The translations under genes and the position numbers were made by a program. From Desulfitibacter sp. BRH_c19 (GTDB taxonomy: Bacteria > Bacillota > DSM-16504 > Desulfitibacterales > Desulfitibacteraceae): a DNA stretch of 64,000 bases. Of the stretch, positions 1 to 64,000 are shown one piece after another; the first letter of the stretch is position 1, and the number at the start of each line of letters is the position of its first letter. The stretch spans positions 248,001 to 312,000 of the forward strand of contig LOER01000026.1 in the NCBI GenBank assembly GCA_001515945.1, read 5' to 3'. Under the pieces are notes generated by a model that was not told where the DNA came from, did not search any database, and saw only the letters and a program-made list of their open reading frames with translations.

Positions 1-1
1 A

Positions 2-682
2 GTAAGTGCTGTAATACTAAGATTTAATACACCAGGGGGTAGTGTGCCAGCTTCACAGGAAATAGCTACAGAAATCAAACGATTAAAGGAAACCGGAAAA
101 CCTATTATAGCATCAATGGGAGATACTTCTGCATCTGCAGGCTATTACTTAGCATCCATTGCTGACGTGATAGTAGCTAATCCTGGAACTATAACTGGAA
201 GCCTTGGTGTTTATATGCAGGTAGCTAATTTTGAAGAATTATATGAAAAATTAGGAATAGAATATTACTACATAAAAAGTGGAGAGTATAAAGATATGGG
301 TGCAAATAATAGAGACATGCGTCCAGAAGAAGAGGAAATTTTACAGGCAATGGTAGATGATATCTACGAGGAATTTGTAGGAACTATTGCAGAGGGTAGA
401 AGCATGTCCCGAGAAAGAGTAAAGGAATTAGCCGATGGTAGGATTTATACAGGTAATCAGGCTAAGGAACTAGGACTTGTTGACCAATTAGGTAACTATT
501 ATGACGCTATTGATGTTGCAGCTGATATGGCTGGTATAACTGGAGAGCCACGAGTTAAGAGTTACTATAAACCAGGCCCTTTAGATTACATATTTAGTAG
601 CCAAAGTTTACTGAATCTCTGGAAAGGTATCTCAACACAATCTGGGAATCCCTTAGTAGTAAATCCAAGTAACTTCAAGTAA
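2..682 (+). CDS. sppA: Signal peptide peptidase SppA, C-terminal part (5' end outside window)
   Basis: The reading frame is open from the left edge (codons from base 2), so the gene begins upstream and only the last 226 residues are seen; the GTG at 44 is internal. SppA is a membrane serine protease that degrades signal peptides left after secretion. The visible part has the family motif around the nucleophile (FNTPGGSV, then SASAGYYLAS with the catalytic Ser) and the general-base Lys in SGEYKDMG about 50 residues later, the Ser/Lys dyad of Gram-positive SppA. It ends in a hydrophobic-poor tail. A Yip1-type membrane protein follows 37 bp downstream, probably in the same operon. Homology is clear; the N-terminal membrane anchor cannot be seen. 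Confidence 0.93.
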   Translation, partial: VSAVILRFNTPGGSVPASQEIATEIKRLKETGKPIIASMGDTSASAGYYLASIADVIVANPGTITGSLGVYMQVANFEELYEKLGIEYYYIKSGEYKDMGANNRDMRPEEEEILQAMVDDIYEEFVGTIAEGRSMSRERVKELADGRIYTGNQAKELGLVDQLGNYYDAIDVAADMAGITGEPRVKSYYKPGPLDYIFSSQSLLNLWKGISTQSGNPLVVNPSNFK

Positions 683-719
683 CTTCAATTAACTTCAGTT
701 AATTTAGGGGGAGAGTAGT

Positions 720-1457
720 TTGACCGAGGAGAAAAGAATTACAGAAGAAACTACAAGTGAGACTAGAAATGAGATTTTAGGGGAAGAAATAGAAAGTGAC
801 CAAGATACTATAGGTAGTGAAGAAGAACTATCTTTAGTAGAGATCTTATATGGAACAGTTACAGCTCCAAATAATACTTTTGCTAAGTTAGCCAAGAGAC
901 CACGAATTGCTTATAGTATTCTTACTGTATTAGCAATCTATCTGTTTACATGGCTCCTTAATTTATCTGACTTAAAAAATGCTCAATTTGGAAATGTAAT
1001 CATGGAAGAGTTTGGGGAGATTTCGACAGAACTATTAAGTAACATCTTTATCTTAATGGGGATTTATGGGTTGATTCTTTTGTTTTTAACTTGGTTTATT
1101 GTTTCAGGAACTTTAAACCTATGGGCATCCCTACTTGGCAGTAAAGGTAATGCAAAAGGCCTATTCGCATGTTTTGGATTTGCAATGCTACCAAGTGTGT
1201 TTTCAGAAGTATTACAAACAATCATTAACTTGTTGAGGTTACCAAATGTCATTAACACGATAATTGTTGTACTATCGTTTATTTGGATACTTTATCTGCA
1301 GATGGTTTCCGTTAGAACGACGCAAGGCTTATCTACAGGCATTTCTTTTTTTATAGCCCTCACTCCCATACTTGTTTTTGGAATACTAATGTTTGTGTCT
1401 GTTTTTCTAATGTTTGCTATGTTTTTCCCAGTTTATCAAAATTTTTTCATAACGTAA
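720..1457 (+). CDS. Yip1-domain membrane protein
   Basis: A 245-residue protein with an acidic, hydrophilic first 45 residues (many Glu, Thr, Ser) followed by about five hydrophobic segments, the layout of bacterial Yip1-domain (PF04893) proteins. The segment VEILYGTVTAPNNTFAKL just before the first helix is the typical Yip1 entry motif. Start is TTG 720 behind a GGGGGAGAG ribosome-binding site. Yip1 proteins have no established bacterial function; a role in membrane or envelope homeostasis is only inferred from the adjacent sppA. No catalytic residues are visible. Confidence 0.75.
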   Translation: MTEEKRITEETTSETRNEILGEEIESDQDTIGSEEELSLVEILYGTVTAPNNTFAKLAKRPRIAYSILTVLAIYLFTWLLNLSDLKNAQFGNVIMEEFGEISTELLSNIFILMGIYGLILLFLTWFIVSGTLNLWASLLGSKGNAKGLFACFGFAMLPSVFSEVLQTIINLLRLPNVINTIIVVLSFIWILYLQMVSVRTTQGLSTGISFFIALTPILVFGILMFVSVFLMFAMFFPVYQNFFIT

Positions 1458-1540
1458 ATTTATAACTTAGAAGGAATTACCTAAACTTAGAAGAAATATA
1501 TCAAAGGAATGGAATGATTGGATAAATGGAGGGAACTTCT

Positions 1541-1921
1541 GTGAATAATAAGAGAAGACCACATGTTCTAATTATAGATGACCAATTAGGTGTTAGGATG
1601 CTTCTTTCGGAAGCTTTCAAAAACGAAGATTTTCTAGTAACAACTGCAGCTAATGGAGAAGAAGCATTGGAACTGCTGAAAACAAGCTATCCTGATATTA
1701 TATTTTTAGATATGAAAATGCCAAAAAGGGATGGAAATTTCGTTTATTATGAGCTAAGGAATTTAGGTTATCAGGGGCCTGTTGTTATTATGACAGGTAT
1801 GGAAAAAAGAGATGTTGATTTAGAGGTGGATTATATATTAAGCAAGCCATTTGACATTGATGAAGCTATAGAGATGCTACATCAACTGCTTAATACTAGA
1901 GAAGAAAAGCGTTTGTCCTAG
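1541..1921 (+). CDS. spo0F: Single-domain response regulator, Spo0F-like
   Basis: A 126-residue stand-alone receiver domain with no output domain. It has the acidic pair (IDDQLG), the phospho-acceptor Asp in FLDMKMP, the Thr of IMTGM and the invariant Lys of LSKPF. I chose GTG 1541 because GGAGGG lies 6-7 bases upstream; an ATG at 1526 sits inside that ribosome-binding site. In Bacillus spo0F lies next to fba, and here fba follows one gene later, so the context supports Spo0F, the phosphorelay intermediate of sporulation. Many Clostridia lack a full phosphorelay, so a chemotaxis-like or other phosphotransfer role remains possible. Confidence 0.8.
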   Translation: MNNKRRPHVLIIDDQLGVRMLLSEAFKNEDFLVTTAANGEEALELLKTSYPDIIFLDMKMPKRDGNFVYYELRNLGYQGPVVIMTGMEKRDVDLEVDYILSKPFDIDEAIEMLHQLLNTREEKRLS

Positions 1922-1977
1922 ACAGAAGGATTTTATACTTTTAGCTAGAATTATTTAAAGGAAAGGAGGGTATATAG

Positions 1978-2631
1978 ATGATCCCTACCAGTACAGTTAT
2001 AGCTATTCGTTGTTATGAATGTGGAAAAATGGAATATATGTCAGTATCCCTGTTTTCCTTTAGCGGTTCTAATAATGTTACGCTAAAGTGTTCCTGTGGT
2101 TATGAAATTGTAAAGATAACTACCAAAAAAAGACGGGATTTCTGGATACAATATATTTGTGCTATGTGTGAAGGAAGGCACTTACTAAAGGTGACCAGGT
2201 CCCAAATGTGGGCTAATGAAATACCTCTTGATTTGTTATGTGATGAAACTGGCATAGAGGTAGGTTATTTAGGCTCCAGGGAAAAGGTCAAAGAAAAGGT
2301 GAAAAATCAAGACCAGTCATTGGCTGAGATGGCAGATAAGCTTGGTTTTACTGAGTTTTTTAATAATTCCTCTGTTATGTATGAGGTTTTGGAGCATGTA
2401 TATGATATTGCCGAAAGAGGTAAACTTTATTGCAATTGTGGCAATCAAGATATTGAGGTGGAGATATACCCGGAATACATTGAACTTAGTTGTGAGAAGT
2501 GTAAAGCAAGTGGAAAGATAATGGCCGATAAAGAAGAAGACATCCAAGTGGTTAAAAAAGCTTGGGAACTAAAGCTAACTAGAAATGGATTTCTGTTTAA
2601 TAAAACAGAAGATTATAACCGTAAATACTAA
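1978..2631 (+). CDS. Cysteine-rich zinc-ribbon protein of unknown function
   Basis: A 217-residue protein with several CxxC or CxC knuckles: CYECG near residue 13, CSCGY near 39, CAMC near 60, CNCG near 153 and CEKC near 170, which would give one or two zinc ribbons at each end separated by a charged helical stretch. There is no signal peptide or membrane segment, so it is probably cytoplasmic. ATG 1978 follows an AAGGAGGG site. It sits between spo0F and fba. I do not recognise a named family; nucleic-acid or protein binding through the ribbons is a guess. Confidence 0.6.
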   Translation: MIPTSTVIAIRCYECGKMEYMSVSLFSFSGSNNVTLKCSCGYEIVKITTKKRRDFWIQYICAMCEGRHLLKVTRSQMWANEIPLDLLCDETGIEVGYLGSREKVKEKVKNQDQSLAEMADKLGFTEFFNNSSVMYEVLEHVYDIAERGKLYCNCGNQDIEVEIYPEYIELSCEKCKASGKIMADKEEDIQVVKKAWELKLTRNGFLFNKTEDYNRKY

Positions 2632-2665
2632 CCTTAGATTGCAGATTACAGAAGCTAGAATTCCT

Positions 2666-2856
2666 TTTTATCCGATGACTATCACCGCTAAGACTCCCAT
2701 CTTCTAGCCTTGCACTAGTATTTCTACGCATTGCTAAAACACAATGCTAGAACTACTGTCGTAAGTGGGAGAGAAGCGGTGCTATGTCCCTGGATAACGG
2801 TTTCTAACCTTCAGATGGAGTAAAAACTCCACCTGAAGTCAAGAATCCTGTTTATA
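2666..2856. repeat. Structured intergenic repeat, family C, copy 1
   Basis: Most of the 291-base gap before fba is one copy of a dispersed element. It opens with TTTTTATCCGATGACTA and closes with AATCCTGTTTAT. Nested inverted repeats are visible: TTATCC/GGATAA, CACCGCT (2683-2689) with AGCGGTG (2775-2781), CTCCCA with TGGGAG, GCATTG with CAATGC, then a separate hairpin TTCAG-A-TGGAG / CTCCA-C-CTGAA near 2810-2836. Related copies are at 20335, 38774 and 57823, with compensatory changes in the stems. Confidence 0.75.
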
Positions 2857-2922
2857 GAATACAGAAGCCTGAATTCTAAGGAAGTCTTCTGCTGTCTGAA
2901 TAAATTATTTGGAGGGGTTAAA

Positions 2923-3777
2923 ATGCCACTAGTTACTGTTAAGGAACTGTTGGATGGAGCCGAGAGGGGTAAATATGCTATAGGTGCTTTTAACTGTAAT
3001 AGCATGGAAATTATTCAAGCAATAGTTCAAGCTGCTGAGGAGGAGAATTCTCCAGTTATTGTGCAGGCTAGCCAGGGTGCAATTAAATACGCAGGTTTAG
3101 AATATATCACAACCCTGACTAAATTAGCAGCTGAGCAGACTAAGGTACCAGTAGCATTACATTTGGATCATGGAACAAGTTTTGAGCAGGTTGTGAGATG
3201 TATAAGACATGGCTTTACTTCTGTAATGATTGATGGCTCAGCTCATCCATTGCCCGAAAATATAGCATTAACTAATAAAGTTATTGAGATAGCTAGAGCT
3301 GTAGGGGTTAGTGTTGAAGCTGAACTTGGCAAAATAGGCGGAACAGAGGATGATATAACAGTTAGTGAAAGGGAGGCTACTTTTACAGATCCAGAGGAAG
3401 CGAGACAATTTGTAGAAGCTACTGGAGTTGATGCTATTGCAATCGCAATAGGTACAGCTCATGGTGTATATAAGGGGGAGCCAAAACTTGACTTTGAAAG
3501 ACTAGAAAAGATTTCCTCATTGATAGATGTACCAATAGTTTTGCATGGATCTTCAGGTGTACCAGATGAGGCAATTAAACGTGCCATTGACCTTGGAGTT
3601 AGAAAGGTTAACATAGATACTAACATAAGAGAAGCTTTTGTGAAAAAGGCCAGACAAATCATGGAAGAAAAACCAAAGGAAATAGATCCAAGAAAAATTT
3701 TGGGTCCAGCGAGGCAAGCAATGAAAGAAGTAATAATGGAAAAAATCCGACTCTTTGGGAGTAGCGGTAAAGCATAG
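2923..3777 (+). CDS. fba: Fructose-1,6-bisphosphate aldolase, class II
   Basis: This 284-residue protein cleaves or forms fructose-1,6-bisphosphate from DHAP and glyceraldehyde-3-phosphate in glycolysis and gluconeogenesis. It is the zinc-dependent class II type: HLDHG (catalytic Asp and zinc His), EAELG (zinc Glu region), GTAHG, the HGSSG phosphate loop and the NIDTNIR segment are all present. Length matches the 280-290 residues of Gram-positive Fba. ATG 2923 follows GGAGGGG. A terminator lies 15 bases downstream, so it can be a single-gene unit although it is syntenic with the transaldolase and glpX. Confidence 0.97.
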   Translation: MPLVTVKELLDGAERGKYAIGAFNCNSMEIIQAIVQAAEEENSPVIVQASQGAIKYAGLEYITTLTKLAAEQTKVPVALHLDHGTSFEQVVRCIRHGFTSVMIDGSAHPLPENIALTNKVIEIARAVGVSVEAELGKIGGTEDDITVSEREATFTDPEEARQFVEATGVDAIAIAIGTAHGVYKGEPKLDFERLEKISSLIDVPIVLHGSSGVPDEAIKRAIDLGVRKVNIDTNIREAFVKKARQIMEEKPKEIDPRKILGPARQAMKEVIMEKIRLFGSSGKA

Positions 3778-3789
3778 ATACTATAGGAA

Positions 3790-3823
3790 TGCCCCCTTGA
3801 AAAAAAGGGGTATTTTTTTAAGT
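3790..3823 (+). terminator. Rho-independent terminator after fba
   Basis: A CCCCTT/AAGGGG stem with an A-rich loop is followed by an uninterrupted run of seven T residues, 12 bases past the fba stop codon. Confidence 0.85.
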
Positions 3824-3838
3824 ATGATTTTTTGCAAA

Positions 3839-3871
3839 CTAGTGAACTCGTTCAGCCAAAGCTGAATAAAA
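3839..3871. repeat. Intergenic repeat, family E, short copy 1
   Basis: The stretch GTGAACTCGTTCAGCCAAAG followed by CTGAA matches the first third of the copies at 9072 and 44800. It contains the hairpin TTCAG-ccaaag-CTGAA. The second hairpin of the longer copies is missing here. Confidence 0.6.
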
Positions 3872-3909
3872 ATAAAAAGAGTCATATTTAAAGTATTGGA
3901 GGGATGTAC

Positions 3910-4554
3910 ATGAAAATATTTATTGATACAGCTAACATTGAAGAAATTAAAGAAGCAAATGATTTAGGAGTGATTAGTGGTGTTACCACAAATCCTTCAT
4001 TAATTGCCAAGGAAGGTAGGAATTTTGAAGAAGTTGTCAATGAAATATGCCAGATAGTAGATGGCCCTATAAGTGCTGAAGTTATAAGTATGCAGGCAGA
4101 TGGAATGATACAAGAAGCTAGGAAATTGGTAAAAATACATACTAATATAGTAATCAAGATACCCATGTGTGCTGAGGGCCTAAAGGCTGTAAAAGTAATA
4201 AGTAATGAAGGTATAAAAACAAATGTCACTCTCATTTTTAGTGCAAATCAAGCATTGCTTGCTGCTAGAGCAGGAGCTACCTATGTAAGTCCTTTCGTGG
4301 GCAGATTAGATGATATCAGCCATAATGGGATGGAAATAATATCAGAAATAGCCCGGATCTTTGCACAACATGGTCTTAGCACAGAAATTATTGCAGCAAG
4401 CATACGTAATCCAATTCATGCAAAGGATGCAGCCCTTTTAGGAGCAGATATTGCAACGATTCCCTACAAAATAATATTGCAGATGATTAAGCATCCTTTA
4501 ACAGATATAGGTATTAAAAAATTCCTTGACGATTGGAGTAAAATGGATAGATAA
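3910..4554 (+). CDS. fsa: Transaldolase-like fructose-6-phosphate aldolase
   Basis: A 214-residue single-domain member of the short transaldolase family (TalC/FSA, B. subtilis YwjH). It opens with the signature [13 protein letters not shown], has TTNPSL, the Schiff-base lysine in VIKIPM, and the NVTLIF and [11 protein letters not shown] motifs. Such enzymes act as transaldolases or as fructose-6-phosphate aldolases; sequence alone does not separate the two. ATG 3910 is preferred over ATG 3904 because GGAGGG ends at 3903, giving a spacing of six bases. It lies between fba and glpX as in Bacillus. Confidence 0.9.
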
Positions 4555-4636
4555 AATTAAACGTACTAAAAGCAGGAAACAAAGCTTCATATGTCAAAGT
4601 AACTTCCATAGCTAACATGATTGGGAGCGATGCAGT

Positions 4637-5956
4637 TTGTATCATATCTTTGGATATATGTTTCTTAGTATTGTTTTTATTTTAATATTAATATGGTTTT
4701 CATTTAAATACAAAAGTTCTGAAAAGAAACTTCAAAATAAAAACCAAGAGTTGGTAAATGAACTGAGCAGATGTTCAAAAACTAGAAGTGAGGAATTACA
4801 GTTAGCACATAGGGTCAAGGAAAGAAATTTAGCCATCAATCATAATCTTCACGGAGTAAAAGTTTCCATAAAATTCGTTTCTGATTCTGAGATTGGGGGG
4901 GACTTCTTTGCTTTAGTCCCTATAGAAAAAAACCCCGATAGGTGTAGAAGATGTATTGAACCCTGTGGTGGCTCCCTGTGTCATTTGGCAAAAAATGAAG
5001 GTGGATTTATTATAGGAGATATGAACCTAACGGGTCTTCCAGCAACATTGATGATTACTCAGGTCTTAGGAGCCGTTGAACAGGCTGCAGGTACAGTTAT
5101 ATCTCCCAGTAAAATATTAAAGCGTGTGAATAGTTTTATTAGCGAAAACCAAAAACATCAAGAAGATTTTTGTACTACAGCTTTTTATGGTTATATAGAT
5201 CAAAGAAAAGGGGTCCTTAAGTATGCTCATGGGGGTCATGAACCTCCAATATATTATAATAAGCTTAATAAGAGAATAAGCCTGTTGGAAGCTGATGGTC
5301 TTGTTCTAGGGACCAACCAAAATGCTCAATTTGAGGAGAAGGAAGTCTATCTAACAAAGGGAGATAAAATAGTTATGTATACTCCATTGTTTAACACAAA
5401 GGAATCTGCCAGTTTGTTGGATATTGTTTCTAAATACTGTGAAAGTGATATAGATGTTTTACTAGATGGCGTGGAAAAAGAGATCAATAATCTTAATAAG
5501 AAGGACAATGATCTTCAAGAAGACTTTATTCTTGTTGGTCTTGAAATACTAAATACTCCTTATGGTAAGTATACTGTGCCTGCTCATCTTTCTATGATTG
5601 GTAAGATTACAGAAGAAGTTGTTTTTATTGCACAGCAACAGGGCATGAGAAATAAGGGGGCTACAGCTTTAAGGGTTTCACTAAGTGAAATCTTGTCAAA
5701 TGCAATTTTACATGGTTCAAATAAGGATCCAAATAAAACAATTGATGTAGAAGTCTGGTTAGAGGATAGAAACATCAAGGTAACGGTAACGGATTCTGGA
5801 AAAGGCTTTGATTACAAAAAGCTGTATTTTGATAAAATTCCAGATGACTTATTTGTCGAAGAAGGAAGAGGTTTGTTCCTAATTAAGAGCTACGTGGATG
5901 ATATGTATTTTGGTGAAAAAGGTAATAGTATCACAATAACAAAATCCATAGATTAA
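4637..5956 (+). CDS. Membrane-anchored SpoIIE/RsbU-type phosphatase fused to an RsbW-like kinase domain
   Basis: A 439-residue signalling protein: one N-terminal membrane helix (about 4-24), a short coiled coil, a PP2C-type SpoIIE domain (about 72-300; metal-binding SEIGGDFF and GDMNLTGLPATL, GGHEPP), and a C-terminal GHKL ATPase domain (about 320-437; N box LSEILSNAILHGS, DSGKGFD, GRGLFLI). It therefore carries both the activity that removes and the activity that adds phosphate on an anti-anti-sigma factor. The STAS protein 194 bp downstream is the obvious partner. Four cysteines at 103, 106, 110 and 115 (CX2CX3CX4C) sit in an insert between the two PP2C metal motifs. TTG 4637 follows GGGAGCGA. 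Its target sigma factor or process is unknown. Confidence 0.85.
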   Translation: MYHIFGYMFLSIVFILILIWFSFKYKSSEKKLQNKNQELVNELSRCSKTRSEELQLAHRVKERNLAINHNLHGVKVSIKFVSDSEIGGDFFALVPIEKNPDRCRRCIEPCGGSLCHLAKNEGGFIIGDMNLTGLPATLMITQVLGAVEQAAGTVISPSKILKRVNSFISENQKHQEDFCTTAFYGYIDQRKGVLKYAHGGHEPPIYYNKLNKRISLLEADGLVLGTNQNAQFEEKEVYLTKGDKIVMYTPLFNTKESASLLDIVSKYCESDIDVLLDGVEKEINNLNKKDNDLQEDFILVGLEILNTPYGKYTVPAHLSMIGKITEEVVFIAQQQGMRNKGATALRVSLSEILSNAILHGSNKDPNKTIDVEVWLEDRNIKVTVTDSGKGFDYKKLYFDKIPDDLFVEEGRGLFLIKSYVDDMYFGEKGNSITITKSID

Positions 5957-5971
5957 AGAGAAACTATGTAA

Positions 5972-6122
5972 AGCTTCCACCGGCGCTGTTAAAAGGGTTG
6001 GCGCCCCACAGGGCTGGTATTTTGTCGTCTAAAACACAGCGTCCTGCTGCATAGCCGATATTAGAACGTCCTGTTCGGCATATGCATTGCAAAGAACACA
6101 ATGCTAGAACTACTGTCGCAAG
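5972..6122. repeat. Hairpin-rich repeat with GTCCT loops, family C module (copy 2)
   Basis: The spacer between the phosphatase and the STAS gene holds a chain of small hairpins. CAGC-GTCCT-GCTG (6037-6049) and GAAC-GTCCT-GTTC (6064-6076) share the pentaloop GTCCT but have different stems. GGCGC/GCGCC (5982-6004) lies upstream. The final 45 bases (GCATTG...CAATGC followed by TAGAACTACTG) are nearly identical to the centre of copies C1 and C5. Confidence 0.65.
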
Positions 6123-6149
6123 CTAAGTTTTCTTTAAAGGGGGGGGAGC

Positions 6150-6494
6150 ATGGAGGTTAGAGTGGAGCAGATAAAGGGAGTAGAAATTGCAACGGTATCA
6201 GGAAAAATTGATGCCTACCAGTCTATTAAATTGAAAGACAGCTTAAATGAAATCATTGACAAAGGAGCAAAAAAAGTCATAGTCAATCTTCATGAAGTGA
6301 ATTTTTTGGATAGTAGTACATTAGGTGTTCTTATTGCTTCGTTGAAAAAAATTAAAAAAAGAGATGGAGTGATTTGCGTAACCAAGCTACAACCTAATGT
6401 AGAAGAGATTTTCAAACTAACCCGACTGGATAAAATATTTGAGATATTTCCTGATAATGATGAGGCTATTGATTTTCTTAATTTAACTGTTTAA
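6150..6494 (+). CDS. STAS-domain anti-sigma factor antagonist
   Basis: A 114-residue SpoIIAA/RsbV-like protein. The phosphorylatable serine lies in FLDSSTLGVLIASL, the normal family motif, and the domain has standard length. ATG 6150 follows a strong AAAGGGGGGGGAG site. It is expected to be phosphorylated by the GHKL domain and dephosphorylated by the SpoIIE domain of the protein encoded just upstream, forming a compact partner-switching module. No cognate anti-sigma/sigma pair is visible in this window, so the output may not be a sigma factor at all. Confidence 0.9.
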   Translation: MEVRVEQIKGVEIATVSGKIDAYQSIKLKDSLNEIIDKGAKKVIVNLHEVNFLDSSTLGVLIASLKKIKKRDGVICVTKLQPNVEEIFKLTRLDKIFEIFPDNDEAIDFLNLTV

Positions 6495-6554
6495 ACTATA
6501 TAAGTCATGCATATACTTTACAAAAGGTTAGAAAATTTTAAGGAGTTGAGTGTT

Positions 6555-7523
6555 TTGGAAAGAGAATTGGCTTTGGAGTTTGCCCGTGTTACTGAGGCAG
6601 CAGCTTTGGCTTCAGCTCGGTGGATGGGGAGAGGAGATAAGATGGCTGCAGATGACGCAGCTGTTAGGGCCATGAGGGCAGTCTTTGATACTGTGAATAT
6701 TGATGGTACAGTAGTTATTGGTGAAGGAGAAATGGATGAAGCTCCAATGCTATATATAGGTGAAAAGCTTGGGACAGGAAAACTTCCTTGTGTGGATGTT
6801 GCAGTAGACCCATTAGAAGGCACTACAATTGTATCTAAGGGTCTAACTGGCGCAATAGCAGTTCTAGCTGTAGCTCCTAAAGGATGTTTTTTACACGCCC
6901 CTGACATGTATATGGATAAAATTGCAGTAGGTCCCCTAGCAAAGGGTAAAGTTAGTCTAGATGCACCTGTGGAGGAGAATTTACTAGCAGTATCTAAAGC
7001 TTTAAATAGGAGCGTTGAAGAGCTTACTATTGTTATTCTTGATAGAGAAAGGCATAAAAAACTAATTGATGATGTTAGAAAAGCGGGAGCTAGAATAAGA
7101 TTAATAACAGATGGAGATGTATCACCTGCCGTAGCTACAGCCTTTGAGGATTCTGGTGTTGATATGATGATGGGTATTGGAGGAGCACCTGAGGGAGTAT
7201 TAGCAGCAGCTGCTTTAGCTTGTCTAGGAGGAGATATGCAAGCAAGACTGGTACCTGAAAATAAAAAAGAAATAGAAAGAATTCACCAAATGGGAATAGC
7301 GGACGAAACTAAACTGTTAAAGCTTGAAGATTTAGTAAAGGGTGATGTGATTTTTGCAGCTACAGGTATTACAGATAGTAGTTCGCTTAGAGGTGTGAGG
7401 TATAACGCTCGAGGAGCATCTACTCACACACTTGTAATGCGTTCTCGCACAGGAACAGTTAGATTTATAGAGGCATGGCATAGATTTGATAAAAAGCCAT
7501 TGATGGATAAAATCCGAGGCTAA
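6555..7523 (+). CDS. glpX: Fructose-1,6-bisphosphatase class II
   Basis: GlpX hydrolyses fructose-1,6-bisphosphate to fructose-6-phosphate in gluconeogenesis. The 322-residue product begins [17 protein letters not shown], the canonical GlpX N terminus, if TTG 6555 is used; this start has AAGGAG nine bases upstream, whereas the in-frame ATG 6507 has no ribosome-binding site and adds 16 unmatched residues. Metal and substrate motifs visible are [12 protein letters not shown] and VDPLEGTT, then the GIGGAPEGV loop. It completes the fba-fsa-glpX gluconeogenic group and leads into rho, the Bacillus order. Confidence 0.95.
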
Positions 7524-7537
7524 GTTAATGGAAAACT

Positions 7538-7606
7538 AGAATTCAGAATACAGGAGACAAAAGATATATTCTGCATTCCATAGCAGTTGGCTCCTGTATT
7601 CTTACA
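7538..7606. repeat. Inverted repeat after glpX (heptamer-type element)
   Basis: AGAATACAGGAG and its exact complement CTCCTGTATTCT form a 12-base-pair stem about 15 bases after the glpX stop. The sequence resembles the TTCTGTC/GACAGAA heptamer arrays elsewhere in the window. There is no T tract, so it is a weak terminator candidate at best. Further on, CTTCTTAAT/ATTAAGAAG (near 7672-7692) is a second AT-rich hairpin in the 299-base gap before rho. Confidence 0.5.
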
Positions 7607-7822
7607 TAACTGGGGAAGAATAGATCAAATTGACTAGAATATACTTCCAGTGCTATACTATTATTAGTAAAATCTTCTTAATGATTAAGAAGGTTTGTAA
7701 GTCCTCTTACTTACCCGCCAAATAATTACCCAATTAATTTTTCTTTGGTTTCCTTAATTCTAATTAAACATTAAGAATTATATTATTAAGAAAAGAATAC
7801 ATACTTGATCGGAGGTTTATAA

Positions 7823-9076
7823 GTGAATATAGCTGAGTTAGAAAACAAGACCATGGCAGAGTTGTATGCTATGGCAAGGCAAATCCAGCTTACTGGCTAT
7901 TCAAAGTTGCGTAAAAAAGAGTTAATATTTGAGATCCTAAAGGCTAAAGTCGAAAAGGATGGTCAACTTTTTGCCCAAGGTATTTTAGATATTCTACCTG
8001 ATGGATATGGTTTTTTAAGACCTTTTTCTTACTTGCCAAGCAAGGATGACATTTACGTATCCACATCTCAAATACGCAGATTTGATATGAGAACCGGTGA
8101 TAGAGTGGCAGGTCTAGTTAGGCCCCCAAAGGATGGAGAAAGGTATTTTGCTCTTTTGAGAGTTGAATCCATTAATAGTTTAGACCCTGAATTATCCCCA
8201 AAAAGGCTCCACTTCGATGCATTAACTCCCGTTTACCCTATGGAAAGACTAACATTGGAAAGTAATTTACAAGATATATCTTCAAGGATTATTGATTTAA
8301 TATCACCTGTTGGTAAAGGACAAAGAGGGTTAATTGTTGCCCCTCCAAAAGCAGGTAAAACAGTACTTCTTAAAAAAATCGCCAATTCCATCTATGCAAA
8401 TTACCCAGATTTGGAGTTAATGGTCCTATTGATAGACGAAAGGCCTGAAGAAGTAACTGATATAGAAAGATCTGTACATGGTGATGTAATCGCATCTACC
8501 TTTGACGAACCCCCTGAAAGCCATGTTAAAGCAGCTGATATGGTTTTGGAAAGAGCCAAACGACTTGTGGAGCATGGTAAAGACGTTATCATTTTAATGG
8601 ACAGCCTTACAAGGCTTGCACGAGCACAGAATTTGGTTGTACCTCCAAGCGGCAGAACTTTGTCGGGAGGTGTAGATCCATCTTCTCTTCATAAACCTAA
8701 GAGATTTTTTGGTGCTGCAAGAAAGATAGAAGAAGGGGGCAGTCTGACAATATTAGCCACGGCTTTAATTGAAACAGGCAGTAGGATGGATGAAGTAATT
8801 TTCGAGGAGTTCAAAGGGACAGGTAATATGGAACTAATTCTAGACAGAAAATTGTCTGATAGAAGGCTATTCCCTAGCATTGATGTTAAGCGTTCAGGCA
8901 CAAGAAGGGAAGAACTGCTGCTTTCAAAAGAAGAATTAGAGCTTATCTGGAATTTCCGAAAGGTTACTAATAATATGGGTACAGTTGAAGTAACTGAAAT
9001 GCTAGTAGAAGCTCTTAAAAAGACTAAAACCAATGCAGATTTAGTAAGGGCCCTACCCCAGCTATTTCCAAAGTGA
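7823..9076 (+). CDS. rho: Transcription termination factor Rho
   Basis: A 417-residue hexameric RNA helicase. The N-terminal helical Rho_N domain, the cold-shock-like RNA-binding domain ([18 protein letters not shown]), Walker A ([13 protein letters not shown], about 173-185), Walker B ([15 protein letters not shown]) and the R loop region ([10 protein letters not shown]) are present, with no large insert. GTG 7823 follows GGAGG. It is syntenic with glpX and, after an inserted accessory block of about 11 kb, with rpmE. Confidence 0.97.
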
Positions 9077-9146
9077 ACTCGTTCAGTCAAAGCTGAACAC
9101 TGAACATCGGGGAATCAGATGGAGACTCTGCTCCACCTGATTTAGT
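9072..9146. repeat. Intergenic repeat, family E, copy 2
   Basis: This copy begins at the rho stop codon. It has the hairpin GTTCAG/CTGAAC and then AATCAG-A-TGGAG / CTCCA-C-CTGATT around ACTCTGCT. The conserved A opposite C within the second stem is shared with family C. Copy 3 at 44800 is nearly identical over 60 bases. Confidence 0.7.
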
Positions 9147-9151
9147 CATAT

Positions 9152-9187
9152 GGGGGACATTCCTGGTTCTACTCACAGGTGTGTCCC
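9152..9187. repeat. GGGGACA-type palindrome, family F, copy 1
   Basis: GGGACATTCCT pairs with AGGTGTGTCCC around a short loop. It abuts the family E copy. A second member with a longer loop is at 11887. The GGGGAC edge recalls the REP sequences near the two RAYT genes, but the rest differs. Confidence 0.55.
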
Positions 9188-9297
9188 TTTTCCTTAAATA
9201 TTTTGGTTAAAATTCAGGAATGTCTGTACGTTAATACCCTCCAGTTGGTACGCATTTTGTGTAAGAACATACACTATACCAAAAGGGGGTATTTTTG

Positions 9298-9615
9298 ATG
9301 GATTATATTTTATTGCTATTTATATTTGTTTGTTACTATTGTGCTGGTGTTTTAAGAAAGTCAAATAAAAAAAGAAGACCTCAATATAAGACAATAGATC
9401 CTAAAGAAGGAACCTTATCAGAGTCAATAGTTGAGCTTATAGCTTTTGCTGGTGGTATTTATCTATCGTTGACCTTGCTGATTGATTTCCTGGCATTAAC
9501 CGGCCTAGAGAGGGTATTCTTTTGGGGAATATCTGTTGACCCTATTGCACTTGCATCAATAATCTTTGCCTTGCTACAGCCAGTCTATGAGCGTATCAGA
9601 TTTAACTATACTTAG
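9298..9615 (+). CDS. Small membrane protein of unknown function
   Basis: A 105-residue protein with three predicted membrane segments (about 2-18, 45-65 and 74-95) and a basic, Lys/Arg-rich cytoplasmic loop (RKSNKKRRP) after the first. ATG 9298 lies eight bases after GGGGG. It is followed on the opposite strand by the C_GCAxxG_C_C gene. I do not recognise a family and propose no function. Confidence 0.6.
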   Translation: MDYILLLFIFVCYYCAGVLRKSNKKRRPQYKTIDPKEGTLSESIVELIAFAGGIYLSLTLLIDFLALTGLERVFFWGISVDPIALASIIFALLQPVYERIRFNYT

Positions 9616-9633
9616 AGGCTCGCACGCGCAATT

Positions 9634-10074
9634 TTATTTTAAAGCTTTTTCTAGAAGCTTAGCTGCTGAACTTAAATAAGATTTACATTTAACCATTACC
9701 TCTGGATCAGCATGAAGCTTTTCTCGACCCTCCATTGTTGTTAGGTCATAGGGCTGTAAATCCTTGCAATTTGATGAGCCATGGATTTCTGTAAACTGTT
9801 CTATAAGTTCACGGGAATTATCCCTAACTTTTCCATAAAGTTCTTTATCTTCACTACTTTGTCTATCATAATCTAGTCCTATTGCTATTATTGCTCCTGA
9901 AACTGCTCCACAGGTAAAACCCTTTCCGGCAATTCCGCCTCCAAATCCAGAAGCAGCAGCCCCCAATTTGGGGTCTTTTTTATATACATCTAGATATGCC
10001 TTTAACATTGATTCTGAACAATTGAAGCCCTCTTGAAAATAGGCACAGGTTTTCTTAGCTAGTTGGTTTTCCAT
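9634..10074 (-). CDS. C_GCAxxG_C_C family redox-type protein
   Basis: A 146-residue protein of the C_GCAxxG_C_C family, common in anaerobes. The cysteines lie in FNCSESM, the glycine-rich segment GFGGGIAGKGFTCGAVSGA, SNCKDL and VKCKSYL. The spacing suggests a membrane-associated, possibly metal- or redox-active helical bundle; no member has an established reaction. On the minus strand GGAGG lies seven bases before the start at 10074. It is one of only three minus-strand genes here and is transcribed away from the DUF815 gene. Confidence 0.85.
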   Translation of the reverse strand: MENQLAKKTCAYFQEGFNCSESMLKAYLDVYKKDPKLGAAASGFGGGIAGKGFTCGAVSGAIIAIGLDYDRQSSEDKELYGKVRDNSRELIEQFTEIHGSSNCKDLQPYDLTTMEGREKLHADPEVMVKCKSYLSSAAKLLEKALK

Positions 10075-10222
10075 TATCTAACCTCCAAATATTTTTTGAG
10101 ACATGTTTATAATTTTCTCTATGCCTTCAGAAAATACCTTTTTATAAAAGTTTTGTTTTCTAGTTATATATTGTAATATATATGTGATAAGATTATGAGG
10201 AAAGTAAACAGGGGGCGCTGCT

Positions 10223-11587
10223 ATGCATGAAAATAATAACAATAAAGAGATTAGTTTTATGGAATATACATTAGCAATTGCTAAATTAAGCATATTTCAC
10301 GAAATGAGAAACCATAACTGTTTAGATAGTCTGAGGATATTACTGCAGTTACTTCTCAAAGACTGTTCAGAAATAGAAAAAGTTGAAGCCTATTACAAGC
10401 TTGTAAATTCTCTGCTGGTAGAAAGCGAAGAAGCCATATATCCAGTAGGTTCTCTTTGGCAAAACTATATACTTGAACAAATACTTATTTCAGATAATAT
10501 TTTCACAAGACAAGCTGAGTCACAAGAAGAGATCTCCTCATTAATAGGAACTGTAGTGAATGAAGATCTGAGACAGCTAAAAACCTTGTACAGCATTGAT
10601 TGGCAAAAAGTAGAGGAAAATGTTTTTGGAGGTCCTCTAGAGCAGTCAATTTTTAAAATAGAAGGAACTATGTCAAGATCTCAAAGGGTTTTCCCAAAAA
10701 TCTATCAGCAAGAAAAGCATCTATTGAAAAAGACTCTGCACAAGAACCATGAGTGGGAAAATTTGCTATCAGATATTATTCTCTTTTTCAAGAAATGGGG
10801 TACTGGGGAAATTGCCCAGTATTGGGTATTTAAATATAATGGAGAATATCTAGAAGGAATCAGTAAACCAGATCCAATTCGCTTAAAAGAGCTGTTAGGC
10901 TGGGATAGTCAACGAAATCAGATCATAGATAATACCCAGCAGTTTGTAAATGGACATACTGCAAATAATACATTACTCTATGGAGATAGGGGTACAGGAA
11001 AATCCTCTACAGTCAAAGGGCTCATCTATGAGTTTGGGGAAAAGGGTTTAAGGTTAATTGATGTGTCACTAAATGGACTTGTAAAACTTCCAAATTTGCT
11101 TAGAAAATTATCAGAAAAACCTCAACGGTTTATAATATTTATAGATGACCTTTCCTTTGAAGAGTATGAAACTCAATACAAAGAATTAAAAGCGGTCTTA
11201 GAGGGTGGAGTAGAGGTACAACCAGACAATGTACTAATCTATGCCACCTCCAATAGGAGACATCTAGTAAAAGAAAAGTTTAGTGACAAGGACATGAATT
11301 ACTATTCGACAGAAAATGAAGAGGTTAGAGGGCAGGATTCCTTACAGGAAAAGCTATCGCTTTCAGATAGGTTTGGCATGACAATCTATTTTACTTCTCC
11401 AGCCCAAAAAGAATATCTCGAAATAGTTCGTTTCCTTGCAAAACAAAGAGGCATAGAAATGGAAGAAAGACTGCTGGACAGAATGGCACTTCAATGGGAA
11501 TTAATGCAAAATTCTCGATCAGGAAGGACTGCAAAACAATTTATTGATCACCTGGCTGGAAGGTTGGCAATGGAGCGAAAGGATTAA
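10223..11587 (+). CDS. DUF815-family AAA+ ATPase
   Basis: A 454-residue protein. The first 200 residues are helical and lack recognisable motifs. From about 210 it matches the DUF815 AAA+ family: Walker A YGDRGTGKSST, Walker B FIIFIDDLSFE, the sensor-1 region NVLIYATSNRRH, and the SDRFGMTIYF arginine-finger region. Such proteins are stand-alone ATPases with unknown substrate. ATG 10223 follows AGGGGG. It is divergent from the C_GCAxxG_C_C gene and followed by the trp-type leader. Confidence 0.85.
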   Translation: MHENNNNKEISFMEYTLAIAKLSIFHEMRNHNCLDSLRILLQLLLKDCSEIEKVEAYYKLVNSLLVESEEAIYPVGSLWQNYILEQILISDNIFTRQAESQEEISSLIGTVVNEDLRQLKTLYSIDWQKVEENVFGGPLEQSIFKIEGTMSRSQRVFPKIYQQEKHLLKKTLHKNHEWENLLSDIILFFKKWGTGEIAQYWVFKYNGEYLEGISKPDPIRLKELLGWDSQRNQIIDNTQQFVNGHTANNTLLYGDRGTGKSSTVKGLIYEFGEKGLRLIDVSLNGLVKLPNLLRKLSEKPQRFIIFIDDLSFEEYETQYKELKAVLEGGVEVQPDNVLIYATSNRRHLVKEKFSDKDMNYYSTENEEVRGQDSLQEKLSLSDRFGMTIYFTSPAQKEYLEIVRFLAKQRGIEMEERLLDRMALQWELMQNSRSGRTAKQFIDHLAGRLAMERKD

Positions 11588-11633
11588 AGAGTCACAGCCT
11601 TCTGAGCTACATGGATAGCCAGTAATTTTTTTC

Positions 11634-11662
11634 GTGACATTGTCTTATTGCCATGCTATAAT
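11634..11662 (+). promoter_or_regulatory. Sigma-A-type promoter of the ECF/tryptophan operon
   Basis: GTGACA (11634-11639) and TATAAT (11657-11662) are separated by exactly 17 bases. Transcription would begin near 11668-11670, directly at the 5' stem-loop of the leader. Confidence 0.75.
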
Positions 11663-11667
11663 GTTTT

Positions 11668-11842
11668 TTAAGCAGCAATAGTGCTTGCTTAAGAGTTTAG
11701 TTGAGATAAGAGTTTAGCTGAGGCAAGAAAAGTGAATAGAGGGGAGATGAGTAGAGATGAGTTGAGTCGAGTAGAGATTAGCTTTAGCTTAGACTGTCTA
11801 ATTATGTTTATTAGCCAGACTCATTTCATGGGTCTGGTTTTT
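11668..11842 (+). promoter_or_regulatory. TRAP-type attenuation leader with (G/U)AG repeats and terminator
   Basis: Right after the promoter a perfect seven-pair stem-loop (TTAAGCA 11668-11674 with TGCTTAA 11686-11692) is followed by trinucleotide repeats. A first group is GAG/TAG at 11693, 11698, 11703, 11710, 11715 and 11720. A second is ten in near-perfect five-base register: GAG at 11744, 11749, 11754, 11759, 11764, 11769 and 11774, TAG at 11779, 11785 and 11790. This is the arrangement bound by the tryptophan-activated 11-mer TRAP (MtrB) in Bacillus, including the 5' stem-loop. A terminator follows at 11815. The controlled gene is a TrpP-like transporter component, which fits. Confidence 0.88.
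11815..11842 (+). terminator. Attenuator terminator in the TRAP leader
   Basis: CCAGACTC and GGGTCTGG form an eight-pair stem with a seven-base loop, followed by TTTTTT. It lies 23 bases after the last TAG repeat and 130 bases before the first gene, so it acts as a premature terminator. TRAP binding upstream would be expected to favour it. Confidence 0.85.
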
Positions 11843-11886
11843 TGGTTTTGTTGCAGAGGTGTTAAATGGAAAAAGAGCTATAAGTT

Positions 11887-11945
11887 GGGGACATTCCTCG
11901 GCGAAGGAGCATGTACATTAACAGCCTAGAAAGAGGTGTGTCCCC
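11887..11945. repeat. GGGGACA-type palindrome, family F, copy 2
   Basis: GGGGACATTCCT at the left and AGGTGTGTCCCC at the right bracket a 35-base loop. The element lies between the attenuator terminator and the ribosome-binding site of the first ECF gene, so any read-through transcript contains it. Confidence 0.55.
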
Positions 11946-11971
11946 TTTCATTGAAGGAGGAGAAAAAACAA

Positions 11972-12613
11972 ATGAGAAGTGAATTAAATAAAAATCATAG
12001 TGACCATAATGAAGTAATTAAAACTAATGAAGTAATTGAACCTAATAAACCCAATGAAACAATGGATATAAATCTTGGATCTGGTGGTGCTGTATTAACC
12101 GGACAAAATACCAATACAAGACAAATTGCTATAGTAGCAGTTTTGATAGCCATAGGTGCAGTACTGAGAATTGTTTCCCCTTCGATTGCGGGGATTACTC
12201 CAAACTGGGTAATAGCCATGTATTGTTTAGCAATAATTCTTGTAAGACCAAATATATTTGCAGCAGTAGGAATAGGTTTCGCAGCAGGTGCTATCAGTAT
12301 GGTTACATCAAAATCACCTATTCCCTATCTTAACCTGATTACTGAACCTGTAGGAGCAGTTGTTGCACTAATGTTTATTTTATTACTACCAAAGCTATCA
12401 ATTAAAGGATATTCCTTAAAACCATTTATAATAGCATTTATGGCTACACTAGCAAGTGGCATCTGTTACCTAGGATTAAATATGGTAATACTTAGTTTAC
12501 CAACAGAAGCGGTAAGGGTGGCTCTTATTACTGTAGTAATTCCTGTAGCGATTTTGAACTCAACTATTACCCAACTTTTATATTACCCAGCTAAGAAGTT
12601 TCTGAACAGCTAG
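11972..12613 (+). CDS. trpP: ECF transporter substrate-binding (S) component, TrpP-like
   Basis: A 213-residue membrane protein. Residues 1-45 are hydrophilic and Asn-rich with the repeated phrase NEVI; then about five to six helices follow with features of the TrpP tryptophan S component (an IAIGAVLRI first helix and PYLNLITEPVGAVVALMF in the middle). It would bind the substrate and dock on the EcfA1-A2-T module encoded immediately downstream. ATG 11972 is chosen for the AAGGAGGAG site eight bases before it. The TRAP leader is independent support for tryptophan as substrate. Homology to TrpP is by eye, so another ligand remains possible. Confidence 0.8.
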   Translation: MRSELNKNHSDHNEVIKTNEVIEPNKPNETMDINLGSGGAVLTGQNTNTRQIAIVAVLIAIGAVLRIVSPSIAGITPNWVIAMYCLAIILVRPNIFAAVGIGFAAGAISMVTSKSPIPYLNLITEPVGAVVALMFILLLPKLSIKGYSLKPFIIAFMATLASGICYLGLNMVILSLPTEAVRVALITVVIPVAILNSTITQLLYYPAKKFLNS

Positions 12614-12647
12614 TTCCAGAAGGACCGAATGTTTGGAGGTAAAAAAA

Positions 12648-13484
12648 GTGGCACAAATTGCTTTAGAACGCGTCAGTTTTAGATATGAAAAAGCAGATGA
12701 ATATGCCATTAAAGATATAAGCTTAACAATTAATCCTGGAGAATTTGTGGTACTTACCGGTCCTGCTGGGGCCGGAAAGTCTACTATGGCATATTGTATC
12801 AACGGCGTTATTCCTCATTTTCAGAGGGGGATGATGCAGGGAGATATATTTCTTGAAGGTCAAAACAGCAAACAACTTACTACTGGCAGCATTGCCAAAA
12901 TGGTGGGAAGTGTATTTCAAGATCCAGAAGCACAAATCGTATGTGCACGAGTTGATGAAGAAATTGCATTTGGATTAGAGAACCTAGGGGTTCCTTCTAG
13001 AGAAATTACTAAAAGAATTGGTAATGTGTTAGAGCTAGTGGGAATAGAGGAATTAAAATATAGACCAACAAATGCTCTATCTGGTGGCCAAAAACAAAGG
13101 GTAGCTATTGCAGCAGTTTTAGCAATGGAACCTACAATCTTGGTCTTGGATGAACCTACGTCAGAGCTTGATCCCTTTGGTACATCACAAGTAATTGAAT
13201 TACTTCACCGGCTAAACAAAGAAAAGAAAATTACCATAGTCCTTGTGGAACAAAAAATTGAAGAAGCAATTTCCTTTGCTACGAGACTTGTGATAATGCA
13301 GCAAGGAGAAATAGTTATAGAAGGTGAACCAGCTAAGGTGCTCACAAAGGATGCCTTGCTGAAATCAGCAGGAGTAAAGCTACCCCAGCTAGTAAACCTC
13401 GCATATAGGTTAGGGTTAAAGGAAGATGTTCCATTAGACCTTTTAGATGCTGAAGCTATGGTAAGGAATTATGTTGGGAGGTAA
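12648..13484 (+). CDS. ecfA1: ECF transporter ATPase A1
   Basis: A 278-residue ABC ATPase energising the S component. Walker A GPAGAGKST, Q loop SVFQDPEAQIV, signature LSGGQKQRVAIAA, Walker B ILVLDEPTSELD and H-loop-position residue in VLVEQK (Gln where many have His) are visible. GTG 12648 is preferred: GGAGG lies eight bases upstream, inside a longer frame opened by TTG 12633. It begins 34 bases after the S component and six bases before ecfA2, one operon. Confidence 0.9.
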   Translation: MAQIALERVSFRYEKADEYAIKDISLTINPGEFVVLTGPAGAGKSTMAYCINGVIPHFQRGMMQGDIFLEGQNSKQLTTGSIAKMVGSVFQDPEAQIVCARVDEEIAFGLENLGVPSREITKRIGNVLELVGIEELKYRPTNALSGGQKQRVAIAAVLAMEPTILVLDEPTSELDPFGTSQVIELLHRLNKEKKITIVLVEQKIEEAISFATRLVIMQQGEIVIEGEPAKVLTKDALLKSAGVKLPQLVNLAYRLGLKEDVPLDLLDAEAMVRNYVGR

Positions 13485-13489
13485 ATGAG

Positions 13490-14332
13490 TTGGAGAAAAT
13501 GCTAATAGAAGTTGAAGAATTAGACTATGCATACGAAAAGTCCAGCCATGTCTTGAGAAATATTAATATTAAGATTGCAAGGGGCGAGATAATAGCATTC
13601 ACAGGGAAAAATGGATCTGGTAAGACAACCCTGGCCAAGCATTTTAATGGCTTACTTAAACCAAGCTCAGGTAAGGTGCTAATTGATGGAAAGGATACTG
13701 CAAAGCGGACAGTATCTGAATTAGCTCAAACAGTAGGCTATGTTTTCCAAAATCCTGACCATCAAATATTTAATGATACTGTCTTTGACGAGGTTGCCTT
13801 TGGACCAAAAAATCAAGGAATAACAGGCAAAAAGCTTGAAGAACTTGTGTTAAATTCTCTCGCAGCAGTTGGTTTAATGGAAGATGCAAATCTATATCCA
13901 TATCGATTGTCCAAGGGTCAAAGACAAAGACTGGCCTTGGCATCAGTCATCGCAATGGAAAGTGACATAATGGTTTTAGATGAACCTACCACCGGTCTTG
14001 ATTATAAAGAAGGATTGGAAATAATGGAACTCCTTAAGAAACTAAACTTAAAAGGGCATACCATAATATTCATCACTCATGATATGGGATTAGTTGCTGA
14101 TTATGCTAAGAGGATGATTGTAGTCTCAGAAGGGGAAATAATAGCTGACAATACTCCTAGGAAAGTTTTTAATCTGGATCAAGTAATAGAGAAAGCACAT
14201 CTAAAGATTCCTGCAGTAACACAGCTTGCAAGAATATTAAAACTATCAAAAAAAACTACATTAAATGATACAGAACTTTTTCAAGAGATCCTTGCTGCAA
14301 AGGAGGCCAACCTAAATGTCCTCTGTAGCTAG
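13490..14332 (+). CDS. ecfA2: ECF transporter ATPase A2
   Basis: The second ABC ATPase, 280 residues, forms a heterodimer with EcfA1. Walker A GKNGSGKTTL, Q loop YVFQNPDHQIF, signature LSKGQRQRLALAS, Walker B IMVLDEPTTGLD and the switch His in FITHDMG are present; the QNPDHQIF motif is typical of EcfA. TTG 13490 follows GGGAGG by eight bases. Its last 17 bases overlap ecfT, suggesting translational coupling. Confidence 0.9.
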   Translation: MEKMLIEVEELDYAYEKSSHVLRNINIKIARGEIIAFTGKNGSGKTTLAKHFNGLLKPSSGKVLIDGKDTAKRTVSELAQTVGYVFQNPDHQIFNDTVFDEVAFGPKNQGITGKKLEELVLNSLAAVGLMEDANLYPYRLSKGQRQRLALASVIAMESDIMVLDEPTTGLDYKEGLEIMELLKKLNLKGHTIIFITHDMGLVADYAKRMIVVSEGEIIADNTPRKVFNLDQVIEKAHLKIPAVTQLARILKLSKKTTLNDTELFQEILAAKEANLNVLCS

Positions 14333-15089
14333 CTACATTACTAGAAATTCGTTAGTTCATAATTTACATCCATTGACTAAAATTATTGGTTCTCTCTGGT
14401 TTTTGACATTAAGTATCATGGTAAGCACACCTATACATCTAATGATCATCTTAGCCATGGTAATTTTCTGTGGCTTTATTGCAAGAATTTCCATTGAAGT
14501 CTTAAAATCTCTTAAGGCAATAACTGTTTTTGCAATTATTATTTTTCTTATTCAAATTGTATTTTATAAATGGGGGACTGTTGTTTTTTATATGATACCT
14601 GTAGTAAATTGGCTTCCAGTCACGATGGAGGGTATTTACTTTGGAATTTCTATAGGGTTAAGAATGATGATTATCTTACTTAGCTTTATTATTTTTCTAT
14701 CTACCACCCAAACAAGGGACATGATGATGGTCTTAGTGGAAAAGCTAAAGGTTCCTTATGACTATGCTTTTATGTTTGTGACTTCCCTGAGGTTTATTCC
14801 AACTTTTATGAGTGAGGTGAAAGCAATTCAAGAAGCACAAAAAGCAAGGGGTTACAGGCTTGAAGGAGCTAATCCTCTAAAGAAAATCAAAGCTTATGTG
14901 CCAATTGCTCTGCCCCTAGTATTAATATCTCTTGCTAAGGGAGAACGTTTAGCCCTAGCTATGGAAACACGAGCCTATGGATCAGGAGTTCCAAGAACCT
15001 ATTTAAAAGAGTGGAAAATAGAAATAAAGGATATAGCTGCCATGGTACTAATGTTATCCATACTGGTGCTGGCGGTTTATATGAGATAG
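14316..15089 (+). CDS. ecfT: ECF transporter transmembrane coupling protein T
   Basis: A 257-residue membrane protein that couples the two ATPases to the S component. It has about five hydrophobic helices and the two Ala-Arg-Gly-like coupling motifs, KARGYRLEG and METRAYGS, that contact the ATPases. ATG 14316 lies after AAGGAGG within ecfA2. This is the last gene of the operon; a heptamer repeat rather than a terminator follows. Confidence 0.92.
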   Translation: MSSVASYITRNSLVHNLHPLTKIIGSLWFLTLSIMVSTPIHLMIILAMVIFCGFIARISIEVLKSLKAITVFAIIIFLIQIVFYKWGTVVFYMIPVVNWLPVTMEGIYFGISIGLRMMIILLSFIIFLSTTQTRDMMMVLVEKLKVPYDYAFMFVTSLRFIPTFMSEVKAIQEAQKARGYRLEGANPLKKIKAYVPIALPLVLISLAKGERLALAMETRAYGSGVPRTYLKEWKIEIKDIAAMVLMLSILVLAVYMR

Positions 15090-15189
15090 AAGGAACATTG
15101 TTAGCTAACCAGAGTTAGCAGATAATTGCACTAACAGGTGTGTATCTATATGAGTTAGTAACAGCAGGAGATAAAAATTTGAAGTATTA

Positions 15190-15231
15190 TTCTGACTTCA
15201 GACTTCTGACTTCAGACTTCTGACTTCTGAT
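15190..15231 (+). repeat. Heptanucleotide tandem array, copy H1
   Basis: Six consecutive seven-base units of TTCTGAC type (alternating with TTCAGAC). It lies just before the phenylacetate-CoA ligase ribosome-binding site. Arrays of the same heptamer occur at 20876, 27121, 55700 and 61956. Confidence 0.8.
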
Positions 15232-15256
15232 AACTGAAAGTTGAGGTGAGATGAGA

Positions 15257-16531
15257 ATGGCTATTCAAGCTGAGCTAGTTGAGAAAAGACATGAATTTAA
15301 AAATCAATTTCCAAGCAGAAAAGTTACTGAACTGTTAAATAGGCTTTATTTTAATTCTGAGGTTTATAAGAAAAAACTTGCCAAGACAGGATATAGCCCT
15401 GTTTTAGACATCACTTTTGATGAATTCTCCAACCTTCCATTTACTGAAAAGCATGAGCTTAGAGAAGGGGGGCCCCTTTCTATGTTAGCAGTACCAGAAG
15501 AAGATGTTATTAGAATTCATTCTTCCTCAGGAACAACGGGAAAACCTGTAGTTATCCCCTATACTCAACAAGATGTAGATCAGTGGGCCCAAATGATGAA
15601 ACGTTGTTATGAACTTGCTGGGGTTACTAAAAGAGATAGGGTGCATATTACACCAGGCTATGGTTTATGGACTGCGGGAATAGGCTTCCAGGCTGGAGTA
15701 GAAAAGCTTGGGGCAATGGCTGTACCAATGGGCCCTGGGAATACTGATAAACAGTTGGAAATGATGATAGATCTTAAAAGCTCTGTATTAATTGGAACTT
15801 CCTCCTATGGACTTTTATTAGCTGAGGAAATTCACAGCAGGGGTATCAAGGATAAAATACATCTTAAAACAGGAATTTTTGGATCAGAACGCTGGGGAGA
15901 AAAAATGCGCCGCAAAATTGAGGAGCTTCTCGGCATAGAAGCATTTGACATATATGGATTGACCGAAGTATACGGACCTGGAATTGCCCTTGATTGCAAG
16001 TATCATCAGGGGATGCATTACTGGTCAGATCACCTTTTCATGGAAATTATTGACCCCATAACAGGAGATCCCCTGCCACCTGGAGAATTAGGAGAACTGG
16101 TAATTACAACACTTACTAAAGAAGCTATGCCTTTAATTCGTTATAGAACCAGGGATTTGACTCGCATAATTAATGAGCCTTGTTTGTGTGGCTGCCCACA
16201 TCCACGCCTGGATAGAATATTAGGTAGAACTGATGATATGATTAAAGTCAAGGGAGTTAATATCTATCCTGGTCAAGTTGATAATCTATTAAAGGAAATT
16301 CAAGGCTTAAGTAGTGAATATCAGATATTTATATCTAGGAAAGAAGGCAGAGACAAGCTGCTTATTAAGGTGGAGAAAGAAAAGCACACTAGCTGCATTA
16401 ACCTGGAAAAAATAATTGAAGCTGACTTTAAAAATAAAATTGGAATTACAGTTAATGTAGAAGTGGTAGATTGTGGTTTGCTGCCTAGAAGTGAAAAGAA
16501 GACAAAAAGAGTTTTTGATGAAAGAGAATAA
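15257..16531 (+). CDS. paaK: Phenylacetate-CoA ligase family enzyme
   Basis: A 424-residue adenylate-forming ligase that activates an aryl acid such as phenylacetate to its CoA thioester with ATP. The P-loop HSSSGTTGKPV, the YGLTE motif, the YRTRDLT Asp, and the hinge and C-terminal motif GRTDDMIKVKGVNIYPGQ are intact. In anaerobes it often serves aromatic amino-acid breakdown via arylpyruvate and arylacetate, which would suit the tryptophan transporter upstream. No indolepyruvate oxidoreductase genes are adjacent, so the exact acid is unknown. ATG 15257 has better spacing from AGGTGAG than ATG 15251. Confidence 0.88.
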   Translation: MAIQAELVEKRHEFKNQFPSRKVTELLNRLYFNSEVYKKKLAKTGYSPVLDITFDEFSNLPFTEKHELREGGPLSMLAVPEEDVIRIHSSSGTTGKPVVIPYTQQDVDQWAQMMKRCYELAGVTKRDRVHITPGYGLWTAGIGFQAGVEKLGAMAVPMGPGNTDKQLEMMIDLKSSVLIGTSSYGLLLAEEIHSRGIKDKIHLKTGIFGSERWGEKMRRKIEELLGIEAFDIYGLTEVYGPGIALDCKYHQGMHYWSDHLFMEIIDPITGDPLPPGELGELVITTLTKEAMPLIRYRTRDLTRIINEPCLCGCPHPRLDRILGRTDDMIKVKGVNIYPGQVDNLLKEIQGLSSEYQIFISRKEGRDKLLIKVEKEKHTSCINLEKIIEADFKNKIGITVNVEVVDCGLLPRSEKKTKRVFDERE

Positions 16532-16554
16532 TTTCATTAATTTCTGATAAAAAA

Positions 16555-16597
16555 AGATCCTCCTAGCTTATCATGAAGCTGGGAGGATTTTGTTTTA
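16555..16597 (+). terminator. Terminator after phenylacetate-CoA ligase
   Basis: ATCCTCCTAGCTT pairs with AAGCTGGGAGGAT around a six-base loop, followed by TTTGTTTTATTT, about 25 bases past the stop. Confidence 0.85.
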
Positions 16598-16719
16598 TTT
16601 CATTAGTGAGAAGCATATATAGAGCTAACTTAAAATAGAGTGTAAAAAGCAGGAAAATATAAATATATGGAGAATAGTACCATCAAAGACAACAAATGGA
16701 AACAAGGTGTTGAGGTAAT

Positions 16720-17232
16720 ATGGATAAAAATTACTACTTAAATCGCCTGACAGACCTGTACAGTTATTATCATGATGTTAAAACTGTTCCAAATCTTGCT
16801 CCATTTCCACTAGATATCTATGCACACTTTTACCAAAGCAACCAAAAATATTTTGGCAGTAGGAATGTTTCCTTATGGCGTGTTAATAATGAAGAACATT
16901 GTTTTGTTAAGTACTATGAAAAGGTCGACAACCTGATTTTTGATGAAATGATAATGACACTTAAAAAGGCAGTTGTCAAGCTGGTAACTCCCAATCCAGA
17001 TCATATGAAAACAGCAATAACAGGTGTAGCAATCACAGAAAAGCCACCAGGAGCTGAATTAGTTTCACATGCCAAAAAGTTCAGCTACAAAAAGCCATAT
17101 ATGTTTTACCTACATGGCTGGAGTGAGATAAGATTTTTGCTTATAGATTTATCATCTAAACAGGTAATTTGTAATTCTGCAGGAAAGGAGGTAAAAAAAT
17201 TCTATGAGGGCCTGTTTAGTGATGGTAGATAA
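16720..17232 (+). CDS. Conserved-looking hypothetical protein
   Basis: A 170-residue soluble protein rich in Tyr, Phe and Lys, without signal peptide, membrane helix or recognisable motif. It reads as a mixed alpha/beta domain with charged C-terminal helices. ATG 16720 has GAGGT just upstream. It is flanked by a terminator and by a family D repeat that starts at its stop codon, so it is probably monocistronic. I do not recognise it. Confidence 0.6.
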   Translation: MDKNYYLNRLTDLYSYYHDVKTVPNLAPFPLDIYAHFYQSNQKYFGSRNVSLWRVNNEEHCFVKYYEKVDNLIFDEMIMTLKKAVVKLVTPNPDHMKTAITGVAITEKPPGAELVSHAKKFSYKKPYMFYLHGWSEIRFLLIDLSSKQVICNSAGKEVKKFYEGLFSDGR

Positions 17233-17345
17233 AGTGAAACTTCAATCAGTATCTTCATTGATTGTTAGTTGAACTAATCAGGAACTTAGGGTCCGTTATC
17301 CCCTACTTGAAGAAGAGGGGGTATTATGGACGGTTAGTGCGTGAT
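17231..17345 (+). repeat. Structured intergenic repeat, family D, copy 1
   Basis: Begins at the stop codon with AAAGTGAAACTT. Then come the hairpin CAATCA (17243-17248)/TGATTG (17259-17264), the conserved string GTTGAACTAATC (17268-17279), and a larger hairpin GTCC...TATCCCC / GGGGGTATTATGGAC. It resembles 30351-30445 and an internal part of family C copies 4 and 5. It precedes cstA. Confidence 0.65.
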
Positions 17346-17378
17346 AAAAAATAGGAGGTAACGAAGGAGGTATTAAAA

Positions 17379-18995
17379 ATGAGTGCTATACTAGTACTAG
17401 TAATTGGAATAGTATGTTTCTTAATTGCGTATGTAACGTATGGTGCTTGGCTAGCAAAACAATGGGGTATAGATCCAACTAAACCTACCCCAGCACATAG
17501 TCAATGTGATAATGTAGATTATTGCCCTGCTAAATCTCCAGTACTTCTAGGACATCATTTTTCATCTATTTCAGGAGCTGGTCCCATAGTTGGGCCAATA
17601 GCTGCCAGTATATTTGGCTGGGTTCCCGTAGCTTTATGGATTATAGTTGGTTCGATATTTGTTGGTGGAGTTCACGACTTTGGGTCTCTGTTAGCCTCTG
17701 TCCGACATGGAGGTAAGTCAATTGGTGAAGTCATAGAGACAAATATTGGAAAAACAGGTAAAAAGCTTTTTGCAATATTTGCCTGGTTAACCCTGATTTT
17801 AGTCGTTGCTGCTTTTCTTAATATTACTGCAAATACTTTTGTTTCAACTCCGTCTGCTGGGACTGCATCTATTCTATTTATTTTCTTGGCAATGGCCTTT
17901 GGTTACGCCCTAAATGTAAAGAAAATGGGACTTGTTGTTACAACTGTTTTAGGTATAGGACTATTATTGCTTTGCATTTATCTTGGACAATTATTACCAT
18001 TAGCACTTTCCGCAAGCACTTGGATGTATCTGCTTATTGTGTATATTTTTGTTGCCTCAGTTTTACCTGTGTGGCTTCTACTGCAACCTAGGGACTACTT
18101 AAACTCATTCCTGCTATACGCAATTTTAGGCGGAGCTGTCATAGGAATAGTGATGTTAAACCCTCAATTAGAAATGGCTACGTATAATGGATTTAGTGTA
18201 AATAACACTTATCTTTTCCCGATGCTCTTTGTTATTGTAGCCTGTGGAGCTATATCTGGCTTTCACTCCCTTGTAGGCTCAGGAACTACCTCTAAACAGT
18301 TAAATAATGAGAAAGATGCAAAATTAGTAGGTTATGGTTCTATGCTTATAGAAGGGGTTCTTGCCCTCGTAGCATTAATAACAGCTGCTTATTTGCTTGG
18401 TCCAAAGCTTACTGAGCTTTTAGCAGGGGGGCCAATTAATGTTTTTGCAGATGGAATAGGTAATTTTCTAGTAGTTTTTGGAATAAAATTTGAAATTGGC
18501 AAGCAATTTGGTGCACTTGCTTTATCGGCTTTTGCTTTAACTAGCTTAGATACTGCAACACGTTTAGGCCGTTTCATTTTCCAAGAATACTTTATAGCTG
18601 ATGGCAATGAAAAGGCAGTATTAGGAAATCGCTTTGTAGCAACTGGTATTACAGTATTTATTGGGGGTCTTCTGGCATTTCGTGGATGGGCATTAATTTG
18701 GCCAATGTTTGGGACTGCCAATCAACTTTTGGCTGCACTATCTCTTATTACGGTAGCAGTTTGGTTGAAAAAATCAGGTAAAAATAATAAAATGCTAACT
18801 ATACCAACAATATTTATGTTTGCAGCTACCTTGATTGCTACTGTTCTTCTTCTCCAGAGTAATTTAGTAGCAGGCAACTTCCTGCTAGTAGGCATTGGTG
18901 CCGCATTATTTGTACTAGCCATAGTATTAATAGTCATGGCAGTTAAAGCATTGTCCGCACCACCATCTGGAAAAGACAGCAACATTAAGGCTTAA
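17379..18995 (+). CDS. cstA: CstA-family carbon starvation/pyruvate-peptide transporter
   Basis: A 538-residue membrane protein with about 14-16 helices. The CstA hallmarks are the N-terminal block SPVLLGHHFSSISGAGPIVGP, GGVHDFGSLLASVRHGGKSIGE and later GSGTTSKQL. CstA proteins import peptides or pyruvate during carbon limitation. The length is at the short end, like the Gram-positive CstA group rather than 700-residue enterobacterial CstA. ATG 17379 follows GGAGGT. No LytST-type regulator lies next to it; a structured family D repeat precedes it and a large terminator follows. Confidence 0.9.
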   Translation: MSAILVLVIGIVCFLIAYVTYGAWLAKQWGIDPTKPTPAHSQCDNVDYCPAKSPVLLGHHFSSISGAGPIVGPIAASIFGWVPVALWIIVGSIFVGGVHDFGSLLASVRHGGKSIGEVIETNIGKTGKKLFAIFAWLTLILVVAAFLNITANTFVSTPSAGTASILFIFLAMAFGYALNVKKMGLVVTTVLGIGLLLLCIYLGQLLPLALSASTWMYLLIVYIFVASVLPVWLLLQPRDYLNSFLLYAILGGAVIGIVMLNPQLEMATYNGFSVNNTYLFPMLFVIVACGAISGFHSLVGSGTTSKQLNNEKDAKLVGYGSMLIEGVLALVALITAAYLLGPKLTELLAGGPINVFADGIGNFLVVFGIKFEIGKQFGALALSAFALTSLDTATRLGRFIFQEYFIADGNEKAVLGNRFVATGITVFIGGLLAFRGWALIWPMFGTANQLLAALSLITVAVWLKKSGKNNKMLTIPTIFMFAATLIATVLLLQSNLVAGNFLLVGIGAALFVLAIVLIVMAVKALSAPPSGKDSNIKA

Positions 18996-19021
18996 GTAAG
19001 TAAAAGTAAAAAGTAAAAACA

Positions 19022-19126
19022 TAAGACCTTTTAAGCTGCTTCAAAGGGAGCATATGAACTGCCTACTGTCTACTTGACAGGGGCAGTTCAAGTATCCAAG
19101 CTTAGAGGGTCTTTTACTATCTTTTA
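19022..19126 (+). terminator. Large bipartite terminator-like structure after cstA
   Basis: An outer stem AAGACCTTTTAAGCT / AGCTTAGAGGGTCTT encloses a long hairpin GAACTGCC-TACTGTC / GACAG-GGGCAGTTC. A T-rich tail (TTTTACTATCTTTTA) follows. The inner CTGTC-tactt-GACAG hairpin recurs in inverted form at 51721-51737. The rest of the 362-base gap to 19358 is AT-rich, with a possible leader but no motif I recognise. Confidence 0.65.
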
Positions 19127-19357
19127 TTCACTTTAGCAGCCGTAGGTAGACCTTTCTTAGAGCCAAATATTACCTTATTAGTATAAAATTCCATAAAATA
19201 TAGTTTGATTTGACCTAAAAATGTATAATTTTGTAGAAACGGGGCTAAAATAACCTGTGAACGGCCCAAATAGAAAAAGATACCAATTTCTTTAGAAAAG
19301 GTAACAAGAAATCAAGTGAAAGTTAAATTAATAATGAAATAAGAAGAGGTGAAATAA

Positions 19358-20266
19358 ATGTATCACCAAAAATTAAAATCGATACTTAGCCTTCTGCTGG
19401 TAGTATTTATGGTTATAGCTTTTACAGCAACTGATGTAGCTGCTAATGATATTAATGCTATGACACAGCAGTTGTTGTTATCAGGACAGGTAAGTTCTGA
19501 GATAGCGGCAAGGGTTAACTCCCATACAGCTTTGTATCAGGTTAAGCCAGGGGATACTTTATGGGACATAGCTTATAACTATGGAACTGATGTAGAAATG
19601 GTTGTAGCTATGAATAACTTGTCTCAAAATGCTGTTAGGCCGGGACAGATACTAGTTCTTCCAGTTGAAAAGGAAGTAGTTTACACAGTTCAAAGGGGCG
19701 ATTTCTTAAATAGGATAGCCCATCAATTTAATGTAACTGTTAATGAAATAGCAAAGGTAAATGGAATAGTAAATCCTAATCTACTAGCAATAGGTCAGGA
19801 GCTTATTATTCCAGGAGTCCAAAACACAGTTCCTGTGAGTAATACTGGTAGCAGTAATACCAGACTGAGAAGTGTATCAACAGCAAATCGTGGTACAATA
19901 TCTAATTTTTTGTGGCCGTGTACAGGACAGATAACTTCCCCATATGGGCCTAGAAGTAGTGGTTTTCACCATGGACTTGATATAGCAGCATCTAGGGGTA
20001 CAAAGATTAAAGCAACTCGTAGTGGTCAGGTAGAATTTGCAGGTTGGTTAAATGTCTATGGAAGAACAGTTATTGTAAATCATGGCAATGGAAATCAAAC
20101 ACTATACGCTCATAGCAACCAACTCCTTGTAAAAGAAGGACAACAAGTGGTAGCAGGACAAGCAATTGCTACAATAGGAACTACTGGTAATGCTACAGGT
20201 CCTCATGTGCATTTTGAGATAATAATGGATGGAAACAGAGTAGATCCCATAAGATTTCTAAGATAG
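19358..20266 (+). CDS. Secreted LysM-LysM-M23 peptidoglycan hydrolase
   Basis: A 302-residue exported enzyme. Residues 1-29 form a signal peptide ending near VAA. Two LysM domains (about 59-102 and 108-152; PGDTLWDIA, RGDFLNRIA) bind cell wall glycan. A C-terminal M23 metallo-endopeptidase domain (about 185-301) carries the zinc ligands in HHGLD and GPHVHFE. It cleaves peptide cross-links, with a role in cell-wall turnover or sporulation. ATG 19358 follows AGAGGTG. Its 120-base 5' leader is not recognisable as a known riboswitch. Confidence 0.93.
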   Translation: MYHQKLKSILSLLLVVFMVIAFTATDVAANDINAMTQQLLLSGQVSSEIAARVNSHTALYQVKPGDTLWDIAYNYGTDVEMVVAMNNLSQNAVRPGQILVLPVEKEVVYTVQRGDFLNRIAHQFNVTVNEIAKVNGIVNPNLLAIGQELIIPGVQNTVPVSNTGSSNTRLRSVSTANRGTISNFLWPCTGQITSPYGPRSSGFHHGLDIAASRGTKIKATRSGQVEFAGWLNVYGRTVIVNHGNGNQTLYAHSNQLLVKEGQQVVAGQAIATIGTTGNATGPHVHFEIIMDGNRVDPIRFLR

Positions 20267-20284
20267 TTATAGTTGTTATTTTAT

Positions 20285-20313
20285 TTGCAAAGCCTCTTTT
20301 TCTATGCTATAAT
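20285..20313 (+). promoter_or_regulatory. Promoter for rpmE
   Basis: TTGCAA (20285-20290) and TATAAT (20308-20313) with a 17-base spacer. The transcript would start near 20320, so the family C repeat that follows lies in the rpmE 5' untranslated region. Confidence 0.7.
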
Positions 20314-20334
20314 GTCAACAGTTTGTGTAACAGT

Positions 20335-20453
20335 TTTATCCGATGACTACCATCGCTAAATATAAGTGGGATATAAGCGGTGCTACGTCCCTGGATAACG
20401 GTTTCTAAGCTTCATGGATTAATGACTCCATATGAAGCAAGAATCCTGTTTAT
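20335..20453 (+). repeat. Structured intergenic repeat, family C, copy 3 (rpmE leader)
   Basis: Short member of family C: TTTATCC...GGATAA, CATCGCT (20351-20357)/AGCGGTG (20376-20382) with a T-G wobble where other copies have C-G, then CTTCAT/ATGAAG, and the AATCCTGTTTAT end. The central domain of copies 1 and 5 is replaced by a small TATA/TATA hairpin. Confidence 0.7.
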
Positions 20454-20511
20454 AACTATAGTTATAACATACTAAAAACACATAATTTTAAGGGAAAGGG
20501 GTGTGCTTCAG

Positions 20512-20718
20512 ATGAAAAAAGATACTCACCCAAAATATGAGGCTACAACAGTAACTTGTGCATGTGGTACTACATTTGAGACCAAGTCTACGAGTAAAGA
20601 AATTAGGGTTGAAGTATGCTCGAAATGCCATCCTTTCTATACCGGTTCAAAATCACGTTTGGTTGAAAAAGGTGGCCGGGTTGAAAGATTTAAAAAGAAA
20701 TATGGTATGGATGGTTAA
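20512..20718 (+). CDS. rpmE: Ribosomal protein L31
   Basis: A 68-residue L31 of the zinc-binding type: cysteines in CACG and CSKCH coordinate zinc. ATG 20512 is used; the GTG 20503 overlaps the AAGGGAAAGGGG site. L31 sits on the large subunit near the central protuberance and bridges to the small subunit. It is preceded by its own promoter and a structured repeat, followed by a terminator. It keeps the rho-rpmE-prfA synteny. Confidence 0.96.
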
Positions 20719-20726
20719 CAATAACG

Positions 20727-20749
20727 GAGCATTTGCTCCGTTTTTTGCT
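20727..20749 (+). terminator. Terminator after rpmE
   Basis: ACGGAGCA / TGCTCCGT stem followed by TTTTTT, eight bases past the stop codon. Confidence 0.9.
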
Positions 20750-20875
20750 GTGTAGCTACATGACTATCAAGTTAGTATAACTTCTGACTTCTGCATTTTT
20801 GCATTTCAGTTGCTAGTTAAATCATATATGTTCTGATATAATGTTCAAGAGGCAAGAGGCAAGGTTTTAAGGTTA

Positions 20876-20910
20876 TTCTGACTCCTGACTCCTGACTTCC
20901 GACTTCTGAA
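20876..20910 (+). repeat. Heptanucleotide tandem array, copy H2
   Basis: Five units of TTCTGAC type (TTCTGAC, TCCTGAC, TCCTGAC, TTCCGAC, TTCTGAA) in the leader of the DUF1385 gene. A shorter TTCTGAC pair lies at 20780-20795. Confidence 0.8.
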
Positions 20911-20929
20911 AGTAAAGGTTGTGGTAAGT

Positions 20930-21841
20930 ATGTCTAAGGAAAAATTCTCCTATGGTGGTCAGGCAGTCATAGAAGGGGTAATGATGAGGGGTCAGGATGA
21001 AATAGCCGTTGCTTTGCGCAAGGGTACAGATGAAATCATCCTTGATCGGCGTCATATAAAGTCGTTATCAAATAAATATCCCATATTTAAGCTACCTCTA
21101 CTTCGAGGGGTTCTAGCATTAATAGAATCATTGGTCCTAGGGATAAAGGTGTTAACCTATTCTGCAAACCAAGCAGCTGACCAGGACGATGAAGAGATAA
21201 CTTCAAAAGAAATGTTTTTTACAATTTCTTTAGCATTTATTCTAGCAGTAGTACTCTTTGTGGTAATACCGACAGGATTAGCTTATCTTTTACAGGGAAA
21301 TATGAATTACTTTTGGCAAAACTTTATTGAGGGCATACTAAGAATAGCAATTTTTTTAGGATATATCGTAGCTATATCTAGAATGAATGATATTCAAAGG
21401 GTATTTCAATACCATGGTGCAGAGCACAAGGTAATACATGCATATGAAGCTAGAAAACCGCTTACAGTTGAGAACTGTCGTGAATATGGACCGCTTCATC
21501 CTAGATGTGGTACTAGTTTTCTATTGATAGTTATGGTGCTGGCACTTTTGCTTTTCTCTTTTATAGATACCGAAAATATTTGGTGGAGATTTTCTTCTAG
21601 GCTATTATTAATGCCTATAGTGGCAGGCACAGCCTATGAACTAATAAAATATACTGGAAAGAACTCTAATAGAGGCTGGGTTAAATTTTTGATTACACCA
21701 GGATTATGGTTACAAAAGTTAACAACTAAAGAACCTGATGATTCCCAATTAGAGGTTGCAATTACTGCATTAAAAGCGCTCGTTTCAAAAGAAGAGCCTA
21801 ATTATCCTGAAACTTACAATAGAGGTGAAATAAATGTTTGA
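20930..21841 (+). CDS. yqhQ: DUF1385 family membrane protein (YqhQ-like)
   Basis: A 303-residue protein of the DUF1385 family. It opens with the family signature [14 protein letters not shown], has two or three hydrophobic pairs in the centre, and the motifs [13 protein letters not shown] and HPRCGTSF whose His, Glu and Cys suggest a metal-binding site. Function is not established. ATG 20930 gives the canonical start; GTG 20921 is an alternative. Its end overlaps the prfA start by eight bases, so the two are co-translated, as in many Clostridia. Confidence 0.9.
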
Positions 21842-22904
21842 TAAGTTAGAAAGCCTTGATAAAAAATATGAAGAGCTAAATCTAATGATGACAGATACAA
21901 AGGTTTTAACAAATCAAAAGGAACTACAAAGGGTAGCAAAGGCTCATTCAGATCTACAGGATGTAGTTACCGCCTATCGAGCCTATAAGAAGGCGGTAGA
22001 AGATTACAATGAGGCTGAAGGACTTCTTAGAGAAGGGGGACTTGAAGCTGATTTTAAAGAAATGGTAGAGATGGAAAAGGATAAAGCTACAGAAACCAAG
22101 GAACGACTTGCTGAAAAGCTTAGATTACTTCTTTTGCCGAAGGATCCAAATGACAGCAAAAACGTTATTATGGAGATTAGAGGTGGAGCGGGTGGAGATG
22201 AAGCAGCCCTCTTTGCAGGAGACCTCTTTAGACTCTATGTAAAATATGCTGAAAGTAAAGGCTGGAAGGTAGAAGTTTTAAACTCCCATGAAACTGATAT
22301 TGGAGGTTTTAAAGAAGTGGCTTTCTTGATAGAAGGTCACGGTGCATACAGCTTATTGAAATACGAAAGTGGCGTCCATAGGGTTCAAAGAATTCCTTCA
22401 ACAGAGTCTGGGGGAAGGATTCATACTTCAACCGCTACAGTTGCAGTTTTACCTGAAGCAGAGGAAGTGGATATTGCAATTGATCAAAATGATTTAAAGA
22501 TTGACGTGTTTTGCTCAAGTGGCCCTGGTGGCCAATCTGTAAATACAACGCAATCAGCTGTTAGGGTTACACATATTCCTACTGGAATAGTTGTTTCCTG
22601 TCAAGATGAAAAGTCACAGTTAAAAAATAAGGACAAGGCTCTAAAGGTTTTAAGAGCCAAGATTTATGATAAAGCGCAAGAAGAACAGCACCAGGCCATG
22701 GCAGGTGATAGAAAGAGCCAGGTAGGAACAGGTGACAGGAGTGAAAGGATTCGTACCTTTAATTATCCACAAGGTAGAGTAACTGACCATAGAATAGGAT
22801 TAACACTCCACAAGCTTGACATGATACTGCTGGGAGACATTCAGGACATAATTGATGCCCTTATAACACATGACCAATCTCAGCAATTAAAAGGGGTAGA
22901 GTAA
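21834..22904 (+). CDS. prfA: Peptide chain release factor 1
   Basis: A 356-residue class I release factor for UAA and UAG stop codons. The catalytic GGQ lies in [16 protein letters not shown], and the codon-recognition P(E/A)T-region in domain 2 is in the expected [19 protein letters not shown] block. Length is normal for RF1. ATG 21834 has AGAGGTG upstream, inside the end of the DUF1385 gene. prmC, whose product methylates the GGQ glutamine, follows 22 bases later. Confidence 0.97.
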
Positions 22905-22926
22905 GAGGATAGGAAGAAGATTAATT

Positions 22927-23769
22927 ATGGATACGAAAATTTCTAATCTAATAAATGAAGGGGTTAAAATTCTAGAAGGATCAGGGGTGGGCAATGCCAG
23001 GTTTGAGGCCACCCTTTTATTAGGTTTCACCCTTAAGTGGCAGAAGCATACTATGTTGATGAATATGCAAGAGGAATTATTGCAGACAGAAGCTAAAAGA
23101 TTTTTCGAGCTAATTGAATTGAGAAGAACTGGCTATCCATTACAATACATAACTGAAACTCAGGATTTTATGGGTTTAGAGCTTAATGTAAACCCTTGTG
23201 TTTTAATACCTAGATATGACACAGAAGTACTTGTAGAAAGTATCTTAAAAAAAGATCTGCCCCCGGGTACAATAGCAGTAGATGTTGGCACTGGTAGTGG
23301 CGCAATTGCTGTTTCTTTGGCAAAGTTTAGACCAGCTTGGGATATTTATGCGATAGATATAAGTGAAAGAGCCATTGAGGTGGCTGAGAACAACTGTAAT
23401 AGACACAAGGTAAGTATAACTTTTCTCCAAGGAGATTTATTAGAACCCCTAGAAAATATTCAACTCAAGCCCAATCTAATTGTCTCAAATCCTCCTTATA
23501 TACCCTCAGGTGAAGTTGAAACCTTAATGAAAGAGGTTCAATTTGAACCAGGCCTTGCTCTAAATGGAGGACAAGATGGCTTGGATGTTTATAGAAGACT
23601 TATTCCCCAAGCATACTCAATACTTACTAAAGATGGATACATAGCCCTTGAAATAGGGTACGATCAAAGTGCTTCTGTAAGTAGTATTTGCACAAAAGAG
23701 GGCTTTAGAGATATAGAAATAATAAAAGATTACCAGCAACATGATAGGGTGGTTATTGGTATAAAGTAA
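22927..23769 (+). CDS. prmC: Release factor glutamine methyltransferase
   Basis: A 280-residue SAM-dependent methyltransferase that modifies the Gln of the GGQ motif in release factors. The N-terminal helical release-factor-binding domain (1-75) is followed by the Rossmann fold with DVGTGSGAIAVSLA (SAM) and the catalytic NPPY in IVSNPPYIPSGE. Operonic with prfA, the common arrangement. A hairpin TGTATA/TATACA lies in the 190-base gap after it but lacks a T tract. Confidence 0.95.
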   Translation: MDTKISNLINEGVKILEGSGVGNARFEATLLLGFTLKWQKHTMLMNMQEELLQTEAKRFFELIELRRTGYPLQYITETQDFMGLELNVNPCVLIPRYDTEVLVESILKKDLPPGTIAVDVGTGSGAIAVSLAKFRPAWDIYAIDISERAIEVAENNCNRHKVSITFLQGDLLEPLENIQLKPNLIVSNPPYIPSGEVETLMKEVQFEPGLALNGGQDGLDVYRRLIPQAYSILTKDGYIALEIGYDQSASVSSICTKEGFRDIEIIKDYQQHDRVVIGIK

Positions 23770-23960
23770 AACTGACTAATTCTGAAGACTTCTTAAAAGG
23801 CAGAATTCTCCTGTATACTACGTCTCATATATACAGGTTGGTAGATTAGATATTTTGAGTTAACTTGATAGTCATATAAAGTCTATATTACTCTTCTTAA
23901 CATATTCTTATATAGAGGGAACTTAGTTCTAAAGTTCTAAAAAATGTTAGGAGATAGATA

Positions 23961-25154
23961 ATGGATTGGTTTTTTTCTTCAAATATAATGGTATATGCAG
24001 GGAACTTTTTCCAAAATAATCAGAGTATCATTGATGTAATAATAGTACTTGCGGTCATAAAGGTATTTGGTCATATTAGTAAGACCCTTGGTCAACCCTC
24101 TGTATTTGGTAAAATACTAGCAGGCATAATCATTGGGCCCTCCATTTTGGGGCTAGTAACCCAAGGCCCGCTTATAAAAGGACTAGCGGAAATAGGTGTC
24201 ATCTTACTAATGTTTCTGGCAGGTCTTGAGACCAATACCAATAGGCTCTTGAGAAGCTTACGTCCAGCAACCTACTCTGCCTTATTAGGGGTTACATTTC
24301 CCCTAGTGGCTGGGTTTATGATAGGTTTGCTCTTTGGATATGGAAGTGGAACATCAGCATTTATAGGTGTGGTTCTAGTTGCAACGTCTGTAAGTATATC
24401 TGTACAAGTGTTAAGAGAATTGGGAAAGCTACAATCAAAAGAAGGGTTCACAATTCTCGGAGCAGCTGTTTTAGATGATATAATAGGTCTTGTAATTTTA
24501 AGTCTAGTTGTGGGTATTTCTATAGGCGGATTAAGCACCCTGCATGTAGGTACAATATTGCTTAAAGTAATGCTATTTTTTGGAACTGCACTATTTATAG
24601 GTAAATTCTTTTTTCCATTTCTATTTAAAATAACAGGTAAAATGCAGGTTTCCGTTCCACTAGTGACTACTTGTATAATTATAGCTCTAATTTACGCCGT
24701 TGCTGCCCAGTATATGGGTTTAGCGGGAATAATAGGGGCATATCTTGCTGGGTTAATGGTTAGAACTGTTAATCAGGGAGGAAGCCTCCTTAGATCTATA
24801 GAAACTGTAGGGTATTCATTCTTTATCCCATTTTTCTTTGCTGGGATAGGACTTGAAGTAGAATTAGGAGCTATCTCAACAGACCTCATATTCTTTACAA
24901 TAATAATCACTATGGTAGCAGTAGTAAGTAAGTTTTTTGGGTGTGCATTTGGTGCATTCATAGGAGGCTTGCCTAAAAGAGCATCACTTATAGTGGGTGC
25001 AGGCATGGTTGCCAGGGGCGAAGTAGCTCTAATTGTTGCCAAGTTTGGTAATGATACAGCTTTAATAAGCCCTGAGATTTTTACTGTTATGGTAATAATG
25101 GCAATTATTACAACAATTTTATCCCCACCTTTGATAAGGTTATTCGTTCGATAG
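23961..25154 (+). CDS. CPA2-family cation:proton antiporter
   Basis: A 397-residue membrane protein with about 12-13 helices and no C-terminal TrkA-N/RCK domain, so NapA-type rather than KefB/C. The ion-binding Asp pair is in GAAVLDDIIGLVI, and the LAGLETN motif of CPA2 transporters is present at about residue 88. It would exchange Na+ or K+ for protons across the cytoplasmic membrane, and is the second antiporter system in the window after the Mrp operon. ATG 23961 follows TTAGGAG. Confidence 0.88.
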   Translation: MDWFFSSNIMVYAGNFFQNNQSIIDVIIVLAVIKVFGHISKTLGQPSVFGKILAGIIIGPSILGLVTQGPLIKGLAEIGVILLMFLAGLETNTNRLLRSLRPATYSALLGVTFPLVAGFMIGLLFGYGSGTSAFIGVVLVATSVSISVQVLRELGKLQSKEGFTILGAAVLDDIIGLVILSLVVGISIGGLSTLHVGTILLKVMLFFGTALFIGKFFFPFLFKITGKMQVSVPLVTTCIIIALIYAVAAQYMGLAGIIGAYLAGLMVRTVNQGGSLLRSIETVGYSFFIPFFFAGIGLEVELGAISTDLIFFTIIITMVAVVSKFFGCAFGAFIGGLPKRASLIVGAGMVARGEVALIVAKFGNDTALISPEIFTVMVIMAIITTILSPPLIRLFVR

Positions 25155-25195
25155 CTAATACTTAGAAAACTAGTTTCATGCCAAAGGAGCAAATT

Positions 25196-26254
25196 ATGAT
25201 TACAAAATACCGAAAAGTGGATCCACTTTATCCTAACATAATGATTTTAAAAGAAGCAGCCGAGACTATTAGAGACGGAGGGCTTGTTGCTTTTCCAACT
25301 GAAACAGTCTATGGTCTTGGAGCAGATGGTTTTAATGAAGACGCCCTTGAAAAAATATTTATTGCTAAGGGCCGACCAATGGATAATCCATTAATATTAC
25401 ATGTTGCTTCTACAAAAGATGTTATGGATATAGCTAGTTATGTTTCTGCGAAAGCTAAAAAGGCCATAAATGCCTTTTGCCCAGGACCATTAACCTTAGT
25501 CTTGCCTAAGAACCCTCAAGTTCCTTATGAGGCTACTGCTGGTTTACCAACAGTAGCTGTTAGGATACCTTCCCATCCTATAGCATTGAAGCTAATTAAG
25601 CTTGCCAGGGTACCTGTTGCAGCACCTAGTGCCAATCTGTCAGGTAGGCCTAGTACCACTACAGGTTTTCATGTTCTAAAAGATCTAAAGGGCAAAATTG
25701 AGATGATTGTGGATGGTGGGCCTAGTCGTTGGGGTATAGAATCATCAGTAGTAGACTTTACAGGTGACACTCCAACTATTCTAAGACCAGGTGCGATTAC
25801 CAAGGAAATGCTTGAAAGTGTAGTTGGACAAGTTCATTATGATCCTGGTTTAAGTGATAATAGAATAGCTCCTAAATCACCAGGTGTAAAATATATTCAT
25901 TATGCACCTAGGGGAGATATGTATTTAGTACAAGGTGATGATCCTACAATGGTTGCATCCAAGCTAAATGAGCTTGTTAAAAAATATAAAAGCAATGGCA
26001 ATAGGGTAGCCCTTATCGCTACTGATGAAATCCTCAAAATTATTGACAGCAAACAACCGGACTATAAGGCAAGCCTAGGTTCAAAACATGAGCAGGAATT
26101 AATTGCATCGAGAATCTACCATTTGCTTCGTAATTGTGATAAATTTAATATGGATGTTATTTTGACAGAAGGCTTATCTGAAAAAGGACTCGGTGTAGCA
26201 ATCATGAATCGTCTATTAAAGGCGAGTGGAAATAGAGTTATAAAAGCTGAGTAA
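25196..26254 (+). CDS. ywlC: Threonylcarbamoyl-AMP synthase
   Basis: A 352-residue Sua5/YwlC enzyme that makes threonylcarbamoyl-AMP from threonine, bicarbonate and ATP for the t6A37 tRNA modification. The YrdC domain (1-200) has GGLVAFPTETVYGLG, KGRPMDNPL and APSANLSGRPS; the C-terminal Sua5 domain begins at SPGVKYIHYAP. ATG 25196 lies six bases after AAAGGAG; ATG 25178 is upstream of that site and is rejected. It starts the ywlC-mntP-ywlE-rpiB-glyA run known from Bacillus. Confidence 0.95.
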   Translation: MITKYRKVDPLYPNIMILKEAAETIRDGGLVAFPTETVYGLGADGFNEDALEKIFIAKGRPMDNPLILHVASTKDVMDIASYVSAKAKKAINAFCPGPLTLVLPKNPQVPYEATAGLPTVAVRIPSHPIALKLIKLARVPVAAPSANLSGRPSTTTGFHVLKDLKGKIEMIVDGGPSRWGIESSVVDFTGDTPTILRPGAITKEMLESVVGQVHYDPGLSDNRIAPKSPGVKYIHYAPRGDMYLVQGDDPTMVASKLNELVKKYKSNGNRVALIATDEILKIIDSKQPDYKASLGSKHEQELIASRIYHLLRNCDKFNMDVILTEGLSEKGLGVAIMNRLLKASGNRVIKAE

Positions 26255-26320
26255 TACTGGAGTTTTTAGTTGAATAAACTTGTAGCAGGGTTTTGATTTT
26301 GTTTAGAGGGGAGAAAATCT

Positions 26321-27052
26321 ATGCTACAGGTTTTATTGCTAAGCTTATTAGCAGGCTTTGCAACTTTTTTGGGGGGATTATCTGTTTTAATTCTGGGGAA
26401 GCCAACAGAGAAGTCTCTGGCGGTTTTTCTCGGATTGGCAATTGGAATTATGCTGGGGGTAGTGGTTTTAGACTTGTTGCCATCTGCCTATACATATGGG
26501 ACAATTTTAACCACGTTTTATGGCTTTATTTTTGGAATACTGTTTTTACTCCTCATGGATCAACTGCTAAATATAATCTCACCTACAACTCCGGCTCAGA
26601 GGGATATGAGATATCTCTTAAATATGGGCTATCTTATTGCCATTGGAATAGCCCTACATGACCTGCCTGAAGGTATTGCAATAGCAGTAGGGTATGCTGC
26701 CAAGGAAAATCTCGGTTGGTTAATTGCCCTAGCAATAGGACTTCATAATATACCCGAAGGAATGGCAACAGCGGCACCATTAAGAATGGGAGGAATGAAA
26801 CCAGTAACAATTTTAATTGTTATTGGTTTCGTAAGCCTTTTTACACCAATTGGTACTTTAATTGGCCTTTTTATAATAAGCATCTCACCTGAAAAAATTT
26901 CGTTTTTACTTGCACTTGCTGGAGGAGCAATGAGTTACATAGTATTTTTTGAACTTATCCCAGAAGCGCGTCAGAGACATCCAAACTATGCGAGATTAGG
27001 AGCAATTATAGGATTTGGTGTTATTATAGTTTTGACTATTATTCATGGATAA
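26321..27052 (+). CDS. ZIP-family metal transporter
   Basis: A 243-residue membrane protein with eight predicted helices. The two metal-binding motifs are intact: HDLPEG in helix 4 and HNIPEG in helix 5. ZIP proteins carry Zn2+, Fe2+ or Mn2+ into the cytoplasm. It stands 185 bases before the manganese exporter mntP, so manganese or zinc handling is plausible. ATG 26321 follows GAGGGGAG. Confidence 0.9.
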   Translation: MLQVLLLSLLAGFATFLGGLSVLILGKPTEKSLAVFLGLAIGIMLGVVVLDLLPSAYTYGTILTTFYGFIFGILFLLLMDQLLNIISPTTPAQRDMRYLLNMGYLIAIGIALHDLPEGIAIAVGYAAKENLGWLIALAIGLHNIPEGMATAAPLRMGGMKPVTILIVIGFVSLFTPIGTLIGLFIISISPEKISFLLALAGGAMSYIVFFELIPEARQRHPNYARLGAIIGFGVIIVLTIIHG

Positions 27053-27061
27053 TCTAAAGCT

Positions 27062-27149
27062 AGGAGTCAGGAGTCGGTAGCCAGTAGTCAGAATAAGAGC
27101 ACTAAGTTCTTTAGATTTTATTCTGTCTTCTGTCTTCTGTCTTCTGAAT
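27062..27149. repeat. Heptanucleotide arrays in inverted pair, copy H3
   Basis: The left arm (27063-27093) has GTCAGGA/GTCGGTA/GTCAGAA-type units and the right arm (27121-27148) has TTCTGTC three times plus TTCTGAA. The arms are opposite in orientation and can pair (CAGAATAA with TTATTCTG). Located between the ZIP gene and mntP. Confidence 0.75.
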
Positions 27150-27237
27150 TATAGATTTAAATACGAAGTTTTAAGGAATAATAAGGAGCAGATGAGTTAA
27201 TGAAAAAACATCGTAATTGAGCAGAGGGAGGTAAATA

Positions 27238-27831
27238 ATGGAGTTTATAACTGTATTAATCATTGCAGTAGCTCTAGGAACAGATGCATTTTCCATGGCA
27301 ATAGGTATTGGAACTTATGGAATAAGAAATAGACAAATTATCATTATCTCCCTCGTTGTTCTTGTATTTCATGTTATAATGCCTCTTGTAGGCTTATCTT
27401 TAGGAGTACTACTAGGTAGGGCCATTGGCAGACTAGCTGCAATTGTGGGTTCCTTAGTTTTAGCCTTTATAGGAATATTAATGATACGAGGGGGAATTAA
27501 GGGTGGTCAAGGAGATGGAGTTCCTATGGCACTAAAGCCACTCGGATTTCTTAATGAAAAAGGAAATAATATTAGAGTTGCAGCAGGTTTTTGGGGAATT
27601 ATTGTTCTTGCTAGTAGTGTAAGCCTAGATGCCCTAACAGTAGGGTTTGGTCTTGGAGCATTACAGTTTAATCTAATTCTAACTGTGCTTACATTAGGTT
27701 TAGTTGCAGGCATTATGACAGCTGCAGGTTTTATATTTGGGAAAAAATTAGGTGGATGGTTTGGAGATAAAGCTCAAATAATTGGTGGAGCTATATTAGT
27801 TGCTATTGGTATTAGGATGTTCTTTTTCTAG
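27238..27831 (+). CDS. mntP: Manganese efflux pump MntP
   Basis: A 197-residue, six-helix membrane protein. The paired family motifs are present: ALGTDAFSMAIGIG in the first helix and SVSLDALTVGFGLG in the fourth, whose Asp residues bind Mn2+. ATG 27238 follows GGGAGGT. The leader has no yybP-ykoY manganese riboswitch that I can recognise. It is followed after 14 bases by ywlE, as in Bacillus (ywlD-ywlE). Confidence 0.92.
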   Translation: MEFITVLIIAVALGTDAFSMAIGIGTYGIRNRQIIIISLVVLVFHVIMPLVGLSLGVLLGRAIGRLAAIVGSLVLAFIGILMIRGGIKGGQGDGVPMALKPLGFLNEKGNNIRVAAGFWGIIVLASSVSLDALTVGFGLGALQFNLILTVLTLGLVAGIMTAAGFIFGKKLGGWFGDKAQIIGGAILVAIGIRMFFF

Positions 27832-27845
27832 GAGGGGAAAACCAA

Positions 27846-28550
27846 GTGTTTACAATATTATTTGTCTGTACAGGAAATACCTGTAGAAGTTCAATGGCTC
27901 GAGCAATAGCAAAGGGTATCATCAAGGAAAAAGATGCCGAAAAAAGAGTAAAGGTTGTTTCGGCAGGAACTTCAGTAATACCTGATAGTAAAGCGCCAGA
28001 GTGTGCAGTTAATGTCATGGAAGAAAGAGGTTTAGATTTAAAAAAACATACAGCAAAGCAATTAACACCAGAATTAATTGAAGAGGCTGACCTAGTTCTA
28101 ACAATGACCAGAAACCATAAACAGCATGTTTTGACAATGGTTCCAAAGGCACAAGAAAAGGTCTTTACTTTAAAAGAATACGTTCGCAATTTGGATTCTC
28201 AAGAGGAAGTGGAAGAACAACTTATAGACCTAGCTGGCAGATTAGAGGATAAAGAAGTTGAATTCTATAAAGAAAACAAAAACGAAATTGATTCTCTAAA
28301 AAAACAGCAAAAGCAGCTCAAAGAACAGCTTCTAAATGTTGAGAAAAAAATCCAAGATTGGCACATTAGGTTTCATGCATCAACCAAAAGAGAGAGAGAA
28401 GATTTAAAAAGGTTGGAAGAACAAATGCTTGATATAGATGTTTACGACCCAATTGGACAGCCTATTCAGGTTTATGAGGAATGTGCAGATGAATTAGAAG
28501 AAAACCTCAGAATAATTTTTGGACAAGTTATTAATAGTTTAAATAAATAG
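27846..28550 (+). CDS. ywlE: YwlE-like protein-arginine phosphatase with coiled-coil insertion
   Basis: A 234-residue low-molecular-weight phosphatase. The P-loop CTGNTCRS (Cys8 to Arg14) carries the Thr that marks YwlE arginine phosphatases rather than tyrosine phosphatases; VFTLKEYV follows. The general acid is Asp201 in DVYDPIGQP. Bacillus YwlE has only a few residues between TLKEYV and this Asp; here about 80 highly charged Glu/Lys/Gln residues (115-197) intervene and look like a long coiled coil or helical hairpin. GTG 27846 follows GGAGGGG that overlaps the mntP stop codon. Confidence 0.88.
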   Translation: MFTILFVCTGNTCRSSMARAIAKGIIKEKDAEKRVKVVSAGTSVIPDSKAPECAVNVMEERGLDLKKHTAKQLTPELIEEADLVLTMTRNHKQHVLTMVPKAQEKVFTLKEYVRNLDSQEEVEEQLIDLAGRLEDKEVEFYKENKNEIDSLKKQQKQLKEQLLNVEKKIQDWHIRFHASTKREREDLKRLEEQMLDIDVYDPIGQPIQVYEECADELEENLRIIFGQVINSLNK

Positions 28551-28567
28551 TAGGAAGAGGTGAAACT

Positions 28568-29017
28568 ATGAAGGTAGCAATAGCTAGTGACCATGGTGGT
28601 TTTGTGCTGAAGGGGAAAGTTATAGAATTTCTAAAGGAAAAGGGAATAGAGCATTCAGATATGGGTACATATAATTGTGAATCAGTGGACTATCCTGAGT
28701 TTGGAGAAAAGGTAGCCTTGGCTGTTTCACAGGGAGGCTTCGACAGAGGGATCTGTGTATGTGGGACTGGAATAGGTATTGGAATTGCTGCTAATAAAGT
28801 TCCAGGTATCCGAGCAGCCTTGTGTCACGACACTTTTTCCGCAAGGGCTGCAAGAGAACATAATGATACTAATATACTTTGCTTAGGAGAAAGAGTTATT
28901 GGCCCTGGTTTGGCAATGGATATTATAGATATATGGCTAAAAACTGACTTTGCAGGCGGTAGACATTCAAAAAGAGTAGACAAGGTTACAGAGATTGAGA
29001 GAAAATACAACAGGTGA
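28568..29017 (+). CDS. rpiB: Ribose-5-phosphate isomerase B
   Basis: A 149-residue enzyme interconverting ribose-5-phosphate and ribulose-5-phosphate. Family motifs ASDHGGF, the catalytic Cys region CGTGIGIGIAANK and LCHDTFSARAAREHNDTNIL are intact. ATG 28568 follows GGAAGAGGTG. Its TGA stop codon lies inside the left arm of a REP-B palindrome, which may also terminate or protect the transcript 3' end. Order ywlE-rpiB-glyA is as in Bacillus. Confidence 0.95.
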   Translation: MKVAIASDHGGFVLKGKVIEFLKEKGIEHSDMGTYNCESVDYPEFGEKVALAVSQGGFDRGICVCGTGIGIGIAANKVPGIRAALCHDTFSARAAREHNDTNILCLGERVIGPGLAMDIIDIWLKTDFAGGRHSKRVDKVTEIERKYNR

Positions 29018-29041
29018 CACAGGGACGTTTCGTTTGTCACC
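29013..29041. repeat. REP-B palindrome, copy 1
   Basis: GGTGACA / TGTCACC (seven pairs) around CAGGGACGTTTCGTT. It overlaps the rpiB stop codon. Same family at 38732, 51807 and 52627. Confidence 0.8.
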
Positions 29042-29106
29042 TAAGCAGAAGTGGAATCAGAATTCAGAATTTAAAAGGAATTCTTAATTAATAGGAGGGA
29101 AAACTG

Positions 29107-30357
29107 ATGAATTTAGAAATAATTAAAAAAGTAGATCCAGAAGCAGTAGAAGCGATTCTTCTAGAACTAGAAAGGCAAAACAGTCACCTAGAATTGATAG
29201 CTTCAGAAAACTTTACAAGCCAAGCAGTAATGGCTGCCCAAGGAACTGTATTAACCAACAAGTATGCCGAAGGATATCCTGGGAAGAGATACTATGGTGG
29301 TTGTCAGTATGTTGATATTGTGGAGAATTTGGCAAGAGATAGAGTTAAGGAAATATTTGGGGCAGATCATGCTAATGTTCAACCTCATTCAGGTGCCCAG
29401 GCTAATATGGCTGTTTACTTTTCAATTCTAGATCCAGGTGATAAAGTTTTAGGCATGAACCTTGCTCATGGAGGACACCTTACCCATGGAAGTAAAGTGA
29501 ATATGTCAGGTAAATATTATGACTTTCATCCTTATGGTGTTGATCCTGAAACTGAGCAAATTGATTATGACAATCTTGCCAAGTTGGCAAGAGAAGTTAA
29601 ACCAAAACTAATAGTAGCTGGCGCAAGTGCATATCCAAGAACTATTCACTTTGATAAATTTAAAGAAATTGCCGATGAAGTAGGGGCAATGTTCATGGTA
29701 GACATGGCACATATTGCTGGTCTAGTAGCAGCAGGCTTACATCCAAACCCAGTACTCTATGCAGACTTTGTGACTAGTACTACCCATAAAACATTAAGAG
29801 GACCTAGGGGTGGACTGATCCTCTGCAAAGAAAAATATGCAAAAGCAATTGATAAAGCAGTTTTCCCTGGTATGCAAGGTGGTCCGTTAATGCATGTCAT
29901 AGCGGCTAAAGCAGTAGCTTTCAAGGAAGCTCTTAAGCCTGAGTTTAAAGATTACCAGAAGCAGGTTATTAAAAATGCAGCTGCCCTTGCTGGGGCGCTA
30001 ACTGAAGAAGGATTTAGAATAGTGTCTGGTGGAACAGATACCCATCTAATGTTAGTAGACTTAAGGCCCAAGAATCTAACTGGAAAAGAAGCAGAAGAAA
30101 CCCTTGATGAGTACAAAATTACAGTAAACAAAAATGCAATTCCAAATGACCCAGAGAAACCTACAATAACAAGTGGCATCAGGATAGGTGCACCAGCTGT
30201 AACTACCAGAGGACTAAAAGAAGAAGACATGAAAGTAGTAGCATGGTGCATAAACAAAGCATTAACAGGAACAGACTCTGAAAGAACAGAAGTAAAGAAA
30301 AAAGTAGCAGAATTAACTACAAAATACCCCCTTTATCCTGACATGGAAGTAAAGTGA
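29107..30357 (+). CDS. glyA: Serine hydroxymethyltransferase
   Basis: A 416-residue PLP enzyme converting serine and tetrahydrofolate to glycine and methylene-tetrahydrofolate. The internal-aldimine Lys lies in [14 protein letters not shown]; also visible are [10 protein letters not shown] at the N terminus, YPGKRYYGG and VDMAHIAGL. Length is standard. ATG 29107 follows AGGAGGG. Its stop codon falls inside the first string of a family D repeat, and a terminator follows about 120 bases later. Confidence 0.97.
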
Positions 30358-30445
30358 AACTTGCCAATTCATTGGCCTGCTGAACTAATCAGGAAGTTAG
30401 CGCCCGTTTAGACAAAGCTACCTACGGACGCTTAGCTGCGTGGTA
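30351..30445 (+). repeat. Structured intergenic repeat, family D, copy 2
   Basis: AAAGTGAAACTT overlaps the glyA stop, followed by the hairpin GCCAAT (30363-30368)/ATTGGC (30371-30376), GAACTAATC (30382-30390), AGGAAGTTAGCGCCCG and a partner ACGGACGCTTAGC. Same layout as copy 1 at 17231 but with a different first stem. Confidence 0.65.
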
Positions 30446-30480
30446 AAGTAAAAGTAGGATATAGAAGTCTTTCTTTTTGA

Positions 30481-30508
30481 GCTCGGCGTTTTTCGCCGGG
30501 CTTTTGTT
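30481..30508 (+). terminator. Terminator after glyA
   Basis: GCTCGGCG / CGCCGGGC, eight pairs with one G-T, followed by TTTTGTTGTTT. Confidence 0.85.
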
Positions 30509-30531
30509 GTTTCAGAAAGTCTATATTTTTT

Positions 30532-30560
30532 TTCACAGATTGCCCTTGCTATGGTATGAT
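30532..30560 (+). promoter_or_regulatory. Probable promoter of comEB
   Basis: TTCACA (30532-30537) and TATGAT (30555-30560) with a 17-base spacer, 45 bases before the start codon. Judged by consensus only. Confidence 0.5.
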
Positions 30561-30605
30561 AATGATAAATAAATCATATAATTGTAGCATTTTGGGGGAA
30601 AACCA

Positions 30606-31049
30606 ATGAGTATAATTAAAAGACCTACATGGGATGAATATTTTATAGAAATTGCTCAAGTTGTTGCTAAACGATCTACCTGTCTAAGACGATTTTATGG
30701 TGCTGTCATAGTCAAGGATAAAATACTTATAAGCACAGGATTTAATGGCTCCGCAAGAGGAGAGGCTAATTGTGTGGATGTGGGACAGTGCGTTAGAGAT
30801 AAGCTTAAAGTCCCAAAGGGAGAACGATATGAATTATGTGTAGCGGTCCACGCTGAACAAAATGCAATTATCAATGGTGACCCTGTAAAAATGAAAGATT
30901 CCACAATTTACATAGCAGGTTTTAATTTTGATGGCACAGATGCTTCAGGGGAACCCTGTCTCATGTGTAGACGAATGATAACAAATGCAATGATCAAAAG
31001 GGTGGTATACTTAACTAGTGCAGGTGAAAGAAAGCAATACTATCCATGA
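30606..31049 (+). CDS. comEB: dCMP deaminase (ComEB-like)
   Basis: A 147-residue zinc deaminase converting dCMP to dUMP for thymidylate synthesis. The zinc site is HAEQNAI (His and catalytic Glu) with PCLMC. A second Cys/His set near TCLRR and NCVDVGQC matches the additional zinc of ComEB-type enzymes. ATG 30606 follows TTGGGGG. It has its own promoter and closes the ywlC-glyA block before the Mrp operon. Confidence 0.93.
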   Translation: MSIIKRPTWDEYFIEIAQVVAKRSTCLRRFYGAVIVKDKILISTGFNGSARGEANCVDVGQCVRDKLKVPKGERYELCVAVHAEQNAIINGDPVKMKDSTIYIAGFNFDGTDASGEPCLMCRRMITNAMIKRVVYLTSAGERKQYYP

Positions 31050-31146
31050 CAAACCCTTTGTAGTTAATTCTGTAATTAATTTTGTGATTAAGATGATGAA
31101 CTTTTCTGATGATGAACTTTCTTTAGGATAATAATATTTTAAAACA

Positions 31147-31176
31147 TTGACTGAATATAAAGTTTTTTGATATCCT
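31147..31176 (+). promoter_or_regulatory. Probable promoter of the Mrp operon
   Basis: TTGACT (31147-31152) and TATCCT (31171-31176), spacer 18, about 60 bases before mrpE. Confidence 0.45.
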
Positions 31177-31237
31177 ATAAAGGAATTTAAATTTGTATGT
31201 TACAATGTAAACTACTTTATTTTAGGTGGTAATGTGG

Positions 31238-31819
31238 ATGAAAAAAAATGTCAATACAATTGGAACATCGCAAACAAAACATTTTATTAGTTTAACAGCA
31301 ATTTTATTTATTTTCTGGATTCTTATGTCTGGAAAGACTGAAGTTAAGTATTTGTTAATGGGTCTGGGTACAGTACTAGTTACTGTCTGGGTAACAATGC
31401 CGCTATTGCGTCTGCCTTCTGAAGATGGTAAGAGATATTTTTATGCCTTTGACTTTCCTTATGCTAAATATGCATTCTATTGGGTTTTCCTTCTTAAGGA
31501 AATTGTTAAAGCCAGTATTGATGTAGCCAAGATAGTTTTAGATCCTAAAATGCCTATTGACCCTCATGTTGTAAAATTTAAACGTCCTATGTTGAACCCA
31601 TTAGCCCATGCGACACTAGCTAACTCTATTACTCTGACCCCAGGAACTATTACTATGAATATTAGTGAAGAAGGTGTCTATTCAATCCATGCTCTAACTT
31701 TAGGTGCTGCAGACGGTTTGGAAAATGGACAAGGGGAAATGATGAGGCGAATTAGCAATGTTTTTTGTGAGAACGAGGAAGAGATGGTAGCTAACCAGAA
31801 GGGGGGACAAGCCAAGTGA
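31238..31819 (+). CDS. mrpE: Mrp antiporter subunit E
   Basis: A 193-residue membrane protein of the MnhE/MrpE family (PF01899). Two N-terminal helices are followed by a cytoplasmic domain with the family block HATLANSITLTPGTITM. ATG 31238 lies eight bases after AGGTGG; GTG 31226 is inside that site. MrpE is the first gene of an eleven-gene operon, the order found in archaeal-type Mrp/Mbh modules (E-F-G first) rather than Bacillus mrpA-G. Confidence 0.92.
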   Translation: MKKNVNTIGTSQTKHFISLTAILFIFWILMSGKTEVKYLLMGLGTVLVTVWVTMPLLRLPSEDGKRYFYAFDFPYAKYAFYWVFLLKEIVKASIDVAKIVLDPKMPIDPHVVKFKRPMLNPLAHATLANSITLTPGTITMNISEEGVYSIHALTLGAADGLENGQGEMMRRISNVFCENEEEMVANQKGGQAK

Positions 31820-32085
31820 CCATGGATATTTTTTTTATGGGTTTGATTGTGGGAATTGGAATTATGGTTTTTGCCATGATGTTCCGCGTTTTTCAGGGTC
31901 CTAGTGTCTATGACCGTTTAAATGGTCTAGGCGTGATTGGAGCTGATACAATACTCTTATTAATTTTGATTGGTTATATTGACAAACGCCCTGACATGTA
32001 CGTAGACATTTCCCTTTCCTATGCTATCCTAGGCTTTATAGGTTTAGTCGTTATTGCTAAATATGTAGGAGGAAAGGAGATCTGA
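31816..32085 (+). CDS. mrpF: Mrp antiporter subunit F
   Basis: An 89-residue, three-helix protein of the MnhF/MrpF family (PF04066), with the RVFQGPSVYDRLNGLGVIGADTI-type block typical of the family. GTG 31816 overlaps the mrpE stop (GTGA), implying translational coupling. It forms part of the membrane core joining the small subunits to the antiporter-like subunits. Confidence 0.92.
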   Translation: MTMDIFFMGLIVGIGIMVFAMMFRVFQGPSVYDRLNGLGVIGADTILLLILIGYIDKRPDMYVDISLSYAILGFIGLVVIAKYVGGKEI

Positions 32086-32089
32086 AAAA

Positions 32090-32386
32090 GTGAAAATACT
32101 AGCTATCTTATTTCTTTTATCTGGCTTTTTCTTTATTACTGTAGCTGCTATTGGAGTTCTCCGTCTTCCCGATTTTTATACACGTTTGCATGCCTCGGGT
32201 AAAAGTGAGACTCTAGGGATGATTCTTAGTTTTACGGGGTTGGCTATTTATGAGGGATTTAACATTACGGGTATAAAATTTCTTATTATTGCATTTTTTA
32301 TTCTATTTGCTAATCCCATTGGTACCCATATTATATGTCGCGAGGCTTATAGATGTGGTCTTAAACCATGGATGAAGGGGGATTAG
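32090..32386 (+). CDS. mrpG: Mrp antiporter subunit G
   Basis: A 98-residue MnhG/MrpG protein (PF03334) with three helices and the family string GVLRLPDFYTRLHASGKSET. GTG 32090 follows GGAGGAAAGGAG. Four bases separate it from mrpF and four from the next gene. Confidence 0.92.
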   Translation: MKILAILFLLSGFFFITVAAIGVLRLPDFYTRLHASGKSETLGMILSFTGLAIYEGFNITGIKFLIIAFFILFANPIGTHIICREAYRCGLKPWMKGD

Positions 32387-32390
32387 GAAA

Positions 32391-32633
32391 ATGCATGTAT
32401 TTATTATAGAGATAGTACTTTTGATTTTAGCAATTGTTACAGGCATTGTGGCTTTGAGTGCTAAAGACCTTTTAGCTTCCGTTATCCTCTTTAGCGCCTT
32501 TAGTTATTTTGTTGCTCTTATCTATTTGATTGTAGGTGCAGCAGACGTGGCTTTTACTGAAGCTGTTATTGGTGTAGTTTCAACAGTATTCTTTGTGTCG
32601 GCCCTCAACAATTTAAAGCGGAGGTGCAGCTAG
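32391..32633 (+). CDS. MbhD-like subunit (DUF4040)
   Basis: An 80-residue, three-helix protein of the DUF4040/MbhD type. It corresponds to the C-terminal part of Bacillus MrpA, which in archaeal-type operons is a separate gene; the motif VGAADVAFTEAVIGVVST matches that region. Start ATG 32391 follows AGGAAA. It directly abuts the next gene. Confidence 0.85.
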   Translation: MHVFIIEIVLLILAIVTGIVALSAKDLLASVILFSAFSYFVALIYLIVGAADVAFTEAVIGVVSTVFFVSALNNLKRRCS

Positions 32634-32921
32634 ATGAAAAAAACAGCAGCTTTATTAACAATTGCTTTAGCCTTTGTATTATTTTATGCTGCCTCAGATT
32701 TGCCTCAGATAGGTGATATAAATTCTCCGGCATCTACTCATGTATCTCCAAGATACATTGAGAATGCTAAAAAAGAGACAGGTTCTCCTAACCTAGTAAC
32801 TGCCGTGTTGGCTGATTATCGTAGCTTTGATACATTAGGTGAAACAACAGTTATTTTTGTTGCTGGAATTGCAGCAGCGATGATATTACGTGGCATGAAG
32901 GAAGGCGGGGATGAAGAATGA
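32634..32921 (+). CDS. MbhE-like subunit
   Basis: A 95-residue protein with a helix at each end and a periplasmic-looking middle (SPRYIENAKKETGSPNLVTAVLADYRSFDTLGE) ahead of the last helix. That DYRSFDTLGE block is the hallmark of the MbhE/C-terminal MrpA segment, here encoded separately. It overlaps mrpB by four bases (ATGA). Confidence 0.85.
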   Translation: MKKTAALLTIALAFVLFYAASDLPQIGDINSPASTHVSPRYIENAKKETGSPNLVTAVLADYRSFDTLGETTVIFVAGIAAAMILRGMKEGGDEE

Positions 32922-33364
32922 AACATCCTTTTTCTAGTATCGTTTTAGATACAGCTTTTAGAGTCCTCGTACCCTTTACTATTGTTTATGGTGTATATGT
33001 TCTAGTTTTCGGGGAGTATGGGCCCGGAGGGGGTTTCCAGGCAGGTGCTCTCTTAGCTGTAGGAGTGCTCTTGTCCAAAATGATTCAAGGAAAAAAAGCA
33101 ATATTTAATATTGGAGGTAGTAAGGCCCTAATCCTAGCTGGCATTGGTACCTTTATCTACGCTGCCGCAGGTTTTACAACCATGCTCTTTAGTGGTAAGT
33201 TTTTAGAATATGAAAGTTTGCCCTTGATGCTGCATGAACTAGCTGAATTTCATGTATGGGGTATTTTATGGATAGAGATTGGAGTAACCATGTGCGTTAT
33301 GACTACGATTATAGCTATTTTTTCTGTTTTAACTGGAGAGGAGGGGCCATTTAATAATGTATGA
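32918..33364 (+). CDS. mrpB: Mrp antiporter subunit B
   Basis: A 148-residue MnhB/MrpB protein (PF04039) with four helices and the family loop GEYGPGGGFQAGALLA. ATG 32918 overlaps the preceding stop codon; its own end overlaps mrpC by eight bases. Confidence 0.92.
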   Translation: MKHPFSSIVLDTAFRVLVPFTIVYGVYVLVFGEYGPGGGFQAGALLAVGVLLSKMIQGKKAIFNIGGSKALILAGIGTFIYAAAGFTTMLFSGKFLEYESLPLMLHELAEFHVWGILWIEIGVTMCVMTTIIAIFSVLTGEEGPFNNV

Positions 33365-33722
33365 ATTTCTTACTAATTCTTTAATTTATTGGCTGGTGGC
33401 CATACTTTTCTTGTTGGGCTTTTTTGGAATTCTAGCTAATAATAATTATGTGAAAAAATTGATGGCCATGAATATCATGCAGGTTGCGGTTATCATCTTT
33501 TTCTTGATCTTAGGCCAGAAGCTAGGTGCAACTCTGCCTGTTTTATGGGGTGCCGATACTACAGTTGAACACTATATCAATCCACTTCCGCATGCCTTAA
33601 TGCTGACAGCTATTGTTGTTAGCTTGAGTACTACCGGTGTTGCTTTGGCTCTTTTAATGAGGATTCAAAAGCACTACGGAGAAATAGAGGAAGATGTGAT
33701 TCTACGGAGGATGAACAAATGA
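33357..33722 (+). CDS. mrpC: Mrp antiporter subunit C
   Basis: A 121-residue NuoK-like subunit with three helices. The helix-2 region GILANNNYVKKLMAMNIMQ and the conserved DPLPHALMLTAIVVS-type block (here INPLPHALMLTAIVV) match MnhC. It overlaps both neighbours, so the three genes are translationally coupled. Confidence 0.93.
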   Translation: MYEFLTNSLIYWLVAILFLLGFFGILANNNYVKKLMAMNIMQVAVIIFFLILGQKLGATLPVLWGADTTVEHYINPLPHALMLTAIVVSLSTTGVALALLMRIQKHYGEIEEDVILRRMNK

Positions 33723-35203
33723 GAGAGCAACTTCCAGCTTTGATTGTTGTTGTGCCCCTAGCGGCTGCTCTTCTTGCTCCTTTAGTAGCCTATTTTTCAA
33801 AAACTATGGTAAAGTTATTGACGATAATGGCTCTCTTGGTAGCCAATATAAGTGCAGTAACAGTTTTAATCCAAGTTCTCAACGAAGGCACATTGAACTA
33901 TCACTTTGGCGGCTGGGCACCGCCTTGGGGTATCGAATATGTCTATGATCCATTATCTAGTATTATGGCAGTCTTAATTGCCTTTGTGGCTTTGGTTGTA
34001 GCTATCTATGCCGGGCCTTTTCTAGAAAAGGATGCCAAGTTTAAAACGGGAATTTTCTATTCACTCTTCTTATTATTATCTGTAGGGCTTCTAGGGATGA
34101 TGGTAACTGGTGATGTTTTTAACCTGTATGTATTCCTAGAAATTTCTTCACTAGCCGGTTATGCGCTGATAGCTGCCGGTGGCAACAGAGCAACGGTGGC
34201 CGCTTTCCGTTATCTATTAATCGGTACAATTGGTGCTTCTTTTTACCTTTTAGGTGTTGGTTATCTTTATGGAGCAACAGGAACCTTAAATATGGCTGAT
34301 TTAGCAGAAATACTTGTGCCTTTAATGGATTCCTCGGCAGTAATTGTTGCTATTGTTATGATTGTGATAGGTTTGGGGATTAAGATGGCTATGTTCCCAC
34401 TTCATGGTTGGCAGCCTGACGCTTACACTTATTCTCACCCTGCAGCTACAGCTCTTATTGCAGGAGTAATGGCCAAAGTACCGGCTTATGCAGCGTTAAG
34501 ATTTTTCTTCTTTGTAATGGTAGCTAGTGCTGGTCCAGTACACAAAGCCCTGCAGGTGATGGGTTTGCTGGCAGCCGCTGGGATAATTATTGGTTCTATT
34601 ATGGCTATAGCTCAGAAGGACTTCAGACGAATGCTGGCTTATTCTAGTGTGGCTCAAATTGGCTATATTATTGTCGGTTTGGCAATTGGTAACTCCCTAG
34701 CCTTAATCGGAGCAGTTTTGCACATTATTAACCACGCAATTATGAAAAGTTGTTTGTTCTTGGTGGCCGGTGGAGTAAAATGGCGTATAGGTGAACATTT
34801 GGTTGAGAAGTATAAGGAACTTAATAAAAAGTTACCTTTAACTATGGGAGTGCTGATCATTGCCGCACTATCCATGGTAGGCTTACCGCCTACTGCTGGC
34901 TTCTTTAGTAAATGGTACCTAGTTTTAGGCGCCATTGAAGAAGGCATGTGGTTTTATGTGGTAATTATTATTCTCAGTAGTTTATTAAATGCAATTTACT
35001 TTTTTAGGATCCTTGAAAATGTCTATATGAAAAAATCCGATCAAGAAGTTAAAGATATAAATAGTGATGGAAAGTTTGAGTTACCTTTACAAATGCTAGT
35101 GCCCATTATTGTTTTAGGTTTAGGCATTTTAATCTTAGGTATCTTTAATGAACCACTTGTTTCACAAATAATACAGTTTGCTATTCCAGGGGGTGGACAA
35201 TAA
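33719..35203 (+). CDS. mrpD: Mrp antiporter subunit D
   Basis: A 494-residue proton-translocating subunit of the NuoL/M/N antiporter family with about 14 helices. Key charged residues are visible: Glu in NLYVFLEISSLAGYALI (helix 5), Lys in GLGIKMAMFPLHGWQPDAYTYSHPA (helix 7) and Lys near FLVAGGVKWR (helix 12 region). This is the first of three such large subunits in the operon. ATG 33719 overlaps mrpC; its stop overlaps the next start. Confidence 0.92.
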   Translation: MREQLPALIVVVPLAAALLAPLVAYFSKTMVKLLTIMALLVANISAVTVLIQVLNEGTLNYHFGGWAPPWGIEYVYDPLSSIMAVLIAFVALVVAIYAGPFLEKDAKFKTGIFYSLFLLLSVGLLGMMVTGDVFNLYVFLEISSLAGYALIAAGGNRATVAAFRYLLIGTIGASFYLLGVGYLYGATGTLNMADLAEILVPLMDSSAVIVAIVMIVIGLGIKMAMFPLHGWQPDAYTYSHPAATALIAGVMAKVPAYAALRFFFFVMVASAGPVHKALQVMGLLAAAGIIIGSIMAIAQKDFRRMLAYSSVAQIGYIIVGLAIGNSLALIGAVLHIINHAIMKSCLFLVAGGVKWRIGEHLVEKYKELNKKLPLTMGVLIIAALSMVGLPPTAGFFSKWYLVLGAIEEGMWFYVVIIILSSLLNAIYFFRILENVYMKKSDQEVKDINSDGKFELPLQMLVPIIVLGLGILILGIFNEPLVSQIIQFAIPGGGQ

Positions 35204-36720
35204 TGACACCAGAAATTTTATTAGACTATAGACCCTTATGGGCAGTCTTGATATCCCTTGTGGCAGCAATACTGATCCTGATGACAGGTGAAAAGAACCG
35301 AAACCTTCGAGAAACTTGGACTATTTTAGCAGCCTTTGGCAAAGCAGCCATTGTATTTTCCATGTTGCCCTTAGTCTTGGGAGGGAAGGTCATAGAAAGT
35401 GCGCCTATCCATGTGGCTTATGGGATTATTCTTCAATTAAGAGTTGATACTGCTGGGATGTTATTTGCCGGCTTAGCCTCTTTCTTATGGATAGTTACCT
35501 CGTTTTATTCCATTGGCTATATGCGTGGTCACAATGAAAAACATCAAACGGGCTACTTTGCTTCCTTTGCCGTTTGTTTAGCAGCAACCATGGGTATCGC
35601 TTTTTCAGCAAACCTTTTAACATTTTTCGTGTTTTATGAACTCTTGACTATTGCAACCTATCCTTTGGTTATTCATAAACGTGATGCTGAAGCTATTAGA
35701 TCAGGTCGTAAATACCTAGCATATACGTTGATTTCTGGACAGCTTTTTTTAGTAGCAATTATATGGACCTATATTGCCGCTGGCACCGGTGATTTCCAAG
35801 CTGGAGGATTTTTAACTCTAGAGCATGGTTCCACTCGTATGCTGCAGGTGATGTTCTTCTTTATGAGTATTGGTGCTGCTGTTAAGGCAGGTGTTATGCC
35901 TTTCCACGGTTGGCTACCAGACGCCATGGTAGCTCCTACGCCTGTTAGTGCGCTTTTACACGCTGTGGCCGTTGTTAAAGCTGGCGCCTTTGGTATTTTA
36001 AGGGTTGTAGGTTATGTATTTGGACCAGAACTTTTAGGGGAAATTGGTGCAGCGGATGTTTTAGCTTGGTTTGCTGCTTTTACCATTATAGTGTCTTCGT
36101 TAATTGCTATGAATCAGGATAATCTGAAAAGGAGATTGGCTTTCTCTACTGTGGGTCAATTATCATATGTAGTCTTAGGAGTATCCTTAATGACGCCACT
36201 TGGTCTCTTAGGTGGGATGTTTCATATTATTGCCCATGCTTTTATGAAGATTACACTTTTCTTCTGTGCGGGAGCTATTTTGGTGACTGCTCATAAGGAA
36301 AATATTAGCGAGATGCATGGTATAGGAAAAAAGATGCCTATAACAATTGGCGCTTTTACAATAGCTTCCTTAGGTATTGCCGGTGTTCCCTTTATTGTAG
36401 GCTTTATCAGTAAATGGAACATAGCCCTTGGAGCCTTACAGGGCGGGCAGTGGCTTTATATAGTTGTTCTAATTGGTAGTGCGATGCTTGCGTCCACTTA
36501 TTTGTTACCTGTAGCTTATATGGGCTTCTTTAAGAAGTCGGATAAATTTACTAAATACGGCGAAGCCCGTAAGGATATGTTAATTCCTATTGTTATTACG
36601 GCTACCATTTCTGTAGTATTAGGTATTTTGCCTAACTTTGGTGCTCATTTTTATGACTTGGCAACCATGTCGGCTCAAAGCATTGTGCACAGTATTGAGT
36701 TAATAGGGGGAGGGTGGTAG
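35203..36720 (+). CDS. Second antiporter-like (NuoL/MrpA/D-type) subunit
   Basis: A 505-residue protein of the same fold. It has YSIGYMRGH (NuoL-like), FFVFYELLTIATYPLV with the helix-5 Glu, and GAAVKAGVMPFHGWLPDAMVAPTPVSALLHA with the helix-7 Lys. The YSIGYMRGH segment is closer to NuoL/MrpA than to MrpD, so it may take the MrpA N-terminal role, but it lacks the long MrpA C terminus. ATG 35203 is one base into the mrpD stop codon. Confidence 0.88.
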   Translation: MTPEILLDYRPLWAVLISLVAAILILMTGEKNRNLRETWTILAAFGKAAIVFSMLPLVLGGKVIESAPIHVAYGIILQLRVDTAGMLFAGLASFLWIVTSFYSIGYMRGHNEKHQTGYFASFAVCLAATMGIAFSANLLTFFVFYELLTIATYPLVIHKRDAEAIRSGRKYLAYTLISGQLFLVAIIWTYIAAGTGDFQAGGFLTLEHGSTRMLQVMFFFMSIGAAVKAGVMPFHGWLPDAMVAPTPVSALLHAVAVVKAGAFGILRVVGYVFGPELLGEIGAADVLAWFAAFTIIVSSLIAMNQDNLKRRLAFSTVGQLSYVVLGVSLMTPLGLLGGMFHIIAHAFMKITLFFCAGAILVTAHKENISEMHGIGKKMPITIGAFTIASLGIAGVPFIVGFISKWNIALGALQGGQWLYIVVLIGSAMLASTYLLPVAYMGFFKKSDKFTKYGEARKDMLIPIVITATISVVLGILPNFGAHFYDLATMSAQSIVHSIELIGGGW

Positions 36721-36721
36721 G

Positions 36722-36958
36722 ATGAGTACAAAAAAAGTTATAACTATTGCTTCTCTTGTAATTATACTCTCAATAATTGTTGAAGTACTGTTTGTAGATA
36801 TCCATGCTGAATTCTGGTGGCATGAGTTAATCGGTTTTGATGTTATTTTTGGCTTCTTAGGATGTCTGCTCTTGATTGTTGGGGCAAAAACCTTAGGTAA
36901 AGAATTTTTACAGCGGTCAGAAGATTATTATGCTGGAGGTGAAGAAGACCATGACTAG
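36722..36958 (+). CDS. Small two-helix protein in the Mrp operon
   Basis: A 78-residue protein with two hydrophobic segments (about 6-25 and 41-60), a conserved-looking AEFWWHELIGFD loop between them and an acidic end (GGEEDHD). It is tightly packed between two antiporter-like subunits, overlapping the next one by eight bases, so it is probably an accessory subunit of the complex. I do not recognise a named family. Confidence 0.7.
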   Translation: MSTKKVITIASLVIILSIIVEVLFVDIHAEFWWHELIGFDVIFGFLGCLLLIVGAKTLGKEFLQRSEDYYAGGEEDHD

Positions 36959-38669
36959 TATGCATCCGGGATTGATTTTAATAATAGGCGCTGTACTAGC
37001 TGGAATTCTACCGGGACGATTGCGTCAGTTCAGTATGGTTGCGGCTCCCGCTCTAGCAATCTTTGCCGTGTTTAATTTAGAAATAGGTACGGTATGGACT
37101 ATCCCCTTTATTAATAATTTAGATCTTATGGTTTTAAAAGTTGATCGACTATCATGGGTATTCTCTTTGATTTTTACGATTATGGCTCTTTTGGGAAATA
37201 TTTATGCTTTGCATAATAAAAACTGGGGAGAAGCAACATCTAGTCTATTATATACCGGTGGCTCTTTAGGTGTAGTATTGGCCGGTGATTGGCTGACACT
37301 TATTTTCTTCTGGGAGCTAATGGCTGTTTCCTCAGTATTCCTGATCTGGTATCGAGGTACTGCACAATCTCGAAAGGCTGGGTTTAGATACATTCTAGTG
37401 CATATGTTTGGTGGAAACCTGCTCTTAGCAGGGATATTCTTAAAAATCTCTGCCGGTCAGCCGGAGGTTATGAGCCTAACCGGTACAACTGATGCAGCCT
37501 TTTGGTTGATTTTAGCTGGAGTTGCAATTAATGCTGCTATTCCACCTTTGCATTCTTGGTTAACTGATGCTTATCCCGAAGGAACTATTACCGGAAGTGT
37601 ATTCCTAAGCTCCTTTACTACTAAGGTTGCCGTATACTCCTTAATCAGGATTTTCCCTGGTACTGAATTATTAATATGGGCAGGGGTAATAATGGCACTA
37701 TATGGTGTTGTTTTTGCCATACTAGAAAATGATGTTCGTCGCCTTTTGGCCTATCACATAGTCAGTCAGGTTGGTTTCATGGTAGCTGGAGTAGGAATGG
37801 GTACAGAGCTGGCCTTAAATGGTTCTACCGCTCATGCCTATAGTCATATTCTATATAAATCCTTGCTTTTCATGGGAGCCGGTGCAGTAATATACGCTAC
37901 TGGCAAACGTAAGCTGTCGGATTTAGGGGGCTTATATAAGCAAATGCCTTGGGTCACCTTGTTCTTTGCAGTAGCTGCCTTCTCAATCTCTGGTATCCCT
38001 TTATTCAATGGATTTATCAGTAAATCCATGATTATTTCAGCAGCAGGGTATAGCCATATGCCATCGGTAGAACTACTGCTGTATTTAGCTAGCATTGGTA
38101 CCTTTCTCTCTATTGCTTTAAAATTACTTTATTTCATGTTCTTTGGTGAAGACAAGGGTTTAGAGACGAAAAAGCTACCTACTAATATGTATATTGCCAT
38201 GGCTGGAGGGGCATTCTTGTGTACCATGTATGGATTAGCACCTAACCTATTATATAACATTCTTCCATACCCAGTAGATTATCATCCATATGGCTTGTAC
38301 CATATAATAGATACAGTACAGCTCTTGGCAGCGACTCTGATTGTTTTCTGGATTTTCCTGCCTTACATGGCGACCAAGCTTATGATTTCTGTAGATACTG
38401 ATTGGTTTTACAGAAAACCATTAAAAGTTCTAATCCACGGTGTCGTTAATGTGGTCTGTTACATTCGTGAATATTCAGCAGCAAAGTTACTGTTGGCCCT
38501 AAAGAGCACAGTACCCTTTTTCGCTAACCCAGTTAAATTTGCCCCACAAGCAGTAGAAGCTTCCCTTGTAGCATATGACGAGGACCACTACCGCTTCCCA
38601 GTGGGGATGACTGTATTAATGAGCATTGTTGTCTTCTTGCTAACATTCTCATACATCATTTTCGCATAA
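36951..38669 (+). CDS. Third antiporter-like (NuoN/MrpD-type) subunit
   Basis: A 572-residue NuoM/N-type protein. The helix-5 Glu is in LIFFWELMAVSSVFLIWYRG, the helix-7 region is GVAINAAIPPLHSWLTDAYPEGT (Asn where MrpD has Lys), and helix 12 has YKSLLFMGAGAV. An extra C-terminal part (about 440-572) with two to three helices is longer than in MrpD. ATG 36951 is chosen for GGAGGTG ten bases upstream. It is the last gene of the operon, and a REP-A palindrome with a T tail follows. Confidence 0.88.
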   Translation: MTSMHPGLILIIGAVLAGILPGRLRQFSMVAAPALAIFAVFNLEIGTVWTIPFINNLDLMVLKVDRLSWVFSLIFTIMALLGNIYALHNKNWGEATSSLLYTGGSLGVVLAGDWLTLIFFWELMAVSSVFLIWYRGTAQSRKAGFRYILVHMFGGNLLLAGIFLKISAGQPEVMSLTGTTDAAFWLILAGVAINAAIPPLHSWLTDAYPEGTITGSVFLSSFTTKVAVYSLIRIFPGTELLIWAGVIMALYGVVFAILENDVRRLLAYHIVSQVGFMVAGVGMGTELALNGSTAHAYSHILYKSLLFMGAGAVIYATGKRKLSDLGGLYKQMPWVTLFFAVAAFSISGIPLFNGFISKSMIISAAGYSHMPSVELLLYLASIGTFLSIALKLLYFMFFGEDKGLETKKLPTNMYIAMAGGAFLCTMYGLAPNLLYNILPYPVDYHPYGLYHIIDTVQLLAATLIVFWIFLPYMATKLMISVDTDWFYRKPLKVLIHGVVNVVCYIREYSAAKLLLALKSTVPFFANPVKFAPQAVEASLVAYDEDHYRFPVGMTVLMSIVVFLLTFSYIIFA

Positions 38670-38679
38670 ACCAACCTTC

Positions 38680-38719
38680 AAAACCAACCACGGGGACGGT
38701 TCTCCTGGTTGGTTTTTGT
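38680..38719 (+). repeat. REP-A palindrome, copy 1 (may terminate the Mrp operon)
   Basis: AAAACCAACCA and TGGTTGGTTTT give a perfect 11-pair stem around CGGGGACGGTTCTCC, followed by TTGTTTT. It is the only complete solo copy of the family that flanks the RAYT gene at 42298. Confidence 0.8.
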
Positions 38720-38731
38720 TTTCAAAAAATG

Positions 38732-38760
38732 CGTGACACGGGGACGTTTCGTTTGTCATC
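38732..38760. repeat. REP-B palindrome, copy 2
   Basis: GTGACA / TGTCAT around CGGGGACGTTTCGTT, 12 bases after the REP-A copy. The two families lie side by side here. Confidence 0.75.
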
Positions 38761-38773
38761 TAAATTAACAAAT

Positions 38774-38946
38774 TTACGATGACTATCAACGCTAGTCTTG
38801 CATGGGTTCAGCTATGCCAACAAGTTGGCAATTTTCGCTCTATAACTTTCAGATGGTTAGTGAAACTTAGTTCAGGTGCTTTTTCCTGAACTATAGTTGA
38901 ACTAATCCTGTGGGAAACTCCACCTGAAGTCAAGAATCTTGTTTAT
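38774..38946. repeat. Structured intergenic repeat, family C, copy 4
   Basis: Begins TTTACGATGACTATCA and ends AGAATCTTGTTTAT. It has GCCAAC/GTTGGC, GTGAAAC (38860), AGTTCAGG (38869-38876)/CCTGAACT (38885-38892), GTTGAACTAATC (38896-38907) and the outer TTTCAGATGG / CCACCTGAA. It lacks the central domain of copies 1 and 5. Most of the 452-base gap before aor is repeat or terminator. Confidence 0.7.
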
Positions 38947-38954
38947 TATTAGCG

Positions 38955-39008
38955 CAATAAGCCAGAAAGGAAAGGGATAACCCCTTTCTCCCTTCTGGCT
39001 TATTTTAT
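38955..39008 (+). terminator. Strong bipartite hairpin before aor
   Basis: AATAAGCCAGAA pairs with TTCTGGCTTATT and an inner AAAGG(G)G/CCCCTTT pairs within; TTTATTCTAT follows. It isolates aor from upstream transcription. Confidence 0.7.
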
Positions 39009-39121
39009 TCTATAAAATCACAGGAACTTCAAAAAATATACATCTCCTTAGGGAGGAATCTAGATGTAAAAAAAGAATATATGATTAAGATGAAATAACA
39101 AATTTTAGGGAGGTATTTGAT

Positions 39122-40951
39122 TTGGGTGGCTACACAGGAAAAATTCTAAGAGTTAACTTAACTACTGGTGAAATCATAAAAGACGAGCTGGATTTAGCTA
39201 AAGCAAAGAAATTTATAGGTGGACGTGGTTTAGGTGCAATGATGTTGTCGGAAGAAATAGCGTCAGATGTAGATCCATTGAGCCCAGATAATAAGGTTTT
39301 CTTTGTTACAGGACCTCTTACTGGTTCATCCGTACCAACAGGTGGCAGATTCATGGTAGTAACTAAATCCCCTTTGAACAACGCTATTGCTTCTTCAAAT
39401 TCAGGTGGATACTGGGGAGCAGAACTAAAGTTTGCTGGATATGATATGCTTATCGTTGAAGGAAAAGCAGACAAGCCAACAAATATTTTCATAAATGATG
39501 ACAAAGTGGAACTTCGCTCCGCAGAAAATGTTTGGGGCAAGATTGTAAGTGAGACTACTGACACATTAACAGAGGAGTTTGGCGATCCTAAAGCTAAAGT
39601 AATGTGTATAGGCCCTGGGGGAGAAAAACTATCATTAATCGCTGCTGTAATGAATGACCGTTTCAGAGCAGCTGGTAGAAGTGGTGTCGGAGCTGTAATG
39701 GGTTCAAAGAACCTGAAGGCAGTAGTAGTTAAGGGTAGCGGAAAAGTCGATGTTGCAAATCCTGATAAATTAAGAGAAGTACTTAAGGTTGCTTCCAAGA
39801 AGATTAGAGAGCACGGAGTAACTGGACAGGGCTTACCTGCCTATGGTACAGCTATACTTGTAAATGTTGTTAACGAAAGTGGCGTTTACCCCACTAATAA
39901 CTTTCAGGAGTCCTTTTTCTCAACTGCTGAAGCCACAAGTGGAGAAACTCTTGCCGAGAAATATTTAAAGAAGAAGGATCCATGCTATCGCTGTCCAATA
40001 GCCTGCGGTAGATACTGTGAAGTAGATGGAGTAGGCGGAGGCGGACCAGAATATGAAACCATCTGGGCATTTGGTGCTGATGTGGGAGTAGATAACCTTG
40101 AAACAGTTATTAAGGCAAATAATCTATGTAATGAGCTTGGGATAGATACAATTTCCGTAGGTGCTACAATTGCAGCAGCGATGGAACTATATCAAAGGGG
40201 ATATATCAAAGATGAAGCTTTAGCTGGTGGTCCAGCATTGAAGTTTGGTAGTTCAGAGGCTGTTTTGCATTATACCAGTGCAATAGGTTGGGGAGAAGGC
40301 CTAGGTGCTAAAATGGCTGAAGGTAGCTATAGATTGGCTGATTTCTATGGGGTACCTGAATATTCAATGTCTGTTAAAAAGTTAGAACTTCCAGCCTATG
40401 ACCCTAGAGGTATTCAAGGGCATGGACTTCAGTACGCAACTTCAAATAGGGGAGGCTGTCACGTAAGAGGTTACTTGATCTCTCCAGAAATCTTAGGAGT
40501 TCCAGAAAAGTTAGATCGCTTTGCCTTAGAAGGCAAAGCAACATGGGCAAAAATATTCCAGGATTTGACTGCTTCAATTGATGCAGCAGGACTTTGCTTA
40601 TTTACCTCTTTTGCATGGGGCGCAGATGACTATGCTGACGTATTAAATGCAGTAATGGGGACAGAACTTACTGGTGCTGATATTCTAGCTATTGGGGATA
40701 GAATTTGGAACGTAGAAAGAGTCTTTAACCTTGCAAATGGTTATACAAAAGATGATGATACACTACCAAGACGATTATTAGAAGATCCAATTTCAGATGG
40801 ACCATCTAAGGGTCATGTTCACCGTTTATCCGAGCTTTTACCAGAGTACTATGAAGTAAGAGGTTGGGATGAAGATGGATTACCTACACAGGAGAAGCTA
40901 ACCGAATTAGGATTAGTAGGTGAGAAGCTTCCAAAGTTCAAGGTAGGTTAA
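39122..40951 (+). CDS. aor: Tungsten-containing aldehyde:ferredoxin oxidoreductase
   Basis: A 609-residue AOR that oxidises aldehydes to acids with ferredoxin as acceptor (or the reverse), binding a tungsten bis-pterin and a [4Fe-4S] cluster. Cluster cysteines are at 288, 291 and 295 (CYRCPIAC) with the fourth near 492 (GLCLFTSF). The N-terminal GGYTGKILRVNLTTG and RGLGAMMLSEE blocks are canonical. TTG 39122 lies eight bases after GGGAGG. Cofactor genes (radical-SAM maturase, MoaD, MoeA) follow. Likely substrates are aldehydes from amino-acid or alcohol metabolism; which one cannot be told. Confidence 0.96.
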   Translation: MGGYTGKILRVNLTTGEIIKDELDLAKAKKFIGGRGLGAMMLSEEIASDVDPLSPDNKVFFVTGPLTGSSVPTGGRFMVVTKSPLNNAIASSNSGGYWGAELKFAGYDMLIVEGKADKPTNIFINDDKVELRSAENVWGKIVSETTDTLTEEFGDPKAKVMCIGPGGEKLSLIAAVMNDRFRAAGRSGVGAVMGSKNLKAVVVKGSGKVDVANPDKLREVLKVASKKIREHGVTGQGLPAYGTAILVNVVNESGVYPTNNFQESFFSTAEATSGETLAEKYLKKKDPCYRCPIACGRYCEVDGVGGGGPEYETIWAFGADVGVDNLETVIKANNLCNELGIDTISVGATIAAAMELYQRGYIKDEALAGGPALKFGSSEAVLHYTSAIGWGEGLGAKMAEGSYRLADFYGVPEYSMSVKKLELPAYDPRGIQGHGLQYATSNRGGCHVRGYLISPEILGVPEKLDRFALEGKATWAKIFQDLTASIDAAGLCLFTSFAWGADDYADVLNAVMGTELTGADILAIGDRIWNVERVFNLANGYTKDDDTLPRRLLEDPISDGPSKGHVHRLSELLPEYYEVRGWDEDGLPTQEKLTELGLVGEKLPKFKVG

Positions 40952-41009
40952 GACTAACAAGGAGCCAATTTTCCTTGAATAAATTAAGAGTTAGCTACAA
41001 GAAAATGCT

Positions 41010-41044
41010 GAGAACTTCCCTGATAAATAGGGAAGTTCTCTTAC
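41010..41044 (+). terminator. Perfect hairpin between aor and the radical-SAM gene
   Basis: GAGAACTTCCC / GGGAAGTTCTC, 11 perfect pairs with a nine-base loop. Only TT follows, so it probably reduces read-through or protects the aor 3' end rather than fully terminating. Confidence 0.6.
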
Positions 41045-41063
41045 TAAAAGGTAGGTGCAGTAG

Positions 41064-42167
41064 ATGTCATATAGGTTGGCCCAAGGAGAAGAGTTTGAGG
41101 TTATATTAAAACCTAAGAATAATATTAGAAAACTTTACCTGGAAATAACCAATCATTGCAACTTACAATGTAAAATGTGCTATAGACATGTTTGGGAAAA
41201 TGATATGGGCTATATGCCTATTGAGCAGGTTGAAAAGATTATAGGAGAATTAGAAAGCTTTCCAAATATAGAAAGGGTTGTGTTAGGTGGGATAGGGGAA
41301 CCTACCTACCATCCACAATTTGCGGAAATAGTAAAGTTGTTTAAAGGTAAATATCCCCTTACTATAACCACAAATGGAACCCTTCTAGAAAAAGAAGTTG
41401 CTGAGTTAATAGTAGCTGAAGAAGTTGCAGAGTTAATAATTTCAGTAGACAGCAGCCTAGAGGAGGGCTTTAAAGACATAAGGCAGATAGAACTTACTCC
41501 ACTTCTGGAAAAGCAAAAATACCTTAAAGACTTAAAGCAAAAGAGAAAAACAATCTACCCTAGGTTATCCTGGGAATTTGTTGCCATGAGGTCAAATATA
41601 ACTACCTTACCTCAAGTAGTAAGACTAGGTGCGGAATTAGGAGTTTCAACACTTTATGTTACTCACATGATGCCAGTAGATATAGAAAGTGTAGGAGAAA
41701 TTTTGTATGAAAAGGGATTAACCAGAGAAGTAGGAGCAATCTTTCGTAGGGCTGTAAATGTTGGTTTTGCAACTGGTATCAACGTGGTACTTCCTACAAC
41801 AGATTTGAAAACTGACAGGGCTTGTAGATTTGTAAATAATTATTCTGCTATAATAAGTTGGGATGGAGAAGTTTGCCCTTGCTATAGACTATTACACCCC
41901 TGCCAGGAAATTGTTTCTAAAAGGAGTAAGAAATTACTCCAAAAGTCCTACGGAAATATTAAAGAAAAAACATTAGAGGATATCTGGACAGCACCTGAAT
42001 ATATGAAGTTTAGATATAAGGTGCAGAATAACCTTTACCCTTCTTGTACTGACTGCGACCTAGTGGATGGCTGTGATTTAGTCGTTGATAGTGAACTAGA
42101 TTGCATAGGTAACTCACCAGCATGTGGAGACTGCCTATGGGCCAGAGGCATAGTCTTCTGCCCCTAA
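41064..42167 (+). CDS. Radical SAM protein, probable AOR tungsten-cofactor maturase
   Basis: A 367-residue radical SAM enzyme. The cluster motif is HCNLQCKMC (CX3CX2C, about residues 31-38) followed by GGIGEPTYHP and TTNGTLL. The C terminus is a SPASM-like region with many cysteines (CPCYRLLHPC, CTDCDLVDGC, CIGNSPACGDC) for auxiliary Fe-S clusters. This architecture next to a tungsten AOR matches the family named tungsten-cofactor oxidoreductase radical SAM maturase; the chemistry is unproven. ATG 41064 follows GGTAGGTG. The stop codon overlaps the first bases of a REP-A copy. Confidence 0.85.
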   Translation: MSYRLAQGEEFEVILKPKNNIRKLYLEITNHCNLQCKMCYRHVWENDMGYMPIEQVEKIIGELESFPNIERVVLGGIGEPTYHPQFAEIVKLFKGKYPLTITTNGTLLEKEVAELIVAEEVAELIISVDSSLEEGFKDIRQIELTPLLEKQKYLKDLKQKRKTIYPRLSWEFVAMRSNITTLPQVVRLGAELGVSTLYVTHMMPVDIESVGEILYEKGLTREVGAIFRRAVNVGFATGINVVLPTTDLKTDRACRFVNNYSAIISWDGEVCPCYRLLHPCQEIVSKRSKKLLQKSYGNIKEKTLEDIWTAPEYMKFRYKVQNNLYPSCTDCDLVDGCDLVVDSELDCIGNSPACGDCLWARGIVFCP

Positions 42168-42194
42168 AACCAACCACGGGGACGGTTCTCCTGG
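42166..42194. repeat. REP-A sequence, copy 2 (left of RAYT 1)
   Basis: AAAACCAACCACGGGGACGG followed by TTCTCCTGG, overlapping the stop codon of the radical-SAM gene and in direct orientation. Confidence 0.75.
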
Positions 42195-42297
42195 CTAATT
42201 CTACCTAAATGCGGCCTAGAAAGTCTAATATTTAGCATTTTTGCGTATATTGCTGTTTTCTAAGGTATGGTATAATTTAGAAAAAAGGAGTTCCACA

Positions 42298-43071
42298 ATG
42301 CCAAGACAGCCGAGGAGTAAAAGTTCAACAGGGGTTTACCATGTCATGGTAAGGGGAGTTAATAGGCAAAACATATTTTGTGATGACGAAGACAGACAAA
42401 AGTATTTGTACATTTTGAAAAATGTTCAGGCTACAGATCCATATAGAATTTTGGGTTATTGCCTTATGAATAACCATGTGCATTTGTTGCTTCAAGAAGG
42501 AGACAATAATATTGCTCAAGTGATGAAACGTATAGGTGTTGCTTATGTTCGATGGTTTAATAAGAAATACAATAGAGTAGGGCATCTTTTTCAAGATCGC
42601 TTTAAAAGTGAAGAAGTAGAAGAAGAAGCATACTTATTAACAGTTTTACGATACATTCATCAAAATCCTATAAAAGCAAAATTGGTAATAAGTATTGACG
42701 CGTATCAATGGACCAGTTACAGAGCATATATAGGAGAAAAAACTTACCCTATGGACCTTGTGGAAACCGAACTTATTAATGATTTATTGGGCATAAGTGA
42801 TAAAAAATCTTTTGAGGTTTTTGAGCAATACATGCAAGAGCCAAACAAAGATGATTGCTTAGAAGTAGATGAAAAACAACCCTTAACAGATAAAGAATTG
42901 CAAAAAATCATAGAGAGTTTAACCAATAGTTCTTCGCCTACTTCAATAAAGCATATGGAAAAGGCACAACGTCTAGAAATATTAAAAGAAATAAAATCAC
43001 TTGAAGGTGTAACTGTTAGACAAATTTCACGAATTACAGGACTTGGGCGATACATAATAGCAAATGCTTAA
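42298..43071 (+). mobile_element. REP-associated tyrosine transposase (RAYT 1)
   Basis: A 257-residue Y1/HUH transposase of the TnpA-REP type. The HUH histidines lie in CLMNNHVHLLL, the catalytic Tyr in the VAYVRWFNKKYNRVGHLFQDRFKSE region, and RYIHQNPIKA follows. ATG 42298 has AAAGGAG; GGTATAAT upstream may be its promoter. A C-terminal helix-turn-helix-like tail (VRQISRITGLGRYII) is present. It lies between inverted REP-A copies and interrupts the aor-maturase-moaD gene group. About 45% identical by eye to RAYT 2. Confidence 0.9.
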
Positions 43072-43110
43072 AGAACCATAAAAGAACAATTATAGAAAAC
43101 CAACTGTAAA

Positions 43111-43143
43111 AAAACCAACCATCAGAACCGTCCCCATGGTTGC
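43111..43143. repeat. REP-A sequence, copy 3 (right of RAYT 1, inverted)
   Basis: AAAACCAACCATCAGAACCG followed by TCCCCATGGTTG. The AGAACCGTCCCC core is the complement of GGGGACGGTTCT, so this copy is inverted relative to copy 2. Confidence 0.75.
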
Positions 43144-43168
43144 TAAAAAGGAAAGAAAGGGTGATAGT

Positions 43169-43393
43169 GTGGAAATAAAAGTGAAGCTCTTTGCCACGTT
43201 TAGAGAGGGTCGATTTGCAGTAGAACAAATGGAGTTTCCTGAGGGTGCCACCGTTTTAGATGTTGCCAAGAAAATAAAAATCGAACCCAAGGAAGTATCT
43301 ATTGCTATGATAAATGGGTTCTCTTCAGAGTTAGATAGTGTTTTGAATGAAGGCGATACATTAGTCCTATTTCCTCCAGTAGGCGGGGGTTAG
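43169..43393 (+). CDS. MoaD/ThiS-family sulfur carrier protein
   Basis: A 74-residue beta-grasp protein ending in Gly-Gly-Gly (FPPVGGG), the C terminus that is adenylated and thiocarboxylated in molybdopterin synthesis. It would deliver sulfur to the pterin of the tungsten cofactor. GTG 43169 is preferred because AAAGGGTGA lies just upstream and the product then begins EIKVKLFATFRE as usual; ATG 43136 lies within the REP-A copy. It is separated from the maturase gene by the RAYT element and faces moeA end-to-end. Confidence 0.88.
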   Translation: MEIKVKLFATFREGRFAVEQMEFPEGATVLDVAKKIKIEPKEVSIAMINGFSSELDSVLNEGDTLVLFPPVGGG

Positions 43394-43421
43394 AGGTGGT
43401 AATGGAGGTTGTGTTCGCGCC

Positions 43422-44678
43422 TTAGGGTAGTTTCCAAATATTAACTAAATCGCCTGTTGCTGAATTCACCTTTCCTGCTGCTATCTCAATTAAACAATTA
43501 CTATATGCATGGGTTTTGATCGCGCCACAGAATTGATTATTAAATGGAGTTGTATACAAACAACCATGCTGTTCATAATAAGTGCCCCACAAAAAGCCTC
43601 GTAGTCCACCCTTGCGATGTACGTCTGTTGAAAGCTTTGCTTGGCTTTGTTCTAAATGCCTATTTGTGCCGGCAAGCTTTGAAATGACCGGGAACATGAC
43701 TAATAGCATGGCAACAGCTGATCCGGCAGGATTACCTGATAAGCCAATTAGTAGCTGCCCATCTTTTACGGATGCGACAACAGGGGCACCAGGACGAATG
43801 GCAACCTTGTTAAATAATCTGGAAACAGATATCATATCCATAGCTTCTTTAATAACGTCATATGCTCCAGAGGCAGTACCTCCAGTTGAGATCACAATAG
43901 GCAATCTTAGCCGGTAGGCCTTTTCATATACCTGTATCACATCTTCAATCCGATCTTTGACTATTCCCAAACTTACTGGAACACCCCCAGCCTGTCGAAT
44001 GATTTCAGCTAGTGTATAAATATTAGAAGCTCTTAATTGCCCATGTTGCAGTTGACTATGTACATCAACCAGTTCATTTCCCGTTGAAAATATCCCGATT
44101 TGCGGCTTTTTATAGACAGGGACAGGGTCAATCCCTAAAGTTGCTAAAACACCCATATGGGCACATGTAAGAACTGTCCCGCTGGCAAACAAGGGCTCGC
44201 CGTTAGAAATATCCTCACCTTTTGGGGCAATACATTCCCCACTAAAAATTTTCCTTTTGATAATAACAGTAGAATCATTCTCCGATTTAGAACCTTCAGC
44301 TTCAGAAGCAGTTTCTGTAACCTCTTCTTTCTTTACAAGACAATTTGCTCCCTGCGGTAAAGGGGCTCCTGTAAAAATCTTCATAGTAGTTCCTGGCACT
44401 AGTATTTTTTTTGAATAAGAGCCAGCGGCTACCGTATCTATGATTTTCATGGATACTGGATGATCTATTGTTGCTTCAAGTGTATCGGATGCTATCAGGG
44501 CAAATCCATCAATAGGTGAACGATCAAAGGCGGGGACATCCTCGGTAGCAACAACCTCTCTGGCTAACACTCTCCCGCCTGCCTCCCACAAGGGTACTGT
44601 TTCCACATTTCCAGGTAATAACAATGAACTTTCTAATTCATTGAATAAAATATCTATAGCATTCTCGAGTAAAAGCAT
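43422..44678 (-). CDS. moeA: Molybdopterin molybdenum/tungsten transferase MoeA
   Basis: A 418-residue MoeA that inserts molybdate or tungstate into adenylated molybdopterin. Visible are ATEDVPAFDRSPIDGFAL, FTGAPLPQGAN, the MPT-binding STGGTASG, and GLSGNPAGSAVAM. Start at 44678 follows GGGAGGAATT on the minus strand; the 44699 start lies upstream of that site. It converges on moaD with 28 bases between. Together with the aor cluster it is best read as a tungsten-cofactor MoeA. Confidence 0.94.
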   Translation of the reverse strand: MLLLENAIDILFNELESSLLLPGNVETVPLWEAGGRVLAREVVATEDVPAFDRSPIDGFALIASDTLEATIDHPVSMKIIDTVAAGSYSKKILVPGTTMKIFTGAPLPQGANCLVKKEEVTETASEAEGSKSENDSTVIIKRKIFSGECIAPKGEDISNGEPLFASGTVLTCAHMGVLATLGIDPVPVYKKPQIGIFSTGNELVDVHSQLQHGQLRASNIYTLAEIIRQAGGVPVSLGIVKDRIEDVIQVYEKAYRLRLPIVISTGGTASGAYDVIKEAMDMISVSRLFNKVAIRPGAPVVASVKDGQLLIGLSGNPAGSAVAMLLVMFPVISKLAGTNRHLEQSQAKLSTDVHRKGGLRGFLWGTYYEQHGCLYTTPFNNQFCGAIKTHAYSNCLIEIAAGKVNSATGDLVNIWKLP

Positions 44679-44799
44679 TCTTAATTCCTCCCAATACAAT
44701 GTCTTACTTGACAGAAAATTTCATATTAAATTTATTTCAACACTTTCAGATATTATCCTGTTTTAATCTAAAGAAGTATCTATTTCACTAGTTCACAAA

Positions 44800-44893
44800 A
44801 TGAACTCGTTCAGCCAAAGCCGAACATCGGGGAATCAGATGGAGACTCTACTCCACCTGATTTAGAGCCCACTTATAGAAGTGGGGGTCTTAA
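44800..44893. repeat. Intergenic repeat, family E, copy 3
   Basis: GAACTCGTTCAGCCAAAG, then AATCAG-A-TGGAG / CTCCA-C-CTGATT, then a third hairpin CCCACTT/AAGTGGG (44868-44885). It occupies a quarter of the 370-base gap between the divergently transcribed moeA and the His-rich gene. Confidence 0.7.
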
Positions 44894-45048
44894 GCCATAT
44901 AGAATATTATGGATAAACCTTGGCGGGTAAAAGTGCCAGCCTACTATAAATATTTAACAATATTTATAGAATTTTTATAATTGATTTATAATGAGTTTAT
45001 TATCATTACCTATAATGACCTTAGACTTAATAAAGGAGGTCATTATAA

Positions 45049-45786
45049 ATGACTAAAATTAAATTAATGTATGATGTAGTGAAAGTTCTGAGAGTTAAAG
45101 AGATTTTTAAAGGAACTTTGAAAGTAGAAGTTAGAAAAGATCGAGTTAAAGTATTTAGCCTGGACAAGGAATTTGAAAAAAATACAATAACTGGTCAGGT
45201 TAAGGCAATGATTAACACAGAGGTAGACTATGAGGGAAATAAAGTTAAACATCAAAGCAGCACAGAATTTAACATGGAAGGCTGCAAAGTCAAACATCAT
45301 GGTTTTATCAAACATATGCATGGAAACCGTAAGCATTCCGACATGAAATGTTGCGGGGTAAAGGATAGGCTTTCTAAGATGGCTTTCATGCTAAGTGTCT
45401 TAAATAATATGACTGTAATTGAACAGGAAGACAAGGGTGTAGAACTAGCTATCAACATCAATGAAATACCTGAAGACCTGAAAAATGCAATCAAAGAAAA
45501 GATGAATTATAAGGCCAATCATAAAATGCATCATGAAATGAACCAGCACCAAAAAGGGCACCATCACTGTATGAAAGATTTCTGCTTATCAGAGGATGCA
45601 AATGCTGACATTAAAATTCGCATCAATAAAAATAGTGAAATAGAAAACATTACACTTTCAGTTAGTGGAAACCAGAAAAATAAAATTAATGCATCAGATG
45701 AATTAAATGGATCAAATAAATTAAATCAAACAAATAATGAAACCCATGCTATAGATCTTGAAGCAGAACTAAATCTACTATGGTAA
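45049..45786 (+). CDS. His/Met/Cys-rich protein of unknown function
   Basis: A 245-residue, signal-less soluble protein. Two clusters rich in His, Met and Cys are visible: about 83-104 (HHGFIKHMHGN, HSDMKCC) and about 163-183 (HKMHHEMNQHQKGHHHCMKDFC), suggestive of copper, nickel or zinc binding. The tail is Asn-rich. ATG 45049 follows AAAGGAGG. It sits 165 bases before a histidine kinase/response-regulator pair with a terminator between, so metal sensing or storage is a testable guess. Confidence 0.6.
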   Translation: MTKIKLMYDVVKVLRVKEIFKGTLKVEVRKDRVKVFSLDKEFEKNTITGQVKAMINTEVDYEGNKVKHQSSTEFNMEGCKVKHHGFIKHMHGNRKHSDMKCCGVKDRLSKMAFMLSVLNNMTVIEQEDKGVELAININEIPEDLKNAIKEKMNYKANHKMHHEMNQHQKGHHHCMKDFCLSEDANADIKIRINKNSEIENITLSVSGNQKNKINASDELNGSNKLNQTNNETHAIDLEAELNLLW

Positions 45787-45855
45787 GTTTTTGAATAGAA
45801 ATTCGCTCAAAAAATAAGGTGAAATTATAAGGCATAAGTAAGTAGTAAGGTTTTC

Positions 45856-45905
45856 AGTATAAGGGCGTGAGATTTAGGAAATAGTTTACGCCCTTATATT
45901 TTTTA
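45856..45905 (+). terminator. Terminator after the His-rich gene
   Basis: ATAAGGGCGTGA / TTACGCCCTTAT stem with a loop of about 12 bases, then ATTTTTT. Confidence 0.85.
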
Positions 45906-45974
45906 ACCATTGCAAATAAAATGTTATAATGGAACTAGTAATTGTAATGAATGAATGAATGGATGGAGACAAAT

Positions 45975-47087
45975 ATGTTTATGAAAAAGAAACAAATCCA
46001 TAGATATTTTCATAAAGGACAACACGTTTGTATGTACCACAAAGATTTTCATATATATCATCGGTATTTAAAATGGATACGCCCAGCTGTGTTTCTGTTT
46101 CATCTTTTTATAGTTTATCTGCTCTTCAGATGGATAGGAAATCAAACCATTGCCATCCTTTTTGCAGTATTTATTAGCATTAAAGAAATCATGCATTTAT
46201 CTTTCCTTTGGCGACTAGAGAATAAGATTTTCAAGCCTATGAATAAACTCAAAACTGCTGTAGATGAGATAGCTAATGGAAATTATAATGTGAAAGTGGA
46301 CTATGAGGTATCAAATGAATTTACAGTTTTAATACACTCTTTTAATGAGATGGCTGAAAAATTACAAGAAAGCGAAAAAATACAGCTTGCCTATGAAGAA
46401 AATAGAAAAGCATTAATAGGCAATATTTCACATGATCTAAAAACCCCTATTACCGCTATACAAGGGTATATAGAGGCAGTTCTTGATGGTGCTGCTATAT
46501 CACCGGAAAAAACCAGTAAATACCTAAAAATCATATATCATAATACTGTATATATAAATAAGCTCATTGATGATCTATTCCTTTTCTCCAAAATTGACAT
46601 GGAAAAACTGGATTTTCAATACCAGGATATAGAAATACGTTCATATATGAGGGATCTCATGGAAGAGTTTCAGCTGGAACTAGAAGAAAGGCAGGTTAAA
46701 TTTTACTATACAGATAAAATGGAATCTGAGCAGCTTGTCCATTTGGACAGAAAGAGAATACATCAGGCTGTGCGTAACATTATTGGAAATTCTGTACAAT
46801 ATGGAAATAGAGAAGGCTTAACTATCTGGGTAGAGTTGTCCTTAGAGGGTAATTTTACGTATATTAAATTAAGAGATAATGGGCCAGGAATCCCAAATGA
46901 TAAACTTCCTCATGTGTTTAATAGATTTTATAGAGTGGATGTTGAACGTACAAAAGATTTTATGAGTACAGGCTTGGGTTTGGCTATAGCCAAGGAGTTG
47001 ATAGAAGCTCATGGAGGAGAAATTACAGTTTCAAGCATAGAACAAGAAGGCACCTGTTTTACTATAATGCTTCCAGCTGCGAAATAA
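45975..47087 (+). CDS. Sensor histidine kinase
   Basis: A 370-residue membrane kinase. A His-rich N terminus (HRYFHKGQHVCMYHKDFHIYHRY) precedes two adjacent helices (about 42-80) with almost no extracytoplasmic loop, then HAMP (FKPMNKLKTAVDEIANGNYNV), HisKA with the phospho-His in GNISHDLKTPITAI, and HATPase (NIIGNSVQYG, DNGPGIP, GLGLAIAKELIEAHGG). ATG 45975 lies six bases after GGAG. With no outer loop the signal is probably membrane-borne or bound by the N-terminal histidines. The regulator gene follows after 22 bases. Confidence 0.92.
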   Translation: MFMKKKQIHRYFHKGQHVCMYHKDFHIYHRYLKWIRPAVFLFHLFIVYLLFRWIGNQTIAILFAVFISIKEIMHLSFLWRLENKIFKPMNKLKTAVDEIANGNYNVKVDYEVSNEFTVLIHSFNEMAEKLQESEKIQLAYEENRKALIGNISHDLKTPITAIQGYIEAVLDGAAISPEKTSKYLKIIYHNTVYINKLIDDLFLFSKIDMEKLDFQYQDIEIRSYMRDLMEEFQLELEERQVKFYYTDKMESEQLVHLDRKRIHQAVRNIIGNSVQYGNREGLTIWVELSLEGNFTYIKLRDNGPGIPNDKLPHVFNRFYRVDVERTKDFMSTGLGLAIAKELIEAHGGEITVSSIEQEGTCFTIMLPAAK

Positions 47088-47109
47088 TTAAGGGAGGTCG
47101 TTTATCTAA

Positions 47110-47802
47110 GTGAAACAAAAACAGATCTTAATTATCGAGGATGATATAAATATTGCAGAATTGGAGCGGGATTATCTTCAATTAAATGGTTATAAAGTAG
47201 ATCTTGTTCAAGATGGATCACTGGGACTCAAGAAAGCCCTTGCTGGCATATACGACATTATTCTTGTAGATTTAATGCTTCCTAATACAAATGGATATGA
47301 GATCATACAGGAGATACGAAAAAAGCTCGAAATTCCAATCATTGTTGTTTCTGCCAGGAATGAAGATATTGATAAAATAAGGGGATTGGGCTTTGGAGCC
47401 GATGATTATCTAACAAAACCTTTTAGCCCAGCCGAATTAGCAGCTAGAGTAAAATCACACATTAAAAGATATGAGCGCCTTATGGGAAAAAAAGTGCCTA
47501 ATGAGATAATAAATCATAAGGGGTTAGAAATAAATACAGCAGCCCATAGAGTCTATATTAATGGTAAAGAAATTCAAATGACCACAAAGGAATACGATTT
47601 TTTATTGTATCTTGCTTCTAATCCAAACATTGTTCTTAGTAAAGAGCAAATTTTTGATACCATATGGGGAGAAGAATACTATGGAGATACAGCAACAGTA
47701 GCTGTTCATATCCAGAAAATAAGAAAAAAAATAGAAAAAGACCCATCCAATCCGGAATACATTGAAACCTTATGGGGAGCAGGGTATCGTTTTAACTCGT
47801 AG
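47110..47802 (+). CDS. OmpR-family response regulator
   Basis: A 230-residue regulator: receiver domain 1-120 (acidic EDD, phospho-acceptor Asp in ILVDLMLPN, Lys in LTKPFSPAEL) and a winged-helix DNA-binding domain (about 132-228; TTKEYDFLLYLASNPNIVLSKEQ, VAVHIQKIRKKIE, TLWGAGYRF). GTG 47110 follows GGGAGGTCG. It is the partner of the upstream kinase; the His-rich gene is a likely target. Confidence 0.94.
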   Translation: MKQKQILIIEDDINIAELERDYLQLNGYKVDLVQDGSLGLKKALAGIYDIILVDLMLPNTNGYEIIQEIRKKLEIPIIVVSARNEDIDKIRGLGFGADDYLTKPFSPAELAARVKSHIKRYERLMGKKVPNEIINHKGLEINTAAHRVYINGKEIQMTTKEYDFLLYLASNPNIVLSKEQIFDTIWGEEYYGDTATVAVHIQKIRKKIEKDPSNPEYIETLWGAGYRFNS

Positions 47803-47967
47803 GCAGGGATATATAAAACTACTTGGTAATCATGGATAACTTAACTAATGAAAAGCTTAGAGAAAACATAGAACGTGATTGTATAGAAATATATAAATCA
47901 TAATCAAATAGAAACAGATTAGTGTATATAGATCTTGGTCTTTATAAGAAAGTCTGCCTATATTAGA

Positions 47968-47997
47968 ACCCCCTGACTTTAGGCATGGGGAGTTTCA
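47968..47997 (+). mobile_element. IS605-like right-end hairpin, orphan
   Basis: AACCCCCTGACTTTAGGCATGGGGAGTTTCA-type sequence: CCCC-TGACTTTAGGCA-GGGG hairpin followed by AGTTTCA, the form of IS200/IS605 (TnpB) right ends. No tnpA or tnpB lies nearby, so only the end remains. Confidence 0.45.
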
Positions 47998-47999
47998 GA

Positions 48000-48102
48000 G
48001 GACTTGGGCGATACATAATAGCAAATGCTTAAAGAACCATAAAAAACAACTATAGAAAACCAACTGTAAAAAACCAACCATCAGAACCGTCCCCGTGGTT
48101 GC
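48000..48102 (+). pseudogene. Remnant of a RAYT 1 copy: last codons, 3' flank and REP-A copy 4
   Basis: From GGACTTGGGCGATAC to the REP-A core, this stretch repeats 43039-43143 almost base for base, including the last 11 codons of RAYT 1, its stop and the following AT-rich spacer. Everything upstream of this is missing and the IS605-like end abuts it. A second copy of the RAYT element was once here. Confidence 0.85.
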
Positions 48103-48162
48103 TATACGCTATCCGATTTGCAAAACTTTACCAATAATAATATTCTTATCTGTACACATAAT

Positions 48163-48576
48163 ATGTCTATGGCGAAGCGATTTTTTATTTACGGATTAAT
48201 AGGATGGATTATGGAAATATTGTGGACTGGATCTTTATCTGCCCTCGCTGGGGATTGGCGACTAATGTCCACCACATATATGTGGATGTTTCCCATTTAT
48301 GGGCTAGCGGTTTTTCTGGAGCCTCTTCATGATCATATTCGTCAATGGCCCTGGTGGATGCGGGGTGTGGTCTGGGTGGGTACCATTTGGTTTATAGAAT
48401 CTAGTACAGGATTGCTAATTCAATCACTCATCGGAAGACCCCCCTGGGACTATACAAAATCTGCATGGCAGATAGCTGGACTTATTAGAGTAGACATGGC
48501 TCCCCTGTGGTTTCTAGTGGGTCTCCTTTTTGAGAGGTTGCATGATTATTTGATACAGGTTATCAAGATTCGGTGA
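48163..48576 (+). CDS. CmpB-like (putative ABC-transporter type IV) membrane protein
   Basis: A 137-residue protein with four hydrophobic segments and the family features FFIYGLIGWIMEILWTG, TYMWMFPIYGLAVFLEPLHD and RPPWDYTKS, matching the PF06541 family. It may be involved in transport but has no proven function. The start is uncertain: ATG 48163 or 48169 have no clear ribosome-binding site, and the TTG 48118 directly follows the RAYT remnant, so the insertion may have replaced the original 5' region. Confidence 0.7.
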   Translation: MSMAKRFFIYGLIGWIMEILWTGSLSALAGDWRLMSTTYMWMFPIYGLAVFLEPLHDHIRQWPWWMRGVVWVGTIWFIESSTGLLIQSLIGRPPWDYTKSAWQIAGLIRVDMAPLWFLVGLLFERLHDYLIQVIKIR

Positions 48577-48579
48577 CAA

Positions 48580-48602
48580 ACACGGTTTATCCGTGTTTTT
48601 TG
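48580..48602 (+). terminator. Terminator after the CmpB-like gene
   Basis: ACACGG / CCGTGT with a four-base loop and TTTTTT, starting four bases after the stop. Confidence 0.85.
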
Positions 48603-48712
48603 TATTCTAACTTGCTACTTGATTATATCTATCAAAGCGTGTTAGTGTATTGGTGGATGAAAATTTCTGAGGGCACAAGAATTGCCCAACTTGACTTAAA
48701 AGAGGTGTTATT

Positions 48713-49612
48713 GTGGTTAAAAAGGTTCGTATAATTGGCGTACCTGTTGATTTAGGGGCAGACCGAAGAGGCGTTGACATGGGGCCGAGTGCAATTCGCT
48801 ACGCAGGGATAGTATCTAAAATTAAAAAATTAGGTATTCAAGTTGAAGACAGAGGAAATATTTCCGTTGCAGTATCTGAAAGCAGCCAACAAGGAGAGCC
48901 TAACTGCAAGTACTTAAATGAAATCAGTCAGTACAGCGAACTTCTTGCCCAGGAGGTTTTACAAGCATTCGAAGATAAATGTTTGCCTTTGGTGATAGGT
49001 GGTGACCACAGTATAGCAATAGGAGCCGTTGCTGGAGCAGCAAAAGCTTGCCAAAAAACAGGATTAATCTGGTTTGACAGCCATGGGGATTTCAATACCC
49101 CGGAAACTACTTCTAGCGGCAATATCCATGGGATGCCATTAGCAGTCTCGACTGGAAGGGGAGCCGATTCCCTTGTAAACTGTGGTGGACTTGTACCGAA
49201 GGTTGCAGAAGAGAATACTGTATTAATTGGTATTCGGAGTTTGGATGAGGAAGAAGCACGTCTCATGGCTGAGAGTAAGATGACTATTTTTACCATGAAA
49301 GAAGTAGATCGTATAGGTATTAGAGATGTTGTTAACCAGGCTTTAGTAATAGCGAAGAATGGTACATCCGGGTTGCATATTAGTTTGGATATGGATGCTA
49401 TCGACCCCATAACTGCTCCAGGAGTTGGGACACCTGTTCGAGGAGGCTTAAGCTATAGGGAAATACATCTTGCCATGGAGCTTATTGCTGAAGAGGGGAT
49501 CCTTACTTCCATTGATATATCAGAAGTAAACCCTATTTTGGATCAACGAAATGCAACAGCAGAGCTGGCAGTTGAACTGGTGCTGTCAATGCTGGGCAAA
49601 ACAATTCTTTAA
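48713..49612 (+). CDS. rocF: Arginase
   Basis: A 299-residue ureohydrolase splitting arginine into ornithine and urea. The binuclear Mn site is seen in GGDHS, DSHGDFNTPETT (DSH where most have DAH) and SLDMDAIDPITAPGVGTP, and the arginase-type substrate loop SSGNIHGMPL favours arginase over agmatinase. GTG 48713 follows AGAGGTG. Its stop is two bases from the end of the convergent LysR gene. Confidence 0.92.
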   Translation: MVKKVRIIGVPVDLGADRRGVDMGPSAIRYAGIVSKIKKLGIQVEDRGNISVAVSESSQQGEPNCKYLNEISQYSELLAQEVLQAFEDKCLPLVIGGDHSIAIGAVAGAAKACQKTGLIWFDSHGDFNTPETTSSGNIHGMPLAVSTGRGADSLVNCGGLVPKVAEENTVLIGIRSLDEEEARLMAESKMTIFTMKEVDRIGIRDVVNQALVIAKNGTSGLHISLDMDAIDPITAPGVGTPVRGGLSYREIHLAMELIAEEGILTSIDISEVNPILDQRNATAELAVELVLSMLGKTIL

Positions 49613-49614
49613 CC

Positions 49615-50511
49615 TTATGATAACTGCTCCGCAGGGAAGTTCCTACGTAATATTTCTATAAATAGCTCTAAGGCCTTGGTTTGAAAAGGGGCCAATTGGG
49701 TTACCAAGGAAAAATTCCTGGTAACAGGAAAACCTTTGATTCTTAGCATATTCAAGGTTCCCAGTTGGAGCTCCTTTTTTATTGCCCAATCAGATAGAAG
49801 CGTAACCCCAAGGCCTGCTTCCACAGATTCTTTGATTATCTGAGTACTACCAAACTCAATTAGATTTTCTGGAAAAAAACTCATATCTTTAAACATTTTT
49901 TCTATGGCATCCCTAGTCCCAGAGCCCTTTTCGCGAACTATCCAAGTTTCATTACTTAAATCGGCCAAAATTACCTCACCCTGCCGTGCTGACCAATGCT
50001 TAGCAGAAGCAACAACAAACATTACATCATTAGCAAAGGGCTCTATATGTAGTTTTTCAAATTTTTGCTCTCCCTCTACAATTCCAACATCTAACTGATT
50101 ACCAAGTACTAATCTTTCAATTCTATTAGTATTATTAATGACTATTCTCGGTTTTATGAGGGGGTAATGATCCCGCATTTGAGCAATTAAATGCGGCAAT
50201 ACATATTCACCAAATGTATAGCTGGCTCCGATGGATAAAGTGCCACTAGCTTTGTGGGTTAAATCGTCTACCAAAGATTGCATCCGTGTATAAAGGCTCA
50301 AGATCTCCTGAGCATGATGATAGACAATCTCTCCTGCCTTATTTAACCGCACATATTTGTTTGTTCGTTCCAAAAGTCTAGTTCCTATAGTAGCTTCCAA
50401 GGTTTGAATATACTGACTAACTGCTGGCTGAGTCATATGTAACGCTTCCGCTGCCCTGGAAAAATTCTTTTTATCTACTACTGCTAAAAAGACTTGTAAT
50501 TGTTGTTGCAT
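49615..50511 (-). CDS. LysR-family regulator, CysL/YeiE-like
   Basis: A 298-residue LysR regulator: N-terminal winged HTH (FSRAAEALHMTQPAVSQYIQTLE) and a type 2 periplasmic-binding-like effector domain. GAGAGGTGA precedes the start at 50511. It is divergent from the yeiH-like gene, the usual pairing for this subfamily, so it probably controls that gene; the effector is unknown. The shared 125-base region has imperfect AT-rich dyads. Confidence 0.9.
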   Translation of the reverse strand: MQQQLQVFLAVVDKKNFSRAAEALHMTQPAVSQYIQTLEATIGTRLLERTNKYVRLNKAGEIVYHHAQEILSLYTRMQSLVDDLTHKASGTLSIGASYTFGEYVLPHLIAQMRDHYPLIKPRIVINNTNRIERLVLGNQLDVGIVEGEQKFEKLHIEPFANDVMFVVASAKHWSARQGEVILADLSNETWIVREKGSGTRDAIEKMFKDMSFFPENLIEFGSTQIIKESVEAGLGVTLLSDWAIKKELQLGTLNMLRIKGFPVTRNFSLVTQLAPFQTKALELFIEILRRNFPAEQLS

Positions 50512-50636
50512 TCAAATCACCTCTCATTATGAGTATACCATAACTGTTTACTTATTATCACAATCTCAACTAATTATTTTACTTATATTCAGGATTGCCC
50601 TATACTTTAGTTACTAGACAACCGGGAGATGACTAT

Positions 50637-51686
50637 ATGGATTATAAAACAGAAAAAATATTACTAATGGGTAAAGCAACTATTTTCGGGAGGAATAGTT
50701 ATCTAAACTGGTCTTGGCTTGGAGGAATCATCTTTACCCTTTGCGTAGCATTCTTGGGATATGCTCTGGCAACCCTACCAGTTTTTGGACAAGTAGGACC
50801 AATGGCTTCTGCAATCTTAATTGCGGTAGTGTATAGACAATTTTTTGGCTATCCTGAATATTTTCGCACCGGAATTCAATTCTCTTCTCAAAAATTATTA
50901 CGCCTTGCGATTATTTTATACGGTCTAAAACTAAATATTCTAATCATTATGGAACAAGGATTAGGCCTGCTTGTCTATGGTGTCGTGACTATTGTTTTCT
51001 CAATTTCCATAACCATGCTCTTAGCTAGATGGCTAAAGGCTGATCTTTCTTTATCATTATTACTCGGAATTGGCACAGGAGTTTGTGGTGCAGCAGCAAT
51101 TGCAGCAGTTTCACCTATACTCAAAACAAAAGAGGAAGATACAGCTATGGGTGTTGGTATAATTGCTTTAGTAGGAACCATCTTTGCTGTTGGGTATACG
51201 ATAATCATGCCATATTTGCACTTATCCCCTACCGAGTATGGTGTTTGGGCAGGTATCAGTTTGCACGAAATTGCCCATGTAGCTTTAGCAGCGGCTCCTG
51301 CTGGACAAGATGTTTTGGCCATGGCACTATTAGCTAAGTTAAGTCGTGTTTTGTTACTTATTCCGTTAAGCTTTATCCTCATGTTCTGGATGAATCTTAA
51401 AGAAAATGGTCAATCTACTCACAGCAAGATTGCTTTTCCTTGGTTCTTAATTGGCTTTATAGTGATGAGCTTTTTTGGAACCTTTGCCCTAGGAACGTAT
51501 ATCCCTAATTCCGATGTCTTGATGAATGATATTTCTATTGCTACAAGTTTCCTACTAACCATGGCAATGACTGGTCTAGGATTAAATGTTTGTCTTCGAC
51601 AACTAAAAACAAAAGCATTACGCCCATTAATTGCTATGTCCATTACATCGGTTTTGCTTGTCATATTAACATCTTTTATTATATAA
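50637..51686 (+). CDS. yeiH: YeiH-family putative sulfate exporter (UPF0324)
   Basis: A 349-residue membrane protein with about ten helices and UPF0324 motifs: FSSQKLLRLAIILYGLKL, GIGTGVCGAAAIAAVSP and GISLHEIAHVALAA. Members are linked to sulfur-compound export, with YeiH annotated as a putative sulfate exporter. ATG 50637 follows CGGGAGATGA; TTG 50595 lies too far upstream. Divergent from a LysR regulator and closed by a terminator. Confidence 0.9.
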   Translation: MDYKTEKILLMGKATIFGRNSYLNWSWLGGIIFTLCVAFLGYALATLPVFGQVGPMASAILIAVVYRQFFGYPEYFRTGIQFSSQKLLRLAIILYGLKLNILIIMEQGLGLLVYGVVTIVFSISITMLLARWLKADLSLSLLLGIGTGVCGAAAIAAVSPILKTKEEDTAMGVGIIALVGTIFAVGYTIIMPYLHLSPTEYGVWAGISLHEIAHVALAAAPAGQDVLAMALLAKLSRVLLLIPLSFILMFWMNLKENGQSTHSKIAFPWFLIGFIVMSFFGTFALGTYIPNSDVLMNDISIATSFLLTMAMTGLGLNVCLRQLKTKALRPLIAMSITSVLLVILTSFII

Positions 51687-51720
51687 AACATTGGGGCAAA
51701 ACCTTGATTTTGAACCGCTC

Positions 51721-51737
51721 CCTGTCAAGTAGACAGG
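51721..51737. repeat. CCTGTC hairpin shared with the cstA terminator
   Basis: CCTGTC-AAGTA-GACAGG, the inverted form of the inner hairpin at 19068-19083. Too short to define a family. Confidence 0.45.
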
Positions 51738-51758
51738 TAAAAAATAAAAATGTTTTTT

Positions 51759-51785
51759 CTCCAACCATAGTGGTTGGAGTTTTTT
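51759..51785 (+). terminator. Terminator after yeiH
   Basis: CTCCAACCA / TGGTTGGAG, nine perfect pairs with loop TAG and six T residues. Confidence 0.92.
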
Positions 51786-51806
51786 ATGAAGCTTTAAGAC
51801 AAGGGT

Positions 51807-51834
51807 AAGACAAGGGGACGTTTCGCTTGTCATT
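51807..51834. repeat. REP-B sequence, copy 3 (left of RAYT 2)
   Basis: AAGACA / TGTCATT around AGGGGACGTTTCGCT, in direct orientation 40 bases before the RAYT 2 start. Confidence 0.75.
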
Positions 51835-51874
51835 TTTTGGATTAATTTGGTATAATGGACCAGGGGTGATATGA

Positions 51875-52651
51875 ATGTCAAGAGCTCCAAGAAAGAGGAG
51901 TAAATCAGGCATATATCATGTTATGTTGAGAGGACTTGATAGAAGAAATATTTTTCTAGACAAAGAGGATATGGAAAGATTTCTAATGATTCTACTCAAA
52001 GTGAAGGAAACAGGTGCATTCGAGTTTTATGGATATTGCTTAATGGATAACCATGTTCATTTACTTGTGAAGGAACATGAGGAGATCGGTAAAGGCATCA
52101 AGAGGATAACAGTAAGCTATGTGCAATGGCATAATAATAAGTATGACAGGACAGGGCATCTTTTTCAGAACAGATATAAAAGTGAACCTGTAGAAAATGA
52201 AGGCAGCCTATTTGCAGTACTAAGGTACATACATCAGAATCCCCTAAAGGCCAAAATGGTGAAAAATTTTGAACAATACCAATGGAGCAGCTTTCATGAC
52301 TATACACTTGTTTATGAAGGGGAAAAAACAAATCTTGATGCTGAACTAATCACAAGTTATTTCACTACAAAAGAAAGTTTTATTTCATATATGAATGAAA
52401 TAGTTGATCAGGAATTTATAGATTATGAGGACAAAAGAAAATGCACGGACGTAGAAATAATGAAGATGATTAATAAGATAACACACTTGGAGTCCATAAT
52501 AAAATTACCGAAAAAAGAACGGGATAGTATTATAAATAAAATATACCATGATTCAGGTGCCAGCATAAGGCAGTTAAGTAGAGTAATAGGCTTAGGGCGA
52601 AGTGTAGTAGAAAAAGCCACAAAAAAGGTGACAGACGAAACGTCCCCATGA
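51875..52651 (+). mobile_element. REP-associated tyrosine transposase (RAYT 2)
   Basis: A 258-residue Y1/HUH transposase. HUH histidines are in CLMDNHVHLLV, and the Tyr region reads VSYVQWHNNKYDRTGHLFQNRYKSE, with RYIHQNPLKAKM after it. ATG 51875 follows AGGGGTGAT, and GGTATAAT lies upstream as for RAYT 1. The last codons and the TGA stop are provided by an inverted REP-B copy, so the protein ends VTDETSP. It lies between inverted REP-B sequences. Confidence 0.9.
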
Positions 52652-52655
52652 CACC
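52627..52655. repeat. REP-B sequence, copy 4 (inverted, overlaps the RAYT 2 stop)
   Basis: GGTGACAGACGAAACGTCCCC followed by ATGACACC; the AAACGTCCCC core is the complement of GGGGACGTTT. Confidence 0.75.
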
Positions 52656-52774
52656 ATCCCAAACGGCTTGACGATTTTGCAATTTTTATTATGTGTTTCT
52701 AAGAAGGATTTTGTTGGAAAATGCTGAAATATGTAGTAACAAAAGTGTGATTGTTGCTACTAGGAGGTCATGGT

Positions 52775-54760
52775 GTGGTTCGATTGTCCAGTAAAGAAAA
52801 AGAAAGGCTTTTTGCTACTTTTCCAGAGCAAAATCCTAATCCTGTGTTTTGTGTTGCAATTGATGGTGCAATTTTATATAGCAATAATGCGTGCAAAGAG
52901 ATATGTATAAATGTGTACTCTGAGTTGGATGCCCCACTAATGGAAGCTATTATTACTGTTATTAAGGGAAAAGGTGTAAAAAACAACTTGGAGTTTACCA
53001 TTGGTGAAAAAATCTATGCATTTACTGTGGTACCCATATCGGAAACTAATGTTGCTTTTGTTTATGGTAGTGACATTTCTAAACACAGAGAAGCTCAAGC
53101 AAACCTAAAGCAGCTAACAAAAATCATAGATGAAAGTATCAACATCGTGTTTATTACAGACTACGATGGTTTAATTGAGTATGTAAATACAACCTTTGAA
53201 AAAATAACGGGTTTTAAAAAGGAAGAATGTATTGGTGCAAACCCACGTTTTTTAGCCTCAGGGGATCGAACTTTGGCAGAATACAAGATCTTTTGGGATG
53301 AAATTAAACTAGGTAAAACCTGGCGGGGCATCTTTAAAAATAAAACAAAGGATGGAAAGTTCTACTGGGCAAATGGGTTTGTTTCCCCTATTAGAGATGA
53401 AAACGGTATAATTACAAATTTCCTGGCTATTCAAGAAGATATAACAAATAAAATAGTGACAGAAGAGCGCCTAAACTATTTATCGAACTATGATGAAACT
53501 ACAGGTTTAATTAACCGGGCCACATTTATTGAACTCCTGGATAGATACCTAGCAAGTTGCAATGGGAAAAGTGCAGCTATGCTTCTGATAAATATAGATG
53601 GATTCAAACTTATTAACGATTCCTTTGGCTCTAATGCAGGTGATGATTTCTTAAAAAGCTTTGCAGAATTTCTTACTACTAAAGTGAATGAGATAGATAT
53701 TGTATTCGGCTCCAAAGAGAAATCCATTGTAGGTAGGCTGGGAGGAGATGATTTTGCTGTATTATTACCTTCGCGCTATGAAAAGGAAAGTATTTGTGCT
53801 GCCGAAAGTATACGCAAGGCTGTTGAGGGACATCGTTTTTTAAATGGGAGCCTTAGAACAACGGCAAGCATTGGTATTACCTTATACCCAAACCACGGAA
53901 AAACCAGTAGAGAGTTGTTTGCACAGTGTAATGACGCTATTATCCACGCAAAGGAGCTGGGGCAGAACCGTTATTTTATCTACAGCAAGGGAGACACATA
54001 TCTAGACCAGGTCTATTCTACCATTAAAGAAAAGGGACGTATCCTTACAGCATTAGAGGAAGACCGAATTCTACCATGGTTCCAGCCTATTCTAAATTTG
54101 CGTTCTGGAGAAATAAATCATTATGAAGCCCTTGCCAGACTTTTGGAAAATGATGGTACAGTAGTACCACCAAACCACTTTATACCAACTGCTGAGAGGT
54201 ATGGACTCATTTCCAGTATCGATCGAATTATAACTAAAAAGAGCCTAGATATGCAGTCAAAGCTTAAAGAAAAGGGTAGAAAGATCTCATTTAGCATGAA
54301 CCTTTCTGCAAAGCATTTGGCTGATGAGCATATGCTAGACTTTCTTCAAGAAACAATCAGTAAAACAAAAGCGGACTATAATAGTGTTGTATTTGAACTC
54401 ACCGAAACAGCAGCGATTCAAAATATGAGTCGTGCCATATATTTTGTGAAAGCATTAAAGGAAATGGGTTGTAAATTCTCTCTTGATGACTTTGGTGTAG
54501 GCTATACCTCCTTTGCCCAGCTTATTGAAATGGAGGTTGATTTCTTAAAAATTGATGGCTCATTTGTGCGTCACTTACCAGATAGTAAAAGGAATAGGAT
54601 ACTGGTAAAAACCATAGCCGAGATGGCTCAAGGTTTAGGAATTCAGACCATCGCAGAATTTGTGGATAGAGAAGAGACGCTTCAAATAGTAAAGGAAATT
54701 GGGATAGACTATGCCCAGGGTTATTTAATTGGAAAACCTTCACCCTTTCTTGTAGACTGA
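52775..54760 (+). CDS. PAS-PAS-GGDEF-EAL cyclic-di-GMP protein
   Basis: A 661-residue cytoplasmic signalling protein: an N-terminal PAS-like domain (about 10-100), a canonical PAS/PAC domain (about 115-230; VFITDYDGLIEYVNTTFEKITGF), GGDEF (about 240-405) and EAL (about 420-655). The cyclase signature is GGDDF (323-327) rather than GGDEF; the EAL motif (451), ETAAIQN, DDFGVGYTSF and LKIDGSFV are intact, so phosphodiesterase activity is well supported and cyclase activity less so. GTG 52775 follows GGAGG. No membrane segment. Confidence 0.9.
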   Translation: MVRLSSKEKERLFATFPEQNPNPVFCVAIDGAILYSNNACKEICINVYSELDAPLMEAIITVIKGKGVKNNLEFTIGEKIYAFTVVPISETNVAFVYGSDISKHREAQANLKQLTKIIDESINIVFITDYDGLIEYVNTTFEKITGFKKEECIGANPRFLASGDRTLAEYKIFWDEIKLGKTWRGIFKNKTKDGKFYWANGFVSPIRDENGIITNFLAIQEDITNKIVTEERLNYLSNYDETTGLINRATFIELLDRYLASCNGKSAAMLLINIDGFKLINDSFGSNAGDDFLKSFAEFLTTKVNEIDIVFGSKEKSIVGRLGGDDFAVLLPSRYEKESICAAESIRKAVEGHRFLNGSLRTTASIGITLYPNHGKTSRELFAQCNDAIIHAKELGQNRYFIYSKGDTYLDQVYSTIKEKGRILTALEEDRILPWFQPILNLRSGEINHYEALARLLENDGTVVPPNHFIPTAERYGLISSIDRIITKKSLDMQSKLKEKGRKISFSMNLSAKHLADEHMLDFLQETISKTKADYNSVVFELTETAAIQNMSRAIYFVKALKEMGCKFSLDDFGVGYTSFAQLIEMEVDFLKIDGSFVRHLPDSKRNRILVKTIAEMAQGLGIQTIAEFVDREETLQIVKEIGIDYAQGYLIGKPSPFLVD

Positions 54761-54987
54761 AAAAGTAGCAAAATAGTATATACCATCCATGTATTTTGCA
54801 AAATTACACGGCAGCAATCAAACGTCTCTGGTTATATAGAGAAGTAACTAGAGGTAAAATGGTATAGGCATTGGTAGTGTTAGCTCATGGATAAAAACTC
54901 TATGTAGCATTAGGCAGGAATTTTAGGGTACAAATGTGGAAGGTTATTTAGGTATAGTGTAAAGGATTTTATAGGAGGCAACGGATA

Positions 54988-55635
54988 TTGTCAAGGCAAA
55001 ATGAGAAGGTCATAAAGCTACCAAGATTAGGTTTATTAACTCCCACAATGGATTCAACATTACTAAAGATTATGGAGGAGTCTGGGGAATTAGCCCGGGC
55101 TGTTTTGTTGTTTTTAGAATGTGCAGAAGTAGAAAAAGAGCAATGGCTCATTCCCGTAGCTGAAGAATTATTAGACGTTGCTCAAACGTGTGTCACAATG
55201 ATATTTGTCCTGGAAGATATCTATGAAATTGATCCAGGGGAAATGATTGGCATCCATCTGGACAAGCTTAATAAAAAAGGATATCCATATGATCCAAATA
55301 TAAGGTACTATGTACAATCTAGTGGCCAGTACAAATACCTAAACCTGCCACGGCTGCAGATTCCTCAGGTTACCTTATTAAAAACCGTTTGCAAGATACA
55401 AGAGGAAATTGGCGAGCTTACCCAGGTCTTGGGCAAGAACGCAGGAAAAAGTGGAGAGAAAACAAAAAACCTTGATGCTGCCGGCCTACTTAAAGACAGC
55501 ACATTGGAACTTTTGGACATAGCCCAGTGCTGCTTTACAATGCTTTATATGCTGGAGGATAAGTATCAGATGGATATGGATAGTGTTTTATCCAAACATT
55601 TGGAAAAACTAAAAGCCAAAGGCTATTGCTCATGA
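54988..55635 (+). CDS. Tandem MazG-like nucleotide pyrophosphohydrolase
   Basis: A 215-residue protein made of two similar MazG-like halves. Half 1 (about 20-95) has KIMEESGELAR and EELLDVAQTC; half 2 (about 130-210) has KIQEEIGELTQ and LELLDIAQCC; each is followed by a YEID/YQMD...HLxKLxxKGY ending. These acidic residues bind Mg2+ in all-alpha NTP pyrophosphohydrolases. The duplication makes an intramolecular dimer likely. TTG 54988 follows GGAGG. Substrate unknown. Confidence 0.75.
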   Translation: MSRQNEKVIKLPRLGLLTPTMDSTLLKIMEESGELARAVLLFLECAEVEKEQWLIPVAEELLDVAQTCVTMIFVLEDIYEIDPGEMIGIHLDKLNKKGYPYDPNIRYYVQSSGQYKYLNLPRLQIPQVTLLKTVCKIQEEIGELTQVLGKNAGKSGEKTKNLDAAGLLKDSTLELLDIAQCCFTMLYMLEDKYQMDMDSVLSKHLEKLKAKGYCS

Positions 55636-55637
55636 TA

Positions 55638-55748
55638 CAGAATATAGGAGACAGAATACAGAATTCAGAAGGTTAGGGTCTAGCTTTTAGGCTTTTATTC
55701 GGGCTACTGTCCCCTGACTACTGCTCTCCTGACTACTGAATTCTGCAC
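55638..55748. repeat. Heptanucleotide arrays in inverted pair, copy H4
   Basis: The left arm has GACAGAATACAGAATTCAGAA and the right arm CTACTGTC/CCCTGAC/CTGACTACTGAA/TTCTG units. CAGAATTCAG pairs with CTGAATTCTG. It fills the gap between the MazG-like gene and wecB. Confidence 0.7.
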
Positions 55749-55772
55749 TTCTTAAAGAAAAGGATGAAGCTA

Positions 55773-56879
55773 ATGATAAAAGTAATAAGTGTTTTTGGAA
55801 CTAGGCCAGAAGCCATAAAAATGGCACCCCTGGTAAAAAAACTTTCCGTGGAAGAAAACATCCAAAGCAAAGTTATAGTGACTGCCCAGCATAGAGAGAT
55901 GCTAGATCAGGTCTTAGAACTTTTTGAGATAAAACCAGACTATGATCTGGACATTATGAAGCAGGGTCAGACGCTGACTGGAGTAACCACAAGAGTCTTA
56001 AATGGCTTAGAGGAAATCTTTGCGACAGAAAAACCAGATATTGTCCTGGTTCATGGTGATACCACTACTACTTTTACTGCAGCACTAGCAGCATTTTATC
56101 AAAAGATAGCTGTAGGTCATGTGGAAGCTGGCCTAAGGACTTTTAATAAATACTCCCCCTATCCAGAGGAAATGAACAGAAGACTTACAGGGTCAATTAC
56201 AGATCTGCATTTTGCACCTACAGATACCTCAATGGATAATTTGCTAGGGGAAAATATTTTAAGGGAAAAAATTAGCGTAACTGGAAATACTGTAATTGAT
56301 GCTCTTTTAGATACTGTAGAAAAGACTTTTCCTATGGAAACCATACTTCCAGATATAGATTGGAACAAAAGGATTATTTTGCTGACTGCTCACCGTAGGG
56401 AAAACTGGGGTGAACCCCTAAAAAACATATTTTTGGCTGCAAAAGAAATAGTTACTGATTTTCCAGATACAGAACTAATATTTCCTGTGCATAAAAATCC
56501 TAAAGTGTCACAATTAGCACATGAGCTATTGGGCGATATGAATAGAATCCATCTTATTGGACCTTTGGATTATTTACCATTTGTTAAGCTTATGAGTAGA
56601 AGCCACCTTGTATTGACTGATTCAGGAGGTATGCAGGAGGAAGCTCCTTCATTAGGCAAACCTGTTTTAGTATTAAGAGAAACAACAGAAAGACCAGAAG
56701 CAGTACAAGCAGGCACAGTAAAAATGGTGGGAACAGCTAAGGACGATGTTTATCAGGCAGCTGCAGATCTTCTAAAAAATGATCAAGCATACAAGGAGAT
56801 GGCCCATGCAGTTAACCCGTATGGTGATGGTAAAGCTAGCGATAGGATAATAGAAATTATTAAAAAGTATTTCAATTAA
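55773..56879 (+). CDS. wecB: UDP-N-acetylglucosamine 2-epimerase (non-hydrolysing)
   Basis: A 368-residue GT-B-fold enzyme making UDP-ManNAc for wall teichoic acid or other surface polymers. Signature blocks: FGTRPEAIKMAPL at the N terminus, VHGDTTTT, GHVEAGLRT, PEEMNRR, TAHRRENWG and DSGGMQEEAPSLG. ATG 55773 has AAAAGGA at good spacing; ATG 55764 abuts that site. It precedes the atp operon, as in many Firmicutes. Confidence 0.95.
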   Translation: MIKVISVFGTRPEAIKMAPLVKKLSVEENIQSKVIVTAQHREMLDQVLELFEIKPDYDLDIMKQGQTLTGVTTRVLNGLEEIFATEKPDIVLVHGDTTTTFTAALAAFYQKIAVGHVEAGLRTFNKYSPYPEEMNRRLTGSITDLHFAPTDTSMDNLLGENILREKISVTGNTVIDALLDTVEKTFPMETILPDIDWNKRIILLTAHRRENWGEPLKNIFLAAKEIVTDFPDTELIFPVHKNPKVSQLAHELLGDMNRIHLIGPLDYLPFVKLMSRSHLVLTDSGGMQEEAPSLGKPVLVLRETTERPEAVQAGTVKMVGTAKDDVYQAAADLLKNDQAYKEMAHAVNPYGDGKASDRIIEIIKKYFN

Positions 56880-57040
56880 ATATCGAAATTTACCAGAAAG
56901 AGAAAAATCTTATAAATTATTTAAGCAGGAGTTATCTAAAATTAAGAAGAATATAACTACTATGTGATAGTATTCACTTATCGCACCTATTAATTTAGAT
57001 TATGACAAATTCTAAAACATGAGAGTTTGGTTATTTTAAA

Positions 57041-57322
57041 ATGACAAAGAAAAAGAAGAATACCATGACAAATCTTCGTCTGGGACAGATTGCTATATCT
57101 CTAGGAATAAATTTTGCGCTTTGGAGTTTTGTTGGATATTTTCTAGGTAGCAATCTTGACACAAGGCTTGGAACAGAACCTTGGTTAATGATTACTGGTG
57201 TATTATCTGGTATAGGATTTACTTTTTACGGTTTTATCAAGGAAATTATGGTATTGGGAGACTTGGAAAAGCAGATTATTTCCAAAGAAAAAGGTAAAGA
57301 TGAGATAAAGGATGATAAATAG
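57041..57322 (+). CDS. atpZ: AtpZ-like ATP synthase accessory protein
   Basis: A 93-residue protein with a basic N terminus (KKKKN) and two helices; GYFLGSNLDTRLGTEPWLMITGVLSGI matches AtpZ (PF09527, ATPase gene 1). AtpZ with AtpI is implicated in c-ring assembly and divalent-cation transport. It opens the ATP synthase operon. The upstream ribosome-binding site is weak. The stop codon overlaps the next start by one base. Confidence 0.85.
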   Translation: MTKKKKNTMTNLRLGQIAISLGINFALWSFVGYFLGSNLDTRLGTEPWLMITGVLSGIGFTFYGFIKEIMVLGDLEKQIISKEKGKDEIKDDK

Positions 57323-57705
57323 TGAAGAATAAAACTATACCTTTTCACAAGGATAGAAGATTAAAGTTTATCATTATCCTGGCAGTAATAGTTTCTTCAC
57401 TAATATATTTATTTGGAATGAATGAACTGGCTGTAGGGGTGTTGGTAGGAACACCATTAGGTGTATTCAATTACTGGATGATGTGGGATGCAGTTCAAAA
57501 GGGTCAGACCCTAGAAAATAAGGAAGCAAACAAAATGTTTTTTGGTAGATCATTGATAAGATTGGTACTATCAATTATAGCCCTTATACTTGCATTACAG
57601 GTGGGAGTTTACTTTCTGTTAGGAGTTATGATTGGTCTGTTTTTACATCTAAGTACTTATTCAATTGATGTCTTAAATATACTAAGAGGTAAAAAGCTCC
57701 AGTAA
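57322..57705 (+). CDS. atpI: AtpI, ATP synthase assembly protein I
   Basis: A 127-residue four-helix protein of the AtpI family (PF03899): GVLVGTPLGVFNYWMMWDAVQ and the RLVLSIIALILALQVG helices. It chaperones c-ring assembly. GTG 57322 overlaps the atpZ stop codon. A 588-base gap containing a family C repeat separates it from atpB, unusual inside an atp operon. Confidence 0.8.
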   Translation: MKNKTIPFHKDRRLKFIIILAVIVSSLIYLFGMNELAVGVLVGTPLGVFNYWMMWDAVQKGQTLENKEANKMFFGRSLIRLVLSIIALILALQVGVYFLLGVMIGLFLHLSTYSIDVLNILRGKKLQ

Positions 57706-57822
57706 AATCAATTTGAAATAATCATTACTATATGCAATAATAGCTATAATTAATTTAGTATTTTTCGACGTGTATGAGGTTTTAGGTGATATGGCCATCA
57801 GGCTAGCAGATTATTCCATGAT

Positions 57823-58124
57823 GTTTATCCGATGGCTAACTACCACTAAGACTCCCACTCTTGCTTTGCACTGGTATTTCTACGTATTGTAAAGAACACA
57901 ATGCTAGAACTACTGGCGTAGGTGGGAGATAAGTGGTACTAAGCCCCTGGATAACGGTTTTCCCTAAAGGATTAGCTCAGCTACGCCAAACAAGTTGGCA
58001 AGTTTCGCTCTATAATATTCAGATGGAGTCATTCAGTGAAACTTAGTTCAGGTGACTTTCCCTGAACTCTAGTTGAACTAATCCTGTGGGAAACTCCACC
58101 TGAATAAAAAATCCTGTTTATCGT
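57823..58124. repeat. Structured intergenic repeat, family C, copy 5 (inside the atp operon)
   Basis: The longest copy, about 300 bases, between atpI and atpB. It begins GTTTATCCGATGGCTA and ends ATCCTGTTTAT. Stems include TACCACT (57841-57847)/AGTGGTA (57932-57938), CTCCCAC/GTGGGAG, CTACG/CGTAG, GGATTAG (57969-57975)/CTAATCC (58078-58084), GCCAA/TTGGC, AGTTCAGG/CCTGAACT and TTCAGATGGAGT/ACTCCACCTGAA. The other 280 bases of the gap are AT-rich, and I see no gene in them. Confidence 0.8.
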
Positions 58125-58293
58125 AATCATAGTAAATTACTATTTAGTTTGGAAGTTTTAAGGCATTTTGTGCAGGAAAGTCTAAAAAAACATTGAAATA
58201 TATAGATTGGAATATAGTGATGGTTTTAAATGTATTTTTATTTTTGCAATTTCAGGGTTGTGCAACACCTATTGGAAAGGGGTGATGAGAACA

Positions 58294-58986
58294 ATGGAAG
58301 AGAAAGCTAAAGCCCTGTCAGACATTATGCATCATATGGAACCACAGCATGTTTTTAATTTAGGACCTGTATCAATAGACACAACAGTTGTCAATCAATG
58401 GATAGCAATGCTCATTCTTTTTGGCCTTATTTATTGGATAACAAGAGGACTTAAATCTAGACCCCAAGGTAAAAAACAGGTGATAGCTGAATTTATGGTT
58501 CAATTCATCCAGGATTTACTAGAACCTGCATTGGGGAAAAAGGGTCGTAAATATATACCACTTGTTGGAACACTTTTCTTATTCATTTTGACAATGAACC
58601 TATTATGGTTTATTCCAGGATTGATGCCTCCGACAACAGATTTAAGTACCACATTTGGTCTAGCAATTACAACGATTATCACAATAAATTTGATTGGTGT
58701 TATCAATAATGGATTGAAGGGATATTTACATCATTTTGCCCAACCCTTTGCCGCATTAATGCCTCTAAATATTGTTGAAGAGGCAGTTAAACCAGTATCA
58801 TTGTCTTTGCGTCTATTCGGGAACATGTTTGGTGAGAAGGTGGTTGTGACAATTTTATTTATACTGTTACCTGTGCTTATTCCAGTTCCAGTAATGCTAT
58901 TAGGTGTATTAATGGGTGTTATCCAAGCATTTGTATTCACATTGCTTACTGTAACCTATTTGACAACATCTATTAAAGGGCATTAA
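58294..58986 (+). CDS. atpB: ATP synthase subunit a
   Basis: A 230-residue membrane stator subunit forming the ion half-channels. The essential Arg is in SLSLRLFGNMFGE; GHxx-type start MEEKAKALSDIM leads into five helices. ATG 58294 with AAAGGGGTG upstream is chosen; ATG 58285 is too close to it and the 58207 start adds a non-homologous hydrophobic stretch. Confidence 0.94.
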   Translation: MEEKAKALSDIMHHMEPQHVFNLGPVSIDTTVVNQWIAMLILFGLIYWITRGLKSRPQGKKQVIAEFMVQFIQDLLEPALGKKGRKYIPLVGTLFLFILTMNLLWFIPGLMPPTTDLSTTFGLAITTIITINLIGVINNGLKGYLHHFAQPFAALMPLNIVEEAVKPVSLSLRLFGNMFGEKVVVTILFILLPVLIPVPVMLLGVLMGVIQAFVFTLLTVTYLTTSIKGH

Positions 58987-59038
58987 ACCATTATAAAGAT
59001 TTTTTTAGTTTTTAATTATTGAAAGGAGGGAAACAACT

Positions 59039-59263
59039 ATGGAATCTATAGCTTATATTGGTGTTGGTCTTGCAATTGGTTTAGCAGCACTAGGATCTGC
59101 TCTTGGACAAGGTAGAGCAACTGCAGGTGCTATGGAGGGTATTGCTCGTCAGCCAGAAGCATCAGGCGAGATTAGAACTACACTATTGATTGCATTAGCA
59201 TTTATGGAAGCTTTAACATTATTCTCTTTCGTTATCGCCATTCTAATGTGGACTAAGATTTAA
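59039..59263 (+). CDS. atpE: ATP synthase subunit c
   Basis: A 74-residue hairpin of two helices joined by the polar loop ARQPEASGE. The ion-binding Glu is residue 57 in [10 protein letters not shown]. Gln24 (LGQGRATAG) occupies the position of the Na+-ligand Gln in Na+-type c subunits, but Ala follows the Glu instead of Ser/Thr, so ion specificity is ambiguous and protons are somewhat more likely. ATG 59039 follows AAAGGAGGG. Confidence 0.95.
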
Positions 59264-59300
59264 GTGTATTTCAACTCTGATGAATTAATAATAATATTTA

Positions 59301-59339
59301 GGGCGAATGGAAGTCATAAAATCATGGCAACATTCGCCC
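59301..59339 (+). promoter_or_regulatory. Hairpin between atpE and atpF
   Basis: GGGCGAATG and CATTCGCCC form a nine-pair stem with a 21-base loop, without a T tract. It may stabilise the upstream atpBE message and so help the high c-subunit yield. Confidence 0.55.
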
Positions 59340-59374
59340 ACCTACTATTTAGGCAAGAGAGGGGGTAACCTCCA

Positions 59375-59860
59375 GTGCATTTTGATTTTTGGACAGTAGT
59401 ATTAACAGCTATTAACGTTGGTGTCGTCATATATGTATTAAAACTTTTATTGTTTGGCCCTGTGGGCAAGATCTTGCAAGAAAGAGAAGAAACTATCGAA
59501 TCATCTCTTTCCAGAGCTGCAGATGCCCAAAAGGAAGCCCAAGAGTTACTAGAAAAATACCAGGTGCAAATGAGCGAGTCTAAAAAAGAGGCACAAACAA
59601 TTATAGAACGAGCTAACAAAGTTGGGGCTCAAACTAGAGAAGAAATCATCAAAGAGGCACAAGTAGAAGCTGCAAAAACCCTTGAAAAGGCAAAAAGAGA
59701 AATACAAGGGGAAAAAGCAAAAGCCTTGGAACAAATTCGCACTGAAGCAGCTGTCTTAGCAGTAATGGCTGCGGGTAAAGTTATCAACAAACAGTTAGAT
59801 CCGAAACAACATCAAGAGTTGGTTCAAGACTATATTAATGAGGTAGGCGAGGTTCAATGA
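59375..59860 (+). CDS. atpF: ATP synthase subunit b
   Basis: A 161-residue peripheral-stalk subunit: one N-terminal helix (about 8-26) then a long charged coiled coil (EREETIESSLSRAADAQKEA...). GTG 59375 follows GAGGGGGTAA. It overlaps atpH by four bases. Confidence 0.93.
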   Translation: MHFDFWTVVLTAINVGVVIYVLKLLLFGPVGKILQEREETIESSLSRAADAQKEAQELLEKYQVQMSESKKEAQTIIERANKVGAQTREEIIKEAQVEAAKTLEKAKREIQGEKAKALEQIRTEAAVLAVMAAGKVINKQLDPKQHQELVQDYINEVGEVQ

Positions 59861-60405
59861 GTAATTTAGCCGTAGCGAAAAGATATGGCCAGGCACTCTT
59901 TGAGTTAGCTTCTGAAAAAAATATCCTCGATCAGCTTGAAAAGGAACTAACTGAGGTAATGCAAGTAATAGAAGAAAGCGATGAGCTGAAAAAAGTAGTT
60001 GAACACCAGCTCATGAATGCAGAGCTGAAGCAAGAAATTTTCCGTAAGATTTATTCAGACAATATATCTTCGACAACATTGAATTTTCTATTGTTGATAT
60101 TACACAAGCGCAGAGAAATAGCTTTGGGGCAGATTGTCAACCAATTCATAAATCTAGCTAATGAAGCAAAGGGAATAGTAAAAGCACAAGTAAAATCTGC
60201 TACCTTGCTTTCCCCAGAACACCTTGAAGAACTTCGTGAAAGCCTTGTAAAAATGACAGGCAAAAATATTTTACTCGAAGTTACCATAGATGAAAAGCTG
60301 ATGGGTGGAGTAGTTGTAAGAATTGGAGATAGAATAATTGATGGTAGTGTTTCCACAAAGCTAAAAATGCTTGAAAAACATCTCAAAAGTGTTGGCCTTG
60401 ACTAA
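59857..60405 (+). CDS. atpH: ATP synthase subunit delta
   Basis: A 182-residue peripheral-stalk cap. AVAKRYGQALFELASEK at the N terminus and the C-terminal block GGVVVRIGDRIIDGSVSTKLKML are the family signatures. ATG 59857 overlaps atpF. Confidence 0.94.
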   Translation: MSNLAVAKRYGQALFELASEKNILDQLEKELTEVMQVIEESDELKKVVEHQLMNAELKQEIFRKIYSDNISSTTLNFLLLILHKRREIALGQIVNQFINLANEAKGIVKAQVKSATLLSPEHLEELRESLVKMTGKNILLEVTIDEKLMGGVVVRIGDRIIDGSVSTKLKMLEKHLKSVGLD

Positions 60406-61953
<1,548 letters not shown>

Positions 61954-61955
61954 AC

Positions 61956-61990
61956 TTCTGACTTCCGACTTCTGACCTCGGACTTCAGCT
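61956..61990 (+). repeat. Heptanucleotide tandem array, copy H5 (between atpA and atpG)
   Basis: Five seven-base units (TTCTGAC, TTCCGAC, TTCTGAC, CTCGGAC, TTCAGCT) starting three bases after the atpA stop codon. Confidence 0.8.
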
Positions 61991-62011
61991 ATAGAAGGTG
62001 GTGAGTAACCC

Positions 62012-62866
62012 ATGGCAGGAATGCAGGACATTAAACGGCGCATTCGAAGTGTAAAAAGTACTCAGCAGATTACTAAGGCCATGAAAATGGTTGCAGCTGC
62101 AAAGCTTAGAAAAGCTCAAGCCTCAGTCATTGCAGCTAGACCATACAGCAACAAGCTTTCAGATGTTATGGGGAGATTATCCTCAACCCAGAGTTCCATC
62201 TCTCATCCATTATTAGAGGAGAGAGCAGAAGGAAAGATTGGCTTTGTGGTACTAAGTGCTGATAGGGGACTTTGCGGTGGATACAACCAGAATATTCTTC
62301 GCTTTGCTAAGGAAAAAATAGATTCACTTGGGGAAGAAGTATCTGTGATCTGTGTGGGCAGAAAAGCAAAAGAATATTTTAGACGCCGCAAGTACAATAT
62401 AAGAGAAGATTATATGGACCTTGGTGACCTGCCTGACTATATTCAAGGACGGGAATTGGCAAGAGAAATCATGTCAATGTTCACCAGCAAAGAATTTAAA
62501 AAGCTCTACTTGGTCTATACGGAGTTTGGATCAGCTATTAGTTACAAATCTAAAATAGTTTCTCTCCTACCTATAGCTCCTGACAAGGAAGAAAAAAAGG
62601 TAGAAGAGATAGAATATATTTATGAGCCAAATTCAGAAGAAGTATTAGGAAATCTCTTACCCCGTTCTGTGGAAATTATAGTTTTCAGGGCATTGTTAGA
62701 GGCTAAAGCAAGTGAACATGGTGCAACAATGACAGCTATGGCAAGTGCCACAGACAATGCGGGTGAATTGATTGATAAACTAGTCTTGTCATATAACAGG
62801 GCTAGACAAGCAGCAATTACCAAGGAAATTTCTGAAATTGTTGGCGGTGCTGCTGCATTACAATAG
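62012..62866 (+). CDS. atpG: ATP synthase subunit gamma
   Basis: A 284-residue central-shaft subunit. The N-terminal helix IKRRIRSVKSTQQITKAMKMVAAAKLRKAQ and C-terminal helix SEHGATMTAMASATDNAGELI...YNRARQAAITKEISEIVGG are canonical. ATG 62012 follows AAGGTGG. Confidence 0.96.
   Translation: MAGMQDIKRRIRSVKSTQQITKAMKMVAAAKLRKAQASVIAARPYSNKLSDVMGRLSSTQSSISHPLLEERAEGKIGFVVLSADRGLCGGYNQNILRFAKEKIDSLGEEVSVICVGRKAKEYFRRRKYNIREDYMDLGDLPDYIQGRELAREIMSMFTSKEFKKLYLVYTEFGSAISYKSKIVSLLPIAPDKEEKKVEEIEYIYEPNSEEVLGNLLPRSVEIIVFRALLEAKASEHGATMTAMASATDNAGELIDKLVLSYNRARQAAITKEISEIVGGAAALQ

Positions 62867-64000
<1,134 letters not shown>

Follow-up and report, generated by a model that had tools for sequence, protein, structure and literature searches.

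A putative TRAP-controlled transcription attenuator in front of an ECF-type tryptophan importer operon in Desulfitibacter

What controls an ECF-type importer operon whose leader carries two runs of (G/T)AG triplets followed by a terminator? In this study, we have explored this question in Desulfitibacter sp. BRH_c19, in a stretch of 64,000 nt (contig LOER01000026.1, positions 248,001 to 312,000, forward strand; hereafter the window), and in the homologous loci of other genomes. A preliminary description of the window had proposed that TRAP, the product of mtrB, shuts off a tryptophan importer by attenuation. Our analysis supports this proposal: mtrB is present, the repeats are conserved together with mtrB, and the terminator after the array is conserved as well. 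We consider it probable (about 0.88), on the strength of sequence comparison, that the leader is a TRAP-controlled transcription attenuator fronting a dedicated ECF-type tryptophan importer. The features of the leader and of the operon are the following:

11634-11662, + strand: promoter of sigma-70 type, GTGACA-N17-TATAAT with a TG extension (extended -10)
11668-11692, + strand: 5' stem-loop at the transcript start, predicted by folding
11693-11722, + strand: upstream array (block 1), six (G/T)AG triplets at distances of 5, 5, 7, 5 and 5
11739-11792, + strand: main array (block 2), putatively TRAP-binding, eleven (G/T)AG triplets, from the repeat scan
11813-11842, + strand: intrinsic terminator (attenuator), 12-bp stem and 3-nt loop, then a T tract
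11972-12613, + strand: trpP-like ECF S component (PF17099), from ATG at 11972, extendable to GTG at 11936
12651-13484, + strand: ecfA1 ATPase (PF00005); the listed ORF begins with TTG at 12633
13499-14332, + strand: ecfA2 ATPase (PF00005); the listed ORF begins with TTG at 13490
14316-15089, + strand: ecfT transmembrane component (PF02361, CbiQ)

The elements previously described ahead of the operon were all recovered. The promoter matches the consensus at 11 of 12 positions, the 5' stem-loop folds where the transcript would start, and the terminator has a hairpin proper of 12 pairs with a loop of 3 (11813-11839), after which the tract of six T follows. The repeat count, given as six plus ten, needed correction in its second part: the six upstream triplets stand, but the main array holds eleven, a GAG at 11739 having been overlooked, and the two blocks together contain 17 triplets rather than sixteen. 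Those of the main array start at 11739, 11744, 11749, 11754, 11759, 11764, 11769, 11774, 11779, 11785 and 11790, a 5/6-nt register with spacers of 2 nt and a single one of 3 nt. An 11-member chain at this spacing occurs once in the whole 64-kb window, it is longer than the chains of 300/300 dinucleotide shuffles, and the longest chain on the opposite strand has 4 members (6 at looser spacing). For whole-genome pattern counts, a backward control is uninformative, because GAG is the same when reversed.

The description of the operon as a TrpP-like S component with ecfA1-A2-T is borne out by its domains. The S component (PF17099 TrpP, 62.8 bits against a cut-off of 27.2) adjoins two ABC_tran ATPases and a CbiQ/EcfT protein in one operon, that is, an ECF group with a dedicated module. 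Its AlphaFold model has a pLDDT of 87, and each of its ten best hits in the PDB is an ECF S component (RibU, ThiT, BioY or one without a name), with TM scores of at most 0.66 and weak Foldseek E-values (at least 0.08).

A search of the organism's own genome (G000) found one canonical copy of mtrB (Pfam TrpBP, PF02081, E 7.7e-40), and the alignment of this MtrB with solved TRAPs covers the whole core. The RNA-binding residues of TRAP (F32, E36, K37, D39, K56 and R58 in B. subtilis numbering; PMC3184956) are all kept, as read off the ORF. MtrB also has Leu at position 15 and Ser at position 72, as does the 11-mer of B. stearothermophilus, whereas Lys15 and Thr72 are tied to 12-mer TRAPs (PMC3184956). 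An 11-mer ring is therefore predicted for MtrB, and such a ring would fit the eleven repeats of the main array. Anti-TRAP gave no match over the cut-off in the same genome, the best one lying in an ORF of 376 aa. Anti-TRAP resembles the DnaJ zinc domain; from this likeness and from its size, we take that ORF to be DnaJ.

The repeats proved to be kept among relatives that have this operon, and their conservation goes together with the presence of mtrB. In a genome of the same genus with a homologous operon (G001), the promoter lies at the same place (GTGACA and TGCTATACT), as do a 5' stem-loop of different sequence (CAGGCAC/GTGTCTG) and an upstream array of six to seven triplets, mostly TAG instead of GAG; the main array keeps its register, with one AAG, and the terminator is kept too. 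As searches of the order and the class comprised just four genomes, we used a draw of 398 genomes from the phylum, with TrpP in 110 and mtrB in 200. The loci read from it were the weaker TrpP matches, nearly all ECF-linked, and among its 34 ECF-linked trpP loci a significant upstream (G/T)AG chain was found in 27/27 from genomes with mtrB and in 0/7 from genomes without it (Fisher 1.9e-7, for genomes that are related and hence not independent). A second set, of named genomes, gave 78 loci with sufficient upstream sequence: 31 have an array without a T-box motif, 34 a T-box motif without an array over threshold, and 13 neither. In the 50 named genomes tested, mtrB was present in 29 of the 31 with an array and in 1 of the 19 others (Fisher 1.9e-10, although both Fisher values overstate independence, since the two sets share at least seven genomes and the genomes are akin). 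The exceptions are two metagenome genomes (L140 and L155) with a clear array in which mtrB was not found, suggestive of either an incomplete assembly or a recent loss of TRAP. One genome with mtrB (L151) has a chain of three repeats only.

Relatives that lack mtrB usually have, in front of the same operon, a Trp T-box in place of the array. Three of these T-boxes are at or above the Rfam gathering score (L102, L132 and L134) and two are below it (L094 and L101); the other loci were recognised solely by the conserved antiterminator motif of GGNGGNACC type; of the eleven loci that stayed short of the gathering score in the Rfam scan, nine rest on this motif together with the specifier. The specifier position, 115-190 nt 5' of the antiterminator motif, reads UGG in 34/34 loci with the T-box motif, and this favours tryptophan as the molecule sensed and carried. 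These observations suggest that the operon is served by TRAP where mtrB is present and by the Trp T-box where it is absent, the one taking the place of the other. In three genomes without mtrB (L087, L093 and L105), the TrpP-like domain lies in a long frame of 494-495 aa, in the order ATPase-EcfT-TrpP-ATPase, and neither array nor T-box was found upstream.

TRAP attenuation of the importer is thus strongly supported by comparative evidence, namely the co-occurrence of array and mtrB, the conservation of the terminator, the T-box swap and the contrast with stand-alone trpP genes described below. We infer TRAP binding, the direction of the response and the route to read-through as follows. Transcription would start at about 11669. 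When tryptophan is plentiful, a tryptophan-loaded MtrB ring would bind the main array (11739-11792) of the growing transcript, and RNA polymerase would stop at the terminator (11813-11842), before trpP-ecfA1-A2-T. When tryptophan is scarce, TRAP would be off the RNA, the array region would be free to pair, and the polymerase would read through, so that the importer is made.

The weakest inferred step of this model is the competing antiterminator that would decide the outcome. The mutually exclusive antiterminator and terminator raised in the preliminary description can be folded in the window leader: when the 3' arm of the terminator is left out, its 5' arm is paired upstream at 0.83, and at 0.41 with the array masked, although in full-length folds the terminator forms whether the array is masked or not. 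Across leaders, pairing of the array with the terminator arm is not above the shuffled controls (own arrays 0.41, swapped 0.37, shuffled 0.39), and we therefore do not claim a conserved antiterminator. The fold of the window leader also suggested a clamp helix between the two flanks of the array, which was likewise unsupported across leaders (p 0.094). B. subtilis TRAP is able to terminate transcription even when the attenuator has been removed (PMC3913778), which makes direct, TRAP-assisted termination a possible alternative route, and by analogy TRAP may promote termination directly in the ECF leader.

A further question is why the leader has more triplets than one ring can hold. Of 50 leaders, 15 have an upstream array, compared with 3.1% of shuffles, so that this array appears real in a sub-group, comprising the genus of the window, Desulforamulus and heliobacterial leaders, Desulfosporosinus and Petroclostridium. 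It could be that the main array is occupied by one TRAP ring and the upstream six by another that is only partly filled, giving a steeper or two-step response; this would elaborate TRAP attenuation rather than exclude it. The 17 triplets do exceed an 11-mer ring, and the linker between the blocks (16 nt in the window leader against 50 nt in G001) makes them look like separate modules. On the other hand, block 2 by itself supplies eleven repeats, the binding of a ring to just six triplets may be weak, a predicted hairpin takes in block 1 of the window leader, and surplus triplets such as the 19 NAG of B. halodurans (PMC3184956) are known where no second ring has been demonstrated. Moreover, relatives with a main array of 7-8 repeats total about 10-13 over both blocks, which one ring could span. 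Altogether, a leader that works as a two-ring or two-step tryptophan sensor, with the upstream six as a docking array at the 5' end of the transcript, is a tentative proposal that we regard as rather unlikely. The possible roles of the upstream array are a part of the site of one ring spanning both blocks, an early docking site, or the site of a second ring. If one ring spanned both blocks, inverse repeat numbers might be expected, and no negative correlation was seen (rho 0.11, p 0.45). Many leaders (L116, L121-L131, L128 and others) share a conserved element similar to gACAATTtCATAa immediately before the main array, of which the genus of the window has a weaker form (aaaagtgaaTA); a pairing partner was sought for this element and none was found.

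Another possible mechanism would be that TRAP binds the leader and acts mainly on translation or RNA stability, the terminator being constitutive or minor. In B. subtilis, TRAP represses trpP by covering its Shine-Dalgarno sequence (PMC13170310), an additional short run of triplets lies at the ribosome-binding site of trpP in the ECF leaders of G086, G046, G202, G227 and G191, and the antiterminator pairing, as noted, does not exceed its control. The geometry of the leaders speaks against this. In the window, the main array is about 180 nt 5' of the trpP start codon, with the terminator in between, and 48/52 leaders have a strong terminator within 110 nt 3' of the array, a frequency to be compared with 1.8% for shuffled segments. 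It is in stand-alone trpP genes of genomes with mtrB that the array sits over the ribosome-binding site instead (at -8 to -48, in 8/19), as it does in B. subtilis, which argues that the attenuation geometry is specific to ECF-linked trpP. We consequently find action mainly on translation or stability improbable, while the triplets at the trpP ribosome-binding site indicate that translational control may add to attenuation, or replace it, in some leaders.

It is equally improbable, in our judgment, that the operon carries another substrate, such as a different aromatic compound, and that TRAP merely coordinates its uptake with tryptophan status. The PF17099 match is a moderate one, and an aryl-CoA ligase gene follows the operon both in the window and in G001. 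Nevertheless, B. subtilis TrpP is a tryptophan transporter (PMC13170310), and in different lineages the same operon is under TRAP or a Trp T-box; as these are unrelated tryptophan sensors, their presence on one operon is good evidence that it carries tryptophan. The ligase gene of the window (15251-16531) is phenylacetate-CoA-ligase-like (AMP-binding, AMP-binding_C_2), and homologues of at least 60% identity are also found near ECF-trpP in L110, L082, L138, L142 and L181. At the start of the window gene, GAGgtGAGatGAG lies over the ribosome-binding site, and the homologue of L138 has a longer triplet run (GAGacGAGgatGAGAGGAGAGTAGctGAGatGAG) over the start, so TRAP may control the ligase too. 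Between ecfT and the ligase gene, the window also contains a short tandem repeat of TTCTGACTTCAGAC-like units (15190-15230).

That the window leader is itself a T-box or a leader-peptide attenuator is very improbable, despite the Trp T-box on the same operon in relatives without mtrB: RF00230 does not reach its gathering score anywhere in the window and gives no hit to the leader even with E-values of up to 5 allowed, no other Rfam family reaches its gathering score in the window, the only weak match in the leader scan is to an unrelated sRNA family below its cut-off, and the sole ORF of at least 60 aa that begins in the region of the array continues across the terminator.

There are clear similarities and differences between this leader and the known systems. 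The leader of B. subtilis trpEDCFBA also has a 5' stem-loop, eleven (G/U)AG repeats with spacers of 2-3 nt and an attenuator hairpin with a U tract (PMC3913778), with array and attenuator placed before the first gene and an 11-mer-type TRAP. The key distinctions are that an importer would be controlled here instead of biosynthesis, that a second, upstream array of six is present, and that the terminator, with 12 bp and T6, looks stronger than the weak B. subtilis trp attenuator, which has 10 bp and a U tract that is interrupted. B. subtilis trpP (yhaG) shares the regulator and the transporter family (PF17099), but it stands alone with TRAP on its Shine-Dalgarno sequence, whereas here the array lies far upstream of a gene that has its own ecfA1-A2-T. 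The ECF-trpP leaders with a Trp T-box, in Bacillota without mtrB and in Coriobacteriia, have the same operon, a signal of tryptophan supply and transcription attenuation; there the RNA alone senses uncharged tRNA-Trp, whereas here a protein ring would sense tryptophan. Finally, in the B. halodurans trp leader the triplets also outnumber the subunits, but the operon is biosynthetic and the TRAP a 12-mer with Lys15/Thr72 (PMC3184956), unlike the Leu15/Ser72 found here.

The open-access literature describes attenuation of biosynthetic operons by TRAP, regulation of trpP at the translational level and transporter genes under T-boxes, and in it we found no TRAP attenuator on an ECF tryptophan operon; subscription papers were mostly beyond the scope of this search. 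The parts are known, and what appears new to the literature is the use of TRAP, in many Clostridia-like lineages, as a transcription switch on an ECF importer. Such sites may be listed in comparative work by Rodionov and by Merino and Yanofsky. To our knowledge, TRAP is known almost exclusively from Bacillus, whose importer gene trpP it controls at the level of translation; our results suggest that in many Clostridia-like lineages it attenuates transcription of a whole ECF importer operon. The exchange of TRAP for a T-box strengthens the case that TrpP of the ECF-linked kind transports tryptophan. Some 50 leaders, including those of culturable Desulforamulus, Moorella, Heliobacterium and Pelotomaculum, represent a natural test set, which bears on how a protein ring and a tRNA-sensing RNA came to do the same job.

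Both kinds of sensor are also met in the organism's own genome. Before trpE (L002 1161-1530, in G000:C18) lies a Trp T-box (RF00230, 100.9 bits) with a GAAUGGACC specifier, and between its terminator and the trpE start at 1591 there are five (G/T)AG triplets in register and further irregular ones, so that the trp operon is probably under double control by T-box and TRAP. A group II intron domain (RF02004) matches at L002 387-560, 5' of this T-box.
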